A stretch of DNA of 41,953 nt. Origin: a virus. A program made the position numbers and the translations under genes. The DNA is taken from positions 1 through 41,953 of IMG/VR virus record IMGVR_UViG_3300021976_000035, one strand, 5' to 3'. Below, piece by piece: positions 1 to 41,953 of the stretch. Every line of letters starts with the position of its first letter. Within the stretch, counting starts at the first letter, position 1. The notes beneath the pieces were generated by a model, which worked only from the letters and a program-made list of their open reading frames with translations, did not search any database and was not told the origin of the DNA.

Positions 1-89
1 CTAAAAAATAGCCCCGGCGGGATTTTTGGCACAATGTTCTTGATCTTGAGCTCTGAGAAGTAATCTAAAAGTCCTTGAAAGGAGGCAGG
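1..89 (+). other. leader before the small-terminase-like gene
   Basis: This noncoding stretch opens the window. It has a short GC-rich inverted repeat (CCC-CGGC-GGG) at about 13-22 followed by a T run, which could be a weak terminator for a gene upstream of the window or part of a packaging region. The rest is AT-rich and leads into a strong ribosome site (AAGGAGG, 79-85). A similar layout, CTAAAA then a CCCCGGGG palindrome then A/T-rich sequence, occurs at 22201-22225. I cannot name a promoter here with confidence. Confidence 0.35.
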
Positions 90-437
90 ATGCCTGCTCG
101 TCGGAAGGATAACATACCGGCAAAGCCCAAAAGGCCGCCTGCAACTACTCCTGAAGGTCGCGAGAATCAGTTGGTTGCCCTTGCGGTTGATCTTGCAGAG
201 AAGCAAATGAGAGAGGGAACTGCTTCCTCGCAGGTAATCAGTTTGTATCTGAAATTAGGATCGAGTCGTGAACGTCTTGAGCAGGAAAGATTGGCTCAGG
301 AGAACGAATTAATGCAAGCCAAGATTGAAGCAATGGCTTCAGCCGCACGCGTAGAGGAATTGTACAAGACAGCTCTTGATGCCATGCGTTCTTACGCTGG
401 CCAAGATCCATTAGAGCAAGATGAGTACGATGATTAG
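90..437 (+). CDS. terminase small subunit-like protein
   Basis: A 115-residue charged protein, probably the DNA-recognition subunit that works with the large terminase at 4873-6618. It has a Lys/Arg/Pro-rich N-terminus, then a helical region with LAVDLAEKQMREGTASSQVI and a coiled-coil-like EQERLAQENELMQAKIEA stretch. This pattern is familiar from small-terminase-like proteins at the start of phage structural operons. ATG at 90 is preferred over the in-frame TTG at 75 because AAGGAGG lies just before it, and the TTG start would place that site inside the gene. The HNH nuclease gene overlaps its end, a common arrangement in HK97-type packaging modules. There is no strong catalytic or HTH motif, so the role rests on family resemblance and position. 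Confidence 0.6.
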   Translation: MPARRKDNIPAKPKRPPATTPEGRENQLVALAVDLAEKQMREGTASSQVISLYLKLGSSRERLEQERLAQENELMQAKIEAMASAARVEELYKTALDAMRSYAGQDPLEQDEYDD

Positions 438-837
438 AACCTATCGTGAGTTGAGACGACTGAGAACCTTTGAAGAGAGGTTTCGATATCTCTCTCTTCG
501 AGGAGAGGTCGGGCAGTCGACGTTCGGTTTCGATCGCTACATCAACCAACAGTTCTATACCTCTTCGCAATGGCGGCACGTTCGCAACCAACTGATTGTT
601 CGTGATAATGACTGTGACTTGGGTATCGAAGGTTATGAAATCCATGACCGAGTGATCGTTCATCACATGAATCCAATGACGGCCGACGACATCATCGATG
701 GGGACGAGAGGATTCTCGATCCTGAGTTTCTTGTTACAACAACTCATCTCACTCACAACGCTATTCACTATGGTGACGAGTCGCTCTTGAGGAAGCCGTT
801 CGTTGAACGTAAGCGAGGCGATACACAACTATGGTAG
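421..837 (+). CDS. HNH endonuclease
   Basis: A 138-residue HNH-type nuclease. Visible features are FYTSSQWRHVRNQLIVRDN, then IVHHMNP with a paired histidine, and TTTHLTHNAIHYGDESLL, which supplies further histidine and asparagine ligands. In HK97-like phages an HNH protein encoded next to the terminase genes is often required with the terminase for specific DNA cleavage during packaging. The position directly after the small-terminase-like gene, with a 17-nt overlap, fits that role. A free-standing homing function is less likely because the protein has no NUMOD-type specificity domain. The ATG at 421 has only a weak ribosome site, as expected for translational coupling; ATG 430 is an alternative. 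Confidence 0.78.
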   Translation: MSTMIRTYRELRRLRTFEERFRYLSLRGEVGQSTFGFDRYINQQFYTSSQWRHVRNQLIVRDNDCDLGIEGYEIHDRVIVHHMNPMTADDIIDGDERILDPEFLVTTTHLTHNAIHYGDESLLRKPFVERKRGDTQLW

Positions 838-849
838 AAAGGACCTTTC

Positions 850-1713
850 ATGATTGATGGTGTTGACACCGCTTATCCGCACGATAGTTATCCTGCCTGG
901 GCCAAGGTTGTTTGTGGTTACGCCGGAGGGCACACGCCACATCAATGGACAGCGGCTGAGGTACAAGCGGTTCGAAGATCTGGTCGCCATTGGTGGGCTA
1001 TCTGGACTTCACTAAACGCTTCTGGAACTCTCACGACAGCGCTTGGTAACCAAGATGCTTTAGGAATGATTGCTCGCCTTCCTTCATATTTCTATCCCAA
1101 AACCGATCCCGTATTCTACGATGTAGAGCCTAGTATCTTTGATCGGGATCCCGCGGGCGCGCGCGCAGCTATCTCAGCTTGGAAAGCGAACATGCATGCG
1201 GCCGGTTACACAAAGGCGTATGTGTACACCGTTGAGCGTCAAGGTGGAGATTGGATCGCAAATCCAGATAATGGAAAACCGACGTCAATCCCCGCGGGGA
1301 AAATTGGCGTTCAATATGTTCTCGATCGAGGCGGCTATGATTACAACGTATTCGCAGATTCACTAATCGGAGAGGTAGGAGACGACATGTCCGCTGCTGA
1401 TGTGGCCGCAATTAATAAGCATGCCGATGATATCCGCAAAGCCAATCAAGACGACCTTAGACGTCTCGCGCAGTGGCTTTCTGGAGCAGGTAATGCTGTG
1501 TTTAACCCAACAACTCTAGTGGGAATTACTAGTCCTGGCGTCCGTCTGATTGGGCTGATTGCTCAGGAAGCTGCACAGACAGCGCTTATCAAGGCGCTCG
1601 CTGCTAATTCAACGGCAACGGCAGAACAACTTACAGAAATTGTGAATGCTGCGGTGAAGGCGGCTATTGATAGTATCGATGTTACTGTCAATACGTCGTC
1701 TGATCCTGTGTAA
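850..1713 (+). CDS. endolysin-like protein with glycoside-hydrolase-like (DUF1906) domain
   Basis: A 287-residue protein whose first ~180 residues resemble the GH25-like/DUF1906 TIM-barrel fold: an MIDGVDTAYP opening, WWAIWTS near residue 49, a strand ending FYDVEP near 90-95 with catalytic-type acidic residues, and GVQYVLDRGGYDYNVF near 150-167. These positions match the substrate pocket of lysozyme-like barrels, so it probably cuts host peptidoglycan during lysis. The remaining ~105 residues are Ala-rich and helical, without a recognisable cell-wall-binding repeat. There is no signal peptide, so release would depend on the holin at 21340-21759, about 20 kb away. AAAGGACC lies just before the ATG. 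The exact bond cleaved cannot be stated. Confidence 0.65.
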   Translation: MIDGVDTAYPHDSYPAWAKVVCGYAGGHTPHQWTAAEVQAVRRSGRHWWAIWTSLNASGTLTTALGNQDALGMIARLPSYFYPKTDPVFYDVEPSIFDRDPAGARAAISAWKANMHAAGYTKAYVYTVERQGGDWIANPDNGKPTSIPAGKIGVQYVLDRGGYDYNVFADSLIGEVGDDMSAADVAAINKHADDIRKANQDDLRRLAQWLSGAGNAVFNPTTLVGITSPGVRLIGLIAQEAAQTALIKALAANSTATAEQLTEIVNAAVKAAIDSIDVTVNTSSDPV

Positions 1714-1753
1714 TACAATGTAAATTTCTAGAGTCGATTAAGGAGGTGATTAT

Positions 1754-2116
1754 ATGACCGAAAGCATTCTGACCAGCACAAAGAAGAATCTTGGAATCGA
1801 AGAAAGCTATACAGCGTTCGATCCAGACATCATCCTGCATATCAACTCGGTCTTCTCGACTCTGAACCAGTTGGGCATCGGTCCAATTGACGGCTTTGCC
1901 ATTGACGATGCTACGGCTGTATGGTCCGACTTCCTTGAGGGCGATCTTAGGTTGAATTCGGTAAAGACTTACATCTATCTTCGAGTTCGGATGCTCTTTG
2001 ATCCTCCAACGACCGGTTACTTTGTCGGTGCTGTTCAGAAGCAGATCGAAGAGCTTGAGTGGCGCTTGAATGTGGTTCGAGAATTCGAAGATTGGCCAAC
2101 ACAAGCTATTCCCTAG
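1754..2116 (+). CDS. head-tail connector protein (gp6-like)
   Basis: A 120-residue protein matching the phage gp6-like connector family: an LTSTKKNLGIEESYTAFDPDI opening, INSVFSTLNQLGIGP, an FxIDDATAVWSDFL stretch, VKTYIYLRVRMLFDPP and a closing EELEWRLNV. In related phages this adaptor ring sits under the portal and links the head to the neck. It is normally encoded after the capsid gene; here it sits before the terminase, next to the tail spike, which is unusual. AAGGAGGTGAT lies upstream of the ATG. Recognition is by characteristic spacing of conserved segments, not by a catalytic motif. Confidence 0.75.
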   Translation: MTESILTSTKKNLGIEESYTAFDPDIILHINSVFSTLNQLGIGPIDGFAIDDATAVWSDFLEGDLRLNSVKTYIYLRVRMLFDPPTTGYFVGAVQKQIEELEWRLNVVREFEDWPTQAIP

Positions 2117-2129
2117 AAGGAGGTGTTTA

Positions 2130-3953
2130 ATGAGTCCAAACAATCAGGCGATCATGCAGGCGGTTGTGGTTCCACAGACAACTCCGGCTAAGAATCAAGA
2201 ACTGGTTCGACTAGCTCTCTTCGATGAATCAGATAATCCTATTAATCTCGATGGTGGTGGAGGAGATGGCGCTGTCGATTCAGTAGATGGTCGTATTGGC
2301 ATTGTAACACTAACAGATTTGTATCTAGCTCAAGAGAATAATCTATCTGATCTCGTAGATGTTGATGCGGCGCGAGATAATCTCGAATTAGGCACAGTCG
2401 CAACTCATGCGGTTGGTGATTTCACACAGAAGCCATCGTGGGAATTCCACGTTTCTGATCACGGTGCTGTGGGTGATGGAAAAATCATCACAGATGCTAC
2501 AATGTCTGTTTCTTCACCGACTCTGACTAGTGCCACTGCTGGATTTACTTCGGCCGATGTTGGCAAACATATCATGATTAACAACGCTGGTTTGTTTGCT
2601 GATGAAGATCATTGCGGTGCTTTGATTACTACTATCACTGCTTTTACTAACTCTACCACAGTCACTCTAGCAAATAATGCGGCTCGTAATGCAGTTAATC
2701 AAAGCGCTGTTTATGGCACCGATGACACAGCTGCAATTAGATCAACTATGGCCGCAATTCAATCGGCTGATGTTTTTGTGGATCTTCCACATCACGCCGA
2801 AATAGTGTTTGATGCGAAAGTTTATATTCTCGCTACACCTCCAACACCAGGATATTTGCTCGATGGTGAGGAAACATACGGATACGCACAAATTCCAATC
2901 CCGGTCCTTGATATTACTAGCGAAGGACCAAAGCGAACACTTGTTTTCCGAGGAGCTACTAGTGATAACAGTACCCTAGATGCGTTTGAACAAACTGTAC
3001 CACAACTTAATGGTGCATGTCTCTTGTCGTTTGCTGATACCCCCGTAGCGCCGTTTGATTCGACATATCATGGTCCAGATATTATTGGTGGTCCAAAGAT
3101 TGAAGATCCATTTGATGCTGCTTATAATAACATCACGTGCGTTTTCGATGCTTTGCAGATTGTAGCGCCAGCTAACCCGGGCATTATCGCTATTAATATG
3201 GGTTGGCAGGGTCAGTTTGCAATTAAGACTTGTAGTATCAACGTATTTGCATCATCTGGCGGCACTCCGCAGCTAGGAGAAATCTTCAATCAGAACGGTA
3301 TGGGACTCAAGGTCCCTGTTTCAGGACTAAACGATCGTTGTGATATTGATTCCCTCTCGATTGAGGGTTATTACTATGGTATGACTGTTGATGAACACAT
3401 TGCTGCTCAACGTATTGCAATTATTTGGTCAAAAATCTGCATGTATGTCGATCCTGGTACCGCACAGAACAACCGTCTTACTCATGGCGCATGGTTTGGA
3501 TATGTATCAGCAGAAATTTGCGATTATTGTCTTTTCGTACCAAACGCCATTGACGAAGGTTCGCAATTCCCGATTGTAATTGACATGCTTGACAACGAAG
3601 GCGAAGTTGTTGCTCATATTCAGGATGCTAATAATGTTTTGTTTGGTGTAGTGTATTTGCAGCCTACCGGTGGTCAATTCCGACCTGTGGACACTATTGT
3701 AAACGGTGCCGGGAATCTTGAAATTAAGTCTCTAATCGAATCTAGAGGTGCTTTTACTCCAGCTCTTCCCGCAACTGGTGTCGATTCTGATCCGATTTAT
3801 CGTGATGTCGATTATTATGTCACTACCGGAGCTTTAACTGAATTGTCTATTGATGGTGTTGCTGTAGGAATACAAACACATTTCCGCGTACCCTCTGGAA
3901 AAGTTTTTACTCCAGTCTATTCTTCGGTAACAGTCAAGGGCGTTAAGAGTTAG
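2130..3953 (+). CDS. tail spike/fibre with pectate-lyase-like beta-helix
   Basis: A 607-residue protein, likely the receptor-binding or capsule-degrading tail spike. The N-terminal ~100 residues probably attach to the virion and include GAVDSVDGRIGIVTL and NLSDLVDVDAARDNL, typical of tail-fibre necks. Near residue 110, HVSDHGAVGDGKIITDAT and later GTDDTAAIRSTMAAIQ are hallmarks of the pectate-lyase-3 parallel beta-helix in phage depolymerases. The rest is beta-rich, with repeated short strands and many Asp, Asn and Gly turns. ATG 2130 was chosen over an in-frame upstream start because GAAGGAGGTG precedes it and the longer version would overlap the connector gene by about 47 nt. Whether it is catalytic cannot be told by eye. 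Confidence 0.75.
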   Translation: MSPNNQAIMQAVVVPQTTPAKNQELVRLALFDESDNPINLDGGGGDGAVDSVDGRIGIVTLTDLYLAQENNLSDLVDVDAARDNLELGTVATHAVGDFTQKPSWEFHVSDHGAVGDGKIITDATMSVSSPTLTSATAGFTSADVGKHIMINNAGLFADEDHCGALITTITAFTNSTTVTLANNAARNAVNQSAVYGTDDTAAIRSTMAAIQSADVFVDLPHHAEIVFDAKVYILATPPTPGYLLDGEETYGYAQIPIPVLDITSEGPKRTLVFRGATSDNSTLDAFEQTVPQLNGACLLSFADTPVAPFDSTYHGPDIIGGPKIEDPFDAAYNNITCVFDALQIVAPANPGIIAINMGWQGQFAIKTCSINVFASSGGTPQLGEIFNQNGMGLKVPVSGLNDRCDIDSLSIEGYYYGMTVDEHIAAQRIAIIWSKICMYVDPGTAQNNRLTHGAWFGYVSAEICDYCLFVPNAIDEGSQFPIVIDMLDNEGEVVAHIQDANNVLFGVVYLQPTGGQFRPVDTIVNGAGNLEIKSLIESRGAFTPALPATGVDSDPIYRDVDYYVTTGALTELSIDGVAVGIQTHFRVPSGKVFTPVYSSVTVKGVKS

Positions 3954-3973
3954 ATTCGCGAGAGGAGGTTTTC

Positions 3974-4858
3974 ATGGTTGGCACAGCGATCGTAGCAATT
4001 CCTAAGGAAGATGACTACGTGTGGAAGATCTCTAGCGATAAGATCCCACACATGACTCTCCTGTTTCTCGGAGATCAGTCAAAGAATCCAAATCTACAGA
4101 AGATCATCGATTTTGTTCAACACACGGCGGAAACCTCACTATTTCGGTTCGGTTTGGACGTCGACCACCGAGGTTTACTCGGCCCAGACGATGCGGATGT
4201 CCTCTTCTTCAATGAACATTGGTCATTTAAGGACATCTCGCTCGCGCGCGCGTATATGCTGCAAAATGATAATATTAAAGCGGCATATGATTCAACACCA
4301 CAATTCGATGAATGGACTCCACATCTAACTCTAGGATTCCCAGCAAGTCCTGCAAAACCAGATCAGCGAGATTTTCCTGGTACTTCTTTTGTATCATTCG
4401 ACAAGATCGCTGTTTGGACAGGAGATTTCGAAGGTCCCACGTTCGAACTGAAGGATCGAGATCCCAGAACCATGATGGATATGAGTATGAGTGATGTAGT
4501 AGATGACATTCTTTCCCATCATGGTGTCAAGGGGCAGAAGTGGGGTGTTCGTCGATCTTCAGGGGGAGTTTCTCGCTCTAAGAGAGGCGCAACAACGCCT
4601 CCGTCGGGAGATGCAACTCGGGCAAACGCAGCTCACAAGGTTGTGAAGAAGAGTGGCTCTGCAGCTCTCTCCAATAAGGACCTTCAAGATCTTGTCACGA
4701 GAATGAACCTCGAACAGCAGTTCTCGAGGTTAAATGCTGGCCAAAAGAGCGCTGGTTCTAAATTTGCTACTGATATTCTAGCGAATGTTGCCAAGCAGCA
4801 GATCACAACTATTGCAAGTCAGGCAATTACGAAGAAGGTAGCAAGCACGTTGAAATAG
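3974..4858 (+). CDS. 2H phosphoesterase fused to a virion-type tag domain
   Basis: A 294-residue two-part protein. Residues 1-160 carry the paired H-x-T signatures of 2H (LigT/cyclic-phosphodiesterase) enzymes: PHMTLLFLG at about 25-33 and PHLTLGFP at about 116-123. This fold hydrolyses or transfers 2'-5' or 2',3'-cyclic phosphodiesters in RNA or nucleotides. Residues 181-194 are HHGVKGQKWGVRR-like, a tag seen in many phage structural proteins, followed by a basic linker and a helical tail with LQDLVTRMNLEQQFSRLN (about 237-254). The gene lies between the tail spike and large terminase, so virion association is plausible. T4 Acb1, which destroys CBASS cyclic nucleotide signals, is a 2H-fold enzyme, so a defence-countering role is possible but unproven. 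GAGAGGAGG precedes the ATG. Confidence 0.7.
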   Translation: MVGTAIVAIPKEDDYVWKISSDKIPHMTLLFLGDQSKNPNLQKIIDFVQHTAETSLFRFGLDVDHRGLLGPDDADVLFFNEHWSFKDISLARAYMLQNDNIKAAYDSTPQFDEWTPHLTLGFPASPAKPDQRDFPGTSFVSFDKIAVWTGDFEGPTFELKDRDPRTMMDMSMSDVVDDILSHHGVKGQKWGVRRSSGGVSRSKRGATTPPSGDATRANAAHKVVKKSGSAALSNKDLQDLVTRMNLEQQFSRLNAGQKSAGSKFATDILANVAKQQITTIASQAITKKVASTLK

Positions 4859-4872
4859 GAAGGAGGGTTGGC

Positions 4873-6618
4873 ATGGCTCTGTCCAATAAAGCAATACCGA
4901 TTTATTATGGTCAGTTCCGCGAAGCGGTCCTCCAAGGCGATGTTCCTGTTAACAGAGAAGTTGCTATGGAGATGAATCGCATCGACGCGCTCATCGCTAA
5001 CCCCAATTTCTATTACGACGACCAAGCTGTAGAGGGATTTGTTCGATATTGCGAAAACGAACTAACACTCACCGATGGAAGCGACCTTCATCTCCTCCCC
5101 TCATTCAAGCTATGGGCCGAGGAGATTTTTGGGTGGTGGTATTTCGTCGAGAGAAGCGTCTATCAACCATTTACGTCTGGACATGGTGGGAAGTACGTCA
5201 AAAAGACAATCAAGAAACGTCTAACGACGAAACAATACCTGATTGTCGCTAGAGGTGCAGCTAAGTCGATGTATGCCGAATGCATTCAGAGTTATTTCCT
5301 GAATGTTGACACGTCGACAACTCATCAAGTCACAACAGCTCCAACGATGAAGCAGGCAGATGAAGTGATGTCTCCTTTTCGGACAGCTATCACACGCGCG
5401 CGTGGACCTCTTTTTCAGTTTCTGACTGAGGGATCCATGCAGAACACAACTGGCTCTCGAGCTATGCGTGTGAAATTGGCTTCCACAAAGAAGGGAGTCG
5501 AAAATTTCCTTACGGGTTCGTTGCTCGAGGTACGGCCTATGGCTATCAACAAGCTCCAGGGTCTACGGCCTAAGATCTCTACGATCGATGAATGGTTGTC
5601 TGGTGATATTCGTGAGGATGTCGTTGGCGCCATCGAACAAGGTGCGTCGAAACTGGACGATTACCTAATTGTGGCAATTAGTTCAGAAGGTACAGTTCGT
5701 AATGGATCGGGCGATACGATTAAGATGGAGTTAGCTGATATTCTTAAAGGTGAATATCTCGCACCGCATGTTTCGATTTGGCATTACAAACTAGATGAGC
5801 TCGAGGAAGTTGCCGATCCAGCAATGTGGCCAAAAGCCAACCCGAATTTGGGAAGGACAATTTCATATGAGACTTATCAACTCGACGTTGAGCGTGCAGA
5901 GAAAGCTCCCGCCTCGAGAAATGATATCCTTGCTAAGCGTTTTGGGATTCCCATGGAAGGATACACGTATTTCTTTACATACGAAGAAACCCTTCCTCAT
6001 CGACCAAGAGAATTCTGGCAACTGCCATGCTCACTTGGAGCAGACCTTTCCCAGGGTGACGATTTCTGTGCTTTCACCTTTCTCTTCCCGTTAGCCAACG
6101 GAGCATACGGAGTCAAGACTCGTAGTTACATCACATCATTGACGTTGATGAAATTACCTGGCGCAATGCGATCTAAATATGATGAATTCACGGCTGAGGG
6201 TAGTTTGCATGTCCTAGAGGGAAACGTTCTTGATATGATGGAGGTTTATGAAGACCTTGATCAGTTCATTACTACATCAGAGTATGATGTTCGCACTCTG
6301 GGTTTCGACCCATACAATGCTAAAGAATTTGTGACTCGTTGGGAGGCAGAGAATGGGCCTTTTGGTATCGAGAAGGTCATTCAAGGTGCAAAATCTGAAT
6401 CGGTTCCTCTTGGCGAGTTGAAGATTCTAAGTGAAGAGCGCGCACTCATCTTTGATCAAGCACTTATGACGTTTGCTATGGGAAATGCGATTACTCTCGA
6501 AGATACGAATGGTAACAGAAAGCTCTTGAAGAAGCGACAGGAAGAAAAGATTGATAACGTTGCCGCTTTGATGGATGCGTATATCGCTTACAAGGCAAAC
6601 AAGGAAGCATTTGAATAA
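4873..6618 (+). CDS. terL: terminase large subunit
   Basis: A 581-residue packaging motor. The ATPase half has a Walker-A-like loop ARGAAKSMYAE (about 126-136) and a Walker B with catalytic Glu in STIDEW (about 236-241). The nuclease half begins near GADLSQGDDFCAF (about 389-401, metal-binding Asp391) and ends with KIDNVAALMDAY, which supplies the late acidic residues of the RNase H-like nuclease. Length and motif order match HK97/Terminase_1-type subunits. It cuts concatemeric DNA and pumps it through the portal encoded immediately downstream. AGGAAGGAGGG lies upstream. All expected catalytic positions appear intact. Confidence 0.93.
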   Translation: MALSNKAIPIYYGQFREAVLQGDVPVNREVAMEMNRIDALIANPNFYYDDQAVEGFVRYCENELTLTDGSDLHLLPSFKLWAEEIFGWWYFVERSVYQPFTSGHGGKYVKKTIKKRLTTKQYLIVARGAAKSMYAECIQSYFLNVDTSTTHQVTTAPTMKQADEVMSPFRTAITRARGPLFQFLTEGSMQNTTGSRAMRVKLASTKKGVENFLTGSLLEVRPMAINKLQGLRPKISTIDEWLSGDIREDVVGAIEQGASKLDDYLIVAISSEGTVRNGSGDTIKMELADILKGEYLAPHVSIWHYKLDELEEVADPAMWPKANPNLGRTISYETYQLDVERAEKAPASRNDILAKRFGIPMEGYTYFFTYEETLPHRPREFWQLPCSLGADLSQGDDFCAFTFLFPLANGAYGVKTRSYITSLTLMKLPGAMRSKYDEFTAEGSLHVLEGNVLDMMEVYEDLDQFITTSEYDVRTLGFDPYNAKEFVTRWEAENGPFGIEKVIQGAKSESVPLGELKILSEERALIFDQALMTFAMGNAITLEDTNGNRKLLKKRQEEKIDNVAALMDAYIAYKANKEAFE

Positions 6619-6657
6619 ACATCATTCCGACAGCTATTTAATGAAAGGAGGTGACAT

Positions 6658-7911
6658 ATGGCTGGTTTCGGTTCGCGGTTGAAGCACGCGTGGAACGCTT
6701 TTGTTAACCAAGACGTAGATACTCGGCTTCGATCCTGGACTGGTGATTATGGTGCCAGTTATGGGTCACGACCGGACCGCGTAAGACTTAATTGGTCGAG
6801 CGAACGTTCCATCATCTCCTCTATTTATACACGGATCGGAATCGATGTAGCTTCTGTAAATATCCAACATGTCCGTTTGGATAATGAAGGACGATTTACA
6901 GAGGAGATCAAAAGCGGCCTTAATAATTGTCTAAGTGTCGAAGCTAACGTCGATCAAGCAGCAAGGGCTTTTCGGCAAGATGTAACAATGTCTCTTATCG
7001 ATAAGGGTTGTATAGCTGTTGTTCCTGTTGATACTACTCTTAATCCTGAGTTGTCAGGAAGCTTCGACATCAAGACTATGCGAGTAGGAGAGATTGTTGC
7101 TTGGTATCCAAGACACGTTCGAGTAAATCTATATAACGAATTACTTGGTCGCCGTGAAGAAATCACTCTTGAGAAGCGCATAGTTGCGATCATCGAGAAT
7201 CCTCTCTATTCGGTGATGAATGAGCCGAACTCAACTCTTCAGAGGTTGATTCGGAAGCTCAATTTCCTTGATGCGATTGATGAGCAATCTGCTTCTGGCA
7301 AACTCGACCTTATTATCCAACTTCCGTATGTGATCAAATCCGAAGCAAGACGTCAGCAGGCAGAACAACGTCGAACCGACATTGAGTTCCAACTAAAGGG
7401 TAGCCAATACGGCATCGCCTATACGGATGGAACGGAAAAGATCACTCAGCTGAATCGACCGGCTGAAAATAATCTTCTTGCTCAAATCGAGTACTTGACT
7501 AAGATGCTTTACGGCCAATTAGGATTAACCGAAGAGGTTATGAATGGCACAGCTGATGAAGCGGCCATGCTAAATTACATTAACCGAACAGTCGAGCCGA
7601 TCCTAGCTGCTATTACAGAAGCTATGAAGCGAACATTCCTTACGCAAACAGCGAGGACACAGCTTCAGTCGATTGCCTACTTCCGAGATCCATTCAAACT
7701 CATTCCGATTAAGGACTTTGCTGAAATTGTAGATAAGCTTACTCGTAACGAAGTCGTTTCTGCAAATGAGATCAGAGGTGTTCTTGGATGGAAACCTTCT
7801 AAGGATCCGAAAGCTGATCAGCTTATAAATAGTAATATGCCACAACAGTCAGCTCCGTCGGGGCAGACTACTTCAGTAATTGAGGAAGGAGACAGTCAAA
7901 ATGGGAGCTGA
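6658..7911 (+). CDS. portal protein (HK97 type)
   Basis: A 417-residue protein in the expected position between large terminase and protease/capsid. It forms the dodecameric ring through which DNA enters the head. Supporting segments are SERSIISSIYTRIGIDVASV near residues 45-65, a beta-rich wing, then the LIRKLNFLDAIDEQSASGKL helix and KMLYGQLGLTEEVMNGTADE near 280-300, typical of portal clip and stem regions. The C-terminus is disordered and Gln/Ser-rich. AAGGAGGTGAC precedes the ATG. Its end overlaps the next gene by 11 nt, implying coupled translation. No separate MuF-type protein follows; the tag-bearing protein at 3974-4858 may fill a related virion niche. Confidence 0.9.
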   Translation: MAGFGSRLKHAWNAFVNQDVDTRLRSWTGDYGASYGSRPDRVRLNWSSERSIISSIYTRIGIDVASVNIQHVRLDNEGRFTEEIKSGLNNCLSVEANVDQAARAFRQDVTMSLIDKGCIAVVPVDTTLNPELSGSFDIKTMRVGEIVAWYPRHVRVNLYNELLGRREEITLEKRIVAIIENPLYSVMNEPNSTLQRLIRKLNFLDAIDEQSASGKLDLIIQLPYVIKSEARRQQAEQRRTDIEFQLKGSQYGIAYTDGTEKITQLNRPAENNLLAQIEYLTKMLYGQLGLTEEVMNGTADEAAMLNYINRTVEPILAAITEAMKRTFLTQTARTQLQSIAYFRDPFKLIPIKDFAEIVDKLTRNEVVSANEIRGVLGWKPSKDPKADQLINSNMPQQSAPSGQTTSVIEEGDSQNGS

Positions 7912-9937
7912 TTTCAGCGGCTACGTTACAAAGGCTGGACTCAAGTGCTCTGACGGACGAACCATTACGCCTGAAGCGTTCAAGGACATGGACGGTTTAA
8001 CGGTTCCTTTGGTTTGGCAGCATGGGCACAATGATCCTGCGAACGTTCTCGGACACACGGTGCTTGAGGCTCGTGCAGATGGCATCTATGGCTACGGGTA
8101 TTTCAATAGTACCGCTCAGGGTAAGAATGCCAAGACTCTAGTTGAGCACAAGGACATCACCAAACTTTCGATTTACGCGAACAGCCTTCTCGAGAAGTCG
8201 AAGAAAGTTCTTCATGGTGTTATTCGTGAAGTCAGCCTTGTTCTTGCTGGTGCAAACCCTGGTGCAGAAATTGATTACGTTCAAGTTGCGCATTCAGACG
8301 GAGATGTTGAGACTCTAGAGGACGAGGCTATCATTTACACCGGTCTCACTCTCGAGCACGAAGATCAGCCTGAGCCTAAGTCAGATGATGACACGGGCGA
8401 TAAGAAAGACGAAGATAAGAAGGACGAGAAGCAGGACGACTCAAAGAATTCAACGGTAGAGCATGCTAGTAATAGTGCTGACCCGACTATCCAGGATGTT
8501 TACGATTCTCTCAGCGATGAGCAGAAGGATGTCGTGCACTATATGATCGGAGCCGCCCTCGAGGGCGCCAACAGCTCCTCTGCAAATCACTCCGATAAGA
8601 AGGATGAGGGCGACCTCAACCACAAGGAAGGAAGCGAAATGACCCGAAACGTCTTCGATCAGAGCGACAAGACCAAGGAGCCGGAGAAGCACGTCCTTAG
8701 CCATGAGGACGTCAAGGGCATCGTGGCTGACGCGATCAAGGGTGGAAGCCTGAAGGCTGCTGTCGAATCCTATGCTCTGAAGCACGGTATTGAGAACATC
8801 GATGTGATGTTCCCCGACGCCAAGGCGGTGAGTGCCACTCCGGACTTCGACAAGCGTCGTACTGAGTGGGTCGCCGGCGTTATCAATGGAGCCAAGCACT
8901 CTCCGTTTTCTCGAGTCAAGAACCTGGTTGCTGACCTGACGTTCGAAGACGCGCGGGCCAAGGGTTACATCAAGGGAAACCTGAAGAAGGAAGAGTTCTT
9001 CTCAGTTAAAAAGCGAGTTACGACCCCAGCTACGATCTACAAGAAGCAGTCGCTCGATCGCGATGACATCATCGATATTACCGACTTCGACGTGGTGTCT
9101 TGGCTCAAGGGTGAGATGCGTCTCATGCTTGACGAGGAACTCGCGCGCGCGATCCTGATTGGTGATGGTCGTGCTGTTGACGACGAAGACAAGATCAAGG
9201 ATCCGGTCGGCTCTACCGAGGGTGCTGGTATTCGTTCGATCGCGAACGATGACGATCTCTATGCTGCGACAATCACTGTCAACGTGTTGGACGCTAGTTC
9301 AAGCCCGAGCGAAATTGTGGATGCCATTGTTGGTGCCATGCGCTTCTACAAGGGTAGCGGTTCACCGACTTTCTACACCACGCTTACGACTATCACGTCG
9401 ATGATGTTGCAGCGTGATACGTTGGGTCGCCGACTTTACCGTACACAGGCGGATCTCGCCGCTGAGATGGGCGTTTCCTCCATCGTCACGGTCGAGGTTA
9501 TGGAAGACGAGCCGACTATTGTTGGTATTCTCGTCAACCTGAATGACTATACCCTGGGTGCTGACAAGGGTGGCGACGTCGCATTCTTCGACGATTTTGA
9601 TATCGATTACAACAAGTACAAGTACCTGCTCGAGACCCGCTTGTCAGGTGCTCTCACCAAGATTCGTTCGGCTGTCGTAGTTCGTGCAGCCGCTGCTACG
9701 GATACTCTGGTGACTCCGGCTGCTCCGACGTTCGTTGAAGCTACTGGTGTGGTAACTATTGTTGCTACCACTGGTGTGGTTTACAAGAACGGTGTTACCG
9801 GTGCGACCTTGTCGACTGGTGCTCAGACTGCTCTGGCTGCTGGTGCTACGTTGACCGTTGTTGCAACTCCGACGTCGGGTCACTATCTTGCCAACAATGT
9901 TGATGACGAGTGGTCGTTCACGCGGCCAGCTGCCTAG
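7901..9937 (+). CDS. prohead protease-major capsid protein fusion
   Basis: A 678-residue fusion. Residues 1-130 match the HK97-type U35 prohead protease: GLTVPLVWQHGHNDP (histidines near 41/43), DITKLSIYAN (candidate Ser90) and VSLVLAGANPGA. Residues ~135-250 are a highly charged Asp/Lys/Glu linker, likely scaffold-like and removed on maturation. Residues ~265-600 are the HK97-fold capsid protein, with the N-arm region, DFDVVSWLKGEMRLMLDEELARAIL and a C-terminal ETRLSGALTKIRSAVVV. Residues ~606-678 form a small beta-rich domain resembling the one ending the tail protein at 10585-11481. ATG 7901 has a GGAAGGAGA site and removes seven residues from the longest reading. An internal start at 8639 may make capsid alone. 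Confidence 0.88.
   Translation: MGADFSGYVTKAGLKCSDGRTITPEAFKDMDGLTVPLVWQHGHNDPANVLGHTVLEARADGIYGYGYFNSTAQGKNAKTLVEHKDITKLSIYANSLLEKSKKVLHGVIREVSLVLAGANPGAEIDYVQVAHSDGDVETLEDEAIIYTGLTLEHEDQPEPKSDDDTGDKKDEDKKDEKQDDSKNSTVEHASNSADPTIQDVYDSLSDEQKDVVHYMIGAALEGANSSSANHSDKKDEGDLNHKEGSEMTRNVFDQSDKTKEPEKHVLSHEDVKGIVADAIKGGSLKAAVESYALKHGIENIDVMFPDAKAVSATPDFDKRRTEWVAGVINGAKHSPFSRVKNLVADLTFEDARAKGYIKGNLKKEEFFSVKKRVTTPATIYKKQSLDRDDIIDITDFDVVSWLKGEMRLMLDEELARAILIGDGRAVDDEDKIKDPVGSTEGAGIRSIANDDDLYAATITVNVLDASSSPSEIVDAIVGAMRFYKGSGSPTFYTTLTTITSMMLQRDTLGRRLYRTQADLAAEMGVSSIVTVEVMEDEPTIVGILVNLNDYTLGADKGGDVAFFDDFDIDYNKYKYLLETRLSGALTKIRSAVVVRAAAATDTLVTPAAPTFVEATGVVTIVATTGVVYKNGVTGATLSTGAQTALAAGATLTVVATPTSGHYLANNVDDEWSFTRPAA
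8627..8641 (+). promoter_or_regulatory. probable internal start for separate capsid translation
   Basis: Inside the protease-capsid gene, AAGGAAGG lies just before an in-frame ATG at 8639 (residue 247 of the fusion). It falls exactly at the junction of the charged linker and the capsid region. Initiation here would give a 432-residue capsid protein, adjusting the ratio of protease to capsid as nested starts do in other phages. This is inferred from sequence only. Confidence 0.5.
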
Positions 9938-9952
9938 AACAGCTGATCGCAA

Positions 9953-10282
9953 ATGGCAAAGTTCTACGGTGAAATCGGTTATGGAGAGACCGTAGAAAAT
10001 CCTTCTGGTTCTGGTGTTTGGATCGATAATATCACTGAAGTAAAATATTATGGCGATGTTGTTCGAAACACTCGTCAACTTCGAGAAGGAGAAAGCCTTA
10101 ACGACGATCTCTCTGTAAATAACTCGATTAGCATTGTTGCCGATGCTTATGCCAACGAACATTTCTTTGCCATTCGCTATATTCGATGGGCGGGGACTTT
10201 GTGGACAGTTTCAGATGTCGAAGTGCAGAGTCCTCGTCTTCTTCTGAGGTTGGGTGGTGTTTATAATGGCCCCACGGTCTAA
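9953..10282 (+). CDS. head-tail joining / head closure protein
   Basis: A 109-residue beta-rich protein directly after the capsid gene. Supporting segments are MAKFYGEIGYGETVE, DNITEVKYYGDVVRNTRQL and the closing RWAGTLWTVSDVEVQSPRLLLRLGGVYNG, a pattern familiar from small neck proteins of Gram-positive siphoviruses. It probably plugs or extends the connector below the portal so the tail can dock. There is no strong ribosome site before the ATG (CAGCTGATCGCAA), so expression may depend on coupling to the abundant capsid message. The next gene starts inside its last codons. Function is by position and family pattern. Confidence 0.65.
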   Translation: MAKFYGEIGYGETVENPSGSGVWIDNITEVKYYGDVVRNTRQLREGESLNDDLSVNNSISIVADAYANEHFFAIRYIRWAGTLWTVSDVEVQSPRLLLRLGGVYNGPTV

Positions 10283-10571
10283 ACTTCAGACGATTCTGAA
10301 GACGATTTTGGGTACTGACTATGTATATTTCCAACCTCCAGCTAATGTGCAATTACAGTATCCGTGTATCATTTATCATCGTGATTTCGCGAATACTGAG
10401 TTCGCTGACAATGATCCATATAGTTATACAAAGCGATATATGGTGACAGCAGTTGATCGAGATCCCGATAGTGCGATTCCCGATAAGATCGCTGACCTAC
10501 CTATGTGTGTATTCAATAGGTTTTACACGGCAGACGATCTAAACCACGACGTCTTCAACTTGTTCTTCTAG
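10266..10571 (+). CDS. tail terminator / tail completion-like protein
   Basis: A 101-residue protein located where neck and tail-terminator genes normally occur, between head closure and tail tube genes. It opens MAPRSKLQTILKTILGTDYVYFQPP and contains YPCIIYHRDF and YSYTKRYMVTAVDRDPDS, consistent with a small alpha/beta tail-completion fold that caps the tail tube. ATG 10266 is preferred over the in-frame GTG at 10254 because the G-rich stretch GGTTGGGTGG lies upstream of it. It overlaps the previous gene by 17 nt. The assignment is mainly from gene order. Confidence 0.55.
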   Translation: MAPRSKLQTILKTILGTDYVYFQPPANVQLQYPCIIYHRDFANTEFADNDPYSYTKRYMVTAVDRDPDSAIPDKIADLPMCVFNRFYTADDLNHDVFNLFF

Positions 10572-10584
10572 AAAGGATCTGATA

Positions 10585-11481
10585 ATGGCTCCTCTTGTTT
10601 GGGATAGTGTCGGCGACCGTCTCTATGAGACCGGTGTCGACCACGGTGTCCTATACATGCCCGACGATCTGGGTGCTTACGTAGATGGCGTGGCTTGGAA
10701 TGGTCTGACGACTGTTACCGAGTCTCCGACCGGTGCGGAAGCTTCTCCTGTTTACGCGGATAACATCAAGTATTTGAATCTTTACAGCATTGAAGAGTTT
10801 GGTGCCACTATCGAGGCGTTTACGTATCCTGACGAGTTCGCTCCATATGATGGTATGGGAGTTCCGACTCCAGGTATGACACTCGGTCAGCAAACTCGGG
10901 ATTCTTTCGGCTTGTGCTATCGAACCAAGCTAGGGAACGATCTCGAAGGAAATGATCACGGATACAAGTTGCATCTGATTTATGGTGCTACAGCTTCTCC
11001 GTCGGAGAAGGCATATGCGACCATTAACGATTCGCCTGAGGCGATTTCGTTCAGTTGGGATCTTACTACGATTCCGATAGCCGTTGGAACTCTCAATGGT
11101 GTCGACTATAAGCCGACTGCCGTGGTCACTCTTGATTCCACGGAGGTCGATCCAACGAAATTGGCCACTCTCGAAGCGCTTCTCTATGGCGCTTCTGGAG
11201 ATCCGCAGTTGCCTTTGCCGGCGGCAGTCTATGCTATCTTTGGCGCTGGTGTTACCGTCGTCGATCTTGGTACTGCTGCCAATCAGCCGACATATGTTGC
11301 TGGCACACATGTTGTTACTCTGCCGACGGTCACTGGTGTTGTGTGGCGTATCAACGGAGTTGTGAAGACTCCCGGTGCACAGCCCGCCATGACTGTTGGA
11401 CAGACCGCGGTTATCGAAGCTTCGCCTTCTTCGACCGCATATGTTCTGAGTGGCGACACGGATTGGTTGTTTGACTACTAA
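10585..11481 (+). CDS. major tail tube protein with C-terminal Ig-like domain
   Basis: A 298-residue protein that probably forms the stacked rings of the tail tube. The first ~220 residues have the features of Gram-positive siphovirus tube proteins: a WDSVGDRLYETGVDHGVLY opening, VAWNGLTTVTESPTGAE, LGQQTRDSFGLCYRTKLG and TINDSPEAISFSWDLTT. The last ~75 residues form a separate beta-rich domain (HVVTLPTVTGVVWRINGVV ... DTDWLFDY) related to the end of the capsid protein. Such domains usually decorate virion surfaces and may bind carbohydrates on host cells. AGAAAGGATCTG precedes the ATG. A shorter paralogue lies at 12053-12847. Confidence 0.8.
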   Translation: MAPLVWDSVGDRLYETGVDHGVLYMPDDLGAYVDGVAWNGLTTVTESPTGAEASPVYADNIKYLNLYSIEEFGATIEAFTYPDEFAPYDGMGVPTPGMTLGQQTRDSFGLCYRTKLGNDLEGNDHGYKLHLIYGATASPSEKAYATINDSPEAISFSWDLTTIPIAVGTLNGVDYKPTAVVTLDSTEVDPTKLATLEALLYGASGDPQLPLPAAVYAIFGAGVTVVDLGTAANQPTYVAGTHVVTLPTVTGVVWRINGVVKTPGAQPAMTVGQTAVIEASPSSTAYVLSGDTDWLFDY

Positions 11482-11500
11482 AATGTGAGGAGACCAGAGA

Positions 11501-12043
11501 ATGCTCAAGATTATTGTTCCAGGAAACGACTTTTTCGACGATTCAACTCAAGAATTCGTAACCGTCGGAGATCTTGTCGTAGAGCTCGAGCATTCTCTGG
11601 TTTCTTTGTCAAAATGGGAGTCGATTTACGAGAAGCCGTTTTTGGCTCCGGGGGAGAAATCCTCCGAAGAGATTCTCGGGTATATCAAAACTATGTTGAT
11701 TAACCCGGAAATTCCTTCGGACGTTTTCTCCAGACTCTCTGAAGATAATCTTTCGAAGATAAACGAGTATATCGATGCAAAAATGACTGCTACTTGGTTT
11801 TCAGAGCAGCATGGACAACCTAAAAGTCGGGAAATAATAACCTCCGAATTGATTTATTATTGGATGATTACGTTTCAGATACCTATTATGTGTGAGAATT
11901 GGCATCTTAATAGATTGTTCACTCTAATTCGGATTTGTAACATAAAGAACGCTGCTCCGAAGAAAATGAGTCGATCTGAAACGGCAGCTAGGAATCGTGA
12001 GCTGAATGCACAAAATCGAGCTAGACTTGGAACCAAGGGATAG
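11501..12043 (+). CDS. tail assembly chaperone
   Basis: A 180-residue helical protein of a chaperone family known in Gram-positive siphoviruses. Recognisable segments are ELEHSLVSLSKWESIYEKPF near 27-46, INEYIDAKMTATWF near 86-99, SELIYYWMITFQIP near 114-127 and NWHLNRLFTLIRICNIKNAAPKKMSR near 131-156. It probably coats the tape measure protein while the tube assembles. These genes are often expressed with a programmed frameshift; I see no second overlapping reading frame of the expected kind here, and the next gene is a separate tube paralogue. GAGGAGACC lies upstream of the ATG. Confidence 0.7.
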   Translation: MLKIIVPGNDFFDDSTQEFVTVGDLVVELEHSLVSLSKWESIYEKPFLAPGEKSSEEILGYIKTMLINPEIPSDVFSRLSEDNLSKINEYIDAKMTATWFSEQHGQPKSREIITSELIYYWMITFQIPIMCENWHLNRLFTLIRICNIKNAAPKKMSRSETAARNRELNAQNRARLGTKG

Positions 12044-12052
12044 GAGGCTAAC

Positions 12053-12847
12053 ATGACACGGTTGAATTGGGATGAACTAACTGAACGAAAGTACGAAAGT
12101 GGAGTTAGTCATGGAGTTTTTTATCCTCCTAATGGCTCTGGGATCGTTTGGAACGGGCTTGTTTCTGTTACAGATTCCCAAGTCGGTGCAGATACTGAAC
12201 CTTTGTATTACGATGGGGTAAAATATATAGATTATGCTTCTTTTAGAGATTTTAAAGGAGCTATTCAAGCTCTTTCGGCTCCTCATGAATTTCTTCAATG
12301 TATAGGAGAGAAGGATTTAGTTCCTGGATTCTCATTGACTTCTCAACGAAAAGAAGTATTTGGGATGTCATATAGAACTCAGTTGAATGGTGATGAAGGC
12401 TATAAAATTCACATTCTATATAATTTAACAGCAGATGCAGATGATCGAAATCATGAAACTATTAATGATTCCCCAGAAACAACTAAATTAAGCTGGACCA
12501 TACTTGGTGTTCCAATTCAAATTGTTAATAATTTTCCAACAATGCATTTTATTGTTGATTCTACTATATTTGATCCAGATTATCTAGAATCTTTGGAAAT
12601 TATTCTCTATGGAACAGATGGTGTAGAACCTAGTTTGCCGCCATTCGAACAACTGCAAGTTTGGTTCACCAGTACACATTTGATTGAAATTATTGATAAC
12701 GGCAATGGAACGTGGAAAGCTACGGGTCCTGATAGTCTCATAACTATGCTAGATTCTACAACATTCCAAATTACTCAGGTCGATGCAACATATTTGGATG
12801 CTAATACCTACACCATTACAACAACCGATGATCCGATGGGAGTATAA
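12053..12847 (+). CDS. second major tail protein-like paralogue
   Basis: A 264-residue protein clearly related to the tube protein at 10585-11481. Aligned segments include an LNWDELTERKYESGVSHGVFY opening against LVWDSVGDRLYETGVDHGVLY, WNGLVSVTDSQVGA, FGMSYRTQLN, GYKIHILY and TINDSPETTKLSW. The end differs: the paralogue carries its own beta-rich tail (IIDNGNGTWKATGP...) in place of the Ig-like domain. It could be a minor tube, terminal ring or decoration protein. The gene is visibly more AT-rich than the first copy, suggesting separate origin or weaker selection for high expression. GATAGGAGG precedes the ATG. Confidence 0.7.
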   Translation: MTRLNWDELTERKYESGVSHGVFYPPNGSGIVWNGLVSVTDSQVGADTEPLYYDGVKYIDYASFRDFKGAIQALSAPHEFLQCIGEKDLVPGFSLTSQRKEVFGMSYRTQLNGDEGYKIHILYNLTADADDRNHETINDSPETTKLSWTILGVPIQIVNNFPTMHFIVDSTIFDPDYLESLEIILYGTDGVEPSLPPFEQLQVWFTSTHLIEIIDNGNGTWKATGPDSLITMLDSTTFQITQVDATYLDANTYTITTTDDPMGV

Positions 12848-13501
12848 ATGGCTACCGTAACCGGTCTCACGGCCGCCCGAATGGAAGCAATAGAAGCAGC
12901 ATCGGTTGTTGACGGCGATGTTGTTGGAGATAACCTGATTCTAACTAAGCATGATGGATCGACAATTAATGCTGGAAGCGTTCGCGGCCCGACGGGTGCC
13001 ACCGGAGCAACGGGTGCCACCGGAGCCACTGGATCACCAAATCCCGCCGGTACAGTTTTAATGTTTGCCGGTGCTACCGTTCCTACTGGTTATTTGCTTT
13101 GTGACGGTGCTGCAGTGAGTCGTACAACACAAGCGACATTGTTCGCCGCGATCGGCACTACCTATGGCGTTGGCGACGGCAGTACTACGTTTAACGTTCC
13201 AGACATGGCAAGTAAGATGCCCCGAGGAAACACTCTCGCTACTCCTGGCGGTGCCGCTACTCATTCACACCCACTAAGTGATAACGGGCAAGCTGCAGTC
13301 GCACTCGTAGCTGCCACTACCCCAGCTTCAATAATTCGGCGTATTACAGCACCATCTTGGACACCTACGCATGGTACAAATGGAACCGCTACAGGTGCGT
13401 ATACTACTCCTAGTACTAGCGGCGCGGCTTTGGTTGGTAACACAGATTCAGCGTCAACTTTACCACCATATCAAGGGTTTAAGTTCATCATTAAAACCTA
13501 A
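12848..13501 (+). CDS. tail-collar fibre protein with short collagen-like repeat
   Basis: A 217-residue protein. Residues ~45-63 are a short Gly-X-Y run (GPTGATGATGATGATG), then a tail-collar domain: AGTVLMFAGATVPTGYLLCDG followed by QATLFAAIGTTYGVGDGSTTFNVPD. The C-terminal half is Thr/Ala/Ser-rich and contains THSHP, resembling the distal receptor-facing part of collar fibres. It probably forms a trimeric fibre or tip. Its place between tube and tape-measure genes is unusual for a fibre gene. GATGGGAG lies just before the ATG, and the gene begins immediately after the previous stop. Confidence 0.75.
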   Translation: MATVTGLTAARMEAIEAASVVDGDVVGDNLILTKHDGSTINAGSVRGPTGATGATGATGATGSPNPAGTVLMFAGATVPTGYLLCDGAAVSRTTQATLFAAIGTTYGVGDGSTTFNVPDMASKMPRGNTLATPGGAATHSHPLSDNGQAAVALVAATTPASIIRRITAPSWTPTHGTNGTATGAYTTPSTSGAALVGNTDSASTLPPYQGFKFIIKT

Positions 13502-13515
13502 CACAAGGAGGAGCC

Positions 13516-13893
13516 ATGATTACATTTACATCGAAAGGCTCCTTCAGGAAAACGGATGCTTTCCTACAACGAATGAGTAAAGGTGACATATTTTCTTCAT
13601 TGGATCATTATGGTCAAAGAGGCGTTGATGCTCTCTCAAATGCAACACCAAGAGAGAGTGGATTGACAGCTGAATCTTGGCGTTATGAAGTAAAGAAGAA
13701 GAGTGGTCTATACCAAATCATTTGGTATAACTCACATCTAGAAGATGGTCGTCCAATTGCAATTCTTCTTCAATATGGCCATGCTACTGGAACAGGTGGT
13801 TACGTCCAGGGTCGAGATTATATCAATCCCGCAATCCAACCTATATTTGACCAGATTGCGAATGACGTCTGGAAGGTGGTGACTTCATCATGA
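13516..13893 (+). CDS. HK97 gp10-like tail component
   Basis: A 125-residue protein resembling the gp10-like neck/tail completion family: DHYGQRGVDALSNATPRESGLTAESW near 30-56, IIWYNSHLEDGRPIAILLQYGHATGTGGYV near 68-97, and the closing DYINPAIQPIFDQIANDVW. In related phages it links tail tube and head connector. The location just before the tape measure is late for this family, part of the reordered tail block here. CAAGGAGGAGCC precedes the ATG. It overlaps the tape measure start by ATGA, so the two are translationally coupled. Confidence 0.65.
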   Translation: MITFTSKGSFRKTDAFLQRMSKGDIFSSLDHYGQRGVDALSNATPRESGLTAESWRYEVKKKSGLYQIIWYNSHLEDGRPIAILLQYGHATGTGGYVQGRDYINPAIQPIFDQIANDVWKVVTSS

Positions 13894-16800
13894 GCGGTGT
13901 CGATGATCGCGTTGTTTCTATGGATTTCCAGAACAGCAGATTTGAGCGAGGTGTAAGCACCACCATCAGTTCGCTTGCTAAACTGAAAGATAGCCTGAAT
14001 TTCTCCGGATCGAAGAAGGGTCTCGACGAACTTCAAGCTAGTGGTTCTCGTTTCAATCTCAGCGGTATGAGTACTTCGATTACCGGAGTTTCTGGCAAAC
14101 TTTTGGCAATGGGCACAATTGGTATAACTGCCTTAGCTAACATCACCAATCGAGCTGTCAATGCTGGTTTAACTCTTGCAAAGTCTCTTACCATCGCTCC
14201 AATCACGTCTGGTTTCCACGAATATGAAACACAACTAAATGCTGTTCAGACGATTCTTGCCAACACAGCATCTCAGGGTGCCAAAATTGGTGACGTCAAT
14301 AAAGCTTTGAATCAGTTGAACACATATTCTGATAAGACAATTTACAACTTTAGTGAGATGGCCAAGAATATTGGCACATTCACTGCTGCTGGTGTAGATC
14401 TTAAGACTTCTGTGGCATCCATCAAGGGTATTGCGAATATTGCAGCCTTGTCTGGTTCTACTTCAGAACAAGCCAGTACGGCAATGTACCAACTATCGCA
14501 GGCTATTGCAGCTAATAAGGTTGGCTTGCAGGACTGGAACTCAGTTGTCAATGCTGGTATGGGTGGTAAGGCTTTCCAGGAAGCGTTGTTCAATACTGGT
14601 AAGAATCTTAAGACGATCAAGGGTGTGGATATTCACACCACGTTCGATCAGTGGACCAAAGCGGGTAATTCGTTCCGTGGTTCTCTGCAAGATGGCTGGT
14701 TGACTGGTAAAGTCCTGACTCAGACACTTGATACGTTTACAGGCGATCTAACAGACGCTCAGCTAAAAGCTATGGGCTATAATAAGGATCAGATTCTTCA
14801 AATCCAAGCCTTGGCTAAGAATGCGTCGAATGCAGCAACTAAAGTCAAGACAATGTCGCAGCTTATCGATACTACGAAAGAGGCTATTGGTTCGGGTTGG
14901 ACTCAGACCTGGCAGATTTTCTTCGGTAACTTCGATGAGGCTAGAACAACATTTACTAATTTCAGTCAGTCTATTAACCAGTTCGTCAGTAATTCTGCCA
15001 ACGCTAGAAACAAAGTTCTCGGAGATTGGAAGACCCTAGGCGGTCGAGCCGTCCTTCTGCAAAGTATTAGTCAGATCTTCGAAGCTCTTGGTGCTGTTCT
15101 AATTCCGATTAAGGAAGCATTCCGAGAATTCTTCCCGGCCAAAACCGGTCGAGATCTCTACAATATGACCGTAGGATTCAAGAATTTCCTAGATGAAATC
15201 ACAGTAGGCGTTAAAACTTCTGAGAATATAAAGAGAACGTTCGCGGGATTGTTCGCTGTTGTTGATATTGGTCGACAGATTCTCCGTGGCATTATCAACG
15301 TATTTGGAACTCTTCTTGGAACTATATTCACAGGTTCTGGGAGTATCACGGCATTCACTGCTAATATCGGTGATTTCCTGGTAGCCCTTGACCAGTCCTT
15401 GAAGAAGGGTGGTCAAATAAATGATTTCTTCAACAAACTGGCTGATATTCTAGCGGTTCCACTAGCTATCCTAATTGAGGTTGCTAAAGCTGTTTATGGT
15501 TTGTTCGATGGATTTAATCAAGACGATGCCACAGGAATGTCTGATTCTGTTTCAAGAATTGGACAGCGCCTAGATGGACTTAATAGCTCAATGGGTCGCG
15601 TCGTTGATTTCTTCCAGAAAGTAAAGGCAAAGATCCAACCAGGAATTGATTCGATCGAGAAAGCATTCAACAAAATTGGCGAAGTTATTGCTAATGCTTT
15701 CAGTGAGGCTCAATTTAGTGGAATTCTGGATGTAGTAAACACTGGTCTTCTAGCTGGTCTTGCTTTGTTGATTCGAAAGTTCTTGAAGAACGGACTAAAG
15801 CTAGATTTCAGCGGTGGTTTGGTTGACTCAATCAAGGGCACATTTGACGGTCTAACCGCCACAATGAAGTCGATGCAAACTCAACTCAAGGCCAATACGC
15901 TTGAGAAGATTGCAATCGCCATTGGTGTCCTTACTGCATCAGTATTGGTGCTGTCTTTGATCGACTCTGCAAAGCTATCCAAGGCTTTAGCTGCAATGGC
16001 TGTGGGCTTTGGTGAACTTCTCGCTGCAATGGCATTATTGACTAAGATTTCTGGCTCCGCGGGATTTGCGAAAGTTCCAATTATTGCCAGTTCTATGATT
16101 CTGCTTTCAACAGCGGTACTGATCCTGACATTCGCATTGCGGAATCTCTCTGGGCTTGACTGGGGCCAACTAGCCAAGGGACTAGCAGGCTTGGCAGGGA
16201 TTCTTCTCCTCTTGTCAATCGCAGTGAAGCCTCTTTCAGCTAACTCGAGTGGGATGATCACTGCCGGTATCGGTATTACGGCACTTGCAGTGGCTTTGAA
16301 CATCATGTATCTAGCTGTGTTGGCTTTCTCTACCCTAAATACCAAGGCTATGATCAAGGGTCTCGCCGGCGTCGCTGGAGCTCTCGTAGCTGTTGCACTC
16401 GCGGCTAGATTGATGCCTAAGGGCATGGTTGCAACAGGAGCTGGACTACTCGAGATCTCGATTGCTTTGAATGCTCTATATTTGGCAATCAAATTATTCT
16501 CGACCCTAAACTGGACCGAAATGGGCAAGGGTCTGGTAGGGATTGGCGCAGGGTTGATCGTTATCGCCGGCGCTATGCATCTCATGCCTAAGGGTATGGT
16601 GCTACAGGCAGCTGCTCTCGATCTCATCGCTGTGGCTCTCCTAGGCATCGGCAAGGCTGTAGGAAATATGGGATCGCTGAACTGGACCCAAATTGGTAAG
16701 GGTCTAGGGACGATGGCCGCTACCTTGTTGATTCTAGCCGGCGCACTCCATCTTATGCAATCTACCCTTTCTGGAGCAGCTTCATTGGCTCTGGCCGCGG

Positions 16801-18422
16801 TGGGTATAACGCTTCTGTCGAATGCTATTCAGAAACTGAGTGGTATGTCATGGAAGAATATTGCAAAGGGTTTGGGTGTTCTCGCAGGAGCACTTGGGAT
16901 TCTTGTCCTTGCTGGACTAGGTGCAGAAGCTGTTATACCAGGACTTCTTGTCTTGGGTGTTGCTGCATTAGGTTTAGGAGCCGGGTTGGCTCTTGCTGGT
17001 ATAGGTATAGGTGCACTTGCTAACGGTCTGGCTGCTTTGGCTAAGAGCGGTGCGCAAGGTATTGCGGTTCTACTCAAGGCTTTCCAGACGTTCATTGCGC
17101 AAATTCCTACCGTTGCAACGGCACTAGCAGTAGGGTTTGTTAACGTACTGAAGAAGATTGGCGAGAACGGTCCAGCTATTACCGCAGCATTCATCGTTAT
17201 TATCGGATCTATACTAACTGCAATCACGGTTAATATTCCTAAATTTGGTCTATTGATGACCACGCTTATCACTACAATGCTCGCGGTATTGTTAACAAAC
17301 GGGCCTAGAATTATCGCCGCAGGATTAACGTTGCTTATTCAGCTACTCCAAGGCGTTTCGAATAACATGCCTAAGGTTACTGCTTTAGTTGCCGATATAA
17401 TCGTTAAATTCCTTACTGCTTTGGCAGCGAAAACGCCAGCTATTGTTACTGCTGGTTTGACTCTGCTTATCCAGTTCTTGCTGGGCATTAGCAGGAACGT
17501 TGGACGAGTAGCTGGTGCTGTTGGCAGCATTATCACTTCGTTCATCAATGCCGTATCTAGTAATGTAGGGAGAATTGTTACTGCTGGCGCTAATGCTGTT
17601 ATCAGTTTCGTTAGTGGTCTCGGTAGAAACGCTAGTAGGATCGTCGCGGCTGGTGTTACAGCTATTATAAGCTTTATATCTGGCCTTGGTACACAAGGTG
17701 TGAAGATTGCCAACGCCGCAGGAAAAACGATTCTTGATTTCCTCAGAGGTCTTCAAGGTGCAATTAGAACCTACGAGCCTCAGATCATTTCCGCCATGTT
17801 TGGCGTAGGCGTAGCAATGATCGAAGGTATTATCGATGGACTAGGAGATATCGCTGGACAAATCACCAAGAAGATCACCGGTGGTCTAGGTGGCGTTGTA
17901 AACAACGTAAAGAACTTCCTCCATGTTGGTGTACCGTCGAAGCTCTTCGCTGATGAGATTGGTTCAACGATTCCACTAGGTATTGCATTGGGAATCGATC
18001 AGGAAGCTCATGTTGTTAATAAATCGGCAGTAAACATGGTCGATGGCTTGGTTAACACCATGGGTAAATCTCTTTCTGGAGTTCCCGATATGTTGGCTGG
18101 AATCATTAATTTGGATCCAACCATTTCTCCTGTGTTGGATTTAACAAATCTTCAGAAAACTGCCACACAAATTCCTAAGATTTTGGCTCCGGGGGTAATT
18201 TCCCCAACTGTTTCTAGAAACCAGGCTGTTTCTGCAGCAACATCAATAACTGCCGGATCGCAATCGCCTGTTGAGAAGGCTACGAACGCTACACCTACTG
18301 GTCCGACTACTGTTGAATTCAATCAGACTAATATCTCTCCAAAGACTTTGTCAGCGGTAGAGATTTATAGGAATACTAAGAACCAACTCTCTCTCGCGAA
18401 GGAGGCGTTGAAGATCTCATGA
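13890..18422 (+). CDS. tape measure protein
   Basis: At 1510 residues this is the longest protein in the window; it sets tail length and may help DNA cross the envelope. The N-terminal part has typical segments such as YETQLNAVQTILANTASQ and MYQLSQAIAANKVGLQDWNS. Residues ~650-1080 are strongly hydrophobic and include about five repeats of a module with LNWTEMGKGLVGIGAGL-like sequence, each followed by a hydrophobic helix and sometimes LMPKGM. A later segment has repeated FISGLG/FVSGLG units. The C-terminal region carries NFLHVGVPSKLFADEIGSTIP, common in tape measures. There is no peptidase motif that I can see. The start overlaps the previous gene by ATGA. Confidence 0.93.
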   Translation: MSGVDDRVVSMDFQNSRFERGVSTTISSLAKLKDSLNFSGSKKGLDELQASGSRFNLSGMSTSITGVSGKLLAMGTIGITALANITNRAVNAGLTLAKSLTIAPITSGFHEYETQLNAVQTILANTASQGAKIGDVNKALNQLNTYSDKTIYNFSEMAKNIGTFTAAGVDLKTSVASIKGIANIAALSGSTSEQASTAMYQLSQAIAANKVGLQDWNSVVNAGMGGKAFQEALFNTGKNLKTIKGVDIHTTFDQWTKAGNSFRGSLQDGWLTGKVLTQTLDTFTGDLTDAQLKAMGYNKDQILQIQALAKNASNAATKVKTMSQLIDTTKEAIGSGWTQTWQIFFGNFDEARTTFTNFSQSINQFVSNSANARNKVLGDWKTLGGRAVLLQSISQIFEALGAVLIPIKEAFREFFPAKTGRDLYNMTVGFKNFLDEITVGVKTSENIKRTFAGLFAVVDIGRQILRGIINVFGTLLGTIFTGSGSITAFTANIGDFLVALDQSLKKGGQINDFFNKLADILAVPLAILIEVAKAVYGLFDGFNQDDATGMSDSVSRIGQRLDGLNSSMGRVVDFFQKVKAKIQPGIDSIEKAFNKIGEVIANAFSEAQFSGILDVVNTGLLAGLALLIRKFLKNGLKLDFSGGLVDSIKGTFDGLTATMKSMQTQLKANTLEKIAIAIGVLTASVLVLSLIDSAKLSKALAAMAVGFGELLAAMALLTKISGSAGFAKVPIIASSMILLSTAVLILTFALRNLSGLDWGQLAKGLAGLAGILLLLSIAVKPLSANSSGMITAGIGITALAVALNIMYLAVLAFSTLNTKAMIKGLAGVAGALVAVALAARLMPKGMVATGAGLLEISIALNALYLAIKLFSTLNWTEMGKGLVGIGAGLIVIAGAMHLMPKGMVLQAAALDLIAVALLGIGKAVGNMGSLNWTQIGKGLGTMAATLLILAGALHLMQSTLSGAASLALAAVGITLLSNAIQKLSGMSWKNIAKGLGVLAGALGILVLAGLGAEAVIPGLLVLGVAALGLGAGLALAGIGIGALANGLAALAKSGAQGIAVLLKAFQTFIAQIPTVATALAVGFVNVLKKIGENGPAITAAFIVIIGSILTAITVNIPKFGLLMTTLITTMLAVLLTNGPRIIAAGLTLLIQLLQGVSNNMPKVTALVADIIVKFLTALAAKTPAIVTAGLTLLIQFLLGISRNVGRVAGAVGSIITSFINAVSSNVGRIVTAGANAVISFVSGLGRNASRIVAAGVTAIISFISGLGTQGVKIANAAGKTILDFLRGLQGAIRTYEPQIISAMFGVGVAMIEGIIDGLGDIAGQITKKITGGLGGVVNNVKNFLHVGVPSKLFADEIGSTIPLGIALGIDQEAHVVNKSAVNMVDGLVNTMGKSLSGVPDMLAGIINLDPTISPVLDLTNLQKTATQIPKILAPGVISPTVSRNQAVSAATSITAGSQSPVEKATNATPTGPTTVEFNQTNISPKTLSAVEIYRNTKNQLSLAKEALKIS

Positions 18423-19231
18423 TTGTTACTAAATACGCTCTCGTTGGCGACGAAACAGTTAACTTACCGATCACTGGCGTCTTGCCTTCCGATAAATTCA
18501 TTCTAAAAGGCATCGATGGTTTAGGTCCCCCTGATTTCTTAGTCAATATTGGAAAGACCTTGTCACAGGGCGGAGTTTTTCAAGGAACTCAACCACAACA
18601 AAGGCAGTTGGTTATTCGTGTCGGTTTGAATCCCGATTATTCTGTAGGTGAAACCGTTGAAGGTTTGAGAGAAACCCTATACGGAATGATTGTTCCATCA
18701 GTCGGAGCAACTACATTCCAAATTTGGAACGGAGCAACACTTACAGCTATTGCTCTTGGCTGGGTTGCTAAGATGGAAATAGTACCATTCGCTAAGGATC
18801 CAGAAGTTCAAATCACTTTTGATTGTCAAGATGCATATTTCACAGCACCAGAATTCATAAACCTAGATCTCTCCACCATGAGCAAAACGACATTAACAAT
18901 TGATAATATTGGTTCGGTTCCTACTGGGGTGTATTTGCAACTAACTCTAACGGCAAATCGATCATCGTTCAATATGGTGAGATCAAGTTCCATTGATGGA
19001 ATATTTATTAGTTATGCTTTTCTCAGTGGTGACGAAATAGATATAGATACTCGAGATGGTTCGAGAAATGTATGGGTTGATAGAGCTGGTGTAACGACGA
19101 GTTTAATTGATGTTACGAATCTTACGTGGGGTTGGTTGCAGCTTAATCGAGGAATTAATTCGTTCATAATGCCAACAACGAGTTTTAATTATAATAGTGG
19201 TGTTTATACTCCACACTATTTGGGGGTGTGA
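18419..19231 (+). CDS. distal tail protein (Dit-like)
   Basis: A 270-residue protein immediately after the tape measure, the normal position of the distal tail protein that forms the hub between tube and baseplate. Supporting features are a beta-rich N-terminal half with FILKGIDGLGPPDF and PQQRQLVIRVGLNPDYS, a middle IQITFDCQDAYF-like segment (VQITFDCQDAYFTAPEF) and a C-terminal half with jelly-roll-like alternation. It overlaps the tape measure by ATGA. An AAGGAGG site (18398-18404) lies within the end of the tape measure gene. No receptor-binding domain is obvious. Confidence 0.7.
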   Translation: MIVTKYALVGDETVNLPITGVLPSDKFILKGIDGLGPPDFLVNIGKTLSQGGVFQGTQPQQRQLVIRVGLNPDYSVGETVEGLRETLYGMIVPSVGATTFQIWNGATLTAIALGWVAKMEIVPFAKDPEVQITFDCQDAYFTAPEFINLDLSTMSKTTLTIDNIGSVPTGVYLQLTLTANRSSFNMVRSSSIDGIFISYAFLSGDEIDIDTRDGSRNVWVDRAGVTTSLIDVTNLTWGWLQLNRGINSFIMPTTSFNYNSGVYTPHYLGV

Positions 19232-19233
19232 TT

Positions 19234-20334
19234 ATGGTTATGGATCTGCTTCGTTTGAGTGAAACAACTAGACGAACAGAAGGAACGATTGAAGGTTGGG
19301 ATTCTCTTATCTGGACAGAGAGATATAATGATCTAGGAGAATTCCAGCTAAAATCCCCAAATATCAATTCTCTGATGACCATTATGCCCAAGGGTTCATA
19401 TTGTGCTATTCGGCAAAGTGATCAGCCAATGCGTGTTGAGAATCATCTTATCGAAATCGACGATGATGGTAATGAAATATTAACCGTCTCTGGACGAGCA
19501 ATGGAATGTGTTCTTGAGGATCGAACAACTCTTAATACTTTTGCTGGATTTGGAACATCACCAGGCGTTACACCAGTAAATATTCCTAACTTCCAAACGG
19601 TAATTGATGGTGCGATGTCGATTCATATTAATGACCCATCGTTTATGTATCCTGTCGAGGAAGATAGAATTGACGAAATAACGTTTGCGGACGAATTTTC
19701 TGCGGGAAGTTTTCCAAATTATGATATTAGTTCTACTCCAGAAGGTCAGTTGGATACACTTATCTATGCTGAATTAAAACAATGTAATTATGGGCTACGA
19801 GGGATTAGGCCAAAAGGAACCGATAGTGGTTTTGTTATTAGTCTATATCGTGGAAACGATTTAACTAGCGATGTTATTTTTCGAAGCAATCTGGGTAATA
19901 TCAAAGTAAAGTCATATTTATTCTCAATAAAAGGTTCTAAAAACGTTGGTTATATTCGTACCATCCATGGTGGAGGTCAATATACTATACCTGGTTTAAC
20001 ACCAACGCCTGAAGGATTAGACAGACGTGATCTCTATATTGATGGATCAGATAATGACACAGCAGCTGGAGCAACGCTTACGTCTATGAATAAACAACGA
20101 GTTCAATCTGAATTATTGAAGAATACCGAAACCAGTACGTTTGATTTCGAAATTCTTCCCTCTAATCCTTATATTTTCGGAATTAGCTATAATCTCGGGG
20201 ATGTTGTTAGGGTTGAGGCCGACTATGGCCTGTCTCAAGATATGCGCGTAAGTGAATTCATTCGGACGGAAGACGAACAAGGTTATCGGGAATTTCCAAC
20301 CCTGGTTGAAGATATTCCTGCCGAGTATATCTAA
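19234..20334 (+). CDS. Gp37-like tail protein (ReqiPepy6 type, Tal-like)
   Basis: A 366-residue protein resembling the Gp37-like tail family named from Rhodococcus phage ReqiPepy6. Visible signatures are GWDSLIWTERYNDLGEFQLKSP near the N-terminus, LIEIDDDGNEILTVSGRAMECVLEDR, and a C-terminal FEILPSNPYIFGISYNLGDVV. It likely builds the tail tip beneath the distal tail protein. The frame also opens at GTG 19228, overlapping the previous stop; ATG 19234 is preferred because TGGGGGTG lies 5 nt upstream, and ATG 19240 is a further option. No lytic domain is attached, unlike many Tal proteins. Confidence 0.72.
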   Translation: MVMDLLRLSETTRRTEGTIEGWDSLIWTERYNDLGEFQLKSPNINSLMTIMPKGSYCAIRQSDQPMRVENHLIEIDDDGNEILTVSGRAMECVLEDRTTLNTFAGFGTSPGVTPVNIPNFQTVIDGAMSIHINDPSFMYPVEEDRIDEITFADEFSAGSFPNYDISSTPEGQLDTLIYAELKQCNYGLRGIRPKGTDSGFVISLYRGNDLTSDVIFRSNLGNIKVKSYLFSIKGSKNVGYIRTIHGGGQYTIPGLTPTPEGLDRRDLYIDGSDNDTAAGATLTSMNKQRVQSELLKNTETSTFDFEILPSNPYIFGISYNLGDVVRVEADYGLSQDMRVSEFIRTEDEQGYREFPTLVEDIPAEYI

Positions 20335-20363
20335 TTCCCCAAAAGATATAGGAGGAACCGTGC

Positions 20364-20639
20364 GTGGATCCGACAGTACAAGTTGCCCTCATTGGTATTT
20401 TTATTACCATCATAACAACAATAGGATTAGTTGTCGTAACGGTAATAAATAGTCGACGAGAAAAAAGCGATAGCGCACAAAAGGCGTTAGAAAGCGTTCA
20501 TCGAGAACGCATCGAATTCAAAGACGAAATAATTGCCGATCTACGTTCTGATCTTGTAGATGCTTATCGAGAAATAAAAAACCTTACAGCCATTCCACAA
20601 GAGGAACGGGAGAAGGGTAAACATGGACGACATGAATGA
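20364..20639 (+). CDS. small membrane protein, possible holin-like or fibre accessory
   Basis: A 91-residue protein with one clear membrane segment near residues 5-27 (VQVALIGIFITIITTIGLVVVTV) followed by a charged coiled-coil-like helix (REKSDSAQKALESVHRER...). The topology fits either a small holin/antiholin or an anchor protein. It sits between the tail tip and the collagen-like protein in the lysis end of the late operon. GTG 20364 is chosen because AGGAGGAA is 6 nt upstream. No family can be named with certainty. Confidence 0.6.
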   Translation: MDPTVQVALIGIFITIITTIGLVVVTVINSRREKSDSAQKALESVHRERIEFKDEIIADLRSDLVDAYREIKNLTAIPQEEREKGKHGRHE

Positions 20640-21327
20640 GCATGATACCCGAATCGTCCGTGAAGCCGTTAGTGAGAGTAAGAACCCTAGAACTCGGTGG
20701 CTTATTTGGATTCTGAGTTTTATTGCTCTGACTAGTTGTATATCGGCGTTAACGGCAGCTTGGTATATTTGGGATAAGAAACAAACTCAAGTAAATGCTG
20801 GCAGAAATTTAGCAATTCAAGTCCAAACCGCATGCAAACAGGGATATTTAGCTGGTCAGCTGTGCACAACGGCTAAGGACGTAGAGAAAGTCGCTAAGGA
20901 TGGACCTCAGGGCCCCCCAGGGGCTGCTGGCGGAAGTGGTCCTCAGGGTCCAGCTGGTCCTAAGGGCGATACAGGTACCAACGGAGCTCCTGGGTTGCCA
21001 GGTGTGAATGGAGCTAAAGGTGATCCCGGTTCGGTGGGTCCACAGGGTTTGAAAGGTATCGTTGGCGATGCTGGTTCTGAAGGGGATCAGGGAATCCAAG
21101 GGATACCCGGACCAACGGGTCCTAAAGGAGATACCGGCGATACCGGCGATACTGGTGATCAAGGAGTAAAGGGTGACGTTGGTGATACCGGTCCTAAAGG
21201 AGATACCGGCGACAGTGCTTTTCCATTCACTTTTGAATTCACCATTCCCGCGACTCTCACCTCACCAGCGATAACATACTCGGTAACGTGTACGTCGTCA
21301 ACAGAATGTGTAGTCACCCAAAATTAA
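20623..21327 (+). CDS. membrane-anchored collagen-like protein
   Basis: A 234-residue protein. Residues 1-26 are charged, ~27-48 form a membrane segment (WLIWILSFIALTSCISALTAAW), and ~93-198 are an almost unbroken Gly-X-Y repeat with many Pro, Lys and Asp residues (GPKGDTG units). The last ~36 residues are a small Thr/Ser-rich beta-like tail with two cysteines. The repeat should form a collagen triple helix. A membrane anchor is odd for a virion fibre; possible roles include a surface-displayed host modifier or a spanin/holin-associated stalk. It overlaps the previous gene by 17 nt, and GAGAAGGG precedes the ATG. Confidence 0.75.
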   Translation: MDDMNEHDTRIVREAVSESKNPRTRWLIWILSFIALTSCISALTAAWYIWDKKQTQVNAGRNLAIQVQTACKQGYLAGQLCTTAKDVEKVAKDGPQGPPGAAGGSGPQGPAGPKGDTGTNGAPGLPGVNGAKGDPGSVGPQGLKGIVGDAGSEGDQGIQGIPGPTGPKGDTGDTGDTGDQGVKGDVGDTGPKGDTGDSAFPFTFEFTIPATLTSPAITYSVTCTSSTECVVTQN

Positions 21328-21339
21328 ATGGAGGATATT

Positions 21340-21759
21340 ATGACCGATTCCAACCTTCCTGATATTGCTGTTCCTGCTAATCCACCCACACATGCCGCAG
21401 AAGTTCCAGTGAAAGATCATCTGCTGAGCAATAAGTTTTATGACGTATTGAAGTTCATTGCGCAGGTATTCCTGCCTGCGGTGGGTACGTTATATTCTGC
21501 TCTTTCTGGCATGTGGGGATTCCCCAACGTCACACAGGTAGTTGGATCAATTGTAGCTGTGGATTTGTTCCTGGGTGTTCTCCTGGGACTAAGTACAAAT
21601 TCGTATAATTATAGTTCCAGTAAGTTTGATGGGACAATTGAGGTCGAAACAGCAGATACTGGGAAAAAGACCTTTACGCTCGCTCTTGATTCATCTCCTG
21701 AAGAGTTAGAGGATAAAGAAGAAGTCGTGTTCAACGTTCATAAGAATCTTCCAGAGTAG
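21340..21759 (+). CDS. holin (r1t-like)
   Basis: A 139-residue membrane protein in the lysis position. After an N-terminal soluble segment it has KFYDVLKFIAQVFLPAVGTLYSAL and QVVGSIVAVDLFLGVLLGLST, two hydrophobic helices characteristic of the r1t-type holin family, then an acidic C-terminal tail. It would permeabilise the membrane for the endolysin at 850-1713. ATG 21340 is preferred over in-frame ATG 21328 because GGAGGAT lies between them, 3-4 nt before the later start. It ends the late gene block; the first copy of the repeated promoter module follows it. Confidence 0.8.
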   Translation: MTDSNLPDIAVPANPPTHAAEVPVKDHLLSNKFYDVLKFIAQVFLPAVGTLYSALSGMWGFPNVTQVVGSIVAVDLFLGVLLGLSTNSYNYSSSKFDGTIEVETADTGKKTFTLALDSSPEELEDKEEVVFNVHKNLPE

Positions 21760-21762
21760 TGG

Positions 21763-21788
21763 GTCGCATAGTTAACTTGGACTATAAT
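21763..21788 (+). promoter_or_regulatory. promoter module copy 1 (GTCGCA-N14-TATAATGAGA)
   Basis: GTCGCA at 21763-21768, then 14 nt, then TATAAT at 21783-21788 followed by GAGACC. The ATG of the next gene is 30 nt from the start of TATAAT. The same box, spacing and GAGA tail recur five more times downstream, so this is very likely a promoter for the small-gene region. Confidence 0.8.
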
Positions 21789-21812
21789 GAGACCCCTATT
21801 TAAGGAGAACGC

Positions 21813-22097
21813 ATGTTCATCAACAAACCTCAGTCGAAAACACCACTCGACGAGGTGATCGAAGATGCGCTCGAACAGTTGAAAGGATTAGATGTTTCGG
21901 ATGAGAAGTACACCAACCAGGTGGACAACGTAGAAAAACTTATGAAGCTCAGGCACATAGAAAGGCCAGAGCGATTGAGCAAGGACACGTTGGCCATGGT
22001 TGCGGGTAACCTCTTCGGAATACTCGTAATCGTTGGACACGAACGAGCGCATATCGTGACCTCGAAAGCGCTGAATTTCGTGCTGAAGTCAAGATGA
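21813..22097 (+). CDS. small protein with C-terminal hydrophobic segment, unknown function
   Basis: A 94-residue protein with an acidic helical N-terminal half (TPLDEVIEDALEQLKGLDV, NVEKLMKLRHIE) and a C-terminal hydrophobic segment around TLAMVAGNLFGILVIVGHERAH, ending with basic residues. Small proteins of this pattern are frequent in actinobacterial phages, but I know no function. It is probably a tail-anchored inner-membrane protein. It has its own promoter (copy 1) and a TAAGGAGAAC ribosome site, so it is likely the first gene of the early region. Confidence 0.7.
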   Translation: MFINKPQSKTPLDEVIEDALEQLKGLDVSDEKYTNQVDNVEKLMKLRHIERPERLSKDTLAMVAGNLFGILVIVGHERAHIVTSKALNFVLKSR

Positions 22098-22127
22098 AAC
22101 GCATCACTCAGGAATAGACGAATCGAT

Positions 22128-22180
22128 AGCTATAGGCTGTGTAGAAAATACATAGCTTATAGCTTTTCGTCGTTTCTACA
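22128..22180 (+). other. overlapping inverted repeats between small genes
   Basis: AGCTATAGGCT (22128-22138) pairs with AGCTTATAGCT (22154-22164) with one G-T pair and is followed by TTTTCG, which fits a terminator for the preceding gene. A second perfect repeat, TGTAGAAA (22140-22147) with TTTCTACA (22173-22180), interlocks with the first, so the two stems would compete or form a pseudoknot. Confidence 0.5.
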
Positions 22181-22233
22181 TGCAATATATATTTTTTGGT
22201 CTAAAATACCCCCGGGGCAAATTTCGGATAAAT

Positions 22234-22259
22234 GTCGCAGATATTACGCCGCATATAAT
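22234..22259 (+). promoter_or_regulatory. promoter module copy 2
   Basis: GTCGCA at 22234-22239, 14 nt, TATAAT at 22254-22259, then GAGACCCTA. The start codon of the next gene is again 30 nt from the start of TATAAT. A CCCCGGGG palindrome lies just upstream at 22211-22218. Confidence 0.82.
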
Positions 22260-22283
22260 GAGACCCTAATCTAAGGAGACCAA

Positions 22284-22502
22284 ATGTTCAAGAACCGCTC
22301 ACTCCAAGTGAAAGTTATCAAAGACGACGATCCCCTCATGAAGAACTACAAACCCAAGACTACTCCAGCCGAGTACGTGCAACTAGCGCGTGAGACGGCT
22401 AAGGACGCAGTTAAGGGAGCCGTAGTGCTCATGAGTACATACGTCGCCGCTGATACTGCACGCAGAGTTGTAGTTCACATCGTTGCTACCAAGATCAAGT
22501 AA
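22284..22502 (+). CDS. small protein with central hydrophobic segment, unknown
   Basis: A 72-residue protein: a basic, Pro/Lys-rich N-terminal third (KVIKDDDPLMKNYKPKTTP), then AEYVQLARETAKDAVKGAVVLMSTYVAADTARRVVVHIVATKIK, an amphipathic to hydrophobic helix. It may be membrane-associated. It has its own promoter (copy 2), a CTAAGGAGACC ribosome site and a hairpin terminator directly after the stop, so it is a single-gene transcription unit. I do not recognise the family. Confidence 0.65.
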   Translation: MFKNRSLQVKVIKDDDPLMKNYKPKTTPAEYVQLARETAKDAVKGAVVLMSTYVAADTARRVVVHIVATKIK

Positions 22503-22505
22503 CTC

Positions 22506-22538
22506 AAGCCTCTAGCCCCCACAAGGGCTTTAGGTTTT
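22506..22538 (+). terminator. hairpin terminator
   Basis: CCTCTAGCCC (22509-22518) pairs with GGGCTTTAGG (22525-22534) apart from two central mismatches, with a 6-nt loop, and is followed by TTTT. It lies 4 nt past the preceding stop codon. Confidence 0.6.
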
Positions 22539-22542
22539 GCAA

Positions 22543-22568
22543 TTCGCAGAAAACACACGGCTCATAAT
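22543..22568 (+). promoter_or_regulatory. promoter module copy 3
   Basis: TTCGCA at 22543-22548, 14 nt, CATAAT at 22563-22568, then GAGAAGG. One base differs from the consensus in each box, but spacing and the GAGA tail are kept. It would drive the structured leader and the genes from 22752. Confidence 0.72.
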
Positions 22569-22667
22569 GAGAAGGAAGTCGCAATGTGCGACAGCTATGA
22601 ATAAAGTAGTAGCACTTCTCATTAATTTTTCCGGTCTTGGATATGGAACAGTTTCGTCAACTGTTCT
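22569..22667 (+). promoter_or_regulatory. structured leader with tiny ORF in a hairpin loop
   Basis: Downstream of promoter copy 3 there are three inverted repeats. AATGAGAAG (22566-22574) is perfectly complementary to CTTCTCATT (22615-22623). GTCGCA (22578-22583) and TGCGAC (22587-22592) form a hairpin whose 3-nt loop is an ATG. GAACAGTT (22646-22653) and AACTGTTC (22659-22666) form an 8-bp stem. The ATG opens a six-codon ORF (22584-22604, MCDSYE) preceded by GAAGGAA. This resembles a regulated leader, though the hairpin could also be a protein-binding site because it repeats the promoter box. Confidence 0.5.
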
Positions 22668-22751
22668 GTACCATTGATGTGCCGGATATTCGACGACGAG
22701 GAAAGCCAAGATACTCGTCATAAAACTTTCCATCCGTCTGAGAGGATTGAC

Positions 22752-23018
22752 ATGAAGCTAAAATGTAAAGATCACAACTATCGAGTAATGGTGCTTCGTC
22801 ATCCTCGTGCACCAGAGTGTCCTATTGTGCGACACCGCATGGATGGGTCACCATGTTACAGCGCTACGCTCGTCATTGGCGATCTTCTACTCGATCCACG
22901 AGGTGTTCTCGCATTCGAAGCAGCTAAATCAGTTATATGCCAATCCCCAGCAGAGGATCTTCTTCTATCTATTTTTGGAAATGAGGTTAGCCATGATCGT
23001 AGTAGTAACCAAACGTAG
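22752..23018 (+). CDS. small hypothetical protein
   Basis: An 88-residue basic protein starting MKLKCKDHNYRVMVLRHP, with three cysteines and CYSATLVIGDLLLDPRGVLAFEAAKS in the middle. I do not recognise a family. ATG 22752 follows GAGAGGA; the frame is open further upstream to 22674, but that start lacks a good ribosome site and would overlap the leader hairpin. It is the first gene of an overlapping run (22752, 22993, 23121, 23266, 23709). Confidence 0.5.
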   Translation: MKLKCKDHNYRVMVLRHPRAPECPIVRHRMDGSPCYSATLVIGDLLLDPRGVLAFEAAKSVICQSPAEDLLLSIFGNEVSHDRSSNQT

Positions 23019-23124
23019 GAAGTCATATGGTTTCTTCCATTTCCTATTCGACATCGCTATGGTCTGTCTGACGGGCGGATTGTGGCTGATCTGGATATTC
23101 GTGAGGGAGATGCGTAATCGATGA
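22993..23124 (+). CDS. 43-residue small membrane protein
   Basis: MIVVVTKRRKSYGFFHFLFDIAM and then a hydrophobic segment (VCLTGGLWLIWIFV) ending REMRNR. The basic-hydrophobic-basic layout predicts one membrane helix. Very small proteins of this pattern are common in actinophage genomes, with no known role. It overlaps the previous gene by 26 nt and the next by ATGA, consistent with coupled translation; GAGGTTAG precedes the ATG. Confidence 0.6.
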   Translation: MIVVVTKRRKSYGFFHFLFDIAMVCLTGGLWLIWIFVREMRNR

Positions 23125-23279
23125 AAACTGCCCTCGAGATTGTGGGTATATTCTATGCTGTTTGCATCCTAATCGTCTTGGGGGCTTGTGTCGTTGAATA
23201 TATTTGCCATTCAGTATCGAAGGAGGAGCAAGACCAATTCTTCGCCGATATAGAGGAGTTCCGACGTGACTTTAATTAA
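23121..23279 (+). CDS. 52-residue small membrane protein
   Basis: One membrane helix near residues 5-27 (LEIVGIFYAVCILIVLGACVVEY) followed by an acidic tail ending EEFRRDFN. It starts in an ATGA overlap with the previous gene. Its last codons form the first copy of a 16-bp direct repeat (23264-23279), and the next gene starts inside it at GTG 23266. Function unknown. Confidence 0.55.
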   Translation: MKTALEIVGIFYAVCILIVLGACVVEYICHSVSKEEQDQFFADIEEFRRDFN

Positions 23280-23712
23280 AGAACATCTTTGTCGCTATCA
23301 GGTAATTTATATTTCAGCGACAAGTTCTATGGTCGTCGCAGGAGTTACTTGGTTTATAATGAGAAAGAATACAGGACTGCTTTGCGGGCCTGGCTTCGAA
23401 TTGCTTAGCGAATCGAAGGAACCTGGCAAGGTTGCAGTAAATTCTACTGCTCGTTCTTTCTCTTTTAATTTCCTCACAAAAGATAGTGGCAATCAAAAAA
23501 CTAGAAACAATATCTATGCTACAATCCATAACGGAAATAAAGGATCTTCTGGTTTTATTACACGATCGTTAGATACAGGACAGTTGTTTGAAACACAAAA
23601 AGCTGCAGCAGAAGCATTCGAAATTCCACAATCTATTTTATCCTCACATCTTAATGGAAAATTTGACGATGCAATCGGTTATCATTTTGAGAGAATAGGT
23701 GTTTTAACGTGA
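23266..23712 (+). CDS. membrane-anchored NUMOD1-domain protein
   Basis: A 148-residue protein with a hydrophobic segment near 12-32 (QVIYISATSSMVVAGVTWFIM), a Ser/Asn-rich linker, and a C-terminal NUMOD1-like domain at ~96-145: FITRSLDTGQLFETQKAAAEAF then EIPQSILSSHLNGKF, the strand-HTH pattern of this DNA-binding module. NUMOD1 usually accompanies homing endonucleases, but no nuclease domain is present. A membrane-tethered DNA-binding domain would be a notable design. The gene is flanked by a 16-bp direct repeat, contains a TTGTCGCT/AGCGACAA hairpin (23289-23325) and promoter copy 4. GTG start overlaps the previous gene by 14 nt. Confidence 0.6.
   Translation: MTLIKEHLCRYQVIYISATSSMVVAGVTWFIMRKNTGLLCGPGFELLSESKEPGKVAVNSTARSFSFNFLTKDSGNQKTRNNIYATIHNGNKGSSGFITRSLDTGQLFETQKAAAEAFEIPQSILSSHLNGKFDDAIGYHFERIGVLT
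23335..23360 (+). promoter_or_regulatory. promoter module copy 4 (inside a gene)
   Basis: GTCGCA at 23335-23340, 14 nt, TATAAT at 23355-23360, then GAGAAAG. It matches the consensus exactly but lies within the TM-NUMOD1 coding region, with no start codon at the usual ~30-nt distance. It could drive the DUF6353-like gene at 23709 or be a relic of the inserted DNA. Confidence 0.65.
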
Positions 23713-24488
23713 CTTTAATTAACATCGCAAAGAGGACGGAAAAGTTCCTAGCTGATAATTCACCGGTTGTCCTTACAGCGATCGCCGTCACGGGAACACT
23801 AACAACTGCATATTTGACTGGTGTCGCAACGTTCAAAGCTGCGGATCTAATTCTTGTAGAAGAGGATCGACAGTATCGAGAAACTGTAGATGAGCCAAGG
23901 ATAGTTCTCGATCGAAAGGAGATGTTCCTACTTGTCTGGAAAGAATACATCCCAGCCGCGGGAGTGGGCATTATCACTGTCGCCTGTATCGTTGGCGCTA
24001 ACCGAATCGGAACTCGAAGAGCTGCGGCAATGGCAGCGGCTTATTCTATCTCTGAAAAAGCCTTCACCGAATACAAAGAGAAAGTAGTAGAGAAGCTCGG
24101 TGACAACAAAGAGCGCGTAATTCGTGATGAGATTGCTCAAGATCAAGTAACCAATAACCCAGCTACAGGGCGAGAGGTATTGATTGGGAGAGGCGATATT
24201 CTCTGCTTTGACACGTACACTGCGCGATATTTCTTGAGCAGTATGGAAGAGGTTAAGAAGGCTCAGAACGATACGAACTATGAAATCCTTCACAACAACT
24301 ACTGCTCACTAGGCGAATTCTACAATCGTCTAGGTTTGCCAGGAACGTCGTTCTCGGAAGAAGTTGGTTGGAATTCAGACCATTTACTCGAGGTTATATT
24401 CTCGACTGTTCTTGCGGATGACGGACAACCGTGCCTATCGCTTCGGTTCACTGTCGAACCTATCCGAGGTTATTACAAAAGTTTTTGA
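23709..24488 (+). CDS. DUF6353-like membrane protein (paralogue 1)
   Basis: A 259-residue protein with two hydrophobic segments (about 18-38, SPVVLTAIAVTGTLTTAYLTG; about 80-96, IPAAGVGIITVACIVGA). A conserved helix follows (RRAAAMAAAYSISEKAFTEYKEKVVEKLGDNKERVIRDE), then a soluble C-terminal domain ending in beta strands. The protein at 27113-27988 shares this whole plan. I associate it with DUF6353 in phages, with no known function. GTG 23709 overlaps the previous stop as GTGA. The two helices enclosing a charged loop suggest both ends are cytoplasmic. Confidence 0.65.
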   Translation: MTLINIAKRTEKFLADNSPVVLTAIAVTGTLTTAYLTGVATFKAADLILVEEDRQYRETVDEPRIVLDRKEMFLLVWKEYIPAAGVGIITVACIVGANRIGTRRAAAMAAAYSISEKAFTEYKEKVVEKLGDNKERVIRDEIAQDQVTNNPATGREVLIGRGDILCFDTYTARYFLSSMEEVKKAQNDTNYEILHNNYCSLGEFYNRLGLPGTSFSEEVGWNSDHLLEVIFSTVLADDGQPCLSLRFTVEPIRGYYKSF

Positions 24489-24612
24489 TATCTCGTTCAT
24501 GCGTATATTTCATTAGGAGTATTAAATGTCCGGATACCGTGAATGTGGATGTTACGACTATTCAGACATCCCATTTCTTCATACCACCTCATGCATATTG
24601 AAAGGAACTAAA

Positions 24613-24963
24613 ATGTCGTACTCACAGGCCCCTCTAATGCAGCAGTACTCAAAGGTCAAGCCTCACCGAGGTCTGGCCATTGCTGCGTTCGTTCTGGCTG
24701 TCGTCGGAGCCATCTTCGGCCTCATCCCACTTACCTGTGTGATTGCCATCATCTGTGGCGTCATCGCGCTGATCTTTGGACTGGTCAGTCGTGCGCATGG
24801 TATGGGCAAGGCAGGAATCGTCATTGGTATCATTGCGCTGGCCCTGGGTATCTGGGGTGCCATCATCGTGAACAGCGCTGTCAATGATATCAGCAACAAT
24901 GTGAATGACTACAACAACTGTATTCAGAATGCTCAGACTTTGGATCAGATGGCCAATTGCTAG
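24613..24963 (+). CDS. DUF4190-like membrane protein
   Basis: A 116-residue protein with a short Gln/Pro-containing start, then two long hydrophobic segments (LAIAAFVLAVVGAIFGLIPLTCVIAIICGVIALIFGLV and GIVIGIIALALGIWGAIIV) divided by a GMGKAG loop, the DUF4190 layout common in actinobacterial genomes. The C-terminal tail is polar with two cysteines. ATG 24613 is preceded by GAAAGGAACTAAA, nearly identical to the site at the next gene. An in-frame ATG at 24526 also has a good site (TTAGGAG) and would add 29 Cys-containing residues, so two forms are possible. Confidence 0.65.
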   Translation: MSYSQAPLMQQYSKVKPHRGLAIAAFVLAVVGAIFGLIPLTCVIAIICGVIALIFGLVSRAHGMGKAGIVIGIIALALGIWGAIIVNSAVNDISNNVNDYNNCIQNAQTLDQMANC

Positions 24964-24988
24964 TCGCAACAATTACTGGTCTCTTAAT
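24963..24988 (+). promoter_or_regulatory. promoter module copy 5
   Basis: GTCGCA at 24963-24968, starting within the preceding stop codon, 14 nt, CTTAAT at 24983-24988, then GAGAAC. Box spacing and GAGA tail match the other copies. The next ATG is 36 nt downstream of the start of the -10 element. Confidence 0.72.
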
Positions 24989-25018
24989 GAGAACACTCTC
25001 AAACCGAAAGGAACCAAA

Positions 25019-25216
25019 ATGAATGCACAGCTTAGGGCCATCGCTCTTGACGCGAAGGTTTACGCGCTCAGTAACAAGCCGGTTATTGGAGCAGTTGTCG
25101 GAGCAGTAGTTGCTGTTGCTCTACCAACTCTATCCACTGCCGCGCACTTGTATCTGATCAAGAAGCCCGTCGTCGAAGAGGCTGTCAAGGCTACGAAGTC
25201 TGCAGTCATCAAGTAA
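25019..25216 (+). CDS. 65-residue small membrane protein
   Basis: A short protein with a central hydrophobic, Val/Ala-rich helix (PVIGAVVGAVVAVALPTLSTAAHLYLI) between charged ends, the C-terminus carrying several lysines. ATG 25019 follows AAAGGAACC and sits at the usual distance from promoter copy 5; longer upstream readings would run through the promoter. A strong hairpin terminator follows, so it is a single-gene unit. No family recognised. Confidence 0.65.
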   Translation: MNAQLRAIALDAKVYALSNKPVIGAVVGAVVAVALPTLSTAAHLYLIKKPVVEEAVKATKSAVIK

Positions 25217-25235
25217 AACTGAGAGAACTCAAAGG

Positions 25236-25268
25236 TTAGACACCCGAAACATGGTGTCTAATCTTTTC
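25236..25268 (+). terminator. strong hairpin terminator
   Basis: TTAGACACC (25236-25244) and GGTGTCTAA (25253-25261) form a perfect 9-bp stem with an 8-nt loop, followed by TCTTTTCC. Confidence 0.8.
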
Positions 25269-25287
25269 CTACCTAGAAAGGGAAATA

Positions 25288-25800
25288 ATGCTAAAGAAGT
25301 CGATTACGTTCGAAAATCTCAATGGTGAGGAGATCACTGAGGATTTCTACTTCAATATTTCCAAGGTTGAAGCGATTGAGATGGAGATCGGAGAGAAGGA
25401 GGGGCTCTCTGACATGCTCAAGAAGATCGTCGAGACTGGAGATCGACACGGGCTTGTCCAAGAGTTCAAGAAGGTCATCCTAATGTCCTACGGTGTACGG
25501 TCGGACGACGGAAAGCGTTTCATCAAGAGCGATGAACTACGAGACGTGTTTCAGCAGACCGAGGCTTTCTCAAACGTGTTCTTCGAGTTGGCTACGAACG
25601 ACGAAGCTGCTTCTGAATTCATCAATGGGATCTTCCCGAAGGATCTCACAAAGTTGATGGCAGAGGTCAGGGATAAGAATCCGGAGCGTTCTGTGGAGAC
25701 GGTAGAGCTTCCGGACGACAAGCCCAAAGAAGCTAAGGACATGTCTCGTGAGGAGCTTCTCGAGGCGTTCAACGCAAAGGTCAGAGCTACGCAGGAATAA
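25288..25800 (+). CDS. tail assembly chaperone-like protein
   Basis: A 170-residue acidic protein with the segments SITFENLNGEEITEDFYFNISK, FKKVILMSYGVRSDDGKRFIKS and FQQTEAFSNVFFELATNDEAASEFINGIFP, matching a tail-assembly-chaperone-like family in Gram-positive phages. The C-terminus is a charged helix. Oddly, it lies about 7 kb beyond the tape measure, among small membrane-protein genes, and not next to the chaperone at 11501-12043. It could be a displaced second chaperone or a relative put to another use. CTAGAAAGGGA precedes the ATG. No copy of the repeated promoter module lies directly upstream. Confidence 0.55.
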   Translation: MLKKSITFENLNGEEITEDFYFNISKVEAIEMEIGEKEGLSDMLKKIVETGDRHGLVQEFKKVILMSYGVRSDDGKRFIKSDELRDVFQQTEAFSNVFFELATNDEAASEFINGIFPKDLTKLMAEVRDKNPERSVETVELPDDKPKEAKDMSREELLEAFNAKVRATQE

Positions 25801-25917
25801 CTTTCATAGGGTCGAGACTGGGAATCGGTGAGAGTCGAGCCGATGGGGAACAATGACTCTATTCCGGACACCGATTTTAAACGACAGCCGTTGCCGTCCA
25901 AGGAAAATGTGCCCCTT

Positions 25918-25943
25918 CTCGCACAAACAACAGCTCATATAAT
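25918..25943 (+). promoter_or_regulatory. promoter module copy 6
   Basis: CTCGCA at 25918-25923, 14 nt, TATAAT at 25938-25943, then GAGACCCTA. The next ATG is 28 nt from the start of TATAAT. The preceding 115 nt (25801-25917) contain several short inverted repeats but no gene that I can support. Confidence 0.8.
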
Positions 25944-25965
25944 GAGACCCTACGAAAGGAATATC

Positions 25966-26205
25966 ATGAACAAGCTCGAACTCACCAAGACCGCGATCAG
26001 CTTCGTTGTTGGTGCCGGAACTTCGAAGATCGTCACTACCATCATCAAGAACAACGTTCAACCAGAGAATGTAACCGAACAGATTACAACTGTGGTCGGA
26101 TCCGTTGTCCTCGGATCGATGGTGGCCGACGCATCAAAGAAGTACACCGATGCCAAGATCGATGAGATCGCCACCTGGTGGAAAGAGAATGTCAAGAAAG
26201 ACTGA
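25966..26205 (+). CDS. 79-residue small membrane-associated protein
   Basis: The protein starts MNKLELTKTAISFVVGAGTSKIV and has a second hydrophobic stretch (TTVVGSVVLGSMVADASKK), then an amphipathic helix ending TWWKENVKKD. Two weak membrane segments joined by a polar loop are likely. ATG 25966 is chosen because GAAAGGA is upstream and promoter copy 6 lies at the standard distance. A long-stem terminator follows. Function unknown. Confidence 0.65.
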   Translation: MNKLELTKTAISFVVGAGTSKIVTTIIKNNVQPENVTEQITTVVGSVVLGSMVADASKKYTDAKIDEIATWWKENVKKD

Positions 26206-26216
26206 CGTACAACCTC

Positions 26217-26253
26217 AAGAGTAGGATGCCAAACCCGGCATCTTATTCTTTCT
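26217..26253 (+). terminator. long-stem terminator
   Basis: A 14-nt arm (26217-26230) pairs with 26237-26250 including two G-U pairs, closing a 6-nt AAACCC loop and followed by TCT. Confidence 0.78.
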
Positions 26254-26273
26254 AATTTAGGATAGAGGGAATT

Positions 26274-26951
26274 ATGGATTACCCGAGCAACAGTAATAAA
26301 GCTAGGACAGATGGTGAAGAGGATGAGAAGAAGCCCGGGAAGGCCGAGCCGAAGAAGGTTGAGCGGGTAACCTCGGGAGAAGTTGTACGTCGCAAGAAGT
26401 CTTTGGGTAAGCGATTCAAGGAAACATTCGTAGGCGGGGATACAAAAGGTGTCATGAGTTACGTATTCATGGATGTTCTTATCCCGGCCGCAAAGGATAT
26501 GGTCTCTGATGCAACAAGTGAAGCCGTACAGCGAATGTTGTTTGGTGATGCCAGGTCTAACCGACGGAACAGGAATAGGAGTCATCCTAATGGATACGTC
26601 AGCTACAACCGGTACGGATCCGGAAGTTCAAGCTCCGGAAGTCGCCCTCCCTGGGACCGAGACCGTGATCGAGACGAACCCCGAAATGTCAGCCGCAGAG
26701 CGCGAGCTACACATGACTTTGATGAAATCATTCTCGAAACTCGAGGAGAGGCTGAAGAAGTCATCGACCGACTTTTTGACCTCGTTAGTCGCTATGAGTC
26801 AGCTACGGTCGCAGATCTCTACGAGCTTACAGGAATCACCGGAAGCTTCACCGATGACAAATGGGGATGGAGCGACATCAGGGGAGCAGGTGTAACTCGT
26901 GTCCGAGGCGGATATTTGCTCGACCTCCCCAAGCCCGAACCCCTCGACTAA
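26274..26951 (+). CDS. conserved phage protein, unknown function
   Basis: A 225-residue protein. It opens MDYPSNSNKAR and has a highly charged N-terminal third, a helix with VMSYVFMDVLIPAAKDMVSDA, a low-complexity Asn/Arg/Ser/Gly region (RNRNRSHPNGYVSYNRYGSGSS), then a compact C-terminal domain with VIDRLFDLVSRYESATVADLYELTGITG and WGWSDIRGAGVTRVRGGYLL. I recognise this as a conserved protein of Gram-positive phages of unknown function. The domain plan suggests a nucleic-acid or scaffold-binding disordered region beside a folded module. GATAGAGGGA lies before the ATG. Confidence 0.6.
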   Translation: MDYPSNSNKARTDGEEDEKKPGKAEPKKVERVTSGEVVRRKKSLGKRFKETFVGGDTKGVMSYVFMDVLIPAAKDMVSDATSEAVQRMLFGDARSNRRNRNRSHPNGYVSYNRYGSGSSSSGSRPPWDRDRDRDEPRNVSRRARATHDFDEIILETRGEAEEVIDRLFDLVSRYESATVADLYELTGITGSFTDDKWGWSDIRGAGVTRVRGGYLLDLPKPEPLD

Positions 26952-27102
26952 GGTGATCCATGTTGCACATTATGCAGATGGCTATCCTTTGTGCTGGACG
27001 TATGCAGAAATTCAGAGCACGAACGATATATATGAGGCTACCGAGGATGAGGAAAAAGTAACTTGTGTCGACTGCATCCAGATTACGAACGAAAAAGTTT
27101 AA
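26899..27102 (+). CDS. 67-residue small protein with Cys pair
   Basis: A short acidic protein with VIHVAHYADGYPLCWTYAEI and a closing VTCVDCIQI, containing a CxxC pair plus another Cys and His residues, which may bind zinc. Start choice is uncertain: GTG 26899 overlaps the previous gene by 53 nt, while GTG 26953 begins just after its stop but has no clear ribosome site. Family unknown. Confidence 0.45.
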   Translation: MSEADICSTSPSPNPSTKVIHVAHYADGYPLCWTYAEIQSTNDIYEATEDEEKVTCVDCIQITNEKV

Positions 27103-27112
27103 GGAGAATTAA

Positions 27113-27988
27113 ATGAAATTTGTACCCGATAATCTATCCCGTAAGTTTGGTCGTCAGATTCTTATCGCTCAGAAGCACTCTCCGACGTTGCTGTTCGCAG
27201 CTGGTGTAGTTGGTGTAGCTGTAAGTACTGTGTTGGCTTGCCGAGCAACTTTGAAGTTGGAAGAGCTCATGGCCGAGATCGAAGATGATCTGAACACGGC
27301 CAAGCATCTCAAGCACGAGAAGTACAGTGAAGATGACCGTAAGAAAGATATTGCCTACGTTTATATTCGTACTGGCGTCAAAATCACCAAGCTCTACGGA
27401 CCTTCAATCGTTCTTGGCGTGGCTTCCGTAGGCGCCTTGGCTGGTTCGCATCATATTCTGTCGAAGCGGAATGCTGCTCTTACCGCGGCGTATGCGTCTT
27501 TGCAGAAGGGTTTCAACGAATATCGTCAGCGTGTAGTTGACGAGCTCGGTGAGGATAAGGAGCGTGAGCTTCGCTATCAGGTCAAGGATGTCGCTGATGG
27601 TAAGGACGAGACTGGAAAGAAGAAGACGGTAAAGCAGGCTACTGGTTCGCCGTCAGTCTACGCTCGTTTCTTCGATCAGAACAATAAGAACTGGAATACG
27701 ACCGCGGAATACAATTTGCTCTTCCTTCGTTGCCAGCAGAACTATTTGAACGACAAGCTGAAGGCTCGAGGGCATGTGTTCTTGAATGAGGTCTATGACG
27801 AATTGGGTATGGATCATTCAACAGAAGGTGCTGTTGTTGGCTGGCTCTGGAACTCTGAAGGAGATCAGTACATCGATTTCGGTATCTTCGATTCACCAGC
27901 TTGTGAGACGTTCTACGAGTTCGCGGCTGGTCGAGAAGGTGTCTGGCTTGATTTCAATGTCGACGGGATCATCTACGACAAGATCTAG
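27113..27988 (+). CDS. DUF6353-like membrane protein (paralogue 2)
   Basis: A 291-residue paralogue of the protein at 23709-24488. It has hydrophobic segments at ~24-44 (PTLLFAAGVVGVAVSTVLACR) and ~96-114 (PSIVLGVASVGALAGSHHI), then AALTAAYASLQKGFNEYRQRVVDELG, matching AAMAAAYSISEKAFTEYKEKVVEKLG in the first copy. The C-terminal domain has FLNEVYDELGM and VGWLWNS against LGEFYNRLGL and VGWNSD. This copy is longer, with an insertion of charged sequence in the loop. AAGGAGAATTAA precedes the ATG. Function unknown; membrane association is predicted. Confidence 0.68.
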   Translation: MKFVPDNLSRKFGRQILIAQKHSPTLLFAAGVVGVAVSTVLACRATLKLEELMAEIEDDLNTAKHLKHEKYSEDDRKKDIAYVYIRTGVKITKLYGPSIVLGVASVGALAGSHHILSKRNAALTAAYASLQKGFNEYRQRVVDELGEDKERELRYQVKDVADGKDETGKKKTVKQATGSPSVYARFFDQNNKNWNTTAEYNLLFLRCQQNYLNDKLKARGHVFLNEVYDELGMDHSTEGAVVGWLWNSEGDQYIDFGIFDSPACETFYEFAAGREGVWLDFNVDGIIYDKI

Positions 27989-27996
27989 GAGGAAGC

Positions 27997-28164
27997 ATGA
28001 ACGAAACCGGTAATATATTTTGGTGTTACGTGTTTCCACCACTTCCATCGAATCAGGCTTCCGAAATCTATATTTACGCATTCTCGTATGAACAAGCTAA
28101 GAAACGATTCGAGAAGTGGTTCGGTGTCAAGTCTGGCGCCCTTATTCGCCGCGATCCGTGGTAA
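27997..28164 (+). CDS. 55-residue hypothetical protein
   Basis: A compact aromatic-rich protein: MNETGNIFWCYVFPPLPSNQ, then YAFSYEQAKKRFEKWFGVKS and a basic end RRDPW. It may be a small alpha/beta fold; no family recognised. TAGGAGGAAGC precedes the ATG and the gene lies tightly between two conserved genes, supporting real coding. Confidence 0.55.
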   Translation: MNETGNIFWCYVFPPLPSNQASEIYIYAFSYEQAKKRFEKWFGVKSGALIRRDPW

Positions 28165-28173
28165 GGAGATCTG

Positions 28174-28968
28174 ATGTGGAAAGAGAAGTTGATGGAACCG
28201 AGAGTGTTAATAACTGTGGCATCGACTTCGTCATTTGTATTTGGCCTAAGTGTCGGCTACGTAATGACGAACAAGAAGCTAGAGACAAAGTACCAAGTAC
28301 TAGCAAGCCAGGAAATTGCCGAAGTCAAGCGCCACTACGCAATTCGAAGTAAGAACGGTGTCAGTCTTGATAAGATGGCATCGCAATACGAGGAGAAAGT
28401 TGAAGACCTGAAGTATGTTTCAGTACATCCTCTGCTCGATCCGGTTCTTGATGACGGATCCGAGGAAGCTAAGTGCTTGATTGAAGAAGGTCAGGCGCTT
28501 GCGGAGAAGATCGTCATTGCCGATGAAGAGATCGCGAAGGAAGAAGAAGTCAAGAACATATTTGGCAGTGATGATCCAGATACTTATTTCGACTATGACG
28601 AGGAACTCAAACGTCGTACTGAGAAACCAGACGAACCGTATGTCATTACTCATGATGAATACTTCGAGGGTGCGCTTGACTTCAACCAAGTCACTTTGAC
28701 GTATTACGAAGGAGATGGCGTTCTTGCCGATGATCGTGATCAAGTCATCGAAGATGAAGAGGGGACTGCTGGATCCTCGAATCTTCTCCGATTTGGTCAT
28801 GGATCCAACGATAGAAATATTGTCTACGTTCGTAATGAGCGTCTCTCCATTGATATCGAGATCCTCCGAAGTGATGGAAAGTACGCTAAAGAGGTACTCG
28901 GCTTTGACGATGAACTAAAGCATTCCGACAAGCCGCGACTTCGAAAGTTCAGAGATTATGACGAATGA
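28174..28968 (+). CDS. membrane-anchored conserved phage protein, unknown
   Basis: A 264-residue protein with one N-terminal membrane helix (about 10-31, RVLITVASTSSFVFGLSVGYVM) followed by a soluble acidic region. Recognisable segments include EPYVITHDEYFEG, VTLTYYEGDGVLADDRDQVIED and NIVYVRNERLSIDIEILRSDG, a pattern conserved in Gram-positive phages. No catalytic motif is clear. It overlaps the next gene by 4 nt (ATGA), and the two probably form a conserved pair. AAGGAGATCTG precedes the ATG. Confidence 0.62.
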   Translation: MWKEKLMEPRVLITVASTSSFVFGLSVGYVMTNKKLETKYQVLASQEIAEVKRHYAIRSKNGVSLDKMASQYEEKVEDLKYVSVHPLLDPVLDDGSEEAKCLIEEGQALAEKIVIADEEIAKEEEVKNIFGSDDPDTYFDYDEELKRRTEKPDEPYVITHDEYFEGALDFNQVTLTYYEGDGVLADDRDQVIEDEEGTAGSSNLLRFGHGSNDRNIVYVRNERLSIDIEILRSDGKYAKEVLGFDDELKHSDKPRLRKFRDYDE

Positions 28969-29492
28969 GCGAGCTGCTTGACGAGCAGTATCTCACCTGG
29001 CTCTACGCGAGGATCGGGTCAGTCAAAGAAACTAATCCAGCTTGGACGTTTTGGTCCTTAGTAAGGCAACTCTTCGTCAAGGAGTTCGTCTGGATTATTC
29101 CTAACGATGACAACCGAGTAGAAGACGGAAGAGATCTGCGTTATAGATTTCTCGAAGAGAATCATATCGAGGATGTAGATCCAGATTGGATGGGTCTTGG
29201 TTGCTCTTTCCTTGAGTTACTACTAGGATTAGCGCAAAGGCTTTCCTTCGAAGCTGAGAGAAATCCGGCTACCTGGTTCTGGGAGCTACTTACAAACCTA
29301 GGACTTAATAAATGTAATGATGGGTCTTCATATAAACCCAAAAAAGTAGACGGGGTGATAGACAAAGTCATTTGGCGAACATACGATTTCGATGGACGCG
29401 GAGGGCTCTTTCCGTTAAAGGAGCCCCACGAGGATCAGAGAGATGTCGAGATCTGGTACCAACTATCTGCGTATTTACTTGAACGAGACTAG
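28965..29492 (+). CDS. conserved phage protein paired with the membrane protein upstream
   Basis: A 175-residue protein rich in Trp: EQYLTWLYARIGSV, TFWSLVRQLFVKEFVWIIPNDDNRVEDGRDLRYRF and a C-terminal WYQLSAYLLERD. The NDDNRVEDGRDLRY core is distinctive and, as far as I recall, recurs beside homologues of the preceding gene. The function is unknown. It starts in an ATGA overlap and lies directly before the replicase gene, so it may be co-expressed with replication. Confidence 0.6.
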   Translation: MSELLDEQYLTWLYARIGSVKETNPAWTFWSLVRQLFVKEFVWIIPNDDNRVEDGRDLRYRFLEENHIEDVDPDWMGLGCSFLELLLGLAQRLSFEAERNPATWFWELLTNLGLNKCNDGSSYKPKKVDGVIDKVIWRTYDFDGRGGLFPLKEPHEDQRDVEIWYQLSAYLLERD

Positions 29493-29508
29493 AACGAAAG
29501 GAGGGTAG

Positions 29509-32500
29509 ATGGACTTCTACCGAATCAAGACGAAGGAATTAAAAAGCAAGAAGTGGGAAGTATATCCAGAGTTTGTGATCAAGCGATCGAGAGATCTTAT
29601 GATTCGTGGACATGCTTTCTATGCTATCTGGGACGAAGCTAATGCTGTTTGGTCTACGGACGAATACGATGTACAGCGCCTAGTAGACGAAGAATTATAC
29701 ACCCATGCTAAGCAGCTTGGTTCAGATACCATCGTCAAAGACCTCCAATCGTTCAACAGTAATTCCTGGTCTCAGTTCAAGTTGTTCGTCAATAAGATCA
29801 GCGACAATAGTCATAACCTCAATGAGAAATTGACATTCGAAAACACTGAGGTTAAGAAGAGTGATTACGCTAGTCATCGTTTGCACTATAGCCTTCATCC
29901 TGGGACTCATAATCATTGGGATGAGCTAATAGGGACTCTCTACAACGTGGAGGAAAGGGCGAAGATAGAATGGGCTATCGGCTCGATTGTAGCGGGGGAT
30001 TCGAAGAGGATCCAGAAATTTCTGGTGTTGTATGGTCCTGCGGGAACCGGCAAATCAACCGTCCTGAATATTATCGAGAAGTTGTTTTCCGGATACACGA
30101 CAACGTTCGAAGCGAAGGCCCTGGGGAGCAACAACGGGACGTTCGCCACAGAAGCGTTTAAGAACAATCCTCTAGTTGCGATCCAACACGATGGGGATTT
30201 GAGTAAGATCGAGGACAACACAAAGCTTAATTCGATCATCTCCCATGAAGAGATGACAATGAACGAGAAATACAAGCCGAGTTACACCTCGAGGTCCCAT
30301 GCGTTTCTATTCATGGGTACGAACCAACCGGTCAAGATCTCCGACGCCAAATCCGGAATCATTAGGAGGTTGGTTGATGTTCAGCCGACCGGCGTCAAGA
30401 TCCCGACAAATCATTATCACACTCTCATGGCACAAATCGATTTTGAACTGGGCGCAATTGCTCAGCATTGTCTTGATGTATACCGATCGATGGGCAAGAA
30501 CCACTACAATGCTTATCGACCGCTGGAGATGATGTTCCAAACCGACATCTTCTACAACTTCATCGAGGCGCACTTCGATATATTCAAAGCACAAAATGGT
30601 GTTACGCTCAAGCAGGCATATACGTTGTACAAGGAATATTGCAACGACACTGGTGTTGAACGACCGTTACCACAATACAAGATGCGTGAAGAACTAAGAA
30701 ACTATTTCGAGTACTTCGACACGAGTCATATTGTCGATGGAGTTATTACTCGGAGCTGGTTCTCCGGCTTCAATGCCAATAAATACAAAGCACCAACTGA
30801 TGAGGCTAACACATTCTCGTTGGTTATCGAGGAAACTGAATCATTACTAGATGCGGAGTTCGCTAATGAACCTGCCCAATATGCTAAGGATGACGGTACA
30901 CCATCTATACGATGGGCTAAGGTCGAGTCTAGACTTTCTCAACTTGACACCAGGAAATTACATTACGTCAAAGTACCTGAAAGCCACATTGTTATCGACT
31001 TTGATCTCAAAGAAATCAACGGTACCAAATCTCTCGAGCGGAACCTCGAAGCCGCAAGTACTTGGCCTGCCACTTACGCTGAGCTTAGCAAATCTGGAAC
31101 CGCAGTGCACCTCCACTACATCTATGACGGCGATACTTCGGAGCTTCGAAGTGAGTATTCCGACGGAATTGAAGTTAAGGTGTACCGAGGAGATGCGGCT
31201 CTGCGACGTCGGCTTACTAAATGCAATGCTGTGCCCATTGCGTCAATTAACTCAGGACTCCCATTAAAGGAGAAAAAGATGATCTCCGATCAAACCATCA
31301 AGAGTGAGAAAGGTCTTCGTGATTTGATCGCTCGGAATTTGAGGAAGGAGATCCATCCAGGAACAAAGCCGTCAATCGATTTCATCGCCAAGATTCTAGA
31401 TGAGGCGTATAAATCAGATATGCAATACGACGTCACGGATCTTCGTCCTAAGATTCTGGCGTTTGCAGGTAATAGTAGTAATCAATCTCTGCTGTGCATT
31501 AAGGTTGTACAGCGGATGAAGTTCGCTTCTGAGGTACAAGAGAGTACTAATAAGGCTACGGACGATCGACTGGTTATCTACGATGTCGAGACCTATCCGA
31601 ATTTGTTTGTGATTTGCTGGAAGTACCAGGGTGATGCAAATATTGTTCGGATGATTAATCCGAAGCCAGCTGAAGTTGAGGCTCTGTTTGGGTTTAAGCT
31701 TGTGGGATTCAACAACCGTCGCTATGACAATCACATGCTTTACGCGGCGTCTATGGGCTATAACAACGAGCAGCTATTCCAACTGTCTCAGAAACTGATC
31801 GACAACCAGCGGTCTGCATATTTCGGTGCGGCATATAATTTGTCGTATTGCGATATCTGGGACTTCAGCTCGAAAAAGCAAGGTCTCAAGAAATTCGAGA
31901 TTGATCTGGGTATCCATCACATGGAGCTTGATTTGCCGTGGGATCAGCCGGTTAAGGACGAGGATATTCCTCGAGTGGTTGAGTACTGCTGCAACGATGT
32001 AGTGGCTACCGAGGCTACTCTCGAAGATCGTAAGCAGGATTTCGTAGCACGACAGATTTTGGCTGAGTTGTCTGGGCTTAGTGTAAACGACACCACCCAG
32101 CGACACACAGCTAAGATTGTCTTTGGTGATGATCGAGATGCACACAAGGATTTTATCTACACTGATCTGAGTAAGGAATTCCCCGGGTACGAATTCGACC
32201 TGGGTAAGAGCACATATAGAGGAGAGGATCCTGGTGAAGGAGGTTACGTCTATGCCGAGCCGGGTATGTACGATAACGTTGCTGTTCTGGATGTTGTTTC
32301 GATGCATCCGACGACTATCGTCAACCTCAATGCCTTTGGTCCCTATACGCCCAAGTTCAGAGATCTCCTCGATGCTCGAATCGCTATTAAACGTGGAGAT
32401 TACACCGTGGCAAGAGAGAGTCTTGGAGGACTTCTTCGACCTTTCCTCGTTGACGAAACCCAAGCCGATAAACTTGCGTATGCGCTAAAGATCATTATCA

Positions 32501-33225
32501 ATATTGTCTATGGTCTGACTTCGGCTAAGTTCGACAATCCATTCCGAGACAAGCGCAACGTCGATAATATCGTAGCCAAGCGTGGTGCCCTCTTCATGAT
32601 TGATTTGAAGAATGCGGTACAAGAGCAGGGCTTCACGGTTGCACACATCAAGACTGACTCAATAAAGATTCCAGATGCAACACCTGAGATTATCGAATTC
32701 GTCATTAACTTCGGGAGCAAGTATGGATACGAATTCGAACACGAAGCAACTTACGATAAGTTCTGCCTTGTCAACGACGCGGTTTACATCGCTCGAAAAG
32801 AATCAAGCTGGACTGCTGTCGGATCGCAATTCCAACACCCCTATGTATTCAAGACTCTTTTCACTCACGAACCAGTCGTGTTCACTGATCTATGTGAAAC
32901 ACGTTCTGTTGTTCAAGGAGTAATGTATCTCGACTTCGAGCAGAAGGAAAAGCCTATTGCTCTGGAGACGGGGAAGATGCAACATGTCGGCAAGACCGGT
33001 AGTTTCGTTCCGGTTATGTTTGGTGGTGCTGTCCTATACCGGATTAAGGACGACAAGCACTTTGCAGTAGGTGGTACGAAGAATCACTTGTGGATCGAGG
33101 CTGAGATGGCCAAGGATCTGGGTGATGATTTGATGGTTGACATGTTGTATTTCGAGAGACTGGCTGAGCAGGCTAGAGAAGCAATCGACTATTATGGTTC
33201 ATTCAATAACTTTGTGAAGGAGTGA
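29509..33225 (+). CDS. SF3 helicase-AEP primase-family B DNA polymerase fusion
   Basis: A 1238-residue multidomain replication protein. Residues ~140-330: SF3 helicase with Walker A GPAGTGKST (176-184), acidic Walker B near HDGDLS (227-232), sensor-like MGTNQP (269-274) and an Arg motif GIIRRL (283-288). Residues ~465-585: AEP-like primase motifs IDFDL (496-500), SKSGTAVHLHY (527-537) and IEVKVY (554-559). Residues ~686-1238: exonuclease motifs DVET (692-695), FNNRRYD (734-740) and YCCND (826-830), then polymerase motifs DVVSMHP (928-934), KIIINIVYG (994-1002) and KTDS (1048-1051). Motif A-B and B-C spacings are too short for the TPR1 and TPR2 insertions of phi29-type enzymes. GAAAGGAGGG precedes the ATG. 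No other polymerase, primase or hexameric helicase gene is present, so this is likely the core replisome. Confidence 0.82.
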   Translation: MDFYRIKTKELKSKKWEVYPEFVIKRSRDLMIRGHAFYAIWDEANAVWSTDEYDVQRLVDEELYTHAKQLGSDTIVKDLQSFNSNSWSQFKLFVNKISDNSHNLNEKLTFENTEVKKSDYASHRLHYSLHPGTHNHWDELIGTLYNVEERAKIEWAIGSIVAGDSKRIQKFLVLYGPAGTGKSTVLNIIEKLFSGYTTTFEAKALGSNNGTFATEAFKNNPLVAIQHDGDLSKIEDNTKLNSIISHEEMTMNEKYKPSYTSRSHAFLFMGTNQPVKISDAKSGIIRRLVDVQPTGVKIPTNHYHTLMAQIDFELGAIAQHCLDVYRSMGKNHYNAYRPLEMMFQTDIFYNFIEAHFDIFKAQNGVTLKQAYTLYKEYCNDTGVERPLPQYKMREELRNYFEYFDTSHIVDGVITRSWFSGFNANKYKAPTDEANTFSLVIEETESLLDAEFANEPAQYAKDDGTPSIRWAKVESRLSQLDTRKLHYVKVPESHIVIDFDLKEINGTKSLERNLEAASTWPATYAELSKSGTAVHLHYIYDGDTSELRSEYSDGIEVKVYRGDAALRRRLTKCNAVPIASINSGLPLKEKKMISDQTIKSEKGLRDLIARNLRKEIHPGTKPSIDFIAKILDEAYKSDMQYDVTDLRPKILAFAGNSSNQSLLCIKVVQRMKFASEVQESTNKATDDRLVIYDVETYPNLFVICWKYQGDANIVRMINPKPAEVEALFGFKLVGFNNRRYDNHMLYAASMGYNNEQLFQLSQKLIDNQRSAYFGAAYNLSYCDIWDFSSKKQGLKKFEIDLGIHHMELDLPWDQPVKDEDIPRVVEYCCNDVVATEATLEDRKQDFVARQILAELSGLSVNDTTQRHTAKIVFGDDRDAHKDFIYTDLSKEFPGYEFDLGKSTYRGEDPGEGGYVYAEPGMYDNVAVLDVVSMHPTTIVNLNAFGPYTPKFRDLLDARIAIKRGDYTVARESLGGLLRPFLVDETQADKLAYALKIIINIVYGLTSAKFDNPFRDKRNVDNIVAKRGALFMIDLKNAVQEQGFTVAHIKTDSIKIPDATPEIIEFVINFGSKYGYEFEHEATYDKFCLVNDAVYIARKESSWTAVGSQFQHPYVFKTLFTHEPVVFTDLCETRSVVQGVMYLDFEQKEKPIALETGKMQHVGKTGSFVPVMFGGAVLYRIKDDKHFAVGGTKNHLWIEAEMAKDLGDDLMVDMLYFERLAEQAREAIDYYGSFNNFVKE

Positions 33226-33226
33226 T

Positions 33227-33475
33227 ATGCAAAAGCCAAGTGTGGGAAGAATCGTCCATTACAAATCCTATGGTACACCTGGGGGTGAGTACAAGCCTGA
33301 ATGTCGTGCCGCCGTTGTGACTGAGGTGGATGGGCTTGTTGTTGGTCTTGCGGTGCTCAATCCCAGTGGAATGTTTTTCAATCGAAGTCTAGCTGCGAGT
33401 AGTGAAGGCTGTGTTAATTCACTCTCTGGATGTTGGCATTGGCCGGATCGTCAGCCTGTATATCGAGGGGAGTAG
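33227..33475 (+). CDS. small conserved phage protein, unknown
   Basis: An 82-residue protein: VGRIVHYKSYGTPGGEYKPECRAAVVTEVDG, then VLNPSGMFFN and CWHWPDRQP. The small beta-barrel-like layout recurs in phages of Gram-positive bacteria beside replication genes, but no function is known to me. GAAGGAGTGAT lies across the end of the polymerase gene, giving tight coupling. Confidence 0.6.
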   Translation: MQKPSVGRIVHYKSYGTPGGEYKPECRAAVVTEVDGLVVGLAVLNPSGMFFNRSLAASSEGCVNSLSGCWHWPDRQPVYRGE

Positions 33476-33480
33476 TAATT

Positions 33481-33687
33481 ATGGATAAGGAGCAAATCAA
33501 TATGAAGAACGTAGCTGTGCCACTTATCGTTTATGTGGACGGAGTGCGTAAGGAGATCGGCACATCTCTCATCCATTACGATCCATATGGAAATCTGGCG
33601 CTGGTTGCCAGTATCTCGGATACCGATTACCACGAGTATGTGAGTGATGGTCTGAAGGCTGTTGCTCTATTCACGACTAAGGAGTAA
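33481..33687 (+). CDS. 68-residue hypothetical protein
   Basis: A short protein with beta-rich segments VAVPLIVYVDGVRKEIG and NLALVASISDTDYHEYV. ATG 33481 has GGGGAG upstream with rather long spacing; an internal ATG at 33502 (AAGGAG nearby) is an alternative giving 61 residues. No family recognised. Confidence 0.5.
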   Translation: MDKEQINMKNVAVPLIVYVDGVRKEIGTSLIHYDPYGNLALVASISDTDYHEYVSDGLKAVALFTTKE

Positions 33688-33689
33688 AT

Positions 33690-33884
33690 ATGGAGTTTCC
33701 TAAAGATCCAGAACATTATTTATTGATAGCAAAAGTATACGGTCTCAAAGAGAGTACAGTTAGAAATCTCGCAGAAAATGGTTTTGAGTGCGAAGAATTT
33801 GTTCAACTTGATTACAATACTCAAAGCGTGATGTTTCGTAAGAATTTTGATAGGAAGGATTTGTTAAACAATGCCTCCACGTGA
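33690..33884 (+). CDS. 64-residue protein with possible HTH-like helix pair
   Basis: The N-terminal half (HYLLIAKVYGLKESTVRNLAENGF) resembles a short helix-turn-helix, and the C-terminal half is beta-like (VQLDYNTQSVMF) then basic. This could be a small regulator, but the match is weak. AAGGAGTAAAT precedes the ATG; the gene overlaps the next by 14 nt. Confidence 0.5.
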   Translation: MEFPKDPEHYLLIAKVYGLKESTVRNLAENGFECEEFVQLDYNTQSVMFRKNFDRKDLLNNAST

Positions 33885-34368
33885 AGATAACACCGTCTTG
33901 ATGGAGGGTGTCCGAATCATCTTCCGAAACTTCGCCGGGAAGGAGGGAATGTACAACCGAGAGGGTGATCGTAATTTCGCCGTGCTTTTGGATGACCCGG
34001 TGGCTGAGGCCATGCAGCGTGATGGCTGGAACGTTAAGTGGTTGAAGCCGCGTGAGGATGACGAAGAGCAGAACGCTCAGGCTTATCTATCGGTATCGGT
34101 AAATTTCAGAGGTCGTCCACCTCAGGTCGTTATGATTACTTCCCGTGGACGGACACATCTCGACGAGAATTCGGTGGAGGTTCTGGACTGGGCAGACATT
34201 CGCAATGTCGATCTCATTGTTAGACCGTATGAGTGGGCTGTGAACGGTAAGACTGGTATCAAGGCTTACCTGAAATCACTTTACATGGAAATCGAGGAGG
34301 ATGCTCTCGAGCTGAAGTACGGAGATCTCGAGGACCTACCTGCTCGAGCCGGACGAGTTGACGAGTAA
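33871..34368 (+). CDS. probable single-stranded DNA-binding protein
   Basis: A 165-residue beta-rich acidic protein: VLMEGVRIIFRNFAGKEGMYNREGDRNFAVLLDD, YLSVSVNFRGRPPQVVMITSRG, WADIRNVDLIVRPYEWAVNGKTGIKAYLKSLYMEIEED. The strand pattern and conserved aromatic/basic residues fit an OB-fold, and homologues by pattern are usually labelled as ssDNA-binding in phages. Its place after the replicase and the acidic C-terminus support coating of single strands during replication. Start at ATG 33871, with AGGAAGGA upstream. Confidence 0.6.
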   Translation: MPPREDNTVLMEGVRIIFRNFAGKEGMYNREGDRNFAVLLDDPVAEAMQRDGWNVKWLKPREDDEEQNAQAYLSVSVNFRGRPPQVVMITSRGRTHLDENSVEVLDWADIRNVDLIVRPYEWAVNGKTGIKAYLKSLYMEIEEDALELKYGDLEDLPARAGRVDE

Positions 34369-34535
34369 TGCCTAAAGGTAAGCATGGTGGTAACCGATCG
34401 CAGAAGAGTGGGTTAGCTCGAGTTCAGGGTGCTGGCAAGGGGAGCCACTCTGAGCAGAAGAAGCCCCACGTGCCACAGAAGGTTATTCGCCCTACTGGTA
34501 CGTCGACCACGAAGTCTACTAAGAAGGGCAACTAA
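34368..34535 (+). CDS. 55-residue highly basic protein
   Basis: A Lys/Gly/Ser/Thr-rich, probably disordered polypeptide (MPKGKHGGNRSQKSG...STKKGN). It starts in a TAATG overlap with the single-strand-binding gene and ends in another TAATG overlap. Its charge suggests nucleic-acid binding. Overlapping starts on both sides argue that it is translated. Confidence 0.5.
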   Translation: MPKGKHGGNRSQKSGLARVQGAGKGSHSEQKKPHVPQKVIRPTGTSTTKSTKKGN

Positions 34536-34738
34536 TGTATAGCGTTAATTTTACTGTGCGAGTCAGCGAAATCGAGGGTGATGAGGAAGATCCTCCAGAA
34601 GGTATGGTTGATCCCGGACTCTGGTACAAATTGGATCGGGTTATGGAGATTGCTGGGGTTGATAAACAGCAACGAGATCTAACGCATATCGAGATGGCTA
34701 ATGCACGTTTGTTTGTGAAAGAGCGTAAGGACGTCTAG
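34535..34738 (+). CDS. 67-residue acidic hypothetical protein
   Basis: YSVNFTVRVSEIEGDEEDPPEG suggests a strand followed by an acidic loop; GLWYKLDRVMEIAGVDKQQRDLTHIEMANARLFV is helical. No family recognised. It is joined to its upstream neighbour by a TAATG overlap. Confidence 0.48.
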   Translation: MYSVNFTVRVSEIEGDEEDPPEGMVDPGLWYKLDRVMEIAGVDKQQRDLTHIEMANARLFVKERKDV

Positions 34739-34882
34739 ATGAGTCATAACTGGCCTAAGAATGGAGAACATTTGTTTGGTCCTTGGATGGCTAATACCGG
34801 TCTTCCGAGACCGACTCAATATCGTAAATGTGTCCATCCTAAATGTAATCATTTCGAAGTCCGAGATGCTCCAAAGGAATGA
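34739..34882 (+). CDS. 47-residue protein with Cys/His cluster
   Basis: The C-terminal half has KCVHPKCNHFEV, with two cysteines and two histidines spaced as in a miniature zinc-binding site. The N-terminal half contains NGEHLFGPWMANTG. It starts immediately after the previous stop. A tiny zinc-ribbon-like protein is plausible but unproven. Confidence 0.42.
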   Translation: MSHNWPKNGEHLFGPWMANTGLPRPTQYRKCVHPKCNHFEVRDAPKE

Positions 34883-34888
34883 GGAACA

Positions 34889-35308
34889 ATGATTTCCGTC
34901 GTTAAGGCCATTCGTAAGCCTTTCGAAGTTGACTGTGTTCAGGTCACCACTGAGAACATGGAAGAGGTTGCCGAATGGTGCATGGGTAATCTCAATATCA
35001 CCGACAAGGCCGATAAGTTCATCAAGGTGCGAGTGCACAGCCCACTGACCGAGCGTCAGACCAAGGCCTTTGCCGGGGATTGGGTTCTCTACGCTAACAA
35101 GGGTTACAAGGTATACACGGAGAAGGCATTCAACAACGCTTTCGAGCTCGAGGAGAACGCAGAGATTGAGAACGTCTTGGATAATAATGAGCCTCGAAGT
35201 GGTTACACTGGACCGGTTCCTCTGGTGAATGCTGGTATTAACGAAGCAGATCCGGTTGCAGTAGCTCGTGCAATCGCTAATGATTTGTATGATGGCGGTT
35301 CTGATTAA
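34889..35308 (+). CDS. conserved phage protein, unknown
   Basis: A 139-residue protein with KPFEVDCVQVTTENMEEVAEWC, then FAGDWVLYANKGYKVYTEKAF. The FxGDWVLY-GYKVYT block is recognisable as a conserved phage-protein pattern of unknown role. The C-terminal ~40 residues are flexible and include a Pro/Gly stretch. GGAATGAGGAACA precedes the ATG; a TAATG overlap leads to the next gene. Confidence 0.58.
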   Translation: MISVVKAIRKPFEVDCVQVTTENMEEVAEWCMGNLNITDKADKFIKVRVHSPLTERQTKAFAGDWVLYANKGYKVYTEKAFNNAFELEENAEIENVLDNNEPRSGYTGPVPLVNAGINEADPVAVARAIANDLYDGGSD

Positions 35309-35439
35309 TGCTTAGCTTATTCTTCATCACTCCACTCGAGATTGTTGGAGCGTTTTGTGGAGGAGTATTAAGCTTACTCGGGATTGGTAAGAAGGTTAAT
35401 AGCAGGAATTCACCGAAGAACAAGAAGCGTAAGAAGTAA
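35308..35439 (+). CDS. 43-residue small membrane protein
   Basis: A hydrophobic segment (LFFITPLEIVGAFCGGVLSLLGIG) followed by a Lys/Arg-rich cytoplasmic-type tail ending KNKKRKK. One membrane helix is expected, possibly with N-out topology. It begins in a TAATG overlap with the preceding gene. Role unknown. Confidence 0.5.
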   Translation: MLSLFFITPLEIVGAFCGGVLSLLGIGKKVNSRNSPKNKKRKK

Positions 35440-35442
35440 CTG

Positions 35443-35559
35443 ACACGTCCTGGGTATGACGCTAAACTTCCCAACAACTATAGGGGGTGACAGATATGCG
35501 AGACGATTGGTGGAAGATCTAGCACTACCCGCCCTGGGCAAGGCGTTAAACTGCCCGAT
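35443..35559 (+). promoter_or_regulatory. paired hairpin repeats flanking an eight-codon ORF
   Basis: Two related ~33-nt elements (35443-35475 and 35527-35559) share a CCTGGG, CG, TAAACT, CCC skeleton. Each can fold: TGGG/CCCA in the first, GGGC/GCCC in the second, with similar loops. Between them GGGGGTGA precedes ATG 35496, opening a tiny ORF (MRDDWWKI, stop 35520-35522). The stretch forms the leader of the oxygenase gene and resembles an attenuator or structured RNA. Confidence 0.5.
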
Positions 35560-35604
35560 CCTACCTTATATTTTTCGCAGTTAATATCTACTAAAGGAGA
35601 GACA

Positions 35605-36186
35605 GTGCCTAACTTAATTACTTTTCCAAGCCTTGAGCAGTTGGAGGAGTTTAATGCCAAGACACCCGCATATATGGTCCCTAACACACTACCATATGCA
35701 GCTATTGGTGAATGGTGGTTGACTGATCAAGAGTGCGATGCAATTTTGTGGAAATACATGGACACAGCGTCGTACAAATTCCCGCACTGTAACGCCATTA
35801 CTCGTGAGTGTGGTAGGCCGCTAGATCAGGTACTCGATCCGATGCAGAACTTTGCCAGGAAGATGAACGATCGTTTGTGGAAATACGACTTACGAAGTAG
35901 TGGTGCGTGGTTACAAACATACGAGCCACCTAACGATTATCAAAAGCATATGGATATCGCACCTGGCCAGAACCGTAAGCTTAGTGCGGTATTGATGCTT
36001 AGCGACTCAGAAGCATATATGGGTGGAGATCTCGGCATTTATTCATGGCCTGATAAATTCTACGTCCCTAGAGCTCGTGGAACAATCGTAGTTTTTCAGC
36101 CTTGGCTGGTGCACTTTGTCTCGCCGGTATTAAAAGGCACTCGTCAGACGATAAACATGGGCTTCTGGGGGCCGAACTTCCGATGA
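35605..36186 (+). CDS. 2OG-Fe(II) oxygenase (prolyl-hydroxylase-like)
   Basis: A 193-residue enzyme with the double-stranded beta-helix signature: HMD at 115-117 (first iron ligands), a LSAVLMLSD strand with MGGDLGIY, then [28 protein letters not shown] with His170 (third iron ligand) and Arg180 (2-oxoglutarate binding). The arrangement is close to phage and prolyl 4-hydroxylase-like enzymes. Possible substrates are proline in the phage collagen-like proteins, or DNA bases or translation factors. GTG 35605 is preceded by AAAGGAGAGA. Its leader contains the paired hairpins at 35443-35559. No ligand is missing. Confidence 0.8.
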
Positions 36187-36199
36187 GAAAGGCAAACTT

Positions 36200-37399
36200 A
36201 TGGGTCCGGAACTATACCCCCATCAGAGGAAAGCTTTGGGAGAACTACGAAATGGTAGCATCCTTTGCGGTGGGGTGGGTAGTGGGAAATCTCGTGTTGC
36301 TCTTGCTTATTATTTGAACAAAGAAGAGAAAACGTACGAGAACTTGTATGTCATTACCACTGCTAAGAAACGGGACAGTCTTGATTGGGAGAAAGAGGCA
36401 GCTGGCTTCGGTATCGGGAAGGCTAAGGATGCGACCGTAGCCGGCGTTATGGAGGTGGACTCGTGGAACAACATGAAGAAGTACGAGGAGATAAAAGATG
36501 CATTCTTTATCTTCGACGAACAGAGACTTGTTGGCTCTGGAGCATGGACAAAAAGCTTTTTACAAATAGCGAAACACAACCAGTGGATATTGCTGAGTGC
36601 TACCCCAGGAGATACATGGTTAGATTACATCCCTGTATTTGTAGCAAATGGATATTACAAAAACCGAACGGAATTCAAGAGGGCTCATGTCGTCTACAGC
36701 ACGTGGACGAAGTTCCCGAAAGTGGAACGCTATGTAGGTGTAGGAAAACTTGTAAGGATTCGGAATCAGATACTTGTGGAGATGCCGTACGAACGACATA
36801 CAACAAGGAAACAGGTTTTTATAAACGTTGAGTACGACAAAGAACTATTTGACAGGTCGGTGAAGAATCGATGGGACCCATATCTAAACGAACCGCAGAA
36901 GGACATCGCTCATCTGTTTCGTGTCATGCGCAAGATTGCAAACTCCGATTCGTCACGGGTAGAAGCTGTCAAGAAATTGATGAATGCTCATCCGAAATTG
37001 ATTGTATTTTACACCTTCGACTACGAATTAGAAGCGTTGAGAAAACTGTCTGAAACGGGCATAACGGTCGCTGAATGGAATGGCCACAAGCACGAAGAAG
37101 TGCCTTCGAGTGGGAGTTGGATATACCTTGTTCAATATCTATCAGGTAGCGAAGGTTGGAATTGTACGGCTACGGACTCTATGGTCTTTTATTCTCTTAC
37201 GTACTCGTATAAGTCTTTCGAGCAGGCTCGCGGCAGAATAGACAGATTAAATACCACTTATACCAATTTGTATTACTATTGTTTAATATCTAGTTCGTGG
37301 ATTGACAAGGTGATTTGGAGGAGCCTAAATTGCAAGGAAAGTTTTAATGAGGCTAAATCGGACATCGTAAAAGCTCTTTCGGTGCCCGTTTTGTCATAG
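36200..37399 (+). CDS. SF2 helicase (SNF2-like)
   Basis: A 399-residue ATPase. Motif Q-like YPHQRKAL (6-13), Walker [10 protein letters not shown] (24-32), motif Ia VITTAKKR, motif II FDEQR (105-109), motif III LLSATP (131-136), motif [11 protein letters not shown] (313-322) and motif [11 protein letters not shown] (342-350). The order and [15 protein letters not shown] sequences resemble SNF2-type phage helicases, which remodel or unwind DNA during replication or recombination. GAGAAAGGC precedes the ATG. The next genes encode nucleases, suggesting a DNA-processing unit. Confidence 0.88.
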
Positions 37400-37545
37400 A
37401 CGGTGTTGGTTGAAAAAAACTTTCACTATACCTTGGTTACTGATCTTTATTAATAATATCTAGATATTAATAGTAAACTCTGAGAGCCACACTCATCAAA
37501 GTATTTTTTGTAACCATTACCAATTAGTTGAAAGGTGGATGAAAT
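37400..37545 (+). other. AT-rich intergenic region with palindrome
   Basis: This 146-nt gap is AT-rich and contains a perfect 16-bp palindrome, TAATATCTAGATATTA, at 37454-37469. GGTTAC (37435-37440) and GTAACC (37510-37515) form an outer inverted repeat around it. It may be a replication or regulatory site, or the boundary of the inserted HNH gene. No gene is visible. Confidence 0.5.
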
Positions 37546-38070
37546 ATGAGAAAAGAGACATGGTTAAATATCTATGGCTTTGAAAACTATGCAGTTAGCG
37601 ACATGGGTCGTATTATAAATACAGTAACGGATTTGATTAAGACTCCAACTATGAATCAACAAGGTATTCCGAGTGTATTATTTGTTAAGGATCGTATTCA
37701 ACATCGTCGTAGCGTAGCTGTATTGGTTGCTGAAGCGTTCTTAGAACCACATATGAATAAATGGTTTGACACTCCAACCAACATTAACGGCGATCGTCTT
37801 GATAATTGTGTAGATAACCTTATGTGGCGGCCGAGATGGTTTGCAGTTAAGTATCATCAGCAAATGAAGAATGGTCCAAGAACCAATTATCCATCTCGAC
37901 CAATCATGGACGAAGATACAGAAGAAATTTATTCATCTCAATGGGAAGCTGCTACAAAGTTAGGTTTATTAGAGGGCGACATTGTGGTTGCCGTATTCAA
38001 TAAAGAGGCAGTGTTTCCAGGAGGATATCGATTCTGTTTTGTTGAGAATGATCTCGTAGATATTAACTAG
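37546..38070 (+). CDS. NUMOD4-HNH-NUMOD1 homing-type protein, possibly inactive
   Basis: A 174-residue protein. Residues ~4-25 (ETWLNIYGFENYAVSDMGRIIN) match NUMOD4. Residues ~57-95 resemble the HNH region (VAVLVAEAFLEP ... NINGDRLDNCVDNLMW), but the usual His of NHINGD is Asn here. Residues ~121-160 resemble a NUMOD1 repeat (EIYSSQWEAATKLGLLEG). It is probably a free-standing homing endonuclease or a domesticated DNA-binding protein. AT-rich composition and flanking intergenic DNA suggest recent insertion between the helicase and nuclease genes. GAAAGGTGG precedes the ATG. Confidence 0.72.
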   Translation: MRKETWLNIYGFENYAVSDMGRIINTVTDLIKTPTMNQQGIPSVLFVKDRIQHRRSVAVLVAEAFLEPHMNKWFDTPTNINGDRLDNCVDNLMWRPRWFAVKYHQQMKNGPRTNYPSRPIMDEDTEEIYSSQWEAATKLGLLEGDIVVAVFNKEAVFPGGYRFCFVENDLVDIN

Positions 38071-38139
38071 TGTCGCAATCGCAGGATATAATAGAAGGGA
38101 TGAGATAAAGCCATTTTGTTTTCGTAAAAAGGAGGGTAA

Positions 38140-38475
38140 ATGTTAGAGCGATACTATCAGGCAGAGCTTATTAAGAGAATTCGTCGTCGTTTCCAAGACT
38201 GTATAATCCTAAAGAACGACACAGATTATATACAGGGTATGCCTGATTTAACAATCCTTTACGAAGACAGATGGGCCGTACTCGAAGTTAAAGCTTCTGA
38301 GGATGCTTGTTCTGAACCGAACCAAGATTGGTATATTAATCGGTTGAACGACATGTCTTTCGCAGCTTTTATCTATCCCGAAAATGAAGAGGAGGTGTTG
38401 GATGCTCTTCAACAAGCATTTAGATCGCGTAGGCCAACACGCGTTTCTCTCGCCAAGCGTGTATCATTGGATTAA
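38140..38475 (+). CDS. VRR-NUC endonuclease
   Basis: A 111-residue nuclease of the VRR-NUC/PD-(D/E)XK type. QGMPDLTILYEDRWAVLEVKAS (about 32-53) gives Asp36 and the Glu49-x-Lys51 catalytic pair, followed by QDWYINRL. Members cut structured DNA such as Holliday junctions or flaps. It overlaps the next nuclease gene by 74 nt. AAAGGAGGG precedes the ATG. The helicase and Cas4/RecB-type nuclease nearby suggest joint processing of replication or packaging intermediates. Confidence 0.8.
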   Translation: MLERYYQAELIKRIRRRFQDCIILKNDTDYIQGMPDLTILYEDRWAVLEVKASEDACSEPNQDWYINRLNDMSFAAFIYPENEEEVLDALQQAFRSRRPTRVSLAKRVSLD

Positions 38476-38962
38476 CTATGATGACGAAAGACTGGAAGCT
38501 CGATTCGTAACTTCTATGGCTGCGCAGCGTGGAAGCGAACTACATGCTCTAGCGCATCAGGCTATTCGATTAGGTGTTAAGCTTCCTAAGAGTCAGAAGA
38601 GTTTGAACATGTATGTTAACGACGCTATTGGTTATAGAATGAGTTCTGAACAAACTCTTTATTATTCTGAGAATTGTTTTGGTACTGCTGATGCTATCTC
38701 ATTCAGACGAAACATGCTTCGTATTCATGATCTTAAGACTGGTGTTACTCCAACATCAGAACATCAATTAGAGGTATATGCTGCTCTCTTCTGTCTTGAG
38801 TATAGATTCAAGCCTATGGAGATCGAGATTGAAATGCGTATCTATCAGAACGATGAAGCTCGAGTTTATATTGCTGACCCAGACGATATCACGCACATTA
38901 TGAGTAAGATCATCATGTTCGATAAGAGGATCACTGAGATGCGATTGGAGGCGCTATCGTGA
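38402..38962 (+). CDS. Cas4/RecB-type PD-(D/E)XK exonuclease
   Basis: A 186-residue nuclease. RGSELHALAHQAI (43-55) gives the N-terminal His motif, FGTADAI (93-99) the Asp, IHDLKTG (108-114) the Asp/Lys pair, and HQLEVYAAL (121-129) the Gln/Tyr motif of the RecB/Cas4-like family. There is no cysteine cluster, so it lacks the Fe-S cluster seen in Cas4. ATG 38402 is chosen over 38384 because GGAGGT lies 5 nt before it. It overlaps the RNA polymerase-like gene by GTGA, so the two are coupled. Confidence 0.82.
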   Translation: MLFNKHLDRVGQHAFLSPSVYHWINYDDERLEARFVTSMAAQRGSELHALAHQAIRLGVKLPKSQKSLNMYVNDAIGYRMSSEQTLYYSENCFGTADAISFRRNMLRIHDLKTGVTPTSEHQLEVYAALFCLEYRFKPMEIEIEMRIYQNDEARVYIADPDDITHIMSKIIMFDKRITEMRLEALS

Positions 38963-41613
38963 CAGTTATCGATGAGGAGGATTACCTGGCCCACTACGGT
39001 GTACTCCGTCGTTCTGGTCGTTATCCATGGGGCTCAGGCGGCCCTGAGCATGCGTCTAACGATAGTTTTTTGGGTATGGTAGACAACCTTCGTAAGCAGG
39101 GTCTTAGCGAGACTGATATTGCTCGTGGCATGGGTATAACAACAACTCAATTGCGTGCCGCAAAGTCTATTGCTAAAACAGAACAACGTCAGGCCAGTAT
39201 TGCAAATGCTCAGCGCTTGAAGGATAAGGGTTATTCGAACGTAGCCATCGGTGAACGTATGAGCATCAATGAATCTTCCGTCCGTAGCCTGCTCGAGCCT
39301 GGTCGTAAAGATAAGACCAATATTCTCGAGACTACGTCGAACATGCTGAAAGATCAGGTAGCTGAGAAAGGTTTCATCGACATCGGTTCTGGAGTAGAGA
39401 ATCATGTTGGTGTTAGTCGAACTAAATTGGACACTGCCGTAGCTATGTTAAAGGAGAAGGGTTATGAAGTCCACAACGTCCAGATCGATCAATTGGGTAC
39501 TGGCAATAAGACTCTGGTCAAAGTACTTGGGCCTCCTGGCACTACTTATCGTGACATTGTTTCTGATAAAAGTAAGATCAAGCAGATCACGGATTTCTCA
39601 GACGATGGTGGCCGATCCTTCCTTGGTCTTCAACCACCACTCAATGTTAGCTCCAAACGGGTGGCTATACGATATGCGGAAGACGGTGGCGCAGATGCAG
39701 ATGGAGTTATCTATGTTCGCCCGGGCGTCAAGGATATATCTCTAGGTACTGCTAGATATGCTCAGGTTCGTATTGCTGTTGATGGTACGCATTATCTTAA
39801 AGGTATGGCTATGTACAAGGATGACTTGCCTGCTGGAACAGATCTTATGTTTAATACGAACAAAAGTAATACAGGTAATAAAAACGATGCAATGAAAGCT
39901 TTAAAGGATGATCCTGACAACCCTTTCGGAGCTATTGTTCGTCAGCGAATTGAGAAAGGCAAAGACGGAAAGGATCGAGTTACTTCCGCAATGAATGTTG
40001 TGAATGAAGAAGGCGATTGGGAAGGTTGGTCTCGTAACCTATCTTCCCAGTTCTTGTCTAAGCAAAGTCCAAAGCTTGCTAAGACACAGCTAGATATGAC
40101 TTATGAGAAGCGTAAAGCAGATCTCGATGAGATCATGAGTCTTACTAACCCTGCTGTTCGTAAGAAACTTCTTGAGTCGTATGCTGATGATGCTGATTCA
40201 GCTGCCGTTCACCTAAAGGCTGCCGCTCTACCACGTCAAGCATCACATGTTATCCTTCCTATTAACAGCATAAAGCAGACAGAGATCTATGCACCCAACT
40301 ATAGGAATGGTGAATCGGTTGTTCTCGTTCGTTATCCACATGGTGGGCCATTCGAGATCCCAGAACTAAGAGTAAATAATAATCATCCGGAAGCTAAGAA
40401 GCTCCTAGGTCAAGCTCGAGATGCGGTTGGTATCCACAGCAAGGTTGCTGAGCGTCTATCTGGTGCTGACTTCGACGGCGATACGGTTCTTGTCGTACCG
40501 AATAATGCAGGAAAGATCAAGACTTCTCCTGCGCTTGAGGGTCTTAAGAAGTTTGATCCTCGATCTTCCTATCCCGCATATGATGGCATGCCAAAGATAA
40601 GTCCTAGTAGGAAACAACATGAGATGGGCAACGTAACCAATCTCATTGCAGACATGACTATTAGGGGTGCGAATACCACCGAGCTTGCTGCAGCAGTTCG
40701 ACATTCAATGGTAGTCATCGATGCAGAGAAGCATAACCTTAACTATAAGCAGTCTGCTCTTGATAATGGTATTGGCCATCTTAAAGAGAAGTATCAAGGT
40801 AACACTAGAGCAGGTGCCTCTACTCTAGTAACTAGAGCTACCTCAGAGATTAGAGTACCTACTAGGAAAGCACGGTCTGCTGCAAAGGGTGGTCCTATAG
40901 ATAAGGCAACAGGTAAGAAGGTCTTTGAGAACACAGATGATACTTTTGTCAATCGTGCAGGTAAGGTAGTCAAGAAGACCATCTCGTCTAAGAAGCTAGC
41001 CGAGACTGATAATGCACATAGTCTGTCTTCTGGTACCCCCATTGAGAAGGTGTATGCAGATCATTCCAATAAGCTTAAGGCTTTGGCTAACGAAGCTAGG
41101 AAGGCTGCAGTAACTACACGTACTACGCCCTACTCACCCTCTGCAAAGACCGCCTACTCTAGACAAGTCACCTCTCTTAATGCGAAGCTGAACATAGCCT
41201 TGAAGAACGCCCCACTTGAACGGCAGGCCCAGATCTTAGCCAATACTGTGGTATCTACCAAGAGACAAGCTAACACTGATATGGATTCAGCTGATCTAAA
41301 GAAGGTCAAAGCACAAGCATTAGCTGAAGCTCGCTCACGTACTGGTGCTAAGAAGCAACAAGTACAGATCACTGCTGATGAATGGGCAGCCATCCAATCA
41401 GGTGCTATTAGTAACAACAAGTTGTCACAGATACTGAACAATGCAGATCTAGATCAAGTAAAGAAGTTGGCAACACCAAGAGCTAATCTTGTTATGACTT
41501 CTATTAAACAACAGAGAGCTAAGCAGATGCTTGCGTCTGGATACACACAGGCTGAAGTAGCTGACGCTCTAGGTGTAGCACTGTCCACTCTTAAGTCAAG
41601 CATAGTGAAGTGA
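38959..41613 (+). CDS. single-subunit RNA polymerase-like protein with HTH segments
   Basis: An 884-residue protein. RLSGADFDGDTVLVVPN (499-515) contains DFDGD (504-508), the metal-binding signature of RNA polymerase beta-prime-type double-psi beta-barrels, as in YonO and QDE-1-like enzymes; VLVRYPHGGPF lies ~45 residues before it as in that barrel. Downstream, RKQHEMGNVTNLIADM and RHSMVVIDAEKHNLNY may correspond to the next conserved segments. Near the N-terminus are HYGVLRRSGRYPWGSG (12-27), a phage tag motif, and two HTH-like segments (~44-68 and ~85-112); a third is at ~852-882 (ASGYTQAEVADALGVALSTLKS). GTG start overlaps the previous gene by GTGA. The polymerase activity is an inference from one strong motif. 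Confidence 0.68.
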   Translation: MTVIDEEDYLAHYGVLRRSGRYPWGSGGPEHASNDSFLGMVDNLRKQGLSETDIARGMGITTTQLRAAKSIAKTEQRQASIANAQRLKDKGYSNVAIGERMSINESSVRSLLEPGRKDKTNILETTSNMLKDQVAEKGFIDIGSGVENHVGVSRTKLDTAVAMLKEKGYEVHNVQIDQLGTGNKTLVKVLGPPGTTYRDIVSDKSKIKQITDFSDDGGRSFLGLQPPLNVSSKRVAIRYAEDGGADADGVIYVRPGVKDISLGTARYAQVRIAVDGTHYLKGMAMYKDDLPAGTDLMFNTNKSNTGNKNDAMKALKDDPDNPFGAIVRQRIEKGKDGKDRVTSAMNVVNEEGDWEGWSRNLSSQFLSKQSPKLAKTQLDMTYEKRKADLDEIMSLTNPAVRKKLLESYADDADSAAVHLKAAALPRQASHVILPINSIKQTEIYAPNYRNGESVVLVRYPHGGPFEIPELRVNNNHPEAKKLLGQARDAVGIHSKVAERLSGADFDGDTVLVVPNNAGKIKTSPALEGLKKFDPRSSYPAYDGMPKISPSRKQHEMGNVTNLIADMTIRGANTTELAAAVRHSMVVIDAEKHNLNYKQSALDNGIGHLKEKYQGNTRAGASTLVTRATSEIRVPTRKARSAAKGGPIDKATGKKVFENTDDTFVNRAGKVVKKTISSKKLAETDNAHSLSSGTPIEKVYADHSNKLKALANEARKAAVTTRTTPYSPSAKTAYSRQVTSLNAKLNIALKNAPLERQAQILANTVVSTKRQANTDMDSADLKKVKAQALAEARSRTGAKKQQVQITADEWAAIQSGAISNNKLSQILNNADLDQVKKLATPRANLVMTSIKQQRAKQMLASGYTQAEVADALGVALSTLKSSIVK

Positions 41614-41623
41614 GGTGATCGTG

Positions 41624-41902
41624 ATGACTCAACCATTGAATGATACTGAATACATGTTGACTACTGTTGATAATCCTTACGATCCCTTCACACAGTTCGA
41701 TGAGTGGTTGTCGTTTGATACAGCTGCTGGATATCACACCCCTTCCCTCCTCGCTAGGGTAGTGAAGAGTTCAGATGATTTGTCTGAGGCCGATCAGCGT
41801 GTGGCAATAGTCGATGCAATAAATGAAATTGTAAATGAAAATGTTTTAGGAATTTATAAAAAAGTTTCGTCAGCTGCAATATATAAAGATGTTGGAGATT
41901 AA
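41624..41902 (+). CDS. conserved phage protein adjacent to packaging genes
   Basis: A 92-residue protein with VDNPYDPFTQFDEWLSFDTAAGYHTPSLLARV and LSEADQRVAIVDAINEIVNENVLGIYKKVS. The NPYDPFTQ-DEW pattern is conserved in many phages near the small terminase, function unknown. ATG 41624 follows GAGGTGAT; the frame also opens at GTG 41615. If the genome ends join, it would lie just upstream of the small-terminase-like gene at position 90, consistent with that neighbourhood. Confidence 0.62.
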   Translation: MTQPLNDTEYMLTTVDNPYDPFTQFDEWLSFDTAAGYHTPSLLARVVKSSDDLSEADQRVAIVDAINEIVNENVLGIYKKVSSAAIYKDVGD

Positions 41903-41916
41903 AAGGGTAGGGGGGA

Positions 41917-41938
41917 GGGGTGTCGCAAAATACACCCC
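41917..41938 (+). terminator. GC-rich hairpin at the window end
   Basis: GGGGTGT (41917-41923) and ACACCCC (41932-41938) form a perfect 7-bp stem with an 8-nt loop inside a G-run/C-run region. It follows the last gene by 14 nt and could be a terminator, though no T run follows within the window. It may also be part of a genome-end or packaging site. Confidence 0.45.
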
Positions 41939-41953
41939 CCACCTGCATCGCCG

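Follow-up and report, generated by a model that had tools for sequence, protein, structure and literature searches.

The window analysed here, a virus record of 41,953 bp taken at its full length, shows synteny to phages of the genus Scapunavirus, among them HotFries and RosaAsantewaa, and the virus infects soil bacteria. An ORF with a GTG start at 38959-41613 (+) encodes an 884-residue member of phrog_4291, here referred to as RNAP, which its ORF, profile, AlphaFold model and fold matches mark as a predicted single-chain two-barrel RNA polymerase. The protein contains GADFDGDTVLVVP, inside which D504-F-D-G-D508 forms the putative catalytic DFDGD motif (residues 504-508; 40468..40482, +); the motif fits the DxDGD pattern of two-barrel RNA polymerases and is invariant in an alignment of 56 diverse family members, and the first-pass annotation had placed both the motif and the 884-residue ORF exactly. 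The phrog_4291 profile spans residues 5-882 (E = 0, 1374 bits), making RNAP a full-length member. Because about 250 phage records contain full-length homologues, the ORF and its motif are more than a product of chance; the hosts of these phages are Arthrobacter, Gordonia, Streptomyces, Rhodococcus, Microbacterium, Curtobacterium, Lactococcus and Faecalibacterium. Public records list the relatives as "RNA-dependent RNA polymerase", the name used in RefSeq, or as "HTH protein", and the open-licence literature yielded no functional study of this family.

RNAP lies in a block of nuclease genes, as had been proposed from the sequence: a VRR-Nuc-type nuclease gene (38140..38475, +; named by synteny with Scap1 gp53) and a gene for a RecB/Cas4-like exonuclease (phrog_3953 by profile match; 38384..38962, +) precede it. 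Directly downstream is the small conserved gene phrog_4303 (41615..41902, +), which occupies this place in all of the complete annotated relatives that were examined, with MLTTxDNPxNPFT kept, and whose product is a candidate cofactor of RNAP. Among the phrog_4291 proteins of actinophages and of the Lactococcus phages 1706 and P078, the window protein is a member with the same neighbours, i.e. the exonuclease upstream in most and the small phrog_4303 gene downstream. Elsewhere in the window, a NUMOD4/HNH endonuclease, possibly a homing endonuclease, is encoded at 37546-38070 between the helicase and nuclease genes; an ORF for a membrane-anchored protein with collagen-like GxY repeats (20623-21327) adjoins the lysis region; and 29509-33225 encodes a primase/helicase-type ATPase fused to a family B DNA polymerase (phrog_4210), a polymerase common to the same phage groups as RNAP.

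Domain architecture and predicted fold of RNAP

The helix-turn-helix (HTH) segments that were suggested to bracket the protein, two N-terminal and one C-terminal, are borne out by profile searches. At the C-terminus (residues 848-882; 41500..41604, +), HTH_23 matches residues 852-878 with 25.9 bits against a Pfam cut-off of 24.6. At the N-terminus (residues about 34-111; 39058..39291, +), two HTH-like segments at residues ~34-66 and ~72-111 match the phage HTH families phrog_6831 and phrog_3855 and are also seen in the AlphaFold model. As a separate observation, one 95.6-kb contig (record G061, locus L165) carries at 16720-17520 a 360-aa ORF whose similarity to RNAP is confined to the N-terminal HTH part, and the full RNAP is also present there.

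Sequence and profile searches of RNAP against the PDB returned HTH-level and chance matches and no RNA polymerase. An AlphaFold2 model built with 56 relatives as input has a mean pLDDT of 80 and a pTM of 0.65, and a Foldseek search with the full model gave 12 significant PDB matches, all to two-barrel polymerases, i.e. QDE-1 (E = 1.9e-9), P74-26 gp62 (E = 8.8e-8) and RDR2. With VIA-align, the Z-scores were 17.1 for RDR2, 16.7 for QDE-1 and 12.7 for P23-45 gp64, with about 340-380 aligned residues within RNAP residues 220-720; residues 227-720 of the model align with QDE-1 681-1188. The predicted catalytic barrel, DPBB-A, comprises residues 425-518 (40231..40512, +) in the model and the structural alignment, and is followed 3' by two helices at residues 549-592 (40603..40734, +; alignment and AlphaFold model) that, by their position, may be bridge-helix-like. 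The predicted second barrel, DPBB-B, comprises residues 224-352 (39628..40014, +; alignment, structure prediction and fold searches) and contains the residues H278, K281 and G282 (HYLKG), which are invariant in the 56-sequence alignment, and the nearly invariant K287. Predicted separately, residues 218-366 reach a pLDDT of 86. This lone DPBB-B model retrieves QDE-1 681-792, the matching barrel of RDR2 and P74-26 gp62, with no match below an E of 0.4, and double-psi barrel folds at low Z of 3-5, a weak but consistent signal; the match list consists largely of proteins that we take to be double-psi barrels.

The first-pass annotation had held that a fold without a second barrel, or with DFDGD away from any active site, would speak against a polymerase; neither was found in the model and, since DPBB-B by itself retrieves double-psi barrels, a second barrel is predicted to be present. 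Because both barrels match QDE-1, RDR2 and gp62/gp64 and DPBB-B alone retrieves double-psi barrels, we regard the predicted fold, a single-chain RNA polymerase with two double-psi barrels, as firm. The fold matches to QDE-1, RDR2 and P23-45 gp64 also support the original assignment to a YonO/QDE-1 type of RNA polymerase with predicted activity, and very probably RNAP catalyses RNA synthesis.

It is highly improbable that the template is RNA. An RNA-dependent RNA polymerase copying RNA is what the RefSeq family name and the PHROG name imply, and QDE-1 and RDR2 are the closest folds. The name, however, appears to rest on distant similarity, as the Pfam RdRP family of QDE-1 and the RDR proteins (PF05183) scores 14.4 bits on RNAP, under its curated cut-off of 23.8; moreover, the phage is a DNA phage, the protein has HTH DNA-binding segments, and YonO strongly prefers DNA templates (PMC5467207).

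A conserved promoter-like element and predicted small structured RNAs

Repeat analysis of the window revealed a 36-bp element, TCGCA-N14-TATAATGAGA, with four exact copies, five at up to one mismatch and six at up to two, all on the + strand between 21.7 and 26 kb; 300 random sequences gave no copies at up to one mismatch and a maximum of one at up to two. The six copies precede early genes, as we judge them from their position, or small structured RNAs; within the window, neither the late genes nor the RNAP gene have a copy in front of them. Copies 1 (21764..21799, +) and 2 (22235..22270, +) lie before gene starts at 21813 and 22284, respectively, copies 3 (22544..22579, +) and 4 (23336..23371, +) before predicted small RNAs, copy 5 (24964..24999, +; two mismatches) before a Shine-Dalgarno sequence and an ATG, and copy 6 (25919..25954, +) before AAAGGA and an ATG (about 25966). 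Directly 5' of copy 3, a hairpin scan detected a terminator-like hairpin (22514..22529, +), and such hairpins lie upstream of many copies of the element (121 of 458 versus 14 for shuffled sequences).

The element extends far beyond the window. Exact matches to a slightly looser pattern occur in 26 of 36 RNAP-bearing records (86 in total, on one strand per record), while the reversed pattern used as a control gave none in the same 36 records. The consensus of 380 non-redundant sites from all loci is TCGCARRAWTTACATGGCCTATAATGAGACCCCTAC, after which come AAAGGA and, about 49 nt away from the T of TCGCA, a start codon; the search pattern itself fixed TCGCA, GAGA and the first and last T of TATAAT, and the C of ACA is essentially invariant at these sites although it was absent from the imposed pattern. 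Unbiased pair counting recovered the element in Gordonia phage Secretariat, Streptomyces phages Rima and Bing, Rhodococcus phage ReqiPepy6 and Arthrobacter phage Breylor17, variants in Mudcat and JoyLin, and, in Lactococcus phages P078 and P1046, the core as TTTTACATNCCCTATAATGA or TTTACAN4CTATAGTAGA. A scan with a position weight matrix (PWM) against shuffled sequences confirmed most of these results, and the de novo and PWM analyses together place the element in phages of Streptomyces, Gordonia, Rhodococcus, Arthrobacter, Curtobacterium and Microbacterium and in an oral contig. PWM scan and pair counting gave no convincing copies in three RNAP-bearing records, Faecalibacterium phage FP_oengus and the gut contigs L088 and MT835495. 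Some copies have distinctive surroundings: in HotFries (L092, 22700) and Bing (L231, 5797 and 7041) they are flanked by the inverted repeat GTAGGGGTC / GACCCCTAC, and in Lactococcus phage P078 (L228, near 23987) a copy of the core lies directly 5' of a tRNA-like sequence (TTTAGCTCAGAGGGAGAGC).

About 20 sites without an obvious gene precede a closed, multibranched RNA of 57-128 nt in predicted folds. These RNAs begin at the G right after TATAAT, and in each the first 6-10 nt are paired with a 3' copy that precedes a T-rich tail. Among the 80 sites without CC after GAGA, a 3' copy of the 5' GAGA.. end was found at 25, compared with two in shuffled sequences, with a T tail after many; A's immediately beyond the G can trivially pair with the T tail, and such pairs were given no weight as evidence. 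The two small RNAs in the window belong to this wider set in related phages, some of which share AGACACGAATGTGT. One is a predicted closed RNA of 52 nt (22569..22620, +; -18.8 kcal/mol, z -2.9) followed by ATTAATTTTT, the other a predicted multibranched RNA of 102 nt (23361..23462, +; -43.7 kcal/mol) with a 10-bp terminal stem and a T tail. Rfam gave no match for the small RNAs of the window and six related loci, and ARAGORN no tRNA at the small-RNA sites. The start assigned to the ORF called at 23266-23712, at the least, is probably wrong, since this ORF begins 5' of the promoter element and runs across the 102-nt RNA.

Judged from these structured RNAs, the transcription start is apparently the G that adjoins TATAAT on its 3' side, which would put TATAAT at positions -6 to -1, unlike the geometry of sigma-70 promoters. 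This bears on the question of which polymerase reads the element. We consider it quite unlikely that host RNA polymerase does so, whether unaided or helped by an activator of the phage or the host at TCGCA, with the phage enzyme having another role. TATAAT is a perfect sigma-70 -10 consensus and early phage promoters are often host promoters; against this stand the apparent start 1 nt and not about 7 nt after TATAAT, the conservation that runs from TCGCA through this start into GAGACCCC, and the occurrence of the same core in phages of two host phyla. Moreover, a sigma-70 scan of the region found no -35 at a spacing of 16-18 nt at the copies; none of the sites that it reported is a copy of the element, and they were fewer than in shuffled sequences. 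A simple sigma-70 promoter was accordingly rejected as an account of the element.

Co-occurrence connects the element with RNAP. When viral contigs were picked independently by the element alone, 38 of the 49 records examined proved to encode RNAP, among them each of the 30 that reach 40 kb or more; the contigs without RNAP are shorter, and five of them encode the full-length replication polymerase of the lineage, so that in at least five cases small contigs without RNAP are fragments of the same phages. Because element and RNAP are co-inherited in one lineage, however, their co-occurrence alone is no proof that RNAP reads the element, a point that also favours a host enzyme, as co-inheritance cannot separate RNAP from other core genes. 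Full-length homologues of the replication polymerase occur in 252 records, compared with 249 for RNAP, in the same phage groups; a phage with this polymerase and no RNAP, sought as a control among the full-length homologues in the viral collection, was not found, and other conserved proteins could therefore read the element. Weighing these data, we consider it likely that RNAP recognises the 36-bp element. The idea that the HTH segments could let the enzyme find promoters without a sigma factor gains indirect support from a conserved promoter element that is not of the sigma-70 type.

The N-terminal tag and possible carriage in the virion

Residues 12-27 of RNAP (38992..39039, +) form a motif, HYGVLRRSGRYPWGSG, that is conserved in the family alignment and lies in a segment (residues 1-30) predicted to be disordered, with a pLDDT below 50. 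The motif had been described at first pass as a tag shared with other phage proteins; it is real, conserved and present on other phage proteins, but within the window RNAP is its sole carrier. Outside the RNAP family, every occurrence of the tag that was found is on a head-block protein in a gut phage contig (L085/L238/L239); these proteins are small, mostly lysine-rich and encoded beside terminase and portal genes, and a related HHGIRGQKWG form occurs alongside it in gut phage contigs. Adjoining head-block ORFs with HYGxPRRSGRYKWGSG or HHGIRGQKWG at their N-termini lie at 5298-7407 in L239 and 1305-4214 in L085. A literature search for the variant GMKWG gave nothing relevant. These occurrences suggest that the N-terminal motif is a head-targeting tag, and it may be a general packaging signal.

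A second line of evidence comes from Lactococcus phage 1706, in which orf75 is 38% identical to RNAP over 993 columns and was deposited as a "structural protein", like several otherwise nameless ORFs; the terminase, portal, capsid/protease and tail ORFs of this phage carry just "putative" names, and we infer that the label reflects proteomic evidence of the depositors. ReqiPepy6 gp106 repeats the label. On balance, we find it plausible, and somewhat favoured by the data, that RNAP is carried in the virion.

A different course of infection, in which host RNA polymerase makes RNAP early and RNAP then transcribes other phage genes in the manner of YonO, with the element as its promoter after first expression or as a host promoter, is unlikely in our view but deserves serious weight. 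It has a precedent in YonO, the DNA-dependent RNA polymerase for the late genes of SPbeta that is needed in phage development (PMC5467207), and it fits the position of the RNAP gene, which closes the early block next to genes for replication and nucleases and would precede the late genes after circularisation. It is at odds with the deposition of the 1706 homologue as a structural protein, with the presence of the element before early and not before late genes in the window, and with the recurrence of the N-terminal tag on head-block proteins.

A model for early transcription and comparison with known systems

Based on the sequence family, the predicted fold, the promoter motif and the co-occurrence of motif and enzyme, we suggest the following model. 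The gene product would be a DNA-dependent RNA polymerase of one chain with two double-psi barrels that belongs to the QDE-1/YonO/P23-45 gp64 superfamily. The virion would carry it, packaged by way of the N-terminal HYG..SGRYPWGSG tail as tag, and it would enter the cell together with the phage DNA and start early transcription. Needing no sigma factor, it would use its own HTH segments to read the 36-bp promoter, i.e. TCGCA, then TTACA, then TATAAT touching GAGACCCC, with the G after TATAAT as the start, in front of early genes and small RNAs. The parts of this model differ in strength, with the fold firm, the activity very likely, the pairing with the promoter likely and carriage in the virion plausible; for the whole chain, a virion-carried, sigma-free two-barrel polymerase firing early promoters, we see the chances as evenly balanced. 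With less than even confidence, we tentatively extend the model to a lineage of tailed phages across two host phyla, in which a sigma-free two-barrel polymerase of the virion has a portable tag and the aid of phrog_4303, and dedicated promoters with TATAAT at the start drive early genes and closed small RNAs. In the open-licence literature, we found no description of the promoter, the small RNAs or virion carriage for this lineage.

Should the model hold, transcription would start independently of the host, with a promoter consensus ready, in about 250 sequenced phages that infect Streptomyces, Gordonia, Arthrobacter, Rhodococcus and Lactococcus. RNAP would then be a compact relative of cellular RNA polymerase for the study of sigma-free promoter recognition and a candidate for orthogonal gene expression in Actinobacteria, and the unexplained "HTH protein / RdRP" annotation would be explained.

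YonO of Bacillus phage SPbeta is a single-chain DNA-dependent RNA polymerase that transcribes late genes and prefers DNA templates (PMC5467207), P23-45 encodes virion and non-virion two-barrel RNA polymerases with their own promoters (PMC10770324), and YonO-like enzymes are known from some jumbo phages (PMC7824862). Thus, the polymerase in the window is of a known kind, with an ancient kinship to the RNA polymerase of cells. By description only, it resembles YonO in being phage-encoded, a single chain of about 100 kDa and in having a catalytic Asp triad; YonO differs in its late-gene role, whereas the element in the window precedes early genes and a homologue of RNAP is labelled structural. 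With P23-45 gp96 (virion) and with gp64 and P74-26 gp62 (non-virion), RNAP shares the two-barrel single-chain fold, and with gp96 also the putative carriage in the virion. The phage-specific motifs before early genes are a likeness to the Thermus phage enzymes in kind; unlike those enzymes, RNAP has no tape measure fusion, bears HTH segments at both ends and carries its tag at the N-terminus. QDE-1 and RDR2 are the closest solved folds (Z 16-17 over about 375 aligned residues, about 13% identity) and differ in their role in eukaryotic RNA silencing, with RNAP scoring under the cut-off of Pfam RdRP. The element in the window resembles the promoters of T7 RNA polymerase in forming a strict block that spans the start, with TATA immediately 5' of the +1 G. 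The right-hand fold of T7 RNA polymerase differs from the two-barrel fold predicted for RNAP, and the element in the window is longer, with TCGCA upstream.
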